This document shows positions 1-38,342 of a stretch of 38,342 nucleotides of DNA, in pieces. Every line of letters starts with the position of its first letter. Within the stretch, counting starts at the first letter, position 1. The notes beneath the pieces were generated by a model. It made no database searches. It worked only from the letters and a program-made list of their open reading frames with translations, and was not told where the DNA came from. This DNA is from Dehalococcoidia bacterium (GTDB lineage: Bacteria; Chloroflexota; Dehalococcoidia; Lucifugimonadales; Lucifugimonadaceae). The translations under genes and the position numbers were made by a program. The stretch lies in assembly GCA_028281895.1 (NCBI GenBank), contig JANQIZ010000371.1:1-38342 (forward strand). Direction: 5' to 3'.

Positions 1-288
1 CTGGCGCACTTTGGTGGCGGTCTGCCGTTCTATTCATTGATGCCAGAGGTTCGAGACGCGCTGAAGAACGTCTATTTCGACTCAGCGGCGTTCCCGTTCC
101 TGTATGAGCCGCAGGTGTTCGACGCAGCAGTCGCTGCAGCGGGATCTGATCGCATCCTCTTCGCAAGCGACTTTCCCGTAGTCAGCCAGGAACGAGCCCT
201 TACGGAGTTCCAGGCCAGTGAGACCGGACAGGCTCACAGCGCGGACATTCTCAGCGGTAACGCAGCAAGAGTCTGGTCGATCGAATAA
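1..288 (+). CDS. Amidohydrolase family 2 (TIM-barrel metal-dependent hydrolase), C-terminal part
   Basis: The reading frame is open from the first base, so this is the last 95 residues of a protein that starts outside the window. It opens with AHFGGGLPFY, which matches the conserved His-Gly-Gly-Gly-x-Pro-Phe-Tyr turn of the amidohydrolase 2 family (decarboxylase/hydrolase TIM barrels related to ACMS decarboxylase). It then has an FDSAAF strand and ILFASDFPV, the strand carrying the last metal-binding Asp (usually GSDYP). A closing helix with NAARVW corresponds to the family's usual N-A-x-R-x-(F/L/W) end. The substrate cannot be told from this fragment. The gene ends at TAA, and 57 bases separate it from the Cys-rich leader reading frame. 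Family assignment is firm; function is open. Confidence 0.85.
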   Translation: MAHFGGGLPFYSLMPEVRDALKNVYFDSAAFPFLYEPQVFDAAVAAAGSDRILFASDFPVVSQERALTEFQASETGQAHSADILSGNAARVWSIE

Positions 289-345
289 TTCGCACTCTGC
301 CCATGCCGCGCCTGATTGCCTTCTAGTTGCATCAGAGTTATTGTT

Positions 346-441
346 ATGGCAATGGCTCAAAGAACATTCATAGCTGCGTGCGCCTGTACCTGTTGCCCCT
401 GTACTCCTGCAGGGGGTTGCGCAAGCGCGTGCTGTTGTTGA
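346..441 (+). CDS. Cysteine-rich 31-aa leader peptide candidate
   Basis: ATG at 346 opens a 31-codon frame ending in TGA at 439-441; a second ATG follows at 352. The first ten residues are ordinary, then nine of the last twenty are Cys, in the pattern C-x-C-x-CC-x-C-x5-C-x3-CCC. The Cys codons mix TGC and TGT, so this is not a simple codon repeat. An AGAG lies 9-10 bases upstream of the first ATG and is only a weak ribosome site. The stop is 30 bases ahead of a rho-independent terminator, and the codons themselves form the first two arms of alternative RNA helices (next entry). I read it first as a leader peptide whose translation senses cysteine supply. Alternatives are a small metal-binding peptide, a modified-peptide precursor, or chance. 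No peptide-modifying enzyme gene is visible in the window. Confidence 0.5.
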   Translation: MAMAQRTFIAACACTCCPCTPAGGCASACCC

Positions 442-482
442 CGGCACACTTCATCCAGATTCATTAGCGCCAACCCTCTGCG
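396..482 (+). promoter_or_regulatory. Three-state attenuator helices overlapping the Cys-rich leader
   Basis: Three competing helices can be drawn. Helix 1:2 is 396-403 with 408-415: eight pairs, one G-U, four-base loop. Helix 2:3 is 408-419 with 471-482: twelve continuous pairs, two of them G-U. Helix 3:4 is 472-482 with 487-497, the terminator. Helices 1:2 and 2:3 share segment 408-415, and 2:3 and 3:4 share 472-482, so they exclude each other. Five Cys codons (379-402) lie just before and inside arm 1. A ribosome stalled there for lack of Cys-tRNA would cover arm 1, free arm 2 for the antiterminator 2:3, and allow readthrough. Free translation would let 1:2 and the terminator form. This is the classical amino-acid attenuation layout. 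The mechanism is inferred from base pairing only. Confidence 0.5.
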
Positions 483-501
483 AATACGCCGAGGGTTTTT
501 T
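472..501 (+). terminator. Rho-independent terminator after the Cys-rich leader
   Basis: The arms 472-478 and 491-497 form seven pairs. After one mismatch they continue with three more G-C pairs (480-482 with 487-489) closed by an AATA loop, and a run of six T (496-501) follows. It ends the transcript carrying the amidohydrolase and/or the Cys-rich leader, and it is arm 3:4 of the proposed attenuator. Confidence 0.85.
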
Positions 502-534
502 ATTGCCCGAATTCTCGCCAGGTCAGCCAGCACA

Positions 535-648
535 ATGAACAGCATCATCAAGCAAGCCATATCTTTCAGTCGAAAGCTCTTCACCAGGATTCAAGGACTG
601 GCGGTCGAGTCCGACTCCCTGGGCTACGCCCGCTCCCGTAAGTCCTGA
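535..648 (+). CDS. Possible 37-aa small protein between terminator and phyH-like gene
   Basis: An ATG at 535 opens a 37-codon frame ending in TGA at 646-648. The product would be basic (several Lys/Arg) with a possible short amphipathic helix in its first half and an SRKS tail. No convincing ribosome site precedes it; the bases just upstream read GCCAGCACA. It is not recognised. It would be transcribed only by readthrough of the terminator at 472-501 or from an unseen promoter. The rest of the 505-base gap (289-793) holds nothing else I can identify apart from the leader, terminator and promoter listed here; no tRNA is seen. Confidence 0.2.
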   Translation: MNSIIKQAISFSRKLFTRIQGLAVESDSLGYARSRKS

Positions 649-711
649 AACGAAGCGATCGTTCACAGTCGATCACTGTCAGCAACCGCATCAACCTGGT
701 CTGGCCCACAC

Positions 712-740
712 TTGCCAGTCAGACGTATCAGCGCGTTAAT
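712..740 (+). promoter_or_regulatory. Candidate sigma-70 promoter for the PhyH-family gene
   Basis: TTGCCA at 712-717 (five of six to TTGACA) and GTTAAT at 735-740 (four of six to TATAAT) are separated by exactly 17 bases. This would start transcription near 747, about 47 bases ahead of the ATG at 794. If used, it would make the dioxygenase gene partly independent of readthrough from the upstream attenuator. Confidence 0.4.
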
Positions 741-793
741 GCACCTTGTAGCTCTGCCTGTGTTGAATCGCTATCTGACATGCAAGGTCCGCC

Positions 794-1771
794 ATGCCTG
801 CACTAACCGCTGAGCAGAAAGAACATCTCGACGAATTTGGATTTGTACACGTTCCCGATGTGCTGGATCCAGAAAACGTGATAGACCCGGTGATCGACGA
901 GTATGCCGGAGTCCTTGATTCACTCGCCGAAGAGCTTTTTTCCAAAGGGATCATCTCGTCGACATACAGCGAGCTCGATTTCAGCGAGCGCGTCACGCGT
1001 ATCTATGAGGAAAGCGGCGAGATCTACAACGGATACTTCGATTTCTCGCTCCCACAGAACGGAATCAAGGCAGACACACCGTTCTGGGCTGGCCCGGCGG
1101 TATTCGGCGCGCTCACAGCTCCTGGGCTGCTGGACGCGGTTGAGTCGGTTGTTGGCCCTGAGATCTATTCGAACCCTGTCCAGCACGTGCGTATCAAGGT
1201 TCCCGAGTCGCGAGCTCCGCGCGATGAGAACGGGCAGGTCAAGTTCGGGGTGACGCCGTGGCATCAGGACAGCGGTGTGGTCAATCCGGAAGCAGATCAG
1301 ACAGACATGCTCACGGTCTGGTTCCCTCTAATGGACACCTCGCCTGAGAACGGTTGCCTGCAGGTGGTTCCTGGCTCTCACACCGGACAGTTACTGACGC
1401 ACTGCCCCGGATACAAGCAGGTAGCGGGAGTCACTATCCCTACCAACATGTTCGAGGAAGGAGCCGCAATGCCCGTGCCCATTAAGAAGGGCGGCGCACT
1501 CTTCCTCAACAAGCTGACTGTCCATTCATCATTGCCGAACGTTTCGGATCGAATCCGCTGGAGTTTCGACCTTCGGTATCACCCCGTCGGCCAGCCAACT
1601 GGCCGCAGTGTCTTCCCTGGGTTCGTGGCAAGGAGCCGATCGAACCCCGGTTCCGAGCTGCACGATGCACAGCGCTGGTACATGATGTGGAAAGACACGC
1701 GCGATTCGCTGGCGCGTGCCGAGCAGCCAACGTTCAACCGCTGGGACACTGACGACCCCGCCTGCGCCTAG
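794..1771 (+). CDS. Phytanoyl-CoA dioxygenase (PhyH) family Fe(II)/2-oxoglutarate oxygenase
   Basis: 325 aa. PhyH-family enzymes hydroxylate a C-H bond while decarboxylating 2-oxoglutarate. The iron-binding facial triad is visible: H157 and D159 in WHQDSG, and H244 in VHSSLPN, with a 2-oxoglutarate-binding Arg shortly after (DRIRWSF). A core strand reads LTVWFPLMDTS, followed by the NGCLQVVPGSH loop typical of the family. The protein is cytosolic, with no signal peptide. The start is ATG 794; AAGG lies about 8 bases upstream. The stop TAG overlaps the stop of the convergent aldolase gene by four bases. The substrate is unknown: the family covers phytanoyl-CoA, ectoine and many small metabolites. 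The proposed cysteine attenuator upstream makes a sulfur-containing substrate an idea worth testing, nothing more. Confidence 0.9.
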   Translation: MPALTAEQKEHLDEFGFVHVPDVLDPENVIDPVIDEYAGVLDSLAEELFSKGIISSTYSELDFSERVTRIYEESGEIYNGYFDFSLPQNGIKADTPFWAGPAVFGALTAPGLLDAVESVVGPEIYSNPVQHVRIKVPESRAPRDENGQVKFGVTPWHQDSGVVNPEADQTDMLTVWFPLMDTSPENGCLQVVPGSHTGQLLTHCPGYKQVAGVTIPTNMFEEGAAMPVPIKKGGALFLNKLTVHSSLPNVSDRIRWSFDLRYHPVGQPTGRSVFPGFVARSRSNPGSELHDAQRWYMMWKDTRDSLARAEQPTFNRWDTDDPACA

Positions 1772-2547
1772 CCGATATCGCCGACAGGGTCGTCGCGATG
1801 CTCAACGAGGTGCTTCCGCATCGAATCAAGCAGAGTCACGGTCGCTCGCAGATAGGTCACTCTGTCTGACAAAAGGTGCTTGCCTGCTGCACGAGCCCGG
1901 TGCTCCAGTTCGGTGTGGGCGGCCTTCACCTTTTCGTGGCCAGGTTCTCCCGGCACTCCGAGTGATGACGCCATATCGTTCTGGCCAAACGTTATGCAGT
2001 CGATCCCGTCGACAGCGACGATCTCATCGACATTGTCCAGGCTGGCCTGGCTCTCGAGCTGAGCGATCACGAATATGTTGCTGTTCGCATCTTCGATGTA
2101 GCCGGCATTACCGCCAAACCTGTCCTGCATCGTTGGCTGGTGATCGTAGTAGTGGCCTCGACCCGGCCCCCATGACCTGCTGCCCTGCGGCGCGTAGTAG
2201 CAGGAATTGGACAGAATCCGGGCCTGCTCGCCGGTCTCGACTCCCGGTCCCTGTATTCCCTGCACGCCTCTTGCCAGGTACTGCTTGATGGGCACCGGAT
2301 CGACCGACGGCACTCGCGCGGTCACAGTCATTCCAGCTGCGTTCGCCACGCGGCAGATCTCGTCGATCTCTGACAGGTCAAAGTGACCTTGCTCTCCATC
2401 CAGATCAACGCCATCCATACCGGCAAGGTGTGCGAGCTCAACCAGCTCAGTCGATGGGAAGTGCATCTGCAGGAAGTGGGCCTTACGGCCTTCATTGTTC
2501 GCGGCGAAGATGCGGTTGACCGGCAATTGGCTGCTCCAGTGGCTCAA
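1768..2547 (-). CDS. HpcH/HpaI-type class II aldolase (citrate lyase beta-like TIM barrel)
   Basis: 259 aa, the usual length for HpcH/HpaI aldolases, which split or form 4-hydroxy-2-oxo acids using a divalent metal. The family landmarks follow in order: DGVDLDGEQGHFD near residue 50 (normally D-x-E-H), TARVPS with the substrate-binding Arg, GVQGIQGPGVET, and IAQLES, which supplies the metal-binding Glu. The frame begins at TTG 2547; a further in-frame TTG lies seven codons on. Just upstream is a minus-strand promoter-like pair (2572-2602). The 3' end shares a CTAG with the PhyH gene, so the two stops overlap. The exact substrate cannot be read from sequence. Pairing with PhyH suggests hydroxy-acid breakdown, but they are convergent, not co-transcribed. 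Confidence 0.85.
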   Translation of the reverse strand: MSHWSSQLPVNRIFAANNEGRKAHFLQMHFPSTELVELAHLAGMDGVDLDGEQGHFDLSEIDEICRVANAAGMTVTARVPSVDPVPIKQYLARGVQGIQGPGVETGEQARILSNSCYYAPQGSRSWGPGRGHYYDHQPTMQDRFGGNAGYIEDANSNIFVIAQLESQASLDNVDEIVAVDGIDCITFGQNDMASSLGVPGEPGHEKVKAAHTELEHRARAAGKHLLSDRVTYLRATVTLLDSMRKHLVEHRDDPVGDIG

Positions 2548-2571
2548 GTTGTGTGTCCGAGGCGAGCGCCG

Positions 2572-2602
2572 AGTATATCTGCGCGGGATCAGCGACCTGC
2601 AA
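2572..2602 (-). promoter_or_regulatory. Candidate promoter for the HpcH/HpaI aldolase gene
   Basis: On the minus strand TTGCAG (2602-2597) and TATACT (2577-2572) are 19 bases apart. The -10 is good and the spacing slightly long. The predicted start near 2565 would give a short leader of about 18 bases to the TTG at 2547. Confidence 0.4.
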
Positions 2603-2632
2603 TCGCCGATAGCAAAGCAAGAACAGCGCGCC

Positions 2633-2638
2633 TAGAAT
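2633..2638 (+). promoter_or_regulatory. Candidate -10 box for the methionine aminopeptidase gene
   Basis: TAGAAT at 2633-2638 would start transcription near 2645, just ahead of a GAGAGG ribosome site (2661-2666). No good -35 is visible at 17 bases. It is divergent from the aldolase promoter in the same 125-base gap. Confidence 0.3.
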
Positions 2639-2672
2639 TCGATGTCTGCCTCACCCAACAGAGAGGCGTCAC

Positions 2673-3581
2673 TTGCCACGGAGTCCCATGGACACAGAAA
2701 TACTCGATATCTATCGCCGCGCCGGTCGAATCGCCTCGGAGGCCCGCAACTGGGCAGCCGAGACCATTGAGCCGGGCATGAAGCTTCGTGACCTTCAGGA
2801 GGGCGTTGAGAAGCGAATCCGGGACGCCGGCGCACTGCCCTCCTTCCCTGCGCAGACGAGCCGCAACACTATCGCAGCGCACTACTGCTCATCGCCTACA
2901 GACGAGACTCGCTACGAAGAGGGCGACCTTGTGAAGATCGATCTCGGAGCCCACATCGACGGCTACCCGGTCGACACAGGAGTGTCTGTAGACCTTTCAT
3001 CAGATGGCAGGTGGGAAGGCCTGATAGGCGCGGCCTCGGACGCTCTGGACTCCGCAATCGCAACGGTTGGGGATGGCGTAACGGTTGGCGCTGTTGGCAC
3101 CGCTATCGAGAAAGCGATAAGAGCAAGGGGTTTCGAGCCAATCGTGAACCTCTCAGGCCACGGTCTGGCTCGGTGGGAGCTGCACTCGACGCCCCAGATT
3201 CCCAATCATGCGCAGAACGGTGGTCCCAAGCTCAAGACAGGCATGATCTTCGCGGTCGAGCCATTTTCCACAACCGGAGCGGGCTATGTTGAGGATGATG
3301 GCACGGCCGAGATCTTCCGGTTGGAACGTCCTCCGAAGCCATCGAACAAGCTGTTCCCACCAATGATGGAAGCGCTTGACTCGTGGCACGGCCTGCCAGT
3401 TGCGATGCGCTACTTCAGAGATCTGCCCCGGAAGCCGGTTGAGCGGACCATCGAGGAGCTTGTTCGGCAGGGCGTGATGCATGCGTATGCCCCGCTGGTC
3501 GAGGTCTCAGACGCATTCGTAGGCTGGAAGGAACACACGATCTACCTGGGTGAAGATGGCCCCGAGGTGATCACCGCGTAG
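2673..3581 (+). CDS. map: Methionine aminopeptidase, type II (archaeal/eukaryotic-like M24A)
   Basis: 302 aa. Removes the initiator Met from new proteins. The five metal ligands fall at the spacing known for archaeal MetAP-II: D90 and D101 (KIDLGAHIDGYPVDTG, eleven apart), H162 (LSGHGL), E195 (VEPFSTTGAG) and E287 (KEHTIY), with the substrate His H70 in NTIAAHY. A helical insertion of about 80 residues between E195 and E287 marks type II; ordinary bacterial type I Map lacks it and is about 250 aa. Two starts are possible: TTG 2673 with GAGAGG six bases upstream, or ATG 2688 with GGAG four bases upstream. I use TTG. It could be a second Map alongside a type I enzyme elsewhere. Its stop is one base from the stop of the convergent amidase. 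Confidence 0.9.
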   Translation: MPRSPMDTEILDIYRRAGRIASEARNWAAETIEPGMKLRDLQEGVEKRIRDAGALPSFPAQTSRNTIAAHYCSSPTDETRYEEGDLVKIDLGAHIDGYPVDTGVSVDLSSDGRWEGLIGAASDALDSAIATVGDGVTVGAVGTAIEKAIRARGFEPIVNLSGHGLARWELHSTPQIPNHAQNGGPKLKTGMIFAVEPFSTTGAGYVEDDGTAEIFRLERPPKPSNKLFPPMMEALDSWHGLPVAMRYFRDLPRKPVERTIEELVRQGVMHAYAPLVEVSDAFVGWKEHTIYLGEDGPEVITA

Positions 3582-3582
3582 A

Positions 3583-4995
3583 TCACAGTGGCGGATGCAG
3601 ATCGTGATGGTCTGTAGCCGCTTCGAACGCCGCTCCCGCCTGCACAAGCAGAGGCTCTGATAGACGATGGCCTGCCAGTTGCAGGGACGCGGGCAAGCCG
3701 TCCGTGGTCAATCCGGCCGGGAGAGTGATCGTTGGCAGACCTGCATAGTCATGCGGAACTGTGAATCTACTCGCCCACGGATCGCGGTCTTCCGGGATCG
3801 GGCCGTACATATCGTCGTCAGTCACGGGATAGGCAGCTCTGGAAGTTGCCGGGCATACCATGAGGTCGATATCGCGCATCGTCTGCTGCAACTCGCCATT
3901 GCACTGCAGCCTGAGCTCATGCGCCCTCGCGTAGTCGGTTGATGAATAGCTGCTGCCTCGCCTCAGCCACTCTCTGAACCACGGTCCGTACTCTTTGGAC
4001 CGGCTCGGATAGGTCTCAGCATGGGCTGCTGCTGCCTCACTGGCGCATATGACGGGCCATACTTCGAGATAATCACGCAGTCGCTCAGGCATCGAGACCG
4101 GCACGATCTCCGCTCCGAGTGATTCTAGGATTGCCACGCCATCCAGAACTGCCTGCGCAAACGATGGCTCAACATCTTCCGTGGTGTATCGCTCATCGTG
4201 CCCGACGCGAATCCCGGCAATGCTCTTTCCAACATCAGCAACCATGTCCGGCACTGGATCGCCCAGCGACGTCGGGTCGTTTGGATCAAGACCAGATATC
4301 GCCTGCAACACGAGTCCTGCGTCCCGACTTGATCGCGTCAGTGGGCCGACGTGGTCCAGCGATGCGGCGAGATCCATCACTCCATATCGACTCACTCTCC
4401 CCCATGTCGGCTTCAAGCCAACGGTCCCGCAAACAGCGGCCGGGTGCCGAATCGAGCCTCCCGTATCGCTGCCCAGCGTGGCATAGGCAAGCCCCGCTGC
4501 TGTCGCTGAACCAGAGCCGCTCGATGAAGCTCCGGACCAGTGCCCCTCTCGCCACGGGTTCTCCGGATAGTCGAGCTTCGGGTTGTAACCACCCATGGCG
4601 CCTTCGGTCATGTTCAGCTTTCCGAGCAGAACCGCCCCTGCATCGGCAAGTCTCTTCACGACCGTCGAGTCAAAGTCAGGAACAAAGTCCGAGAAGACGG
4701 CTGAGCCACCCATGGTGCGAAAGCCGCTCGTATAGCAGAGATCTTTGACCGCTACTGGAATGCCGTGCAGCTCGCCTCGATAGCTGCCGCGGGAGATCTC
4801 CTCTTCCGCTACGCGGGCTTGATCCATGGCGTGATCGGCCATAACCAGAGCGTATGAACGCAGCCGAGAGTCGAGCTCGCCTATCCGTGTCAGTTGTGAC
4901 TCGGCGAGTTCAACCGGCGAGAGCTCTCCCGATCTGATCAGGGGAGCAAGCTCAGTGATCGTGGAGTAGTGCAGGTCAGAATAGCGATGAGACAA
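3583..4995 (-). CDS. Amidase signature family protein (GatA-like)
   Basis: 470 aa, the normal size for amidase-signature hydrolases, which split amides through a Ser-cisSer-Lys triad. The triad is visible: K84 in VAVKDLCYTSG, the cis-Ser at about S157 in the Gly/Ser-rich GASSSGSGSA, and the nucleophile S181 in SDTGGSIRHP. VGLKPTWGRVSRYG follows as usual. A start at TTG 4995 fits the N-terminus (short helix, then LAPLIRSGELSPVEL). The upstream bases show no strong ribosome site. It could be called GatA, but no gatB or gatC is nearby and the family is full of catabolic amidases acting on diverse amides, so I leave the symbol blank. Confidence 0.85.
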   Translation of the reverse strand: MSHRYSDLHYSTITELAPLIRSGELSPVELAESQLTRIGELDSRLRSYALVMADHAMDQARVAEEEISRGSYRGELHGIPVAVKDLCYTSGFRTMGGSAVFSDFVPDFDSTVVKRLADAGAVLLGKLNMTEGAMGGYNPKLDYPENPWREGHWSGASSSGSGSATAAGLAYATLGSDTGGSIRHPAAVCGTVGLKPTWGRVSRYGVMDLAASLDHVGPLTRSSRDAGLVLQAISGLDPNDPTSLGDPVPDMVADVGKSIAGIRVGHDERYTTEDVEPSFAQAVLDGVAILESLGAEIVPVSMPERLRDYLEVWPVICASEAAAAHAETYPSRSKEYGPWFREWLRRGSSYSSTDYARAHELRLQCNGELQQTMRDIDLMVCPATSRAAYPVTDDDMYGPIPEDRDPWASRFTVPHDYAGLPTITLPAGLTTDGLPASLQLAGHRLSEPLLVQAGAAFEAATDHHDLHPPL

Positions 4996-5022
4996 AGTCA
5001 GGAATAATTCTGTACTCCAGCC

Positions 5023-5391
5023 CTATATATCTGACCTAGGCTCTTCAACTTCGGCCCAGAATACGGGAAATTCTGATTCCGATGATACGGCCAAGGTCTT
5101 TTGATCAGGTTGTTCTTCTGGTGCAAACGTAGGGATCTCAAGAACGCCCCGCTGAACATCGGGATCAAGATCTCCAATTGGAAACAACAGGCCAGGCTTT
5201 GTGTGTGCGAAGTACACCACGATATACAGCACTGTGATCGTGATTGCACTCGTGGCGACGATCATCATTACGACAAGAGCGACTCTCAGGCCTGGCTGAT
5301 CTTCCAGCGGAACCAAAGCGGCGGCTGCCACGCCCTGCAAGAACACCATTAGTGCTCCGAGCGCTCCAAGAGGGCTACGAATAGCCGTCAC
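5023..5391 (-). CDS. Small membrane protein of unknown function, two predicted TM segments
   Basis: 122 aa, not recognised. Residues about 8-28 (LGALGALMVFLQGVAAAALV) and 36-62 (a long run of V, A, I, M, T ending in YIVVYFA) look like two membrane helices, followed by a polar, acidic, Pro/Glu-rich tail of about 60 residues. It starts at GTG 5391, which overlaps the TGA stop of the gene before it in a GTGA, so the two are probably translated together. That coupling is the main evidence that both are real genes. No neighbour suggests a role. Confidence 0.6.
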   Translation of the reverse strand: MTAIRSPLGALGALMVFLQGVAAAALVPLEDQPGLRVALVVMMIVATSAITITVLYIVVYFAHTKPGLLFPIGDLDPDVQRGVLEIPTFAPEEQPDQKTLAVSSESEFPVFWAEVEEPRSDI

Positions 5392-5615
5392 GAGACTAAC
5401 TTTTGCGATTTAAGGACAAGAATTTTGTTTTTGCCGTTAAAATCCGCATCTAGCTCAACCAGCCATTGATCATTGTAGTCTCCAACGATCTTTCCCTTGA
5501 GGCGAATCTCTTTACCTGGGTTGATCAAGGTTCCAGAGACAGAAGTGGCAGCTTTGGCCTGATGAGGCGCTCGAATCACAATCTCTATTCGGTCGCCCGG
5601 TTGTTTCATCATCAT
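5388..5615 (-). CDS. 75-aa protein of unknown function, beta-rich
   Basis: Not recognised. After MMMKQPGDRIEIVIRAP the sequence alternates short hydrophobic strands and charged turns (GTLINPGK, LKGKIVGDYNDQWLVELDAD, KNKILVLKS), which suggests a small beta-barrel such as an SH3- or OB-like fold; this is a guess from pattern only. The start at ATG 5615 has AGGTGGTG just upstream; two more ATG codons follow directly. The 3' end overlaps the next gene by four bases (GTGA). The gene is visibly richer in A and T than its surroundings, which may mean recent acquisition. Confidence 0.6.
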   Translation of the reverse strand: MMMKQPGDRIEIVIRAPHQAKAATSVSGTLINPGKEIRLKGKIVGDYNDQWLVELDADFNGKNKILVLKSQKLVS

Positions 5616-5689
5616 CGCACCACCTGTTCGCTAAGCCGTTCAGGACACCAAAACTACTTTGCTACCCCATTCTATCGAAACAGCCCCCG

Positions 5690-6682
5690 CTACCTGGCGA
5701 AGTCGAACTCGGTTCCTACGCCCTGTTCGACCGCTTGCTGGTAGACGAGTGCGGCACACGATATGTCCTGGATCGCCAGACCTACGCTCTTGAACAGAGT
5801 GATCTCTGATTCGGATTCGCGGCCTGCGACAGTTCCGTTCACGACCGATCCAAGATCACCGTGGAGTTTGTCTGCGCTGTACGCGCCCTCCTCGATCGGA
5901 ATCTGAATGTCTCCGGCCTCTGCGAGACAGGCTTCCTGCTGATCGCAGATCACCTTCGAGTTGATGATCGTCGCAGTGTCCAGCTCTCGGACACCTGGCG
6001 CGTGCGATCCAATGGCGTTGATGTGCGCTCCCTCTTTCCACCAGTCGGCCTGGACAATGGGATTCGCAGCGGTCGTCGCAAGCGCAACCACATCGCTATT
6101 CGCCAGCACATCCTGTGTGCTGGATGAGAGCCGCATCGGCACGCCCGTTGCCTCTTGAAGCTCCTCGGCGAACGCCTTGCGACGGTCGTCAGGGTCCACT
6201 GAGAAAGTGAGAACCTCATCGAGATCAGCGGCCTCGCACATCGCGATCACCTGAGCACGAGCCTGCACGCCGGTGCCGAGTATTCCGCCGATCTTCGAGT
6301 TACTGCGTGCGAGATGGCGTGTCGCCACACCAGACACAGCGCCTGTTCGCACCGCGGTCAGAAAGCCGCCGTCCATCGCGGCCACAACCTGTCCCGTTTC
6401 GGCATCCTGTACAAGGATCGTTGCCAGCGTAGTCGGAAGATCGTGCTTCTCAGGGTTCGCCTTGTACACAGTCACCGCTTTCACACCAAGCGCGCCGCCC
6501 GATTTCAGGTACGAGGGCATGTAGGCGATCCATCCACCAACATCAGGGTCGATCAAGACGGTGCGCGGAGGCATCTCGGCTGTGCCGTTGGCCAGTTCGC
6601 TAAACGCCTTCTCGACGACATCTATCGCCTTCGACATCGGTAGCAATTTCTGTACGTCCGAGCGTGAGAGAAGCAGTGCCAT
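5690..6682 (-). CDS. Ornithine cyclodeaminase / mu-crystallin family NAD(P)-dependent enzyme
   Basis: About 330 aa from the preferred start. The family includes ornithine cyclodeaminase, alanine dehydrogenase and ketimine reductases. Visible signatures are GVKAVTVY with the substrate Lys, FLTAVRTGAVSGVAT with the conserved Arg, the dinucleotide-binding loop GILGTGVQARAQ, and AEAGDIQIP with the conserved catalytic Asp. The frame is open up to ATG 6721, but ATG 6682 begins the family-typical MALLLSRSDVQKLLPM and has GGAG eight bases upstream, so I choose it. A TATAAT box lies upstream at 6750-6745. The substrate is undetermined. It is divergent from the ThpR-like gene. Confidence 0.88.
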   Translation of the reverse strand: MALLLSRSDVQKLLPMSKAIDVVEKAFSELANGTAEMPPRTVLIDPDVGGWIAYMPSYLKSGGALGVKAVTVYKANPEKHDLPTTLATILVQDAETGQVVAAMDGGFLTAVRTGAVSGVATRHLARSNSKIGGILGTGVQARAQVIAMCEAADLDEVLTFSVDPDDRRKAFAEELQEATGVPMRLSSSTQDVLANSDVVALATTAANPIVQADWWKEGAHINAIGSHAPGVRELDTATIINSKVICDQQEACLAEAGDIQIPIEEGAYSADKLHGDLGSVVNGTVAGRESESEITLFKSVGLAIQDISCAALVYQQAVEQGVGTEFDFAR

Positions 6683-6744
6683 GCTGAGAGCTCCGTGGAA
6701 TCTTCGATGCAGCGGGATCAATGGACCGATCCCAGGGAAGGCGG

Positions 6745-6750
6745 ATTATA
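6745..6750 (-). promoter_or_regulatory. Perfect -10 box (TATAAT) for the ornithine cyclodeaminase homologue
   Basis: On the minus strand 6750-6745 reads TATAAT. Transcription would start near 6738, giving a 56-base leader to ATG 6682. No clear -35 is visible at 17 bases. Confidence 0.5.
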
Positions 6751-6776
6751 GACCTCGCTGATCCGGGCGTGACGCC

Positions 6777-6782
6777 TATACT
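6777..6782 (+). promoter_or_regulatory. -10 box (TATACT) seven bases before the ThpR-like GTG start
   Basis: TATACT at 6777-6782 predicts a transcription start at about 6789, which is the first base of the GTG start codon. The messenger would be leaderless. This agrees with the absence of any ribosome site upstream of that GTG. Confidence 0.45.
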
Positions 6783-6788
6783 CGTTAG

Positions 6789-7532
6789 GTGACAAGCAGA
6801 GACAAAGGCTGGCCAGACCGAGCACGGCGAGAGCCCTTTCGCAGAGACCGCGACTCCAATGAGCGCGATCGTCGTCCTCAGCCCGGTCGAAATCCCGCTG
6901 ATCCAGCCTGGGTTCGCCCCGTTGGCGAGGCTCCCATTCCCGAAACTGCCGAGAAATGGCGCCTGTTCGTAGCGTTGTCGCTCCCGGAAGAGGCGATCGA
7001 GGAGATCGGGACTTTCATCAATGGAATGCCGACAATGGCCGCCAACAACGTGAGATGGATCCAGCGGGAGAACGTTCACCTGACGTTGATGTTCCTTGGC
7101 GACACACCGACTGCGCTGATCGGCGGAATCGAGGAGAAGCTGACCGAAGCGGCAGGCCGCACCAACCCTTTCAAACTTGAGCTGGGTGAGCCCGGAGCGT
7201 TCCCGAGCCTGCACTCACCCAAGATCCTCTGGGTTGGCCTGGCAGGCAATGTGCGCCAGCTCGTTCAACTGCAGGGGCGCATCGAAGGTTCGCTGAGAAC
7301 CATTGGATTCGAGCCCGAGAAGCGGCCCTTCAAGCCGCACATCACCGTCGGCAGAGCTGAGCGCGACCTCACAAGGCAGTACGCGGGCGACGTTGGCTTC
7401 AGTTGGCGGCGGGCAGAGCTGCCATCAAAGCGGACTGCCATCCCGGTAAGTGAGATCCAACTGCTCAGAAGCCACCTGAAGGCCGGTGGCGCGGTGTACG
7501 AACAGATACGAAGTGTGCCTCTCGGGCACTAG
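6789..7532 (+). CDS. thpR: RNA 2',3'-cyclic phosphodiesterase / 2'-5' RNA ligase family (ThpR-like) with Arg-rich N-terminal tail
   Basis: 247 aa. The 2H phosphoesterase fold is shown by its two catalytic motifs: H97-L-T-L and H184-I-T-V, plus WRLFVALSLP at the start of the domain. These enzymes open 2',3'-cyclic phosphates or join 2'-5' RNA ends; the natural substrate is generally unclear. Typical members are about 180-190 aa. Here about 55 extra residues precede the domain, dense in Arg, Asp and Pro, likely disordered and perhaps RNA-binding. No other ATG, GTG or TTG lies between GTG 6789 and the domain, so the tail seems real. A -10 box at 6777-6782 suggests a leaderless transcript. Confidence 0.85.
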   Translation: MTSRDKGWPDRARREPFRRDRDSNERDRRPQPGRNPADPAWVRPVGEAPIPETAEKWRLFVALSLPEEAIEEIGTFINGMPTMAANNVRWIQRENVHLTLMFLGDTPTALIGGIEEKLTEAAGRTNPFKLELGEPGAFPSLHSPKILWVGLAGNVRQLVQLQGRIEGSLRTIGFEPEKRPFKPHITVGRAERDLTRQYAGDVGFSWRRAELPSKRTAIPVSEIQLLRSHLKAGGAVYEQIRSVPLGH

Positions 7533-7617
7533 GTTCGGCGTCGTTAGATCGCTAATTGCAGGTATTTCCGGGCCGCCTGTGCCAGAATAGAGTTCTAGAT
7601 ACGAAATTCGAACAGGC

Positions 7618-7881
7618 ATCGACGAAGACGAGTAGTTTCGATCAGACGCTAAGAGAGAGCCCGGTTGCTGGAAGCGGGCAGCGATCACGGAACGAACATC
7701 CCTTCCGAGCCGCGATCCGAACCGTCGCACAGACGCATTAGGTGAGCCGTGCTGGCCGTACGTTACATTGGCCATTAGGAGCGTCGGCACAGCGAGCATG
7801 GCTCGTCTGCGTCGGAATCCGGGTGGTACCGCGGCAACTGATCCATTCAGCCCGTCCCGTTGTTCTGGGGCGGGTTTTTTT
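7618..7881 (+). promoter_or_regulatory. T-box leader, isoleucine (ATC) specifier, upstream of ileS
   Basis: A T-box RNA reads tRNA-Ile charging and lets transcription continue when uncharged tRNA accumulates. The 5' Stem I landmark GACGAGTAG is at about 7627-7635, followed by AGAGAG and the Stem I loop region. The specifier loop reads GAACATC, with ATC (Ile) at 7698-7700, and CTTC beyond it can pair with GAAG at the 5' base. The T-box proper, GGGTGGTACCGCGG, is at 7821-7834. Its TGGT pairs with an ACCA tRNA end, so the discriminator would be A, as in tRNA-Ile. The terminator follows at once. The 5' boundary is approximate. The remainder of the gap 7533-7911 holds only the unseen promoter and the ileS ribosome site. 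Confidence 0.93.
7851..7881 (+). terminator. T-box terminator before ileS
   Basis: CCCGTCCC (7851-7858) pairs with GGGGCGGG (7867-7874), eight pairs with one G-U, and is followed by seven T. In the antiterminated state the 5' arm pairs with the T-box sequence instead. Confidence 0.9.
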
Positions 7882-7911
7882 GTTGGCCAGTAGACGAGCG
7901 AGGATCGAGAT

Positions 7912-10900
7912 TTGACCGAGAAAAAACGATTCGAGGCTGTGTCCTCAAGAGTCGATTTCGTAGAACTAGAGCATCGAGTTCTCGACCTCTGGAAAGAGCG
8001 CGATGTCGTCGACCGATACCTGCATCGCAACGACGACGCGCCTGAGCGATACCCGTTCATGGACGGCCCGATCACTGCCAACAATCCGATGGGCGTCCAC
8101 CACGCATGGGGCCGCACATACAAGGACGTATTTCTTCGCTTCAGGAACATGCAGGGATACCGTCAGCGCTTCCAGAACGGCTTCGACGGGCAGGGACTGT
8201 GGGTCGAGGTTGAGGTAGAGAAAGAGAAGGGTTTCAAGTCCAAGAAAGAGATCGAGACATACGGCATTGGCAAGTTCGTTGAGGACTGCAAGGCCCGAGT
8301 ACGCATGTTCTCCGATCGCATCTCTGAGCAGTCGAAGCGCCTTGGCTACTTCATGGACTGGGACGACTCTTACCAGACCATGTCAGACGAGAACAACTAC
8401 ACGATCTGGCTATTCCTGAAGAGGTGCGCGGACAACGGCTGGCTCTATGAGGGTGAAGATGTGATGCCGTGGTGCCCTCGCTGCGGCACAGGGCTATCGC
8501 AGCAAGAGATCGTGACTGAGGGATACCAGGAGCTGGTGCATCCCGGCTTCTTCCTCAAATTTCCTCTGCTGGACCGCGAAGATGAGTCACTCCTCGTCTG
8601 GACCACCACACCATGGACGCTCGTCGCCAACGTAGCCGCGGCGGTCAACTCTGAGCACGACTACGTCCTCGTAGAGAACACTTACAGCGTTCAAGGCGAA
8701 GAGCGAACCGAGAAGATCTGGCTTGGCTCACAGCGCCTGGGCGTGCTCAAGGGCGAGCACAGGGTTCTGAAGACCGTCAAAGGCTCTGAGCTAGCCGGCT
8801 GGCGATACCGCGGGCCTTTCGACGAGGTTCCCGCCCAGGAGAAGGCGCGTGATGCCCATCGCGTGCTTGAGTGGGAGGATGTTGGCGAGGAAGAGGGCAC
8901 GGGAATCGTCCACATCGCGCCAGGCGCAGGTGCGGAGGACTACCGGCTCGGCAAAGAGAACGGTCTCCCGGTCATCGCGCCACTGGATGACACCGGAACC
9001 TACATGACCGGATACGGCTTCCTCGATGGCAAACAGGTCTCAGAGGTGAACGACCTGATCTTCGAGGACCTGCAAAAGAAGAATGTCTACTACAAAGTCG
9101 AGAAGTACACTCACCGCTATCCGGTCTGCTGGCGATGCGGGACTGAGCTGGTCTTCCGCCTGGTGAGTGAGTGGTTCATCTCGATGGACGAGTTGCGGCC
9201 GCGCCTGATGGAGGCAACGCGCAAGATCAACTGGGTTCCGTCGTTTGGAGAGGCTCGAGAGATCGACTGGCTGCGCAATATGGGCGACTGGATGATCTCC
9301 AAGAAGCGCTTCTGGGGACTCGCGCTACCAATCTGGAAGTGTGGTGACTGCGGCAAGTTCGAGGTCATCGAGTCGGAACATGTGCTGAAGGAGCGTGCTG
9401 TAGAGGGCTGGGACGACTTTGAGGGCCACTCACCGCATCGGCCATGGGTAGACGCGGTGAAAATCGCATGCTCGGGCTGCGGCTCGCCGGTCTCCCGAAT
9501 CCCCGATGTGGGCAATGCCTGGCTTGATGCCGGGATCGTCTCGTTCTCGACTCTCGGATACCGCGACAACCGTGAGAACTGGGAGCAATGGTATCCAGCC
9601 AAGTGGATCTCAGAGAGCTTCCCAGGCCAGTTCCGCAACTGGTTCTACTCGCTCATCACGATGAGCGTTGTGATGGAGGGCCAGCCGCCCACCGAGAACG
9701 TCTTCTCATACGCCCTGATGCGTGACGAGAAGGGCGAGGAGATGCACAAGTCGAAGGGCAATGCCATCTGGTTCGAGGATGCGGCAGAGAAGATGGGCGT
9801 TGATGTTATGCGGTGGACCTTCTCTCGCCACAATCCCGCGTCAAACCTGAACTTTGGCTACGGGCCAGGCGATGAGGTGCGCAGACAGTTCCTGATCCCG
9901 CTGTGGAACATCTTCTCGTTCTTCACGACATACGCCGAACTCGATGGCTGGACCATCGATGAATCGCTGATCGATCCGGATAGCAGCGCGATCGCTGAAC
10001 AGCTTACTGAGCTGGACAGATGGATCCTCTCAGAGACGAATCAGCTGGTTGAGCATGTGACCGAGTACATGGAGAGCTGGCGCATCGAGTACGCGGCGCA
10101 GGCGATGGAGCAGTACGTCGATGTACTGTCGAACTGGTACGTTCGACTCTCACGCAGACGTTTCTGGAAGAGCGACAGCGATGCCGACAAGTTGGCTGCC
10201 TACTCGGCGCTGCACTACAGCCTGACTACGCTGACGCGGCTTCTGGCTCCGTTCACTCCGTTTGTTGCCGAGGAGCTATGGCAGAAGCTCGTCGTGGGCA
10301 TTGACTCAGATGCTCCCGACTCTGTGCACCTAGCAGATTGGCCAGCAGCCAACAGCGCGTTCATTGACGAAGACCTGTCCCGTCAGACCCAGCTGGCGAT
10401 CCGGCTGGCCTCTCTCGGACGCTCGGCTCGAGCGCAGTCCAAGTTGAAGGTGAGACAGCCTCTTGCTGAATTGCTCGTGGAAGTTCGTCACGACTGGGAG
10501 CGTGAGGCTCTTCCAGTCATAGAACAGCAACTCGTAGACGAGCTGAACGTGAAGGGAGTCCGCGACGTTACTGGCGCTGGAGGGCTTCTCAGTTACGTCG
10601 TCAAACCGGAACTGCGATCACTCGGGCCAAAATACGGCAAGCAACTTGGCGAGATCCGGCAGTTGCTGGGCAGCGCAGACGCGGCGGAAATCGCTCGACT
10701 TTCAGAGTCGGGACAGACGATCGAGCTCGGCGATTTCACGCTTGAGCCAACCGAGGTTCTGATTGAGCGGCACGCTGCGGAGGGCTATGCCGTTGCGACA
10801 GATGCTGGCTACACAGCCGCTGTGAGCACAGAAGTAACTCCCGAGCTTCGAGCAGAGGGTTTCGCCCGTGAGTTCGTGCACGCGGTACAGAATCTGCGCA

Positions 10901-11112
10901 AATCTGCTGGACTCGACATCTCAGATCGCATCCAGCTCGGCTTCACGGCTCCAGAAGAGGTCGCAGACTCGCTGAACACTCACTCCGCCTACATCGTCCA
11001 GGAGACGCTGGCAGAGGCATTTGAGATGGGTGTCAATGTGCCTGGGGGCGACTCCGAGACATTCGACCTGGACGGGCACTCTGTGACTGTCTCGCTCAAG
11101 AGATCTGTCTGA
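7912..11112 (+). CDS. ileS: Isoleucyl-tRNA synthetase with altered signature motifs
   Basis: 1066 aa. Charges tRNA-Ile. The class I catalytic domain starts with TANNPMGVHHAWGRT, where the HIGH motif is replaced by G61-V-H-H64. The second signature, normally KMSKS, reads H612-K-S-K-G616. The CP1 editing region (WTTTPWTL, GIVHIAPGAGAEDY) is present, as are Cys pairs at WCPRCG, CWRCG, CGDCG and CSGCG, and a long anticodon-binding C-terminus. Size and layout match the eukaryote-like type 2 IleRS (IleRS2), some of which carry a GXHH motif and resist mupirocin strongly. The start TTG 7912 has GAGGA seven bases upstream. It is controlled by the Ile T-box immediately ahead. The only gap to the convergent neighbour is 33 bases. 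Confidence 0.97.
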   Translation: MTEKKRFEAVSSRVDFVELEHRVLDLWKERDVVDRYLHRNDDAPERYPFMDGPITANNPMGVHHAWGRTYKDVFLRFRNMQGYRQRFQNGFDGQGLWVEVEVEKEKGFKSKKEIETYGIGKFVEDCKARVRMFSDRISEQSKRLGYFMDWDDSYQTMSDENNYTIWLFLKRCADNGWLYEGEDVMPWCPRCGTGLSQQEIVTEGYQELVHPGFFLKFPLLDREDESLLVWTTTPWTLVANVAAAVNSEHDYVLVENTYSVQGEERTEKIWLGSQRLGVLKGEHRVLKTVKGSELAGWRYRGPFDEVPAQEKARDAHRVLEWEDVGEEEGTGIVHIAPGAGAEDYRLGKENGLPVIAPLDDTGTYMTGYGFLDGKQVSEVNDLIFEDLQKKNVYYKVEKYTHRYPVCWRCGTELVFRLVSEWFISMDELRPRLMEATRKINWVPSFGEAREIDWLRNMGDWMISKKRFWGLALPIWKCGDCGKFEVIESEHVLKERAVEGWDDFEGHSPHRPWVDAVKIACSGCGSPVSRIPDVGNAWLDAGIVSFSTLGYRDNRENWEQWYPAKWISESFPGQFRNWFYSLITMSVVMEGQPPTENVFSYALMRDEKGEEMHKSKGNAIWFEDAAEKMGVDVMRWTFSRHNPASNLNFGYGPGDEVRRQFLIPLWNIFSFFTTYAELDGWTIDESLIDPDSSAIAEQLTELDRWILSETNQLVEHVTEYMESWRIEYAAQAMEQYVDVLSNWYVRLSRRRFWKSDSDADKLAAYSALHYSLTTLTRLLAPFTPFVAEELWQKLVVGIDSDAPDSVHLADWPAANSAFIDEDLSRQTQLAIRLASLGRSARAQSKLKVRQPLAELLVEVRHDWEREALPVIEQQLVDELNVKGVRDVTGAGGLLSYVVKPELRSLGPKYGKQLGEIRQLLGSADAAEIARLSESGQTIELGDFTLEPTEVLIERHAAEGYAVATDAGYTAAVSTEVTPELRAEGFAREFVHAVQNLRKSAGLDISDRIQLGFTAPEEVADSLNTHSAYIVQETLAEAFEMGVNVPGGDSETFDLDGHSVTVSLKRSV

Positions 11113-11145
11113 CAGAGGAGCGGCGACGCCACATCTGTCCCTGCG

Positions 11146-12798
11146 CTATTCCTGGCTGAGAGGCGCAAGGTAGTCGGGAAAGTCGCTGTGCTCCCTGGCA
11201 AGCCTGCCAGCCGCTGCGTCGGCCCGCCACCAGACAGAGGCATCGAAAGGCTCGCCGTCTGAGTCCAGGTGGATTAACTGGTACAGCGACTCGCCACCGG
11301 AGAACACGCGATGGTTCGCAACAACTGTCGTAGTGCCGTTCAGTCCAGCGTTGAAAGCCTCGTCCTCGCCCTTGACTACAAGGAATCCTCGGGCAAGTTC
11401 CTCGTTGGCCGAACCTATATCACTCAGACTGAGCTGATCTGCTGAGCGTGCCGCATAGAGTTCCACGGCTGCAGCGGAGACTCCATCTCTCACCAGTACT
11501 CTGGAATCGAGCGGTGTCTCGTCACGTATCACCTGTGCAAGAGCCTTTAGACCTTTGCCGTCGTCTTCTGAGAGTCCAGTGCCGTGCCGAAGAGAAAGAG
11601 CAAACTCCCTGACGCCTGAGAGTCGTTCTGTGAACTCGGTGCCGGGAGTGAACACAGCCTGGTTCCATACGACGCCTGCCATAGCGACGGAGGCCACGCA
11701 CAGCGCCACCATTGCCTGCGTGGCTGGTGAATCGAGCTGCTTGATCAGTTGCGACCATCCAAAGCCTGCTACCAGGATGAACAACGGCACTACGACGACG
11801 TGCCGCTCCAGTGGAGATCCCAGGACCAGGAGAGTAGCCGCAAAACCCAGGCCTGTGCCGATAAGGAACAGCAACGTGGCGCGCTGCACCCTGTTGTGAA
11901 ACAGCGCCTCGGCAACTCCAATCAGGAGGATCAGCAGTCCGGGAACGCCAATATACACCGCCAGGCTTTCATTCACTGCCACAGGTGAAATCGAGAATGG
12001 CTTCAGCTCATTCAAAGCAGCTGTGAACATATTGGAGATGGAGACATACATCGAAGCGTTGGCGGACTGCGAGTAGAGCTCTCGCACAAGAAGCGCAATC
12101 GCGGAGAACGCCGCAAGCAGACCCGGTCCCGCCAACAGCGCAAACCCGCGGTCCTGCCAGCTTCGAGTGGTCGCCCACGCTACACCTGCGGCCACCAGAA
12201 CGAGGTACAGGCCTTCGATATAGACGAGGGATGCGGCAGCCGCGCTCAGGGAGCCCAGCAGTAGCCAGCGACGCTCATGCTCCTCTCTGTACCGCAGCAA
12301 AAAGAGAACGGACGCCAGTTCAAGAACGATGAACAGGCTGATTCCACCCGGAACTCTGTTGAGCCCGAAGAGTCCGGTGCCAAGCAGCACGATCCCTGCG
12401 AACCCGGCTGCACGCGCACCAAAACTCCTGTTCGCAATCGCAAGTAGCAGCGGCATCTGAGCAGCGCCAATAAGAGCGTACGGAAGACGCATAGTGAAAT
12501 CGCTCACCGGAAGCATGTGTGCGCCCAGTGCGCTGGGCAGATACGACAGAGGCAGATGCTGACCGACGAGGAGAGTGCCAAGCGCCAGTGGATCATCGGT
12601 CGATGAGGCGAATCGGAACCCGGTGATTACGTAGCTGGCTTCGCCCGCAAGCGGAAATCCTCCGAGTTGCCAGAGGCTGAGAAGGAGCCATGCGAGCATC
12701 AGGGTCCGCGATGCTATCCAGTAGCGAGTGAAGCGCTCGGATTGCCCCGGAGTTGAAACATCCGAAGCAGGTATTGAAGGTGATGCTACGTGCTGCAA
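11146..12798 (-). CDS. Polytopic membrane protein, GT-C glycosyltransferase-like (ArnT/PMT superfamily)
   Basis: 550 aa. About 11-12 hydrophobic segments fill residues 28-385, followed by a soluble domain of about 160 residues. The first outer loop contains FPLAGEASYVITGF, which resembles the acidic loop (often D/E) that holds the catalytic carboxylate in lipid-linked-sugar glycosyltransferases of the GT-C fold; the LPYALIGA and RSFGARAAG stretches also fit. The donor would be a polyprenyl-phosphate sugar and the acceptor a protein or lipid on the outer face. Sequence similarity is remote by eye, so function is tentative. The start TTG 12798 has AGGTG upstream; other starts are possible. The gene lies 138 bases downstream of the BrkB-like gene and may share its transcript. 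Confidence 0.65.
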   Translation of the reverse strand: MQHVASPSIPASDVSTPGQSERFTRYWIASRTLMLAWLLLSLWQLGGFPLAGEASYVITGFRFASSTDDPLALGTLLVGQHLPLSYLPSALGAHMLPVSDFTMRLPYALIGAAQMPLLLAIANRSFGARAAGFAGIVLLGTGLFGLNRVPGGISLFIVLELASVLFLLRYREEHERRWLLLGSLSAAAASLVYIEGLYLVLVAAGVAWATTRSWQDRGFALLAGPGLLAAFSAIALLVRELYSQSANASMYVSISNMFTAALNELKPFSISPVAVNESLAVYIGVPGLLILLIGVAEALFHNRVQRATLLFLIGTGLGFAATLLVLGSPLERHVVVVPLFILVAGFGWSQLIKQLDSPATQAMVALCVASVAMAGVVWNQAVFTPGTEFTERLSGVREFALSLRHGTGLSEDDGKGLKALAQVIRDETPLDSRVLVRDGVSAAAVELYAARSADQLSLSDIGSANEELARGFLVVKGEDEAFNAGLNGTTTVVANHRVFSGGESLYQLIHLDSDGEPFDASVWWRADAAAGRLAREHSDFPDYLAPLSQE

Positions 12799-12936
12799 GT
12801 GCCTGGCACCTGCTCAGAATTCGATCTGCCCATAAGTGCCATTGAAGCTTCAACTTGAGCGCAGTGCATGGGAATGGCGGCTAGACAGCGTGTGGGCAGC
12901 CTAGCAACAGCGTTCACGCAGATCGCCGTAAGAGAC

Positions 12937-13977
12937 CTAGATCCTGGATGCGGGGCCGTCTGCGCCTTCGGGCACTGAGTCCGGCTCTGCGGCTCCAGCA
13001 GGCGAAGGCAGCGGCATTCCTGGCAATGAGGGAGTGGAGCGAATCCTCGCGAGGTTGTGAGAGAGGTCTTCGTTCTGTTTCCGCTGCTCTCGAGTGGCAA
13101 GGTAGAAAGCCCAGCGGGAAGTGACCTGTGCGCCAACCAGCAAGATGATTGCTGAGACGTACACGAAGACCATCAACACGATGATGGCGCTGACACCGCC
13201 GTAGATGCCGCTCGCCAGCTCTGCCGCATTCCGCAGGTAGAAGATGAAAACCTGCTTTGATATCTCGAATGCCGCAGCTCCCAGCAATGCCGTCGGGAAC
13301 ACTTCCTTGAACCTCAGCTTGGTGTTCGGCAGCCACCAGTAGATGATCAGGAACACGACGAACGACAGCAAGGGTGGGCTGGCCTGAGCTATACGCGCCC
13401 AGAGCGCATCTGCCGATACAGGTGTGTTTGGAGCGACGATCGTCGAGAAGTCCTGGAAGAAGACGAAGATCGTCGTGATCGAGAACGAAATGATCAGCAG
13501 AAGCGCTGCGCCCACCAGAAGCAGGAAGTCCATCGCTTGCTCGGTGAGGAAGGGGCGCGTCTTCGTGATGCCCCAGATGGTATTGACGCTCTTACGAATC
13601 GAGCTAAACACCGCTTTTGAAGCGAAAATCAGCCCAATGGTGGCGACAGAACTCGTTACGGGTCTACCACTGCTCAAGCTCGCAAAGAAGTCGGCAAGGA
13701 AAGTGTCTGACTGTTCTGCGAGAACCGGAATCTGCGTTTCCAGTCCCTCGATTAGCTGATCTTCGAACCCCTCGATACCAAGGAAGAACGAGAAGATAGT
13801 TATAAGAGCAAGTGAGAGCGGGAAGAGCGCAAAGAATGCGTAGAACGCTATGGCCGCGGCCATATACGGCCCGTTCTTGTCCAGAAACTCGTTAAAGTTA
13901 CTGGCGACGAACTTGATCAACCAGACGGGGCCCTCTATGAGCCAGACCGCCTGGGTCTTGTTCAGCAACTCGTTCAT
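12937..13977 (-). CDS. YihY/BrkB family inner-membrane protein
   Basis: 346 aa. The UPF0761 (YihY, formerly mis-called ribonuclease BN) pattern is clear: GPYMAAAIAFYAFFALFPL in the first membrane helix, then SVNTIWGITKTRPF, a long middle helix, IIYWWLPNTKLRFKEVFPTAL, and GIYGGVSAIIVLMVFVYVSA. Six membrane segments are expected. Function in the family is unsettled. A C-terminal tail of about 45 residues rich in Pro, Ser and Gly is not part of the core and is probably disordered and cytoplasmic. The start ATG 13977 is supported by the conserved N-terminus; the ribosome site is weak. It is divergent from the FN3-like gene across a 249-base gap in which I see no other gene. Confidence 0.9.
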   Translation of the reverse strand: MNELLNKTQAVWLIEGPVWLIKFVASNFNEFLDKNGPYMAAAIAFYAFFALFPLSLALITIFSFFLGIEGFEDQLIEGLETQIPVLAEQSDTFLADFFASLSSGRPVTSSVATIGLIFASKAVFSSIRKSVNTIWGITKTRPFLTEQAMDFLLLVGAALLLIISFSITTIFVFFQDFSTIVAPNTPVSADALWARIAQASPPLLSFVVFLIIYWWLPNTKLRFKEVFPTALLGAAAFEISKQVFIFYLRNAAELASGIYGGVSAIIVLMVFVYVSAIILLVGAQVTSRWAFYLATREQRKQNEDLSHNLARIRSTPSLPGMPLPSPAGAAEPDSVPEGADGPASRI

Positions 13978-14226
13978 CCGTTTAATCTGGCTGGTTCGGT
14001 CAACTTGGACGCAACCGCCACATACTGACGCATTCTATCGCCAATCGAAGATTGCACATAGTCACGTTACTTGTCCCTCAGTACCAGCCGACTGGCACCA
14101 ACACGCACATACCATGCACTTCATCTACCATCACAAAGCTCCGGTTAACGACCGTGCGCCTTTGATGCACCCTCGCAGTTCGTCCCCATATTCGAAAGTT
14201 GCGGCGGCGCATGCGCGGCTCCGCCG

Positions 14227-14733
14227 ATGATCCGCTGGCTGATCTCTTACCTGCACGAACACTCCCCGATATTCATCACGATGTCGGTGGTTGCCGCGCT
14301 TGGCCTGTTCCTGGTCTGGGTGCTGGTGCTATCTCAGGTTGAGTGGTTCGCAGAGTCTCGCGAGTGCTCACTTGATACGACACCGAATGTCCCAGAGCTG
14401 GTGAGCGTGACCCAGGATCCCGATACGCTCACAGTCACTGCTGAAGTACGCGACAACTCTGACAATGAGCAGTGGTTCGCACTTGAGCGGACGATAATCT
14501 CACGGTTCAACCAGGTCGTCGTAGTCGGAACCGACATTGTTGTTGAGGACCGTTACACGGAAACGGTTAACAAGGAGACTGGACGCGTCGTGCAGATAGA
14601 CGATCGCGGAATCGTCGAGAACCAGAAGCCAACACCGGGGCTTGAGTACGTCTACACCGTGAGAGCATGGAACTGCTGGGGTGGTTCAGATCAGTCGAAC
14701 GACATCAAGATCATCTCGCTGTTCCCTCGTTAG
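14227..14733 (+). CDS. Single-pass membrane protein with extracytoplasmic fibronectin III-like domain
   Basis: 168 aa. Residues about 14-36 (PIFITMSVVAALGLFLVWVLVL) form one membrane anchor, with a short basic N-terminus inside. The outer part resembles a fibronectin type III module: PNVPELVSVTQDPDTLTVTAEV as the first strands, an Arg/Glu/Asp-rich middle, and GLEYVYTVRAWNCWGGSDQSN as the typical Tyr-x-Val-x-Ala F-strand and G-strand loop. Two Cys (C47 region and C154 region) could form a disulfide. It is likely a surface or adhesion-type domain; the partner is unknown. It is convergent with the methyltransferase gene at 14750. Confidence 0.65.
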   Translation: MIRWLISYLHEHSPIFITMSVVAALGLFLVWVLVLSQVEWFAESRECSLDTTPNVPELVSVTQDPDTLTVTAEVRDNSDNEQWFALERTIISRFNQVVVVGTDIVVEDRYTETVNKETGRVVQIDDRGIVENQKPTPGLEYVYTVRAWNCWGGSDQSNDIKIISLFPR

Positions 14734-14749
14734 AGAGTGCAGGCAGGAG

Positions 14750-15790
14750 CTAGCCAAGCTCTCCTGATCTAAAGGCAGTGATGTAGTTCATGCAGAAGTC
14801 GTCATTGCCCATCAGCATCTCGGTAGTGATCTGAACCGGCTTCGAATCCATGTCCAGTGACAGCACCGCGTCGATATCTGTGTGGATTGGGTCGATGATC
14901 CCGCTGTCTGCCCCGTGATCGATGGCCAGCCGAAGGTAGACAGCATTCACGAGCTTCCGGTTCGGCAGTCCGAACGACACGTTGCTCATGCCGCCGCTTA
15001 TGTGGATCTCGGGTCCGTACTCGTCACGAATGAGCTTGATCGCATTCAGGCCATGAGGTCCGTACTCGCCGGAGACTGAGATCGGGAAAAAGAGAGGGTC
15101 GACGTAGATATCCGCTTTGGCGACTCCCTTGCTCATCGCAGCCTCAATAATGCGGCCAACGTTCTCCAGGCGCTCGTGCTCGTCTTCCGGCATGCCGTCT
15201 TCTCTGGCCGCAGAAACGACGACAGTTGCATCGTGTTCAATAACAAGGTCAAGCGCTTCGATCCGTTCGAGAGCCACCGAGTTGAGCATCGGCCTGCCTG
15301 CCGAGCCGTCATATGCCTCGAAACCTGATTCGATGATCTGAGCGTTGGAGGAATCGATGCTGGGGGGCACTTTGGAAATGGCCTGGACTTTGCCAACAAG
15401 CCATTTCATCGCTTCCTGCTGCTCTGGCAACCGGTAGGAGAACTCATCGACATTCAGATCAAGGTAGTTCGCACCAGCCTTGATCTGCCGATGAACCTCT
15501 TTCTCGATGTATTCAACGCCAGACGCAGCTTCATCACCTTCCTCGTTCATGCCCTTCCAGACGGCGATCATGAAGTGCTTGAGTTGGCCTTGCTCATAAG
15601 GCTGGGTTGAGGCGAAGTGCTCCGGAACACGCATGAGACGTCGCTCGCCATCCGGTTTCCGATACTTGATCGCATCGGAACCATCTTCCTGCTTCTCGTG
15701 AAAGACGCCGCCCAGCTTGACGATTCGCGTCGTGTGGATGTTCTCGCCGATGGTCACGAAGTCCGCAGCGTTTTCAACGACTCTTGTCAT
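14750..15790 (-). CDS. Methyltetrahydrofolate methyltransferase (pterin-binding, AcsE/MetH-domain type)
   Basis: 346 aa. A pterin-binding TIM barrel: GENIHTTR at the start, DLNVDEF with the pterin-contacting Asp, PPSIDSSN, MLNSVALE, IYVDPLFFP, and SGGMSNVSFGLPNR near the end. These are the strands seen in the methyl-H4folate:corrinoid protein methyltransferase (AcsE) and in the folate domain of MetH. It takes the methyl group from methyl-H4folate to a corrinoid. An insertion of about 60 residues after GENIHTTR (HEKQEDGSD...LMRVPEHF) is unusual compared with AcsE. It lies 129 bases downstream of the MetF fusion gene on the same strand and probably shares a transcript. No corrinoid protein gene is visible nearby. 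Start ATG 15790. Confidence 0.85.
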   Translation of the reverse strand: MTRVVENAADFVTIGENIHTTRIVKLGGVFHEKQEDGSDAIKYRKPDGERRLMRVPEHFASTQPYEQGQLKHFMIAVWKGMNEEGDEAASGVEYIEKEVHRQIKAGANYLDLNVDEFSYRLPEQQEAMKWLVGKVQAISKVPPSIDSSNAQIIESGFEAYDGSAGRPMLNSVALERIEALDLVIEHDATVVVSAAREDGMPEDEHERLENVGRIIEAAMSKGVAKADIYVDPLFFPISVSGEYGPHGLNAIKLIRDEYGPEIHISGGMSNVSFGLPNRKLVNAVYLRLAIDHGADSGIIDPIHTDIDAVLSLDMDSKPVQITTEMLMGNDDFCMNYITAFRSGELG

Positions 15791-15818
15791 TTGAGTGATC
15801 CCGGGGTGAATTGGTTAG

Positions 15819-15837
15819 CGGTTGAGTTCGTCAACCG
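15819..15837. other. Hairpin between the MetF fusion and methyltransferase genes
   Basis: CGGTTGA (15819-15825) and TCAACCG (15831-15837) form seven perfect pairs around a five-base loop. No T run follows on either strand, so this is not a standard terminator. It may be an RNA processing or stabilising element in the two-gene transcript. Confidence 0.4.
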
Positions 15838-15919
15838 TCTCAGCAACGTTCTGGTGGGTCCAGAATACCGCCAAATCGGTTTGGTGGCCGATAGATCGGT
15901 GATTTATCGCGATGCGGGG

Positions 15920-17491
15920 CTAATCGTCTGAGTGGTGATCGCGCCCCATGAAGGTATTCGCCCATGCTGAAGTGCCTCTAAGTGAAGCGTCCTTGAAGAC
16001 GATCGGCCGTTTCAGCATGTCGCGCTCCTGTCCAAGCGGCTTCAATCTGTCGTATGCCCTGAGCCAGATGCACTCCTTGTCCAGGACTTCGCAATAGCCG
16101 GCTTTCGTTCCTCCGCACGGACCATTGCGCTGATTCTTCACGCACTGGGATTCGGGACATAGATACGCGATATCTGGAAGTGAGCAGTCGCCGCAGTCAC
16201 GACACGAATACATCGGCTCCTTTGCAAGCTGTTCAAGCGTGTGGGCCATGGAGGACAGCTTCCCGGATTTCTCGATCCCTGTGTACATGGCCTTGCCGAT
16301 CTTGAACCCACGGGAATTCTGGTCAAACAGGTGATCGTGAATGAACTTGCCAGCTCGGAAAGATAACGGCAGGCCCAATCGCTTGCGCCGCCTTGCTCCT
16401 GGCTCGATAGATGCGAGGTATTCCGGGTTGATCTCGTCTGAGCTCAGTCCTGCGTTTTCGCCCTGCTGGAGATAGTAGAACTCGCCTTCCTGTACGAAGT
16501 TCAGCTCGGCGGCAAAGTCTTTCCAGTCGTTCTCACCAAATGAGCGCTCAATCTCCAGGACTTTCCGCAGGCGAGCCAGCCTCGGGCGTCCAGAAAGGTA
16601 TACGCCGCGGTATCCGAGCCCTCGAAGCACTGCGATCTGCTTGGCTGCCAGCTCTGTGAAGAAAGCCCGGCCGCGGTCGTCTGCTTCGGCCTGTTTCCTG
16701 GCAATTGCCAGCAGCTCGTTGTTTACCGCGACACCAGGTATGCCCCACCTGTTGAAGAATCCGGCTGCCGGCGCCGTCAGGATGAAGACCGATCCGATTA
16801 AGGGAATATCGAGGTTCTTGAGCCGCACATACCTGATGAGCTCATCCAGCTTGCGGGAGTCGTAGCCGATCTGGGTTACCGCCCATTTCGCGCCGGTCTC
16901 GACTTTGAGCTCCAGCTTCATGTACTGAGTCATCAGCTCGCCCTCGACGAGCTTGAATGGATTGACAGCACAACCAGGAAACAGCTCGGTCTGTGCCAGT
17001 CTTGCCTCGCGGCCAACTGAACGCCACGCCTTAACCGGCATGCCAGCGTTCATGTCAGAGATCATCTTCAGCAGGCCGGCCGAATCGATATCGAAGACAG
17101 GTTGTGCCTGGCCTGCGTATCCGCCGATCGGGTAGTCGCCGCTGAGCGCAAGGATGTTCCTGAAGCCGGTGCTGCCAAGCGCCCAGAGCCTGCTCTCGAC
17201 GCCGTTGCGGTTGTAGTCCTTGCACGAGACATTGATGATGACTTCCCTGCCGCGGTAGAGAAGATCCTGGCCTAGAACCTCCGGGCGTATGTGCGGGTTG
17301 CCTCCGGGATTGTCAGTCAGCGCGACAACGTCAACTTCCTCGAACTCCGAAAGACGGCGAGCAAAGTCAGACTCCTTCCTGGCCGCCTCTTCCATCGCGA
17401 GACCGCGCGAAGTCTCGACTTCGACCATAACGAGGAACTTGTCGCTTTCCTCGAGAAGGTGCTGAAGTGTTTGTCGTTGTGAAGTCGACAC
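15920..17491 (-). CDS. metF: Methylenetetrahydrofolate reductase fused to a MetV-type Cys-rich C-terminal domain
   Basis: 523 aa, far longer than the usual 290-aa MetF. Residues about 15-310 form the FAD-dependent MTHFR barrel: FLVMVEVETSRG, ALTDNPGGNPHIRPE, NILALSGDYPIGG, and IPLIGSVFILTAPAAG, where methylene-H4folate is reduced to methyl-H4folate. Residues about 430-490 hold CRDCGDCSLPDIAYLCPES, then CVKNQRNGPCGGTKAG, YCEV and KECIW. These are at least nine Cys in the pattern of the MTHFR_C domain (PF12225), which in acetogens is the separate subunit MetV and binds zinc or Fe-S centres. The start is GTG 17491. It is followed by the methyltransferase gene, so the pair can make methyl-H4folate and hand the methyl to a corrinoid. 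The electron donor is unknown. Confidence 0.9.
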   Translation of the reverse strand: MSTSQRQTLQHLLEESDKFLVMVEVETSRGLAMEEAARKESDFARRLSEFEEVDVVALTDNPGGNPHIRPEVLGQDLLYRGREVIINVSCKDYNRNGVESRLWALGSTGFRNILALSGDYPIGGYAGQAQPVFDIDSAGLLKMISDMNAGMPVKAWRSVGREARLAQTELFPGCAVNPFKLVEGELMTQYMKLELKVETGAKWAVTQIGYDSRKLDELIRYVRLKNLDIPLIGSVFILTAPAAGFFNRWGIPGVAVNNELLAIARKQAEADDRGRAFFTELAAKQIAVLRGLGYRGVYLSGRPRLARLRKVLEIERSFGENDWKDFAAELNFVQEGEFYYLQQGENAGLSSDEINPEYLASIEPGARRRKRLGLPLSFRAGKFIHDHLFDQNSRGFKIGKAMYTGIEKSGKLSSMAHTLEQLAKEPMYSCRDCGDCSLPDIAYLCPESQCVKNQRNGPCGGTKAGYCEVLDKECIWLRAYDRLKPLGQERDMLKRPIVFKDASLRGTSAWANTFMGRDHHSDD

Positions 17492-17525
17492 AGAGTTACC
17501 CGATCGTCTTGTGAGCTATTCGGCT

Positions 17526-17541
17526 GCATGCTCAAGCATGC
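17526..17541. promoter_or_regulatory. Operator-like palindrome upstream of metF
   Basis: GCATGCTCAAGCATGC is a perfect 16-base palindrome apart from its two central bases (seven-base arms). It sits 35 bases before the metF GTG start, in the 144-base divergent gap shared with the potassium operon. It looks like a dimeric regulator site; the regulator is unknown. Confidence 0.4.
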
Positions 17542-17635
17542 GCTTCACCGGTCAAGTCTAGAATGTCTCGCCTACAGTTCACCGTAAACCAACGGACGCA
17601 CGGCAGCTTCATTTCTGCTGTGCACCAGTCACCTG

Positions 17636-19108
17636 ATGCGCCTACCTCAAGGACCTAAACCCGGCGACACCGTGGTCCGACGTCCGCGTGATGCGGAGTT
17701 GGAGCCTGTATCGGTTCAGGTGGAGCCGCGCAGCGTATCAGTGCGCGGTCCAACATCGCCAATGGTGCTGATCTATGGCTTCCTTGGCGTGATCTTCATA
17801 GGCACAGTCCTTCTGGCACTGCCAATCTCGATCACTGACAACTCCGGGCTTGGGCTTTCTGACCGAATCACAAGGTCTCTGTTCACAGCCACCTCAGCCG
17901 CTGCAGTAACGGGACTGGTCGTCGCTGAGACGGATGTTGTGTGGACCAGGTTCGGGCAGGCCGTGATCATGGCTCTGTTCTTCATCGGTGGACTCGGGTT
18001 CATGACCGGCGCCGCATTTTTGCTCATGATCGTCGGCCAAAGACTTGGACTGCAGGGACAGTTGCTGCTTCGAGCCGGCCTCGACGGAGCGCAACTGGGC
18101 GCGATAACGGCTCTCGTCCGCCGAATTGTTCTGTTCTCTGTCATTACGCAGTTAATCGGATCGACGGTGCTTTTCCTGCGCTGGTACGTGTTCGGCTCGC
18201 TCTGGGAAGGAATCTCTGCCCCTGATGCTCTGTGGCAGAGCACGTTCCATGCTGTATCCGCATTCAACAATGCCGGATTCGAGATCATGCCGAATCTGCT
18301 TGTCGGCGGCTCTAGCCTCGAGCCATTCAAATCTGACATACCGCTGCTGCTAATCATGGGCCTGCTGATACTCACAGGAGGGCTCAGCTACTTCGTGCTC
18401 GCCGATGTCGTCACTACGCGTCGATTCGGCAAGCTGCGGCTCGACTCAAAGCTTGTGCTCATCGGCACTGGAGTAATCATCTTCCTGGGGGCATCGGTGT
18501 TTCTGTGGTCCGAGTGGGAAGAGCCTGCGACTATCGGCAACCAGAGCGTCGTCAACAAAATGGCCAATGCCACATTCCATTCGGCAGCCGCCCGCACCGC
18601 AGGCTTTTCCACTGTGGGCTACGGGGAGATAACACCTGCGAACAGCAACTTCACACAGGCCCTCATGTTCATTGGTGGAGCTTCCGCATCTGCTGCCGGC
18701 GGCATCAAGATCAATACCGTCATGGTCATCATGCTCATGGTTGCGGCAACTCTCCGCGGGAAGAGCAGAGTAAATGCGTTCGGGCGAGAAGTGCCTCGTC
18801 CAATCATTCAGCGCGCCATGATCGTTGGTGGATCAGCCACGCTCATGCTCCTACTGCTGCTTGCAGTGCTGCTGGCGATTCAGCCCGAGCTCGGGTTCAC
18901 ACAGGCAGCATTCGAGATGGTCTCTGCATTCGGAACGGTTGGACTGTCGACAGGGATCACAAGTGAGCTAAATCCAGGAGCGCGGGTCGTGGTCTCGATA
19001 GCTATGTTCATCGGAAGATTCGGACCGCTCACACTCGTTCTACTCATGGCTGGACGATCGACGGTTGAGTCATATCAGTACGCCAGCGAGCGGGTTAGAA
19101 TAGGCTGA
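17636..19108 (+). CDS. TrkH/KtrB-type potassium transporter pore subunit
   Basis: 490 aa. Potassium uptake across the membrane. The four pseudo-repeats with their selectivity-filter loops are visible: TSAAAVTGLVV, SAFNNAGFEIM, ARTAGFSTVGYG and SAFGTVGLSTG. Each loop carries the key Gly, as in TrkH/KtrB proteins. Eight long membrane helices plus short pore helices are expected. GGASASAAGGIKINT matches the conserved TrkH/KtrB loop. A polar N-terminal segment of about 40 residues (PKPGDTVVRRPRDAELE) precedes the first helix and is longer than usual. The start ATG 17636 has no strong ribosome site. It is first in a run of five genes with three RCK regulators. Confidence 0.93.
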   Translation: MRLPQGPKPGDTVVRRPRDAELEPVSVQVEPRSVSVRGPTSPMVLIYGFLGVIFIGTVLLALPISITDNSGLGLSDRITRSLFTATSAAAVTGLVVAETDVVWTRFGQAVIMALFFIGGLGFMTGAAFLLMIVGQRLGLQGQLLLRAGLDGAQLGAITALVRRIVLFSVITQLIGSTVLFLRWYVFGSLWEGISAPDALWQSTFHAVSAFNNAGFEIMPNLLVGGSSLEPFKSDIPLLLIMGLLILTGGLSYFVLADVVTTRRFGKLRLDSKLVLIGTGVIIFLGASVFLWSEWEEPATIGNQSVVNKMANATFHSAAARTAGFSTVGYGEITPANSNFTQALMFIGGASASAAGGIKINTVMVIMLMVAATLRGKSRVNAFGREVPRPIIQRAMIVGGSATLMLLLLLAVLLAIQPELGFTQAAFEMVSAFGTVGLSTGITSELNPGARVVVSIAMFIGRFGPLTLVLLMAGRSTVESYQYASERVRIG

Positions 19109-19151
19109 ATTTCGTCTATCGCTCGAACTCATCTACCCGACTCAACGCCTC

Positions 19152-19820
19152 ATGCCCGTTACCAACAGCCGCCATATCGCCGTCGTGGGCCTTGGACGCT
19201 TCGGCAGCAACATAGCGCGGACTCTCTATCAGCTCGGGCACACCGTTATCGCCATTGACACCGATGAAGAGCGAGTGCAGGCGATGATGGGGCAGGTCAC
19301 TCACCCTGTTGTAGGCAACGCCACCTCCGAGTCCGTTCTGAGAGACTTCGGAGTCCACAACTATGACATCGGAATCGTCGCAATCGGCTCGAACGTCGAA
19401 GCCAGCATCATGGTGGCGGTGCTCTTCAAGACAATGAACCTGCCATATGTCGTCGCAAGGGCGCACTCAGACCTGCACGGCAACACGCTGGAGCGACTCG
19501 GCTGCGAGAAGGTTGTTTACGCCGAGTCTGAGATGGGCGGAAGAGTTGCGCACAATCTCTTCAACCCCGATGTCGAAGACTACATGGAGCTGAGCCCGTC
19601 CTTCGGAGTGAGCCGGCTTCGTGTGCCAGACAGGTTCGTAGATATGTCTCTGAAAGAGGCCGGGCTTACTGGAGTGCGGGACAAGTACGGCGTTTCGGTA
19701 ATCGCGCTCAAGCGGGGTAACGACATCCGCCTGAGTCCTGATTCGGACGAGCGGTTGAGGCGGGACGATGTGCTTGTAGTTGCCGGACGCGACGAACTCG
19801 TGGAGCGAATCTCTGACTAG
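19152..19820 (+). CDS. KtrA/TrkA-type RCK regulatory subunit
   Basis: 222 aa, the usual KtrA size. An RCK_N Rossmann domain starts with VVGLGRFGSNIAR (GxGxxG) and has the nucleotide-binding acidic residue in VIAIDTDEERV. It is followed by VVGNATSESVLRDFGV, the family's inter-strand motif, and an RCK_C domain (residues about 140-222, FVDMSLKEAGL... DDVLVVAGRDELV). It gates the TrkH/KtrB pore in response to ATP/ADP or NAD(H). It lies 43 bases after the pore gene. Confidence 0.92.
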   Translation: MPVTNSRHIAVVGLGRFGSNIARTLYQLGHTVIAIDTDEERVQAMMGQVTHPVVGNATSESVLRDFGVHNYDIGIVAIGSNVEASIMVAVLFKTMNLPYVVARAHSDLHGNTLERLGCEKVVYAESEMGGRVAHNLFNPDVEDYMELSPSFGVSRLRVPDRFVDMSLKEAGLTGVRDKYGVSVIALKRGNDIRLSPDSDERLRRDDVLVVAGRDELVERISD

Positions 19821-19864
19821 CGAGCGAAGAAGTCCCTGCACCATTCGGGTGGCAATTCCTAGCA

Positions 19865-20347
19865 ATGCGCCTTAGCAAGGTACTGGCACTGGTTACAGGC
19901 TCGCCTGCAGACGCGGCGGCTATTGGCCACGCCGCGTCTCTGCTTAGAGAGACGCGGGGCCGGCTCGTGATTCTCTACGTGATCAAGATGCCTCGCTCAA
20001 TGCCGCTTGATGCCGAGATACCAGCAGAGGTAGATCGAGCCGAACAGGCTTTGCAACAGGCAGAGCTGGCTGCGGAGATGCAACGAAGCGTTGATGCAGA
20101 TATGGTCCAGGCACGAGAGATCGGCCCGGCCCTGGTGCATGAGGCGGCTGTTCGCGATGTTGATGCCGTGGTTATGGCCACTGAATACCCAACTGATAAT
20201 GGACGGTTCTCACTTGGCGCCGAGATACCATACGTCCTTGAGCACGCGGCCTGCTCAGTGATCCTGATCCGGTCCGAGCTAACGACTGCCCGGCCTCACG
20301 TTCCACAGGAGAATGGCGGGACAGGCGAGTCGGCTGCCGAAAGCTGA
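19865..20347 (+). CDS. Universal stress protein (UspA) family
   Basis: 160 aa. An alpha/beta Usp fold: KVLALVTGSPADAAAIGHAASL at the start, VILYVIK as the second strand, a long helix, VDAVVMATEY, and EHAACSVILIR at the end (compare the usual A-x-CPV-x-VVR). The nucleotide loop normally reads Gly-x2-Gly-x9-Gly-Ser/Thr; here the region is GRFSLGAEIPYVLEH, so the loop is degenerate and ATP binding is doubtful. Its place inside a potassium-transport operon suggests a role in regulating the transporter, as Usp domains do elsewhere in KdpD and other carriers. A tail of about 20 polar residues follows the fold. Confidence 0.85.
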   Translation: MRLSKVLALVTGSPADAAAIGHAASLLRETRGRLVILYVIKMPRSMPLDAEIPAEVDRAEQALQQAELAAEMQRSVDADMVQAREIGPALVHEAAVRDVDAVVMATEYPTDNGRFSLGAEIPYVLEHAACSVILIRSELTTARPHVPQENGGTGESAAES

Positions 20348-20373
20348 GCTGCACCCGGAGGGACATTAATTCG

Positions 20374-20820
20374 ATGAACGTCGTCATCCTTGGAAGCGGC
20401 CGCACAGGCAACGCTCTGGCTACATCACTGGCCTCTGGCGGGCACTCAATCACCGTCATTGACAGGGATGCGAGCAACGCCGCAACACTTCTCTCTGGCC
20501 GAGACGGCAATCAGCAGGTGGAGATTGTCGAGGGTGATGGCATGAGCAACTTCACGCTCGAACGTGCAGGGATCCGCGACGCTGATCTGTTTGCGGCATT
20601 GACAGGCGAAGACACAACCAACGGACTGGCCGCGCTGAAGGCCAAGGTCATATACAGAACGATGACGGTGATCGCAGCCGTTTGGAGCGGTGACCTCAGC
20701 AGCGTATACGAGTCGATGGGCATCGCCTGCGTGAACCCTGGCCGGCTCTCTGCAGATAGCGTGCTGGCCAACATTCCGCAGGTCCTGCAGGATCAAGCAT
20801 CCGAATCGGTGGGAGAGTGA
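20374..20820 (+). CDS. TrkA-N (RCK_N) domain protein, single domain
   Basis: 148 aa. One Rossmann domain: VVILGSGRTGNALA (GxGxxG) and ITVIDRDASNA with the acidic nucleotide ligand, then VEGDGMSNFTLERAGI. No RCK_C domain follows, so it is shorter than typical TrkA. GGAGGG lies about 10 bases before the ATG. It is one base from the next RCK gene (TGA, one base, ATG), so the two are translated as a unit and probably form a heteromeric ring or a split TrkA. Confidence 0.88.
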   Translation: MNVVILGSGRTGNALATSLASGGHSITVIDRDASNAATLLSGRDGNQQVEIVEGDGMSNFTLERAGIRDADLFAALTGEDTTNGLAALKAKVIYRTMTVIAAVWSGDLSSVYESMGIACVNPGRLSADSVLANIPQVLQDQASESVGE

Positions 20821-20821
20821 G

Positions 20822-21487
20822 ATGTACATCCTCGTGATGGGTGCAGGGACTACAGGTCTCCCTCTGATCTCCGCTCTCGTGACAGCAGGCCATGAAGTGC
20901 TTGCGATCGATCCCGATCGTGAGAGTGCAGACGCAGTACGTGATCGACTGGGCAATATCGTCATCAATGGAGATGCGACCACGTCGCGGGTTCTGCAGCA
21001 GGCGGGAGCCTCCCGAGCCGATGCGTTCATCGCAACCTCGAGATCCGATTCAGACAACCTGGCAGCGTGTCTCCTGGCCAGGCACATGTTCAACGTTGAG
21101 CAGACGATCGCCATCGTCAACAAACAGGAAAACACTGAGCTGTTCGATCAGTCCGGTGTCTCTGTCGCTGTTAGCACCACCGATCTCGTCCTGTCACACA
21201 TAGCAGGAGCTCTTCCTGCCCACCCGCTGCTTCGATTGATGCCTGTAAGAGGCCGAGGGCTGGAGGTCGTCGGGATCAAGGTCCCTGAATCAGCCTCTGT
21301 AGTGGGACGACCTCTAAGAGATGTGCAGATCCCGTACGGTGTCCAGCTAGCGTTGATCATCTCCAGTTCCGGTCGCACTGAACTGCCGACAGACGACACG
21401 GTGATCGAATCGGAAGACGAGGTCATCGCCGTGTCGCCAACTGAATCTACGCAGGCGTTGTGGGAGACGCTCACCGAGTTGAGGTAA
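20822..21487 (+). CDS. TrkA-type protein, RCK_N plus RCK_C
   Basis: 221 aa. RCK_N: ILVMGAGTTGLPLISAL (GxGxxG), VLAIDPDRESAD, VINGDATTSRVLQQAG. RCK_C from about residue 140: VVGIKVPESASVVGRPLRDV and SEDEVIAVSPTES. This is the third RCK protein in the operon. It starts one base after the preceding stop. The last codons (GAGGT at 21481-21485) double as the ribosome site for pheA. Confidence 0.9.
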   Translation: MYILVMGAGTTGLPLISALVTAGHEVLAIDPDRESADAVRDRLGNIVINGDATTSRVLQQAGASRADAFIATSRSDSDNLAACLLARHMFNVEQTIAIVNKQENTELFDQSGVSVAVSTTDLVLSHIAGALPAHPLLRLMPVRGRGLEVVGIKVPESASVVGRPLRDVQIPYGVQLALIISSSGRTELPTDDTVIESEDEVIAVSPTESTQALWETLTELR

Positions 21488-21491
21488 CTAC

Positions 21492-22331
21492 TTGGCCAAT
21501 ACGATCGCATACCTGGGCCCTGCCGGCACCTACACAGAAGAGGCGGCGGCTCTGCATGACCCAGAGGCTGAGCGAGCAGCGTATCCTTCGCTGCCCGATG
21601 TTGTGGCAGCGGTCGACGCAAACCAGGTTGATCTGGCGATTGCGCCAATCGAAAACAGCATCGCCGGTTCGATCAACGACATCGTTGATGCCCTGATCGG
21701 CGCTCAAAACGTTCACATCACTGGTGAGTTATTGCTGCCCGTTGATGTCTGCTTGATCGCCCTTCCAGGCACAGACATCTCGAGCGTGAAGCGGGTCCGA
21801 TCCAAGGCTGAGGCGATTGGCCAGTGCCGCAGATATCTGTCGGAACACCTGCCAGACGCCACTCTGGAGCCCTATGACTCCACAGCTGGAGCGGTGGAAA
21901 GCCTGCTGGCTTCGGATGCTTCCACTGCTGCTCTCGGGCCGCGCAGAGCAGCAGAGCTGCACGGAATGGAGATCCTTGCCGAGGGCGTCCAGGATCGAAC
22001 CAACAATGTCACGCGATTCGTCGTGATTGGCCGCCAGCCACCTGCAAGATCAGGCACTGACAAGACGTCAATAGTCTTCGACTTCGATCGAGAGGATGCG
22101 CCAGGGCTCGTCTACGCTGCGCTGAAGCCGTTCGCTGACCGCGGAATCAACCTGACCAAGATCGAATCTCGGCCAACAGGCGCAAAGATAGGCGTCTACT
22201 ACTTCCTGCTGGACTTCGATGGCCACGAGTCTGATGAGAACGTGCAGGAAGCGCTGGCAGAACTCACGCGTCACACCGCCATGTTCAAAGTGCTGGGCTC
22301 TTACCCGCGGGCAAGCGGCATCGCCCACTGA
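21492..22331 (+). CDS. pheA: Prephenate dehydratase with ACT domain
   Basis: 279 aa. Converts prephenate to phenylpyruvate in phenylalanine synthesis. The PDT domain shows AYLGPAGTYTEEAA at the start, PIENSIAGSINDIVDAL, and NNVTRFVVIG with the catalytic Thr-Arg-Phe. An ACT domain follows (PGLVYAALKPFADRGINLTKIESRP), where ESRP is the phenylalanine-binding motif for feedback inhibition. There is no chorismate mutase domain. The start is TTG 21492: GAGGT at 21481-21485 sits six bases upstream, inside the end of the previous gene, so it is coupled to the potassium operon though unrelated in function. Confidence 0.96.
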   Translation: MANTIAYLGPAGTYTEEAAALHDPEAERAAYPSLPDVVAAVDANQVDLAIAPIENSIAGSINDIVDALIGAQNVHITGELLLPVDVCLIALPGTDISSVKRVRSKAEAIGQCRRYLSEHLPDATLEPYDSTAGAVESLLASDASTAALGPRRAAELHGMEILAEGVQDRTNNVTRFVVIGRQPPARSGTDKTSIVFDFDREDAPGLVYAALKPFADRGINLTKIESRPTGAKIGVYYFLLDFDGHESDENVQEALAELTRHTAMFKVLGSYPRASGIAH

Positions 22332-22381
22332 GCAAGACTGCTCTCCTGTTACCGAGCACTGACCTTCAGGAGTTGGCGGAT

Positions 22382-22657
22382 CTAGAGTTCGACGTCGTCG
22401 ATGTCCAGGTCGTCGAAGGGGAAGTCACGGACATTGTTCCGAGAGCCGCGCTCCGTTCCAGCGAAGATTCTCTCCTTCGCCGCCGCGATGAACTCGTCCG
22501 CTTTGTCACGCAGCTCTTGACCGGTCTCCGAGAAGAGAGTTCGAGTCTCATCTCCTGACTTCGGAGCTATCGCCATCCCGGCAAGGAAACCGACCACTCC
22601 TCCGAAGATTATCCCGGAGAGGAAACCGCCGCTCTTTTTCGTCTCATTGTCGGCCAT
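22382..22657 (-). CDS. YtxH-like general stress protein
   Basis: 91 aa. KSGGFLSGIIFGGVVGFLAGMAIAP is the Gly-rich single membrane helix of YtxH proteins, followed by KSGDETRTLF and a charged helix (ELRDKADEFIAAAKERI), as in the family. The C-terminal end is acidic (DDLDIDDVEL). The start ATG 22657 has GAGGA seven bases upstream. It follows a DUF948-like gene on the same strand, the same order as ytxG-ytxH in Bacillus subtilis. The molecular role is not established in the family. Confidence 0.85.
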   Translation of the reverse strand: MADNETKKSGGFLSGIIFGGVVGFLAGMAIAPKSGDETRTLFSETGQELRDKADEFIAAAKERIFAGTERGSRNNVRDFPFDDLDIDDVEL

Positions 22658-22702
22658 CTGGCAATCCTCGCATCTAATCCCGTCTGTTCGGCCTGGTGTC
22701 GA

Positions 22703-23053
22703 TCACTCAGACCCGGAGCCGGGTTTTCCGTTCTTATCTTCTGGCTCGCCATTACCTCGATGAAGCACCGAGCTAAAAGCCGATCTTGCGATCTCACCGG
22801 CCTTCATGCCACGGTTCACCGATGTAGCGGTCTTCATCACCGTCGACGCAGTTGAGTCTACAGATTCAACCATGCTCTCGATCCGGTCAACACCCGCATC
22901 GACTCGATCTAGCAAGTTCTTCGTTCGCCTGTAGAACACCAGCCCCAGCACGAGTCCCACGATCAGGGCTACCGATCCGATGGCGAAAAACGATATCAGG
23001 AGGATGTCTCGCACGAGGCCAGCAACTTCCAGCGATGTGAGCGCTACTGACAT
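22703..23053 (-). CDS. YtxG/DUF948-like membrane protein with coiled coil
   Basis: 116 aa. One membrane helix at about residues 18-41 (LISFFAIGSVALIVGLVLGLVF), then YRRTKNLLDRVDAGVDRIESMVESVDSTAS, a heptad-like helix with V/I at regular spacing, and a polar Gly/Ser/Pro-rich tail. This matches the short DUF948 type. The start ATG 23053 has GAGAGGA 12 bases upstream. It is paired with the YtxH-like gene 45 bases downstream. Confidence 0.75.
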   Translation of the reverse strand: MSVALTSLEVAGLVRDILLISFFAIGSVALIVGLVLGLVFYRRTKNLLDRVDAGVDRIESMVESVDSTASTVMKTATSVNRGMKAGEIARSAFSSVLHRGNGEPEDKNGKPGSGSE

Positions 23054-23192
23054 CTACGTGCCAATCCTCTCGCCCGATTCCGGTTTTCCGGTGTGATGAT
23101 GCTAGCAGCGAGTCGCCTGCAAGCCAATTCTTCGCGATGTGCAAACTGTGAGTGGCGACACTTAATCGGATAGCTCACAGGCAAGGTTGAGT

Positions 23193-24017
23193 TCAGTCAA
23201 ACATCGTGCCTGGCTGGCAAGATCGGCAGAAGTTAGTTTCGCGTCGATTCGCCTTGATGGCGCTAATCGTTGTTCCACATCGGGGGCACGGCTCCCCTCC
23301 CTTGCCGTGCACTTTGAGAAAACCGCGTACTTTCTTGTGAATATTCTCCCCCACCTCGCGCTCAAGAACTGAGATAGCGGCTTTTGGCACCTCGTAGACG
23401 GCTCGGTGAAGCTCCTTCAACTCTGCCGGCGATAGCTTCGATTTCTTCTTGAACGGGAACAGGCCTGCTTCGAACAGGATTTCATCGGCATAGGCGTTTC
23501 CGATGCCAGCGATTGCCTGCCCTCGCGTCAGAATGCCCTTGATCTCGCCGCGAAACGGCTTCAAGGCAGCAGTGAACTCATCAAGGTCCATTGGCGAATC
23601 GAGAACATCGGCGCCCTGGTTCTCGAGCCGGACGATCTGATCGAGTTGATCGTTGGGCAGGTAGTAGGCCTGGCCCATGCGTTTCTGGTCGAAGTAGCGC
23701 AGCTGAGCGCCGTCATCAAGATTGAAAACCAGTATGGTCGTCGCCTGCATCCGATCCTCTGGAGAGCAGTATCGCAATCCGCCGGTCAACATCGGGCTGA
23801 TCACAAGGGATCGCTCATCGCCAAATGAGATCAGGAGCAGCTTTCCCTTCCGGGCCAGGCCAGTGATTGTGCGGCCTGAGATGTCGGCGTCAAACTTCTC
23901 CCCGGTCATGTTGCGCAGGACCAGCGGCTTGCGCTCAACCGCGGACGAGATGGTCCGGCCTACGAGTCGAGGTTCGAGAAAGTTGCGTACAACGTATAGA
24001 TCGGGAGCTTCAGGCAT
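23193..24017 (-). CDS. mutM: Fpg/MutM family DNA glycosylase
   Basis: 274 aa, normal size. The catalytic N-terminal Pro follows the Met (MPEAPDL; Pro2 and Glu3 kept, although the usual ELPEVE is changed). The conserved Lys is K59 in RKGKLLL. The helix-two-turn-helix reads GIGNAYADEILFEAGLFP. The C-terminal zinc finger reads CPRCGTT... NFCRSCQ. It removes oxidised purines such as 8-oxoguanine and nicks the strand. The PEAPDL start and a zinc finger with two extra Arg suggest a diverged Fpg/Nei subgroup, so lesion choice may differ from E. coli Fpg. It lies directly downstream of rpoD, 76 bases away. Confidence 0.9.
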   Translation of the reverse strand: MPEAPDLYVVRNFLEPRLVGRTISSAVERKPLVLRNMTGEKFDADISGRTITGLARKGKLLLISFGDERSLVISPMLTGGLRYCSPEDRMQATTILVFNLDDGAQLRYFDQKRMGQAYYLPNDQLDQIVRLENQGADVLDSPMDLDEFTAALKPFRGEIKGILTRGQAIAGIGNAYADEILFEAGLFPFKKKSKLSPAELKELHRAVYEVPKAAISVLEREVGENIHKKVRGFLKVHGKGGEPCPRCGTTISAIKANRRETNFCRSCQPGTMFD

Positions 24018-24093
24018 CTGTCTTCCACCGTGGAGCCTGAACAGATTCTAATCTGAACTGGTTGGGAATCGCTCCAAAGGTGACAGAGCAGCG

Positions 24094-25629
24094 TCAGTCG
24101 AGGAAGTCTCGAAGCTTCTTGGAGCGGGTCGGGTGCCGCAGCTTGCGCAGAGCCTTCGCCTCGATCTGGCGGATACGCTCCCGCGTGACCCCGAACTCCC
24201 GGCCAACCTCTTCCAGGGTGCGACTGCGACCGTCCTCAAGCCCGAATCGCAACTGCAACACGCGCCGCTCGCGCAGAGTCAGGGAGTCGAGAACATCCTC
24301 GACCTGGTTTCGAAGCAAGTGATAGGTGGCTGCTTCAACCGGCGCAAGCGCGTTCTTGTCTTCGATGAAGTCTCCGAGGTTCGAGTCCTCTTCTTCACCG
24401 ATCGGCGTGCTGAGCGAAACCGGATCCTGCGAGATCTTGAGAATCTCACGGACACGGTCTGCCGGCATGTCCAGATCCTTGCCAATCTCCTCGCTGGTGG
24501 GCTCGCGTCCGTACTCCTGCACGAGCCTGCGGCTTACGCGGAGAAGCTTGTTAATGGTTTCGACCATGTGCACGGGAATTCGAATCGTCCGTGCCTGGTC
24601 TGCAATCGCCCTGGTGATGGCCTGGCGAATCCACCATGTTGCATATGTGCTGAACTTGTAGCCCTTGCGGTAGTCGAACTTCTCGACTGCACGAATCAGG
24701 CCGATATTTCCTTCCTGGATCAGGTCGAGCAGCGACATGCCGCGGCCGATGTACTTCTTGGCGACAGAGACCACGAGACGAAGGTTCGCCTGCGCAAGAT
24801 GGCTCTCTGACCGCTCACCCTCATTTCTGACTCGGGCGTAGTGCGAGTTCAGCAAGAACTCGTACATCTGGAGCTGAGTTGAGAACTCCGATGAGGCCGT
24901 GGCCTCTTCAAGTGCTGAGACGGCTGGCTGACCGACGATAGCGTCAAGTAGATCGGGTGGCACCAGCCCTGAAACGATCGACAGATCGACGATCTTCTCT
25001 TGAGCGTCTTCCGAGGAACAGTTCAGGGCATCGGAGACGAAGTTGATGAGTCCTTCATCATGAGGGCCATCGATCAAGGTGCGGAGATCTTTGTCTGTGA
25101 CCAGCGTTTCGAGCGTGATCTCACTGGGCACACCAACGAATCGCCCGATAGCGCTTGCGGTCTCGTGGTGGGGAGCGATCTCACCGAGAACAACCAGGCT
25201 GATGTCGGCTGATGTCGGCTGGCGGCCATGCTCAGTGGCGAACTCGGTCTCTATGGAGTTCAATCGCCTCTGGAGCTCCATTGCGCGAGCGAGGGTGCGC
25301 TCATCAGCAGCAGTAAGCAGGCTCACTCTGCCGATCTCACGCAGATACATGCGCACTGGGTCGTCAGTGAGTTCTGATTCGTCGGCCTGCTGATTGTTCG
25401 GCGCGTCCCGCTCGAACAGTGACGACGGTCCATCCCATCTCTCGAACTCGGAGGAGCCAGTCGTCCGAGTCATCACAACCGCGTTGCCACCGCCATCGGG
25501 ATCATCCTCATCATCAATAGCATCGCCTGCAGCCTGGAATCCAAGACGCAGCAACTGAGCGCCGTCAGCGAGGTCCTCGATGATGGGAGCGTCTTCGTGT
25601 CTGTTTGATGGTCTTCGTGGCATCGTCAA
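24094..25629 (-). CDS. rpoD: Primary sigma factor (RpoD/SigA)
   Basis: 511 aa. Region 1.2 lies at about 88-121 ([12 protein letters not shown]... LLTAADE). Region 2 begins near 275, with [20 protein letters not shown] and the promoter-melting segment [15 protein letters not shown]. Region 3 follows, and region 4.2 has [20 protein letters not shown] as the -35 helix-turn-helix. An acidic, Gly-rich N-terminus ([11 protein letters not shown]) stands in for region 1.1. About 145 residues (122-265) of unconserved sequence separate 1.2 from 2.1. TTG 25629 overlaps the dnaG stop by four bases (TTGA); ATG 25623 is an equally possible start. Confidence 0.96.
25197..25220. repeat. Ten-base tandem duplication inside rpoD
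   Basis: GGCTGATGTC occurs twice in direct tandem (25197-25206, 25207-25216) and a third partial copy GGCT follows. It lies in the non-conserved spacer of rpoD (residues near 140-146). The unit is not a multiple of three, so a change of one unit would break the frame. Confidence 0.8.
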
Positions 25630-27488
25630 ACCCGTCCAGTCGCGCCTGCGTGAAATACCTTCTTCAGATTCTCCGAGAGGTCGAGTGTCTTGCCGCGAAG
25701 CCGCTCGCGGCCCTCATCGTCCAGTTCGCCCTCTGTCGCCTCGAGAATAGACCCGTGGTCCTCCAGGAGATGCCTGTAGAACCGTTCTCTCATCCTCCTG
25801 ACGCACTGTGTGACATCAGTGACTCGCTGTATCGCGTCGGAAGGAGGGAGGTTGATCGAGCGTAAGGCGAGATAACGCTCATCAAGATCAGGGCTGAGAT
25901 CTCGCTCGTCGCTATCGAGTGTAGAGTTGCTCTGCCACCAGGTAAACAATTCTCGGTTTGCTGTATCGAGAAAATGCTCAGATGGCACGGCTTCGGCGTA
26001 CTCTCTGAGATCAGGCCACTCAAAACAGAGAGCGAGCAGGTGCTCCTCGATCCCTCCACTCGCAGACCCGAGCACGGCCCCGAGCTGCTCAGTCGAGACC
26101 GGCTTCTCGCTGCTCCTTCTCACCGCGTTCCCGCGCCCGGCGGCACTCCGCGGTATTGAGGCCGATGCCATAGAGCGAAGCCGTTCAGCCGAAACATCGA
26201 GCCGGGTGCCAAGCCGCTCCCAGTAACGATCCCGATCGTAGTCGTTTGCCAGAGAGAAGATCAGCGGAGCCATCGCCTGCACCACGGCGGCCTTGCCTTC
26301 ACCGGTATCGACATCCGTCCGATCGATGTATGCCTGCATGATGAAGTCCATCAGGGGCGCCGCTTCATCAAGAGAGCGTCGCCATGCCCACGAATCCGAT
26401 CTGATCGCCTCATCAGGGTCTTTACCATCGAATGGCGCAGCAACACGAACTGAGAGGCTCTTCGAACTGGATCGACGGCTGCTCCTACTGGATCCAGAGC
26501 CGAACTCCTGCCATGCGATCTCAAGAGCTCTGAGCGTGGCATCCTGGCCTGCGGCATCGGAGTCCAGACATAGGATCACTTCGCCCGCCTGATCACCACC
26601 TGAGACTATCTGCGCCAGTGAGTTGAGCTGTTCCGAAGTGACGGCAGTGCCCATGGAGGCGACAGCATCGGTGAAGCCGTGCTCGTGCGCTGTGATCACA
26701 TCCATGTAGCCCTCGACGACAACAGCACGCCTCGACTGGCGGAGCGTGTCTCCAGCCCAGTCAAGACCATAGAGAACCCGCGATTTATCGAAAGCGCTCG
26801 TCTGTGGAGTATTCAGATATTTGGGCTCTGATCCATCCAGGCTCCGCGCTCCGAATCCGATGACCTCTCCATTTCGATTCCGAATCTCGATGGTCAGACG
26901 GTTTCTGAAGAAGTCGCGCCATGTCTTGTCCTGGCCGAGAACGACAAGCCTAGCGTCTCGGGCCGCCTGTGGCTCCACGCTCGAAGACTTCAGATGTCCG
27001 GCAAGTGTCAGCGTTCCGCCGCCGGGAGCAAATCCCATCCCTCGCCTCACCGCCATGTCTGTATCGATCCCGCGAGATGCCAGGTATTCCCGCGCGTCGG
27101 CTCCTTCAGAGCCGAGAAGCATCTGTGAGAACCACTTCGCCGCAACCCGGTTCGCTTCAATCACCGTGCGCTTCGGGGCTGCATCCTGCTGAACGCTAGC
27201 ATCGCCAGAGGTGTGCTTCACCCCCGCCCTGTCAGCCAGCCTGTGGAGCGCCTCCCGAAACTCAATCCCTTCCTGCTTCATCACGAAGGCAAAGACGTCG
27301 CCGCCGGTGGCGCATGCTCCAAAGCATCGCCAGGTGCCTGTCTCAGGGAATACGTGGAAAGAAGGGGTACGCTCGTTATGGAACGGACACCGCGCCTTCG
27401 GGTTCCGCGACGAGGTATCGAGGTCTACGACACTCGCTATGACATCGACGATGTCAGTACGGCTCTTTACTTCATCGATGAGAGTCAT
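25626..27488 (-). CDS. dnaG: DNA primase
   Basis: 620 aa. The N-terminal zinc-binding domain has C34-P-F-H37 and C55-F-G-A-C59. The last pair is spaced C-x3-C instead of the common C-x2-C. The catalytic core shows [21 protein letters not shown], and the TOPRIM motifs [10 protein letters not shown] and [13 protein letters not shown] hold the metal-binding acids. The C-terminal part (from about 440) is the helicase-interaction region. It makes RNA primers at the replication fork. The start ATG 27488 begins [16 protein letters not shown], as in the family. It is followed by rpoD with a four-base overlap, the classical macromolecular-synthesis pair. Confidence 0.96.
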
Positions 27489-27530
27489 ATACGGCGTACG
27501 CTGGCCGGGAACACAGCCGCCGGCGGGTGA

Positions 27531-27546
27531 AAGTTAACGCTAACTT
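27531..27546. promoter_or_regulatory. Operator-like palindrome upstream of dnaG
   Basis: AAGTTAACGCTAACTT consists of six-base inverted arms (AAGTTA/TAACTT) around ACGC. It is 43 bases before the dnaG start in a 201-base gap to dgt and would overlap or flank the promoter. No known consensus is recognised. Confidence 0.35.
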
Positions 27547-27689
27547 ACATGCGGATCGCGGCTCGCACAAGTGAATCTCGGGCGTGATGTCAGGTCTTCC
27601 GCAGACGTTCGAGTCTACCTAAAGAACTGCGCACAGTGACGCCAATTCGCGATCAATACCACACCAGCTTCAGATGGTCTGAGTCCGGC

Positions 27690-28796
27690 CTAGATAAGGC
27701 CCTGGAACACGCCTTCGCTGAGACCGGGCCGAATCCGTTCGGCTATGGTCAGCGCGTAGTTGTCGGTCATTCCGCAGACATGATCGGCAGCCGCCTGCTC
27801 ATCGGAGCCGGAAAGCTCCCGCAGCCACGTGGGCAATTCATCGGGATGATGCCTGTAGTGATCGAGGAGGACGCGAACAATATCGGCGGCTTTCGTTCCC
27901 TCTATCGATCGGCTGATCGGGTGATAGAAGTTCTCGAACATGAAGACGCGCAACGACGTGACAAGTTCGCCAACCTCATCCGACATCCTGATCCACGGCC
28001 GCTCATCTTCGATATCAACTTCGCCCGTGCAGTCCCATGAGGCGGCTATCACATCGGTAACGAAAGAATTCACCCGCTGTGAATGCCGCTCTCCAAGACG
28101 CTCTACCGCATCGCTCGGAAGGTCATCGATCGACAGGTACCCGGCTCGTAAGGCATCGGATATGTCGTGCGCCAGGTAAGCCAGGGCATCGGAGATACGG
28201 ACGATCTGGGCTTCCAGTGTCATGTGTGCCACGGCAGCCTGGTTCAGGAACTCTCCCTCAGGCTTGGAGTGATGCCGAATCGCCTCGATCACCTCGCCAG
28301 TCAGGTTCAGGCCCTGGCCTTCCTTTTCAAGCGTCTCGACGATCCTGACGCTGTGCCGACTGTGGTGAAATCCACCATCCAACTCTTCATTCAGCACAGA
28401 TTCGCCGATGTGTCCGAACGGTGTGTGGCCAAGGTCGTGAGCTAGCGCAGCCGCCTCAACAAGGTCTTCGTTCAGGTTTAGAGCACGGGAGATGGTCCGT
28501 CCGACCTGGGCGACCTCTACAACGTGTGTCAGGCGTGTAGTGAAGTGATCGCCCTGTGGAGCAACGAACACCTGGCTCTTGTGCTTCAGTCGGCGAAACG
28601 AATTCGTGTGAATGACGCGATCGCGATCGCGTTGGAACTCGCCTCTTACCGGTGACGGCTCCTCAGCAACAACTCGGCCCCTGCTTTTTACAGAGCGAGT
28701 CGCGTAGGGAGAAAGCCCCTCTTCCCTCTGGAGTATCCGTCGCCGCGCGCCGACGATATCGACATTGCCGGGAGGTATGGAGCGTGTAGCTGACAT
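27690..28796 (-). CDS. dgt: Deoxyguanosinetriphosphate triphosphohydrolase-like HD protein
   Basis: 368 aa. The HD-domain metal ligands are visible: TRLTHVVEV (His), AAALAHDLGHTPFGHIGE (His-Asp), and RISDALAYLAHD (second Asp). The family's RDRDRVIHTNSFRRLKHKSQVF precedes them. It splits dNTPs into deoxynucleoside and triphosphate and so controls the pool for replication. The length and the absence of an E. coli-type insertion match the shorter dGTPase-like type 2 proteins. The start is ATG 28796. It lies upstream of dnaG in the same direction, the common dgt-dnaG-rpoD order. Confidence 0.94.
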   Translation of the reverse strand: MSATRSIPPGNVDIVGARRRILQREEGLSPYATRSVKSRGRVVAEEPSPVRGEFQRDRDRVIHTNSFRRLKHKSQVFVAPQGDHFTTRLTHVVEVAQVGRTISRALNLNEDLVEAAALAHDLGHTPFGHIGESVLNEELDGGFHHSRHSVRIVETLEKEGQGLNLTGEVIEAIRHHSKPEGEFLNQAAVAHMTLEAQIVRISDALAYLAHDISDALRAGYLSIDDLPSDAVERLGERHSQRVNSFVTDVIAASWDCTGEVDIEDERPWIRMSDEVGELVTSLRVFMFENFYHPISRSIEGTKAADIVRVLLDHYRHHPDELPTWLRELSGSDEQAAADHVCGMTDNYALTIAERIRPGLSEGVFQGLI

Positions 28797-28925
28797 TGCC
28801 GCATCAGGATAGCCCGCACCATCGCCCGGCGCATCAGCAGTGACCGCGCTCGGCCTCAGAATCCTAAAGCCATGTGCCAGCTAAAGTCGCAACAAACGGC
28901 GTAAAGCCTCGAATGGGCCTGCCCT

Positions 28926-29210
28926 TCAGCCTTCGACCGTCACCACAGGGTAGAACGCCACATAGTCCTTGATATTGGCTGCGGCCTGAGAGGGCTGGGG
29001 GTAGAACCACGCAGCATCAGAAGCCTCTTCGCCACCCACGTTGAGCGAGTAGTAGCTTGCTATACCCTTCCATGGGCAGGTGGTTTGCAACTGGCTCTCG
29101 GAGAAGTACTCCCTCTTGATTGAGCTGGGCGGGAAGTAGATGTTCCCTTCCACAACCTCGTAGTCATCCGATTCCGCTATCACTTTGCCGTTGAAAGTCG
29201 CTCTGGGCAT
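28926..29210 (-). CDS. DUF427 family protein
   Basis: 94 aa, the usual size. The family pattern is clear: AESDDYEVVEGNIYFPPSSI, then TTCPWKGIASYYSLNV with the nearly invariant Cys-Pro-Trp-Lys-Gly, and AAWFYPQPSQAAANIKDYVAFYP at the end. It is a small cytosolic beta-rich protein of unknown biochemical function. The start is ATG 29210. It lies 129 bases upstream of dgt on the same strand and is divergent from the disulfide reductase. Confidence 0.92.
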   Translation of the reverse strand: MPRATFNGKVIAESDDYEVVEGNIYFPPSSIKREYFSESQLQTTCPWKGIASYYSLNVGGEEASDAAWFYPQPSQAAANIKDYVAFYPVVTVEG

Positions 29211-29437
29211 CCTGCGTCTCCACTTCTCTGAAGCTGCTCTTTAAGTGAGCAGGTTAACTGGCATGTAACAGGGATTCGATGCAGTTTCGAGACTGCGCGA
29301 TGCGGCGCGCCTTGTTTTGCAGACAGGCATCCCAATTGATATGCGCAACCGTCACAGCATCGCGGCATTAAGCCTTATCAACTCGATCCATAGAGGCGAT
29401 GTCGCTGGCCAATTCGTCAGATAGGGAGATTCAGAAC

Positions 29438-30829
29438 ATGCCTGAACAGTACGACGTGATCGTCATCGGAGCCGGACCAGCCGGCGAGAACGTCGCTGAC
29501 AGAGTCGTACAGGGCGGAAAAACCGCTCTGATCGTGGAACGAGAGCTTGTAGGCGGCGAGTGCAGCTACTGGGCTTGTATGCCGTCGAAAGCTCTCCTGA
29601 GGCCCGGCGAAGCCCTCCGCGCAGTGAAACGAGTGCCGGGAGCAAGAGCGGCCGTGACAGGTGAGATCGATCTGGCAGAGGCGCTCTCTCGACGGGATGC
29701 GATGACCGCAAACATGGACGACAAGTACCAGGTCCAGTGGCTCGACAACCAGGGGATCCCTTACGTCCGCGGGCATGGCCGGCTCACAGGACCGAAGCAG
29801 GTTTCGGTGACTGACAGCGATGGCGATGTGACCGAATACACGGCAAAAGACGCCGTGGTCATCGCGACAGGCACAGCTGCTGCGGTTCCTCCGATTCCGG
29901 GTCTCAAGGAAGCTGCTGCATGGGACAACCGTGACATCACGACCCTGAAGAATCCGCCCGGACGGCTGGTCGTCCTGGGAGGCGGCGTTGTCGGCGTCGA
30001 AATGGCACAGGCGTGGAACGACCTTGGCGCAAGCAAGGTGACGGTCGTGGAGATGGCCGAAAGGCTGGTGGCACGAGAAGAGCCATTCGCAGGCGAACAC
30101 ATCAAGAAAGTCTTCACCGAGGAGTATGGAATCGATGTGTTGACAGGTGTTGCGCTGGAATCGGTCGAGAAAACCGATGACGGAATCTCCGCGAAATTGA
30201 GCGATGGAACAACTCTCAACGCTGACAACATTCTCGTCGCGGTAGGACGCAGACCGCTGACCAGTGACATTGGACTTGAGACTGTTGGCCTGGAACCAGG
30301 CAAGTACGTCGAAGTCGATGACGAGCTCCGTGCAGTGGGCAGCAATTCCGACTGGCTGCACGCGGTGGGAGACGCGAACGGCCGCAGCCTGCTCACACAC
30401 GATGGCAAGTACCAGGCAAGAATTGTCGGCGACGTCATCCTCGGCAAGAGCGCAACGGCCTGGGGAGACCGTGTCGCATCGCCTCGCGTCGTCTTCACCG
30501 ACCCTCACATCGCCGCGGTCGGACTGACCGAGCAACAGGCAAAAGCAGAAGGCATAAACACGCGATCTATCGAGTACGGATTCGGCGCGACCGCAGGTGC
30601 TGCAACGTTCGGAGAGGGCATTGACGGCAACATCAAGTGGGTGGTGAACGAAGACACGAAGACCCTTGTTGGCGCGACATTCGTAGGACCTGGTGCGGGG
30701 GAGATGCTGCACGCGGCGACGATCGCGATTGCTGGACAGGTTCCGCTGGATGTCCTGTGGCACGCGACACCGGCATTCCCAACCATGTCTGAAGTCTGGC
30801 TTCGTTTTCTCGAAGCCTATGGCATGTAG
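29438..30829 (+). CDS. Flavin-dependent pyridine nucleotide-disulfide oxidoreductase (dihydrolipoamide dehydrogenase/mercuric reductase-like)
   Basis: 463 aa. The FAD-binding start is VIVIGAGPAGENVA, and the NAD(P)-binding second Rossmann domain starts at VVLGGGVVGVEMAQ. The redox disulfide is C42-S-Y-W-A-C47 in GECSYWACMPSK, in the place of the usual CLNxGC. The C-terminal dimer motif has the His and Glu of the active-site base in WHATPAFPTMSEVWLRFLE. The start ATG 29438 has GGGAG nine bases upstream; an in-frame ATG at 29399 has a purine run only two bases away and is less likely. The substrate is unknown; the next genes make ergothioneine. Confidence 0.9.
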   Translation: MPEQYDVIVIGAGPAGENVADRVVQGGKTALIVERELVGGECSYWACMPSKALLRPGEALRAVKRVPGARAAVTGEIDLAEALSRRDAMTANMDDKYQVQWLDNQGIPYVRGHGRLTGPKQVSVTDSDGDVTEYTAKDAVVIATGTAAAVPPIPGLKEAAAWDNRDITTLKNPPGRLVVLGGGVVGVEMAQAWNDLGASKVTVVEMAERLVAREEPFAGEHIKKVFTEEYGIDVLTGVALESVEKTDDGISAKLSDGTTLNADNILVAVGRRPLTSDIGLETVGLEPGKYVEVDDELRAVGSNSDWLHAVGDANGRSLLTHDGKYQARIVGDVILGKSATAWGDRVASPRVVFTDPHIAAVGLTEQQAKAEGINTRSIEYGFGATAGAATFGEGIDGNIKWVVNEDTKTLVGATFVGPGAGEMLHAATIAIAGQVPLDVLWHATPAFPTMSEVWLRFLEAYGM

Positions 30830-31004
30830 GCAGGATGCCATCTGACAGTTGCTGGGCTTTCTTATCGCGATGGTCTGCTCAATACGGACCGCCACATGAA
30901 GGCTTGCTCTGAGGCCAGTCTGATACAAACTAACTCGCGCCTCTAGCGGCCCAGGTGCATCCAATCTTCGCCCAGTCTCGAGCAGGGAAGAAAGGCCAAC
31001 TAAA

Positions 31005-32339
31005 TTGACAACCGCTCAGCGCCCGACAGGCTTCGGGGTTGACCCGCGCACGGCAAACGAACTGAAAGAGCGCTACCTGCAAACACGCGGCTTCACAGAG
31101 CGCATGTGCGAGCCGATGGAGATCGAGGACTACGTAATCCAGTCGATGCCTGACGTCAGCCCAGCAAAGTGGCACCTCGCGCACACTACCTGGTTCTTCG
31201 AGACTTTCATTCTCTCCAACAACTATCCGGCCTATAGGCCGCTTAACCTGCAGTACAACTACCTCTTCAACTCCTACTACAACGCTATTGGAGAGCAGTT
31301 CTGCCGACCCAGGCGAGGCCAGATATCGCGGCCCACTGTCAAAGAGGTCTATGAGTACAGGGCTTACGTCGACGAGAAGATGCTTGACCTCATCGACAAG
31401 CTGGATGCGGATGACGCGTTGGATACGATCAGGGACACGGTGATCCTGGGCATCAATCACGAGCAGCAGCACCAGGAGTTGATGACGACCGACATCAAGC
31501 ACGTGTTCTCGATGAACCCGCTCAGGCCAACACTCCATGTCCGCCCGGAAGACGAGCCTGCCAGGGGTGTACCGTCTCACGAGTGGCTTCGCTACGAAGC
31601 TGGCCTGTACGAGATCGGCTACGACGGCCCCGAGTTCCATTTCGATAACGAGTCGAGCCGTCACAAGGAGTACATGGAGGCCTATGAGATCGGCTCACGG
31701 CTGATCACAAATGGCGAGTACATAGAGTTTATGAACGATGGCGGGTACGAGAGGCCAGATCTATGGCTCTCACTCGGCTGGGCGACTGTCCAGGAGCATT
31801 CGCTCAAGGAGCACGACTGGGAGAAGTTCGATAAGCCTCTGTACTGGTTCAAGACAGACGATGGCTGGATGCAGTACACGCTCGCAGGCCCTCGGCCGGT
31901 GAATCCAGATGAGCCTGTTGTCCACGTGAGCTACTTCGAGGCCGATGCCTATTCACGATGGATCGGCGCTCGCCTGCCCTCGGAAGCTGAGTGGGAGATA
32001 GCCTCAGCCGACGCAGATGCGGAAGGCGGCAATTTCTCAGACAACTTCACCTTTCACCCGCGTCCGCTTGCTTCAGATGCTCCGTCTGGCCGAATCCACC
32101 AGATGTTCGGTGACGTGTGGGAGTGGACGACCTCTGCCTACAGGGCCTATCCGGGGTTCCAGCCATGGGAAGGCGCGGCGGGCGAATACAACGGGAAGTT
32201 CATGGCCAATCAGCTTGTGCTCAGAGGCGGCTCCTGCGCTACTCCGCAGAACCACATCAGGCCGAGCTACCGAAACTTCTTCTATGCCGCGGACAAGTGG
32301 CAGTTCATGGGGTTCAGGCTCGCACGGGACGTGGAATAA
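31005..32339 (+). CDS. egtB: Ergothioneine sulfoxide synthase EgtB
   Basis: 444 aa. Couples a Cys-type thiol to trimethylhistidine with O2 at a non-heme iron. The N-terminal DinB-like half carries the iron ligands H60 (WHLAHTTWFFETF) and H152/H156 (NHEQQHQEL). The C-terminal formylglycine-synthase-like half has YFEADAYSRWIGARLPSEAEWE, MFGDVWEWT and LRGGSCATPQNHIRPSYRNFF. Y91-Y92 in FNSYYNAIGEQ matches the tyrosine pair of EgtB from Chloracidobacterium, a type that uses cysteine directly. The start TTG 31005 has AAAGG nine bases upstream. The next gene is egtD. No egtA or egtC is present in the window. Confidence 0.95.
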   Translation: MTTAQRPTGFGVDPRTANELKERYLQTRGFTERMCEPMEIEDYVIQSMPDVSPAKWHLAHTTWFFETFILSNNYPAYRPLNLQYNYLFNSYYNAIGEQFCRPRRGQISRPTVKEVYEYRAYVDEKMLDLIDKLDADDALDTIRDTVILGINHEQQHQELMTTDIKHVFSMNPLRPTLHVRPEDEPARGVPSHEWLRYEAGLYEIGYDGPEFHFDNESSRHKEYMEAYEIGSRLITNGEYIEFMNDGGYERPDLWLSLGWATVQEHSLKEHDWEKFDKPLYWFKTDDGWMQYTLAGPRPVNPDEPVVHVSYFEADAYSRWIGARLPSEAEWEIASADADAEGGNFSDNFTFHPRPLASDAPSGRIHQMFGDVWEWTTSAYRAYPGFQPWEGAAGEYNGKFMANQLVLRGGSCATPQNHIRPSYRNFFYAADKWQFMGFRLARDVE

Positions 32340-32391
32340 CGCCTCTCTTTCAGCTTCGATTCCACGCGCCACTTTTCAGAAAGCACACTCC

Positions 32392-33360
32392 ATGAACAAC
32401 CGAGCACTGGCGGTATCCGATCACTGGTCAGCCGAGCAGCAGAGCATGATCGACGACATCGTCGAGGGTCTGAGCCAGCCACAAAAGTCACTCCCATCAA
32501 AATACTTCTATGACGAAGCCGGATCGCGCCTCTTTGACGAGATAACCGAACTGCCCGAGTACTATCCGACGCGCACTGAAGCGACAATCATGACCTCGAA
32601 CGCTGCCTCAATCGCGAGCGCGCTGGGCGAGGGCGTCCTGCTTGTCGAGTACGGATCAGGAAGCAGCGTGAAGACGCGCGTCCTGCTGGATAACCTGTCC
32701 AACATGGCGGCATACGTGCCTGTCGACATCTCCGGTGACTACCTGCTCAATGTCGCCGCCGATCTCAGGACCTCCTATCCAGAAATCAACGTGCTGCCGG
32801 TCGTAGCAGACTTCACACAGCCGTTTGATTTGCCGGATAGATCTTCGAGCGAAAGCCGGATAATCACCTACTTCCCCGGCTCGACGATCGGCAACTTCAC
32901 ACGTGATGATGCGAGGCGCATTCTCAAGCAGATGACTGCGGTGGCTGGCCCAGGTGGAGGCGTGCTCATTGGTGTCGATCTCCTCAAGGGCAGGCAGACT
33001 CTGCGGGCGGCCTATAACGACTCAGCAGGCGTCACTGCTCAGTTCAATCTGAACATGCTGCGGCGATTCAACTGCGAGATCGGAACCGACTTCCAATTGA
33101 ACAGGTTCCGTCACGAAGCGATCTTCAACGAGGAAGAGTCGCGGATCGAGATGCACCTCTATTCGCTCGACGGGCAGAGCGTTTGCGTCGACGATCAGCT
33201 GTTCCGGTTTGAGCCGGGCGAATCGATCCTGACTGAGTATTCGCACAAGTACGCGCCTGACTCCTTCGCAAGACTTGCGGGCGAAGCGGGGCTCAAGACG
33301 AGGCAGGTCTGGACCGACGCAAATAGCCTGTTCAGTGTCCAGTACCTCGAACCGGCGTGA
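32392..33360 (+). CDS. egtD: L-histidine N-alpha-methyltransferase EgtD
   Basis: 322 aa. Adds three methyl groups from SAM to histidine to make hercynine, the EgtB substrate. The family signature is PSKYFYDEAGSRLFDEIT followed by LPEYYPTRTEA. The SAM site reads VEYGSGSSVKTR, and YFPGSTIGNF and LIGVDLLKGR are typical for EgtD. The frame is open much further upstream (to 32017), but that part runs through egtB; ATG 32392 gives the family length and N-terminus. It starts 52 bases after egtB, forming a two-gene operon. Confidence 0.95.
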   Translation: MNNRALAVSDHWSAEQQSMIDDIVEGLSQPQKSLPSKYFYDEAGSRLFDEITELPEYYPTRTEATIMTSNAASIASALGEGVLLVEYGSGSSVKTRVLLDNLSNMAAYVPVDISGDYLLNVAADLRTSYPEINVLPVVADFTQPFDLPDRSSSESRIITYFPGSTIGNFTRDDARRILKQMTAVAGPGGGVLIGVDLLKGRQTLRAAYNDSAGVTAQFNLNMLRRFNCEIGTDFQLNRFRHEAIFNEEESRIEMHLYSLDGQSVCVDDQLFRFEPGESILTEYSHKYAPDSFARLAGEAGLKTRQVWTDANSLFSVQYLEPA

Positions 33361-33369
33361 GTTCTCTGG

Positions 33370-34149
33370 CTAGATGAACGGCCACGGAACGTTCACATCA
33401 GGGTCAAGTAGTGGAAACTTGCCTGACTTGAGCATCTGCTCAGCACGATTCAGTAGCGCGCTGCGCTCGTGATCGGCCAGCAACTCGTCTAGCTCCGACG
33501 AAAACTCCGAGTCTCCACTCTGCAGAGCCGTCGCCAGTCGTTCGATGTCTGACATGAACGATGAACTGTATTCCCTGCCATTGAACTCGAACATCACAGT
33601 TCGGCGACGCGCAGAGTGATTGAAGGTCAAGCCGTGATCAATCGACCAGAGTTGGCCCTCCGGCTCTGACTTCAGGCACGACCCACCCTTGCGATCGGCG
33701 TTGTGGACAAGAACATCGAACACAGCCATTGGCTCGAACAGGTGCAGCGAGTCGTCGCGCATAGTGAAATAGTTCGCCTGGGCATCTGCATCGATAAAAA
33801 GCTGGACACTGCCCTCGCCGTGCGGTCCATCGCGAATCACAGTGGGCGGAATGGAAGGCCAGCCGAGTTCGCGCGACAGCAAGTACGCAGCTCGCTCCCG
33901 CTGGTGCAATGTTCCATAGGGAAAATCTCGAAGTGGCCTCTCGCCGGCTACGGGTTTGTAGATCGCATAGACACCGTCATCGGTATCTTCACCCTCAGCG
34001 TCTTCGGCAGACGGTCGCTCCGGGTCTTGCAGGCGCACTACGAAAACATAGTTAGAGCCGCCGGGATGAAGTCCCATACCGGCGATGTCCCAGTCGTTGA
34101 GTCTCTGAATCTGCGTGCGGTGATCTTCGTCTGAGAAGTCCGTCCCCAT
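33370..34149 (-). CDS. SCO1664-family protein (PI3/PI4-kinase-like fold)
   Basis: 259 aa. The pattern fits a kinase-like fold of the PI3/4-kinase type: GMGLHPGGSNYVFVV (nucleotide loop), AIYKPVAGERPLRDFPYGTL (the Lys of the ATP site), NADRKGGSCL (the catalytic N-x-D-R, similar to HipA and PI kinases), and IDHGLTFN (the metal-binding Asp). From memory, this is the SCO1664 family seen in actinobacteria, next to a DUF3090 gene as it is here. The substrate is unknown; a protein or small molecule is possible. The start is ATG 34149. It runs downstream of the DUF3090 gene on the same strand. Confidence 0.8.
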   Translation of the reverse strand: MGTDFSDEDHRTQIQRLNDWDIAGMGLHPGGSNYVFVVRLQDPERPSAEDAEGEDTDDGVYAIYKPVAGERPLRDFPYGTLHQRERAAYLLSRELGWPSIPPTVIRDGPHGEGSVQLFIDADAQANYFTMRDDSLHLFEPMAVFDVLVHNADRKGGSCLKSEPEGQLWSIDHGLTFNHSARRRTVMFEFNGREYSSSFMSDIERLATALQSGDSEFSSELDELLADHERSALLNRAEQMLKSGKFPLLDPDVNVPWPFI

Positions 34150-34268
34150 GCCAAACCTTACGCTTGCCTGCAGTCAGAGCGATTCGTAGTTTCGTGCGGT
34201 CAACTAACAGGCTTCGTCCGACACAGTCATCTCTACTTGCGTTGCGATCAAGCCTGTACAGCTCAGAT

Positions 34269-34817
34269 CTACTGGCCGCTTTCCTGGCGCGGGCCAATGT
34301 TGAACGGGCCTGTGACCGTGTGGCCATTCACCTTCACGCAAAAATGCTCGTCACCAGGTGTTAGCGGACCTGTGCAGAGAGGACACGGAGGACGGCCTGA
34401 TGCCACCACCTCAAGCGAAGTATTGGCAAGCCTCTCAGCGTCTTCGCGAGCGAAGCTGAACTCAACCACCTGGTCAGGCTCTTCCGAGGAGTTCTCAGCG
34501 TAGTCCTCTGCCGATAGCGTGAACACATCCGATGCAGGATCGTGGCGGAGTGTCATCTGGGGAGTTTTGAATTCAACCTCGATCCCGTGGTCCGTCAACT
34601 CAACATCGAGTTCGAAAGGAACCGGGTCAGCGGTCGACTCTCGTGTGGCGAGGAACTGCCTGAGTGAAGCGCCAACCTGGAACAGTTGCTCTTTCTCCAT
34701 CCAAACGACCGCCTGCCCGCGTCTGCTGCGAGCCGTGATATTGAACGTCCGATGCCCGGGACGGCCGCGGGACTCAGCGTCGATATGCTCGACAAGACCG
34801 AGGTTCAGAATGGACAT
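34269..34817 (-). CDS. DUF3090 family protein with C-terminal zinc-ribbon-like motif
   Basis: 182 aa from the preferred ATG 34817 (a GTG at 34835 is in frame, but the family begins near MSILNLGLVEHIDAES). Core features are GRPGHRTFNITARS and VVWMEKEQLFQVG, followed by a C-terminal GRPPCPLCTGPLTPGDEHFCVKVNG, in which C-x2-C and a later His-x-Cys form a zinc-binding site. Its partner gene, the SCO1664-like kinase fold, follows. The pair recurs in actinobacteria and, as here, elsewhere; the function is not known. Confidence 0.85.
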   Translation of the reverse strand: MSILNLGLVEHIDAESRGRPGHRTFNITARSRRGQAVVWMEKEQLFQVGASLRQFLATRESTADPVPFELDVELTDHGIEVEFKTPQMTLRHDPASDVFTLSAEDYAENSSEEPDQVVEFSFAREDAERLANTSLEVVASGRPPCPLCTGPLTPGDEHFCVKVNGHTVTGPFNIGPRQESGQ

Positions 34818-34967
34818 AGCGAATAGCCACTTCACTCAACGTGCGCCACAAAGTGCGGACATTCTACTTTGGCATATGGCTATTAGTGTGGACAGTCAGG
34901 AAACTGGCTCTGTTTGATGCTAGGCTGGATAGGTAAGGTGCTGTAGATAGCTATTGATGCCATCTGC

Positions 34968-35243
34968 TGAACGGAGACGAGTAGCCTGATTCTGGTACCA
35001 GAGCGAGCCCGGACCGGTGTGAGCGGGCGATTGCCAGGCAGGTCAAAATCACTCCAGAGCCGCTGCCCGAAAGGCGAAATCGCCAAGTAGACGCAGCCGG
35101 ATTCGCGATCCGTTACCAGTCGCGTCGACATGAACACGTGTCGAAACCTTGAGCGGCCTGTTTCGGTTCGAAACAACCGGCAGGCAATTAGGGTGGTACC
35201 GCGGGTCATTCAGCCCGTCCCTTGTCCAGGGACGGGTTTTTTG
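34968..35243 (+). promoter_or_regulatory. T-box leader, isoleucine (ATC) specifier, upstream of cimA
   Basis: GACGAGTAG at about 34976-34984 is the same Stem I landmark as in the ileS leader. GAGCCCGG... GTGTGAGCGGGC forms the Stem I loop region. The specifier loop reads AAAATCA, with ATC (Ile) at 35048-35050, and CTCC (35052-35055) pairs with GGAG at the 5' base (34973-34976). The T-box AGGGTGGTACCGCGGG is at 35190-35205. TGGT again requires an A discriminator, as in tRNA-Ile. The terminator follows. The remainder of the gap 34818-35280 shows no gene; the promoter is not clear. Confidence 0.9.
35214..35242 (+). terminator. T-box terminator before cimA
   Basis: CCCGTCCC (35214-35221) pairs perfectly with GGGACGGG (35229-35236), loop of seven, followed by six T. 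The 5' arm can pair alternatively with the T-box segment. Confidence 0.93.
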
Positions 35244-35280
35244 TTGTTTGAATGCGGTACACGCCCGGGTGAGCAGGCAA

Positions 35281-36921
35281 ATGGAACGCAAAATAGAGCT
35301 ATACGACACCACGCTTCGAGACGGCACCCAGCAAGAGGGCATTTCTCTCTCTGTAGAGGACAAGCTTGCGATTGCCAGGCGGCTTGATGAGCTTGGCGTG
35401 GATGTGATCGAAGGCGGCTATGCGGGTGCCAATCCCAAAGATGACGAGTTCTTCAGACGCGCCGGTGAGCTAGGACTCAAGAACGCGGTGCTCGCAGCCT
35501 TTGGCAACACGCGTCGTGCCAACTCGGATGCAGCTACCGACCCGACTCTGCAAGCGCTGCTCGACTCTGGTGCGCCAGTGCTGACTCTCGTAGGAAAGTC
35601 TTCTGACTACCAGGTACGCGAAGTGCTGGCGACCTCTCTTGAAGAGAACCTTGCTATGATCGCCGACTCTGTCCGATACCTGCGCGAGCAAGGACGCAGA
35701 GTGATGTTCGATGCCGAGCACTTCTTCGACGGCTATCAGTCGAACCCCGAATACGCAGTGCAGGCGCTCAGGGTCGCCATAGAAGCCGGGGCCGAGCGCG
35801 TAGTGCTGTGCGACACGAACGGTGGAACGCTGCCGAGCGATGTCGGACGCATCACCAGTGAAGTGAAAGAGCAACTGGGTGACGATGCTGTAGTTGGCAT
35901 TCACACCCACAACGACACCGATACCGCGGTGGCGTCTGCGATAGCGGCGGTAGAAGCTGGCGCAACCCAGATCCAGGGCTGCATCAACGGCTACGGCGAG
36001 CGCACCGGCAACGCCAATATGGTGAGCATGATCGCCAACCTCAAGCTGAAGATGGGGCTCAATGTGATCAGCGACGAGCAGATGGCTGCCATCACAGGCC
36101 TCTCCAATTACGTTGCAGAGATCGTGAATCGACGTCCTTCGCCTTTCCAGCCATACGTCGGAGCGAGCGCATTTGCGCACAAGGGCGGACTTCACGCTGC
36201 AGCGACGGAGCGCGCGGTCAACGCGTACCAGCACATTGATCCTTCACTGGTCGGCAACTCCAACTCTGTAGTCATCTCAGAGCTTGCAGGCCGCGGCAAC
36301 GTTGTCAGACGAATTCGCGAGATGGGACTGGAAGAGGTGCTGGACAGAGACGATGCCACGCGCATCGTGCAGGAAGTCAAGGACAAGGAGGCGCAGGGCT
36401 TCTCATACGAGGTCGCCCATGCATCTCTGGACCTGATGATCCTGAGGTCGACTCCCAACTACGAGCCATGCTTCGAGCTTGTCGACTTCATGGTCGTGGT
36501 CGAAAACAGGCGCCGCACTTCGTTTGGCACTGGATGGCGATCTGACGGACGAGAACACCCGATGCTCTCCGAGGCAACCGTGAAAGTGCGCGTCGGGGAT
36601 GAGGTGAGGCACACGGCAGCAGAAGGCAACGGACCAGTGGATGCACTTGACAGGGCACTTGGCAAGGCTCTGGTTGAGTTCTATCCAGATGTCACGAATG
36701 TGCGCCTGACGGACTACAAGGTGCGCGTGGTCAACGAGGGAACTGGCACTGGCGCGGCGGTTCGAGTGGTCATCGAATCGGCAGATGAGCGCGAGGTATG
36801 GCAGACGGTCGGAGCTTCGACGAACATTCTCGAGGCGAGCTGGATTGCCCTTGCCGACAGCCTCGAATACTGGCTCTTGAAGAACGTCGTTTCCGCAAAC
36901 GCTGGCTCTGGGAGCGACTAA
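35281..36921 (+). CDS. cimA: (R)-Citramalate synthase
   Basis: 546 aa. Condenses pyruvate and acetyl-CoA to citramalate, the first step of the threonine-independent isoleucine route. The N-terminal signature is LYDTTLRDGTQQEGISLS, with the catalytic Arg-Asp. The metal site is H208-T-H210-N-D, and a GNTRRAN, LTLVGKSSDYQV and DAEHFFDGY set identifies CimA rather than LeuA. A LeuA-type allosteric domain follows from about 400 to 546 (MVVVENRRRT... DYKVRVVNEGTGTGAAVRV), where isoleucine usually inhibits. ATG 35281 is the start; an upstream open frame to 35149 runs through the T-box and is not coding. Control is by the Ile T-box. The stop overlaps that of the next gene by four bases. Confidence 0.96.
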   Translation: MERKIELYDTTLRDGTQQEGISLSVEDKLAIARRLDELGVDVIEGGYAGANPKDDEFFRRAGELGLKNAVLAAFGNTRRANSDAATDPTLQALLDSGAPVLTLVGKSSDYQVREVLATSLEENLAMIADSVRYLREQGRRVMFDAEHFFDGYQSNPEYAVQALRVAIEAGAERVVLCDTNGGTLPSDVGRITSEVKEQLGDDAVVGIHTHNDTDTAVASAIAAVEAGATQIQGCINGYGERTGNANMVSMIANLKLKMGLNVISDEQMAAITGLSNYVAEIVNRRPSPFQPYVGASAFAHKGGLHAAATERAVNAYQHIDPSLVGNSNSVVISELAGRGNVVRRIREMGLEEVLDRDDATRIVQEVKDKEAQGFSYEVAHASLDLMILRSTPNYEPCFELVDFMVVVENRRRTSFGTGWRSDGREHPMLSEATVKVRVGDEVRHTAAEGNGPVDALDRALGKALVEFYPDVTNVRLTDYKVRVVNEGTGTGAAVRVVIESADEREVWQTVGASTNILEASWIALADSLEYWLLKNVVSANAGSGSD

Positions 36922-38321
36922 CCCCAGACCTGTTCGATGGCTCGCAGACTTGAGCGAGTGACCAGCTCTGCTGATCCTGCAGCGAACGGTGACACATCGA
37001 CTTCATAACCGCCTTCTTCAATGCCTGCATCAGTTGGCAGGTAGTTGAAGTGTCCGTTGCTAAAGCCTGAGAAGAAGGTAACAGGAGCGGCTGACCGGCT
37101 CTTCACATCGAGCCCGATCTCGACGAATGGCTCAAGTGGCACAGAAACCAGAACTGTCTCGCCGATTCTGATCGCCTGGCTGCGAATCGCTATCTCGCCG
37201 TTGTGGCCGTGCTTCTCAGCAAGCCGGGCGCAGTTCAGCGCGATCGTCGCCTTCTTGGCGCGAGACACAGCGGCTTTCAGCTCATCCTCGGTTGCGCCGT
37301 TAGCGTGCAACTCCGCGACAACAGCAGCAAGCTCACCTGCACGCTGCTCAAGATCGGCTACAGTCTCGAGTTCTCGGAGCGGCAAACGAACCTCGTCCCA
37401 TGCGACCGAAAGCGTGCAATCCGGTTCGGAGACAGGATCGTCCGCATACATCCCGAGGTCAGCTCCCGAAGACACAATCTCCACCAATCGCTCCCGTCGC
37501 GTGTACGGGTCGAGATTCATACGGACACGTGCGGCCTCAAGCCCAAGCTTCGTGCCTTCTCGCCGACAGACATTGAGATCGCCAACGAAGCCGTGGACGG
37601 GGCCCTGGTTGCCACCCGCGCCCTGCAGAAACAGGCAAAGACCACCAACTGTCTGCTCAACAACTCGTCTCGCAGGACCAGGAAAGTCCGGAGTGATGCT
37701 CGTATTGTCATGACCCATCATGGTGGGATGGCAGGCGTAGATCATCATCGTTGCGAGCGGCTCGCCTTCCAGCGTGTCTAAAGCCACAACGCCAACCTCG
37801 TGGTCAACCGGATCGTTCCAGTTCCTGCCGGTGAAGCGACTGCCACTTGAGTCGATCGGCCGCCTGTTCACATTGATCAGGCACTCCCCACTTCCAGAAG
37901 AAGGCAGAACCTGAACTTGCTCAGCGGCCGCTGCCTCCACCGCCTCCGCTGCCTTTGCCGGAATGGCTTCATACCAAGCCGAAGCGAGGTCCATTCCTTC
38001 GGTCAGCCAGTCCGACATCATCGCAGGACCAGAATGGTTGTGAGAGTAGGCAAGCCGGATGTTGTCCGGCTCAATACCTGTGCGCTGAGTGATGGCGCTC
38101 CTGGCGGCGGAGTCCATGTCTGCGTTCAATATCAGGATGTCGATGTCGACAATTGCGACACGAAGATCACCGCTCTGGAGCACGAGGGCGGTCACGTAGA
38201 GCGGCATATCTACACCGATCGCCACCTGGTGCTTCTGAGCGCCCCAGCCGGCATGGGCGATGCCGACGGGCGGTGTGATGTCTACGCGGGCAATTCCGGC
38301 CAGCAGTGGTTGATCAGTCAT
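36918..38321 (-). CDS. Neutral/alkaline ceramidase-like hydrolase (PF04734-type)
   Basis: 467 aa. It begins LLAGIARVDITPPVGIAHAGWG, the usual start of the family. Metal-binding parts are visible: LAYSHNHSGPAM with two His, and YACHPTMMG. FLQGAGGNQGPV corresponds to the loop that in ceramidases holds the catalytic Ser (SQGD-type); here no Ser is seen at that place. It is shorter than secreted ceramidases (over 600 aa) and lacks a signal peptide, so it is probably cytosolic and hydrolyses some other amide or ester. The start ATG 38321 leaves 21 bases before the window ends. It is convergent with cimA. Confidence 0.85.
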   Translation of the reverse strand: MTDQPLLAGIARVDITPPVGIAHAGWGAQKHQVAIGVDMPLYVTALVLQSGDLRVAIVDIDILILNADMDSAARSAITQRTGIEPDNIRLAYSHNHSGPAMMSDWLTEGMDLASAWYEAIPAKAAEAVEAAAAEQVQVLPSSGSGECLINVNRRPIDSSGSRFTGRNWNDPVDHEVGVVALDTLEGEPLATMMIYACHPTMMGHDNTSITPDFPGPARRVVEQTVGGLCLFLQGAGGNQGPVHGFVGDLNVCRREGTKLGLEAARVRMNLDPYTRRERLVEIVSSGADLGMYADDPVSEPDCTLSVAWDEVRLPLRELETVADLEQRAGELAAVVAELHANGATEDELKAAVSRAKKATIALNCARLAEKHGHNGEIAIRSQAIRIGETVLVSVPLEPFVEIGLDVKSRSAAPVTFFSGFSNGHFNYLPTDAGIEEGGYEVDVSPFAAGSAELVTRSSLRAIEQVWG

Positions 38322-38342
38322 GGTGCCGGCAATCTAATCGCG

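Follow-up and report, generated by a model that had tools for sequence, protein, structure and literature searches.

A predicted cysteine attenuator upstream of a conserved small-protein gene family in Dehalococcoidia

Cysteine-coded leaders and amino acid attenuators

In attenuators of the trp and his type, the control codons of the leader peptide lie just 5' of an RNA arm that pairs with the 5' arm of the terminator. The locus described here, found in a window of 38,342 nucleotides (the whole stretch of DNA analysed, G000:C145) and compared with metagenome-assembled genomes of Dehalococcoidia and other Chloroflexi, has the same layout: its control codons sit just 5' of an arm (arm 2) that can pair with the terminator 5' arm, and it shares with this class a cluster of control codons in 24/24 loci, an intrinsic terminator and an antiterminator supported by covariation. 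It differs in that Cys replaces Trp or His, arm 2 lies within the leader ORF, 5' of the stop codon, and there is no conserved 1:2 pause or protector helix; for the last reason it is best described as a variant of the trp-type attenuator and not as a strict member. A further trait of the class, control of genes for the synthesis, import or charging of the sensed amino acid, fits the related leaders found upstream of cysH, sulfite reductase and sulfur transporter genes.

Cys-coded leaders were reported for cys and cbs genes of Actinobacteria, where no conserved terminator hairpin was seen and Rho was suggested (Seliverstov et al. 2005, PMC1262725), and, according to PMC9031893 and PMC9094748, polycysteine attenuators on leaderless sORFs of mycobacteria were described by Canestrari et al. 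(2020). As far as those citing accounts go, the actinobacterial systems have in common with the present one a short leader rich in Cys (leaderless in mycobacteria) that precedes sulfur or cysteine genes, and an elongation rate over the Cys codons that is, or here would be, set by cysteine availability. In contrast to the leaders of Seliverstov et al., the present locus has a conserved intrinsic terminator together with an antiterminator that covaries; furthermore, its host belongs to the Chloroflexota, and the targets include a small protein without an assigned function. Leaderless leader peptides followed by hairpins and a U-run are also known from Streptomyces lividans, for example leuL2 and trpL1 (PMC8079986), which resemble the present leader in that arrangement but belong to another phylum and to other amino acids, with no Cys leader among those reported. 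A literature search of partial coverage returned no description of Cys-coded leaders in Chloroflexota.

The leader, its alternative helices and their conservation

A sequence-only reading of this DNA had proposed a three-state attenuator with a Cys-rich leader, and the reading frame is present as described: 31 codons at 346-441, with nine Cys inside the 20 codons of 379-438. The first cluster consists of codons 379, 385, 391, 394 and 400, and later Cys codons follow at 418, 430, 433 and 436. The start codon has to be revised, with ATG352 likelier than ATG346, because a conserved promoter-like pair on the forward strand (316-344; TTGCCT at 316-321, 17 nt, TATTGT at 339-344) would put the transcript start at about 351. 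Initiation at ATG352 would probably yield a leaderless 29-codon peptide (MAQRTFIAACACTCCPCTPAGGCASACCC, 352-441, forward strand), a leader that is kept in 24/24 loci. The promoter-like pair was called by conservation, being absent at 316-344 from the output of a generic sigma-70 scan: the hexamer pair is found again in relatives, 7-10 nt 5' of the leader ATG, and also precedes the cysH, sir and DUF4395 leaders of the same genome. This position implies a predicted 5' UTR of 0-3 nt for the Cys leaders.

The RNA of the forward strand can adopt alternative folds, and 380-505 folds at -49.0 kcal/mol, compared with -37.0 +/- 3.2 for shuffled sequences (z -3.7). The proposed twelve-pair antiterminator was confirmed, with arm 2 (408-419) paired to arm 3 (471-482). 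Arm 3 is shared with an intrinsic terminator (472-501; helix 3:4, 472-482/487-497) that folds at -15.1 kcal/mol and ends in six T (T496-T501); its stem, as now resolved, consists of ten pairs around one U-C mismatch (479/490). Helix 1:2 (396-403/408-415) has eight pairs including one G-U, and a further hairpin (GTGCTGTTGTTGACGGCAC, 430-454) covers the leader stop codon, nested in the loop of 2:3; in folded relatives a hairpin of different sequence is predicted at the same place. For 10/10 sequences tested, the predicted stability of 2:3 exceeds that of 3:4 as long as arm 2 is unoccupied. A known riboswitch, T-box or other RNA family was rejected, with no Rfam covariance-model match in 200-900 up to E 10, and a repeat or mobile element was rejected since the element is single-copy in its own genome.

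Three congeners share 77-81% identity with the window over DNA 329-508, and in their alignment conservation extends to the Cys codons, arms 2 and 3, the terminator and the following 37-aa ORF. A promoter-like pair of leaderless appearance, Cys leader, antiterminator, terminator and small ORF are all found in each of 24 genomes, which belong to four genera within a single family (21 recovered with a small-ORF profile, and three of genus g7 with a refined profile). This identity and recurrence argue that the element is not a product of chance. An intrinsic terminator separates leader and target in all 24 loci, and the leader carries at least four Cys in 23 of them, the exception being G052, with two in the first cluster and three in the second; the G002 peptide is MFDQRFTSCACICCLCTPAEGGASACCC. 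The first cluster stops 6-7 nt 5' of arm 2 in every locus except that of G057 (23/24), and from this spacing and the typical extent of a ribosome footprint, a stall on any cluster codon but the last would leave arm 2 free. The second cluster (430-438 in the window) sits 3' of arm 2 in leaders of g1 and g8 and is absent from those of g3 and g7; a ribosome stalled there would partly mask arm 2.

Covariation supports the antiterminator. In 18 aligned sequences, 93.3% of 2:3 cells are paired, against 26-55% when the arms are slid, both sides have changed in 5/10 pairs, and the covariation score is 0.300 compared with 0.155 +/- 0.021 in shuffles. An anchored test on 24 sequences found 209/240 cells paired, a value matched by 0/5000 free permutations and, more weakly, reached by 160/5000 permutations within clades. 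In G041, arm 2 has C and arm 3 has G while arm 4 still has T, so the change is compensated in 2:3 and not in 3:4. Helix 1:2 behaves differently: 70.8% of its cells are paired, its outer pairs are broken in most relatives and no covariation above shuffles was detected, with one compensated change inside the helix in G002. A conserved helix 1:2 was therefore rejected on pair counts, the full-length form being peculiar to the window copy. Thus, of the proposed three states, the switch between 2:3 and 3:4 is conserved and helix 1:2 is a feature of the window; the relatives, in which the sequence-only reading proposed to look, show conserved Cys codons and a covarying 2:3, and no covariation above shuffles for 1:2.

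Six members of g1 and g8 (G001, G004, G006, G045, G055 and G058) gave neither a small ORF nor a strong attenuator match. In several of these the amidohydrolase gene that elsewhere lies upstream is missing or near a contig end, and G055 retains it; the absences may reflect incomplete assemblies.

Cys leaders at sulfur genes and the small target gene

A covariance model returned 21 strong matches, one per genome and all 5' of the small ORF, and several weak matches that correspond to other Cys leaders. A pattern search (TGTTGY, 60-90 nt, GGGGTTTTT) matched the family genomes 91 times, at about 73 different places when counted by hand, whereas the reversed control gave 12 matches. These leaders are a sample of the regulon. 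The genes that follow those examined encode DUF4395 proteins (13, including two scored 'other' by automatic assignment), YeeE/YedE sulfur transporters (8) and ThiF/MoeB proteins (7), and more rarely CysH (3), sulfite reductase (2) and a peroxiredoxin (1, L106). One Cys leader is followed, 173 nt away, by a Cys/Met PLP enzyme gene, and five more had no gene assigned or were chance-like. The ThiF/MoeB-type genes preceded by Cys leaders and terminators belong to g4 and g10 (L129, L132, L160, L162, L167, L168 and L169).

Within the window's own genome, a Cys leader and terminator precede cysH (leader MSSKFYCNCACTCRLTFETGVV; L175, G000:C316:24-755, reverse strand), a DUF4395 gene (leader MSALNARIVMTCLCCTCKEPAVG; L181, G000:C339:5232-5756, reverse strand) and the sulfite reductase gene sir (leader MKAITEITSWTCCRRA; L182, G000:C7:2954-4741, forward strand). 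Over the four congeners examined, the same combination was found for cysH in 4/4, DUF4395 in 4/4 and sir in 3/3. The own-genome DUF4395 leader can form a 2:3 pairing of 13 contiguous pairs (-30.3 kcal/mol), reached in 0.4% of shuffles, compared with 0.6% for the window pairing. The corresponding pairings of cysH and sir did not exceed chance, being reached in 10% and 80% of shuffles, respectively; for sir only the leader ORF was scored, and a candidate arm 3' of the stop codon lay outside the scored region. In a genome of another family, L122 (G402:C21:6712-6812+, same order) has a leader ending in NQTLCCCCCCLTGVRG, then a terminator, then a gene, from which the device may extend beyond the family.

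The gene directly behind the window's terminator (535-648, forward strand) encodes a 37-aa protein, MNSIIKQAISFSRKLFTRIQGLAVESDSLGYARSRKS, of a new family with homologues of 34-44 aa in the 24 genomes. Its in-frame pN/pS of 0.32-0.46, against 1.19-1.60 when the two remaining frames are read, identifies it as a protein gene under purifying selection, and it is presumably translated. Searches of Pfam, NCBIfam, PHROGs, PDB sequences and phage records gave no match above threshold, with sub-threshold hits such as DUF7460 (E 0.054) and phrog_2985 (E 0.13). AlphaFold modelled a single helix over residues 2-35 with modest confidence (mean pLDDT 72), which gave no functional lead. In a sample of 393 genomes of the class, no convincing homologue turned up outside the family; the best outside match, in G369, is without a Cys leader. 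In several g8 genomes the small ORF is followed, ahead of the next gene, by short repeat-like stretches (TGTCATCCTGA.. or TGTCATTCTGA..) (L032, L038, L042, L043, L044 and L045).

Proposed mechanism and alternative explanations

The locus is very probably a ribosome-mediated cysteine attenuator that belongs to a cysteine regulon and controls the 37-aa ORF, judging from its sequence and that of its relatives. As such, it would sense Cys-tRNA as the short and probably leaderless Cys-rich peptide is translated. At low Cys-tRNA, a ribosome would stall in the first Cys cluster with its A site at 379-394 and its leading edge short of arm 2, leaving arm 2 to pair with arm 3; formation of 2:3 would preclude the terminator, and RNA polymerase would continue into the ORF at 535-648. 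With plentiful cysteine, the ribosome would cross arm 2 to the stop codon and block 2:3, so that 3:4 would end transcription at about 501. Given the greater predicted stability of 2:3, termination would need arm 2 to be blocked, either by a ribosome that is moving or at the stop codon or by helix 1:2, and this blocking is the least certain part of the model. The sensing of cysteine by a ribosome-mediated attenuator, as first read from the sequence, is strongly supported by the conserved Cys cluster, arms 2 and 3 and terminator, by the covarying 2:3 and by the sister leaders at sulfur genes; the ribosome positions, leaderless initiation and the response to cysteine itself are inferred.

Which gene is controlled can be judged from the neighbourhood. 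The small ORF always lies just downstream of an Amidohydro_2 gene (3' end at 1-288 in the window, forward strand), and the earlier reading had named both the small frame at 535 and, perhaps, the PhyH dioxygenase gene (794-1771, forward strand) as targets. That the attenuator governs phyH and beyond, with the small ORF as bystander or second leader, is unlikely. In the window phyH starts 146 nt past the small ORF on the same strand, and since no terminator was found by the scan between the two, read-through into phyH may occur there; phyH is likewise codirectional downstream in 13/23 readable loci. In the other 10, however, its place is taken by metAP (4), opposite-strand genes (4), a convergent aldolase gene (1) or an epimerase-like gene (1), and in g7 a second terminator lies directly behind the small ORF. 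Variable downstream genes and the g7 terminator indicate that the small ORF, the only constant target and one under purifying selection, is the conserved target; phyH was rejected in that role by synteny, leaving the small frame as the part of the earlier suggestion that holds.

There are two further explanations. A switch responding to general redox or thiol stress instead of cysteine supply could account for the peroxiredoxin gene behind L106, but the identified targets are mostly genes of sulfate reduction, sulfur transport or sulfur transfer, which makes this explanation very improbable. Slightly less credible still is a functional Cys-rich peptide, metal-binding or modified, with the terminator as a mere transcription end: the spacing CxCxCxCTPxG...CC.C is well kept in g1 and g8, but g3 and g7 are without the C-terminal cluster, the g7 peptide is different and the leaders of sulfur genes have the Cys run alone in common, while arms 2 and 3 covary and the leader is followed in every case by a conserved coding gene.

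Under the preferred reading, cysteine attenuation of the small ORF, the membership of its switch in a cysteine regulon with cysH, sulfite reductase and DUF4395 makes the 37-aa protein a candidate cysteine-starvation protein, and it is probably part of the cell's response to cysteine starvation. A wider proposal has about an even chance of being correct: a cysteine attenuation regulon with intrinsic terminators, shared across a lineage of Dehalococcoidia, whose previously unannotated 34-44 aa protein would serve specifically in cysteine starvation, as an effector or a regulator that might, for instance, modulate the assimilation of sulfur or the amidohydrolase encoded next to it. These data would extend cysteine-coded attenuation to the Chloroflexota, with intrinsic terminators and a logic that can be read from sequence. 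A regulatory context, cysteine starvation, would be given to a new family of conserved small proteins for which there is no other hint of function, and a cysteine regulon would be exposed in largely uncultured bacteria.
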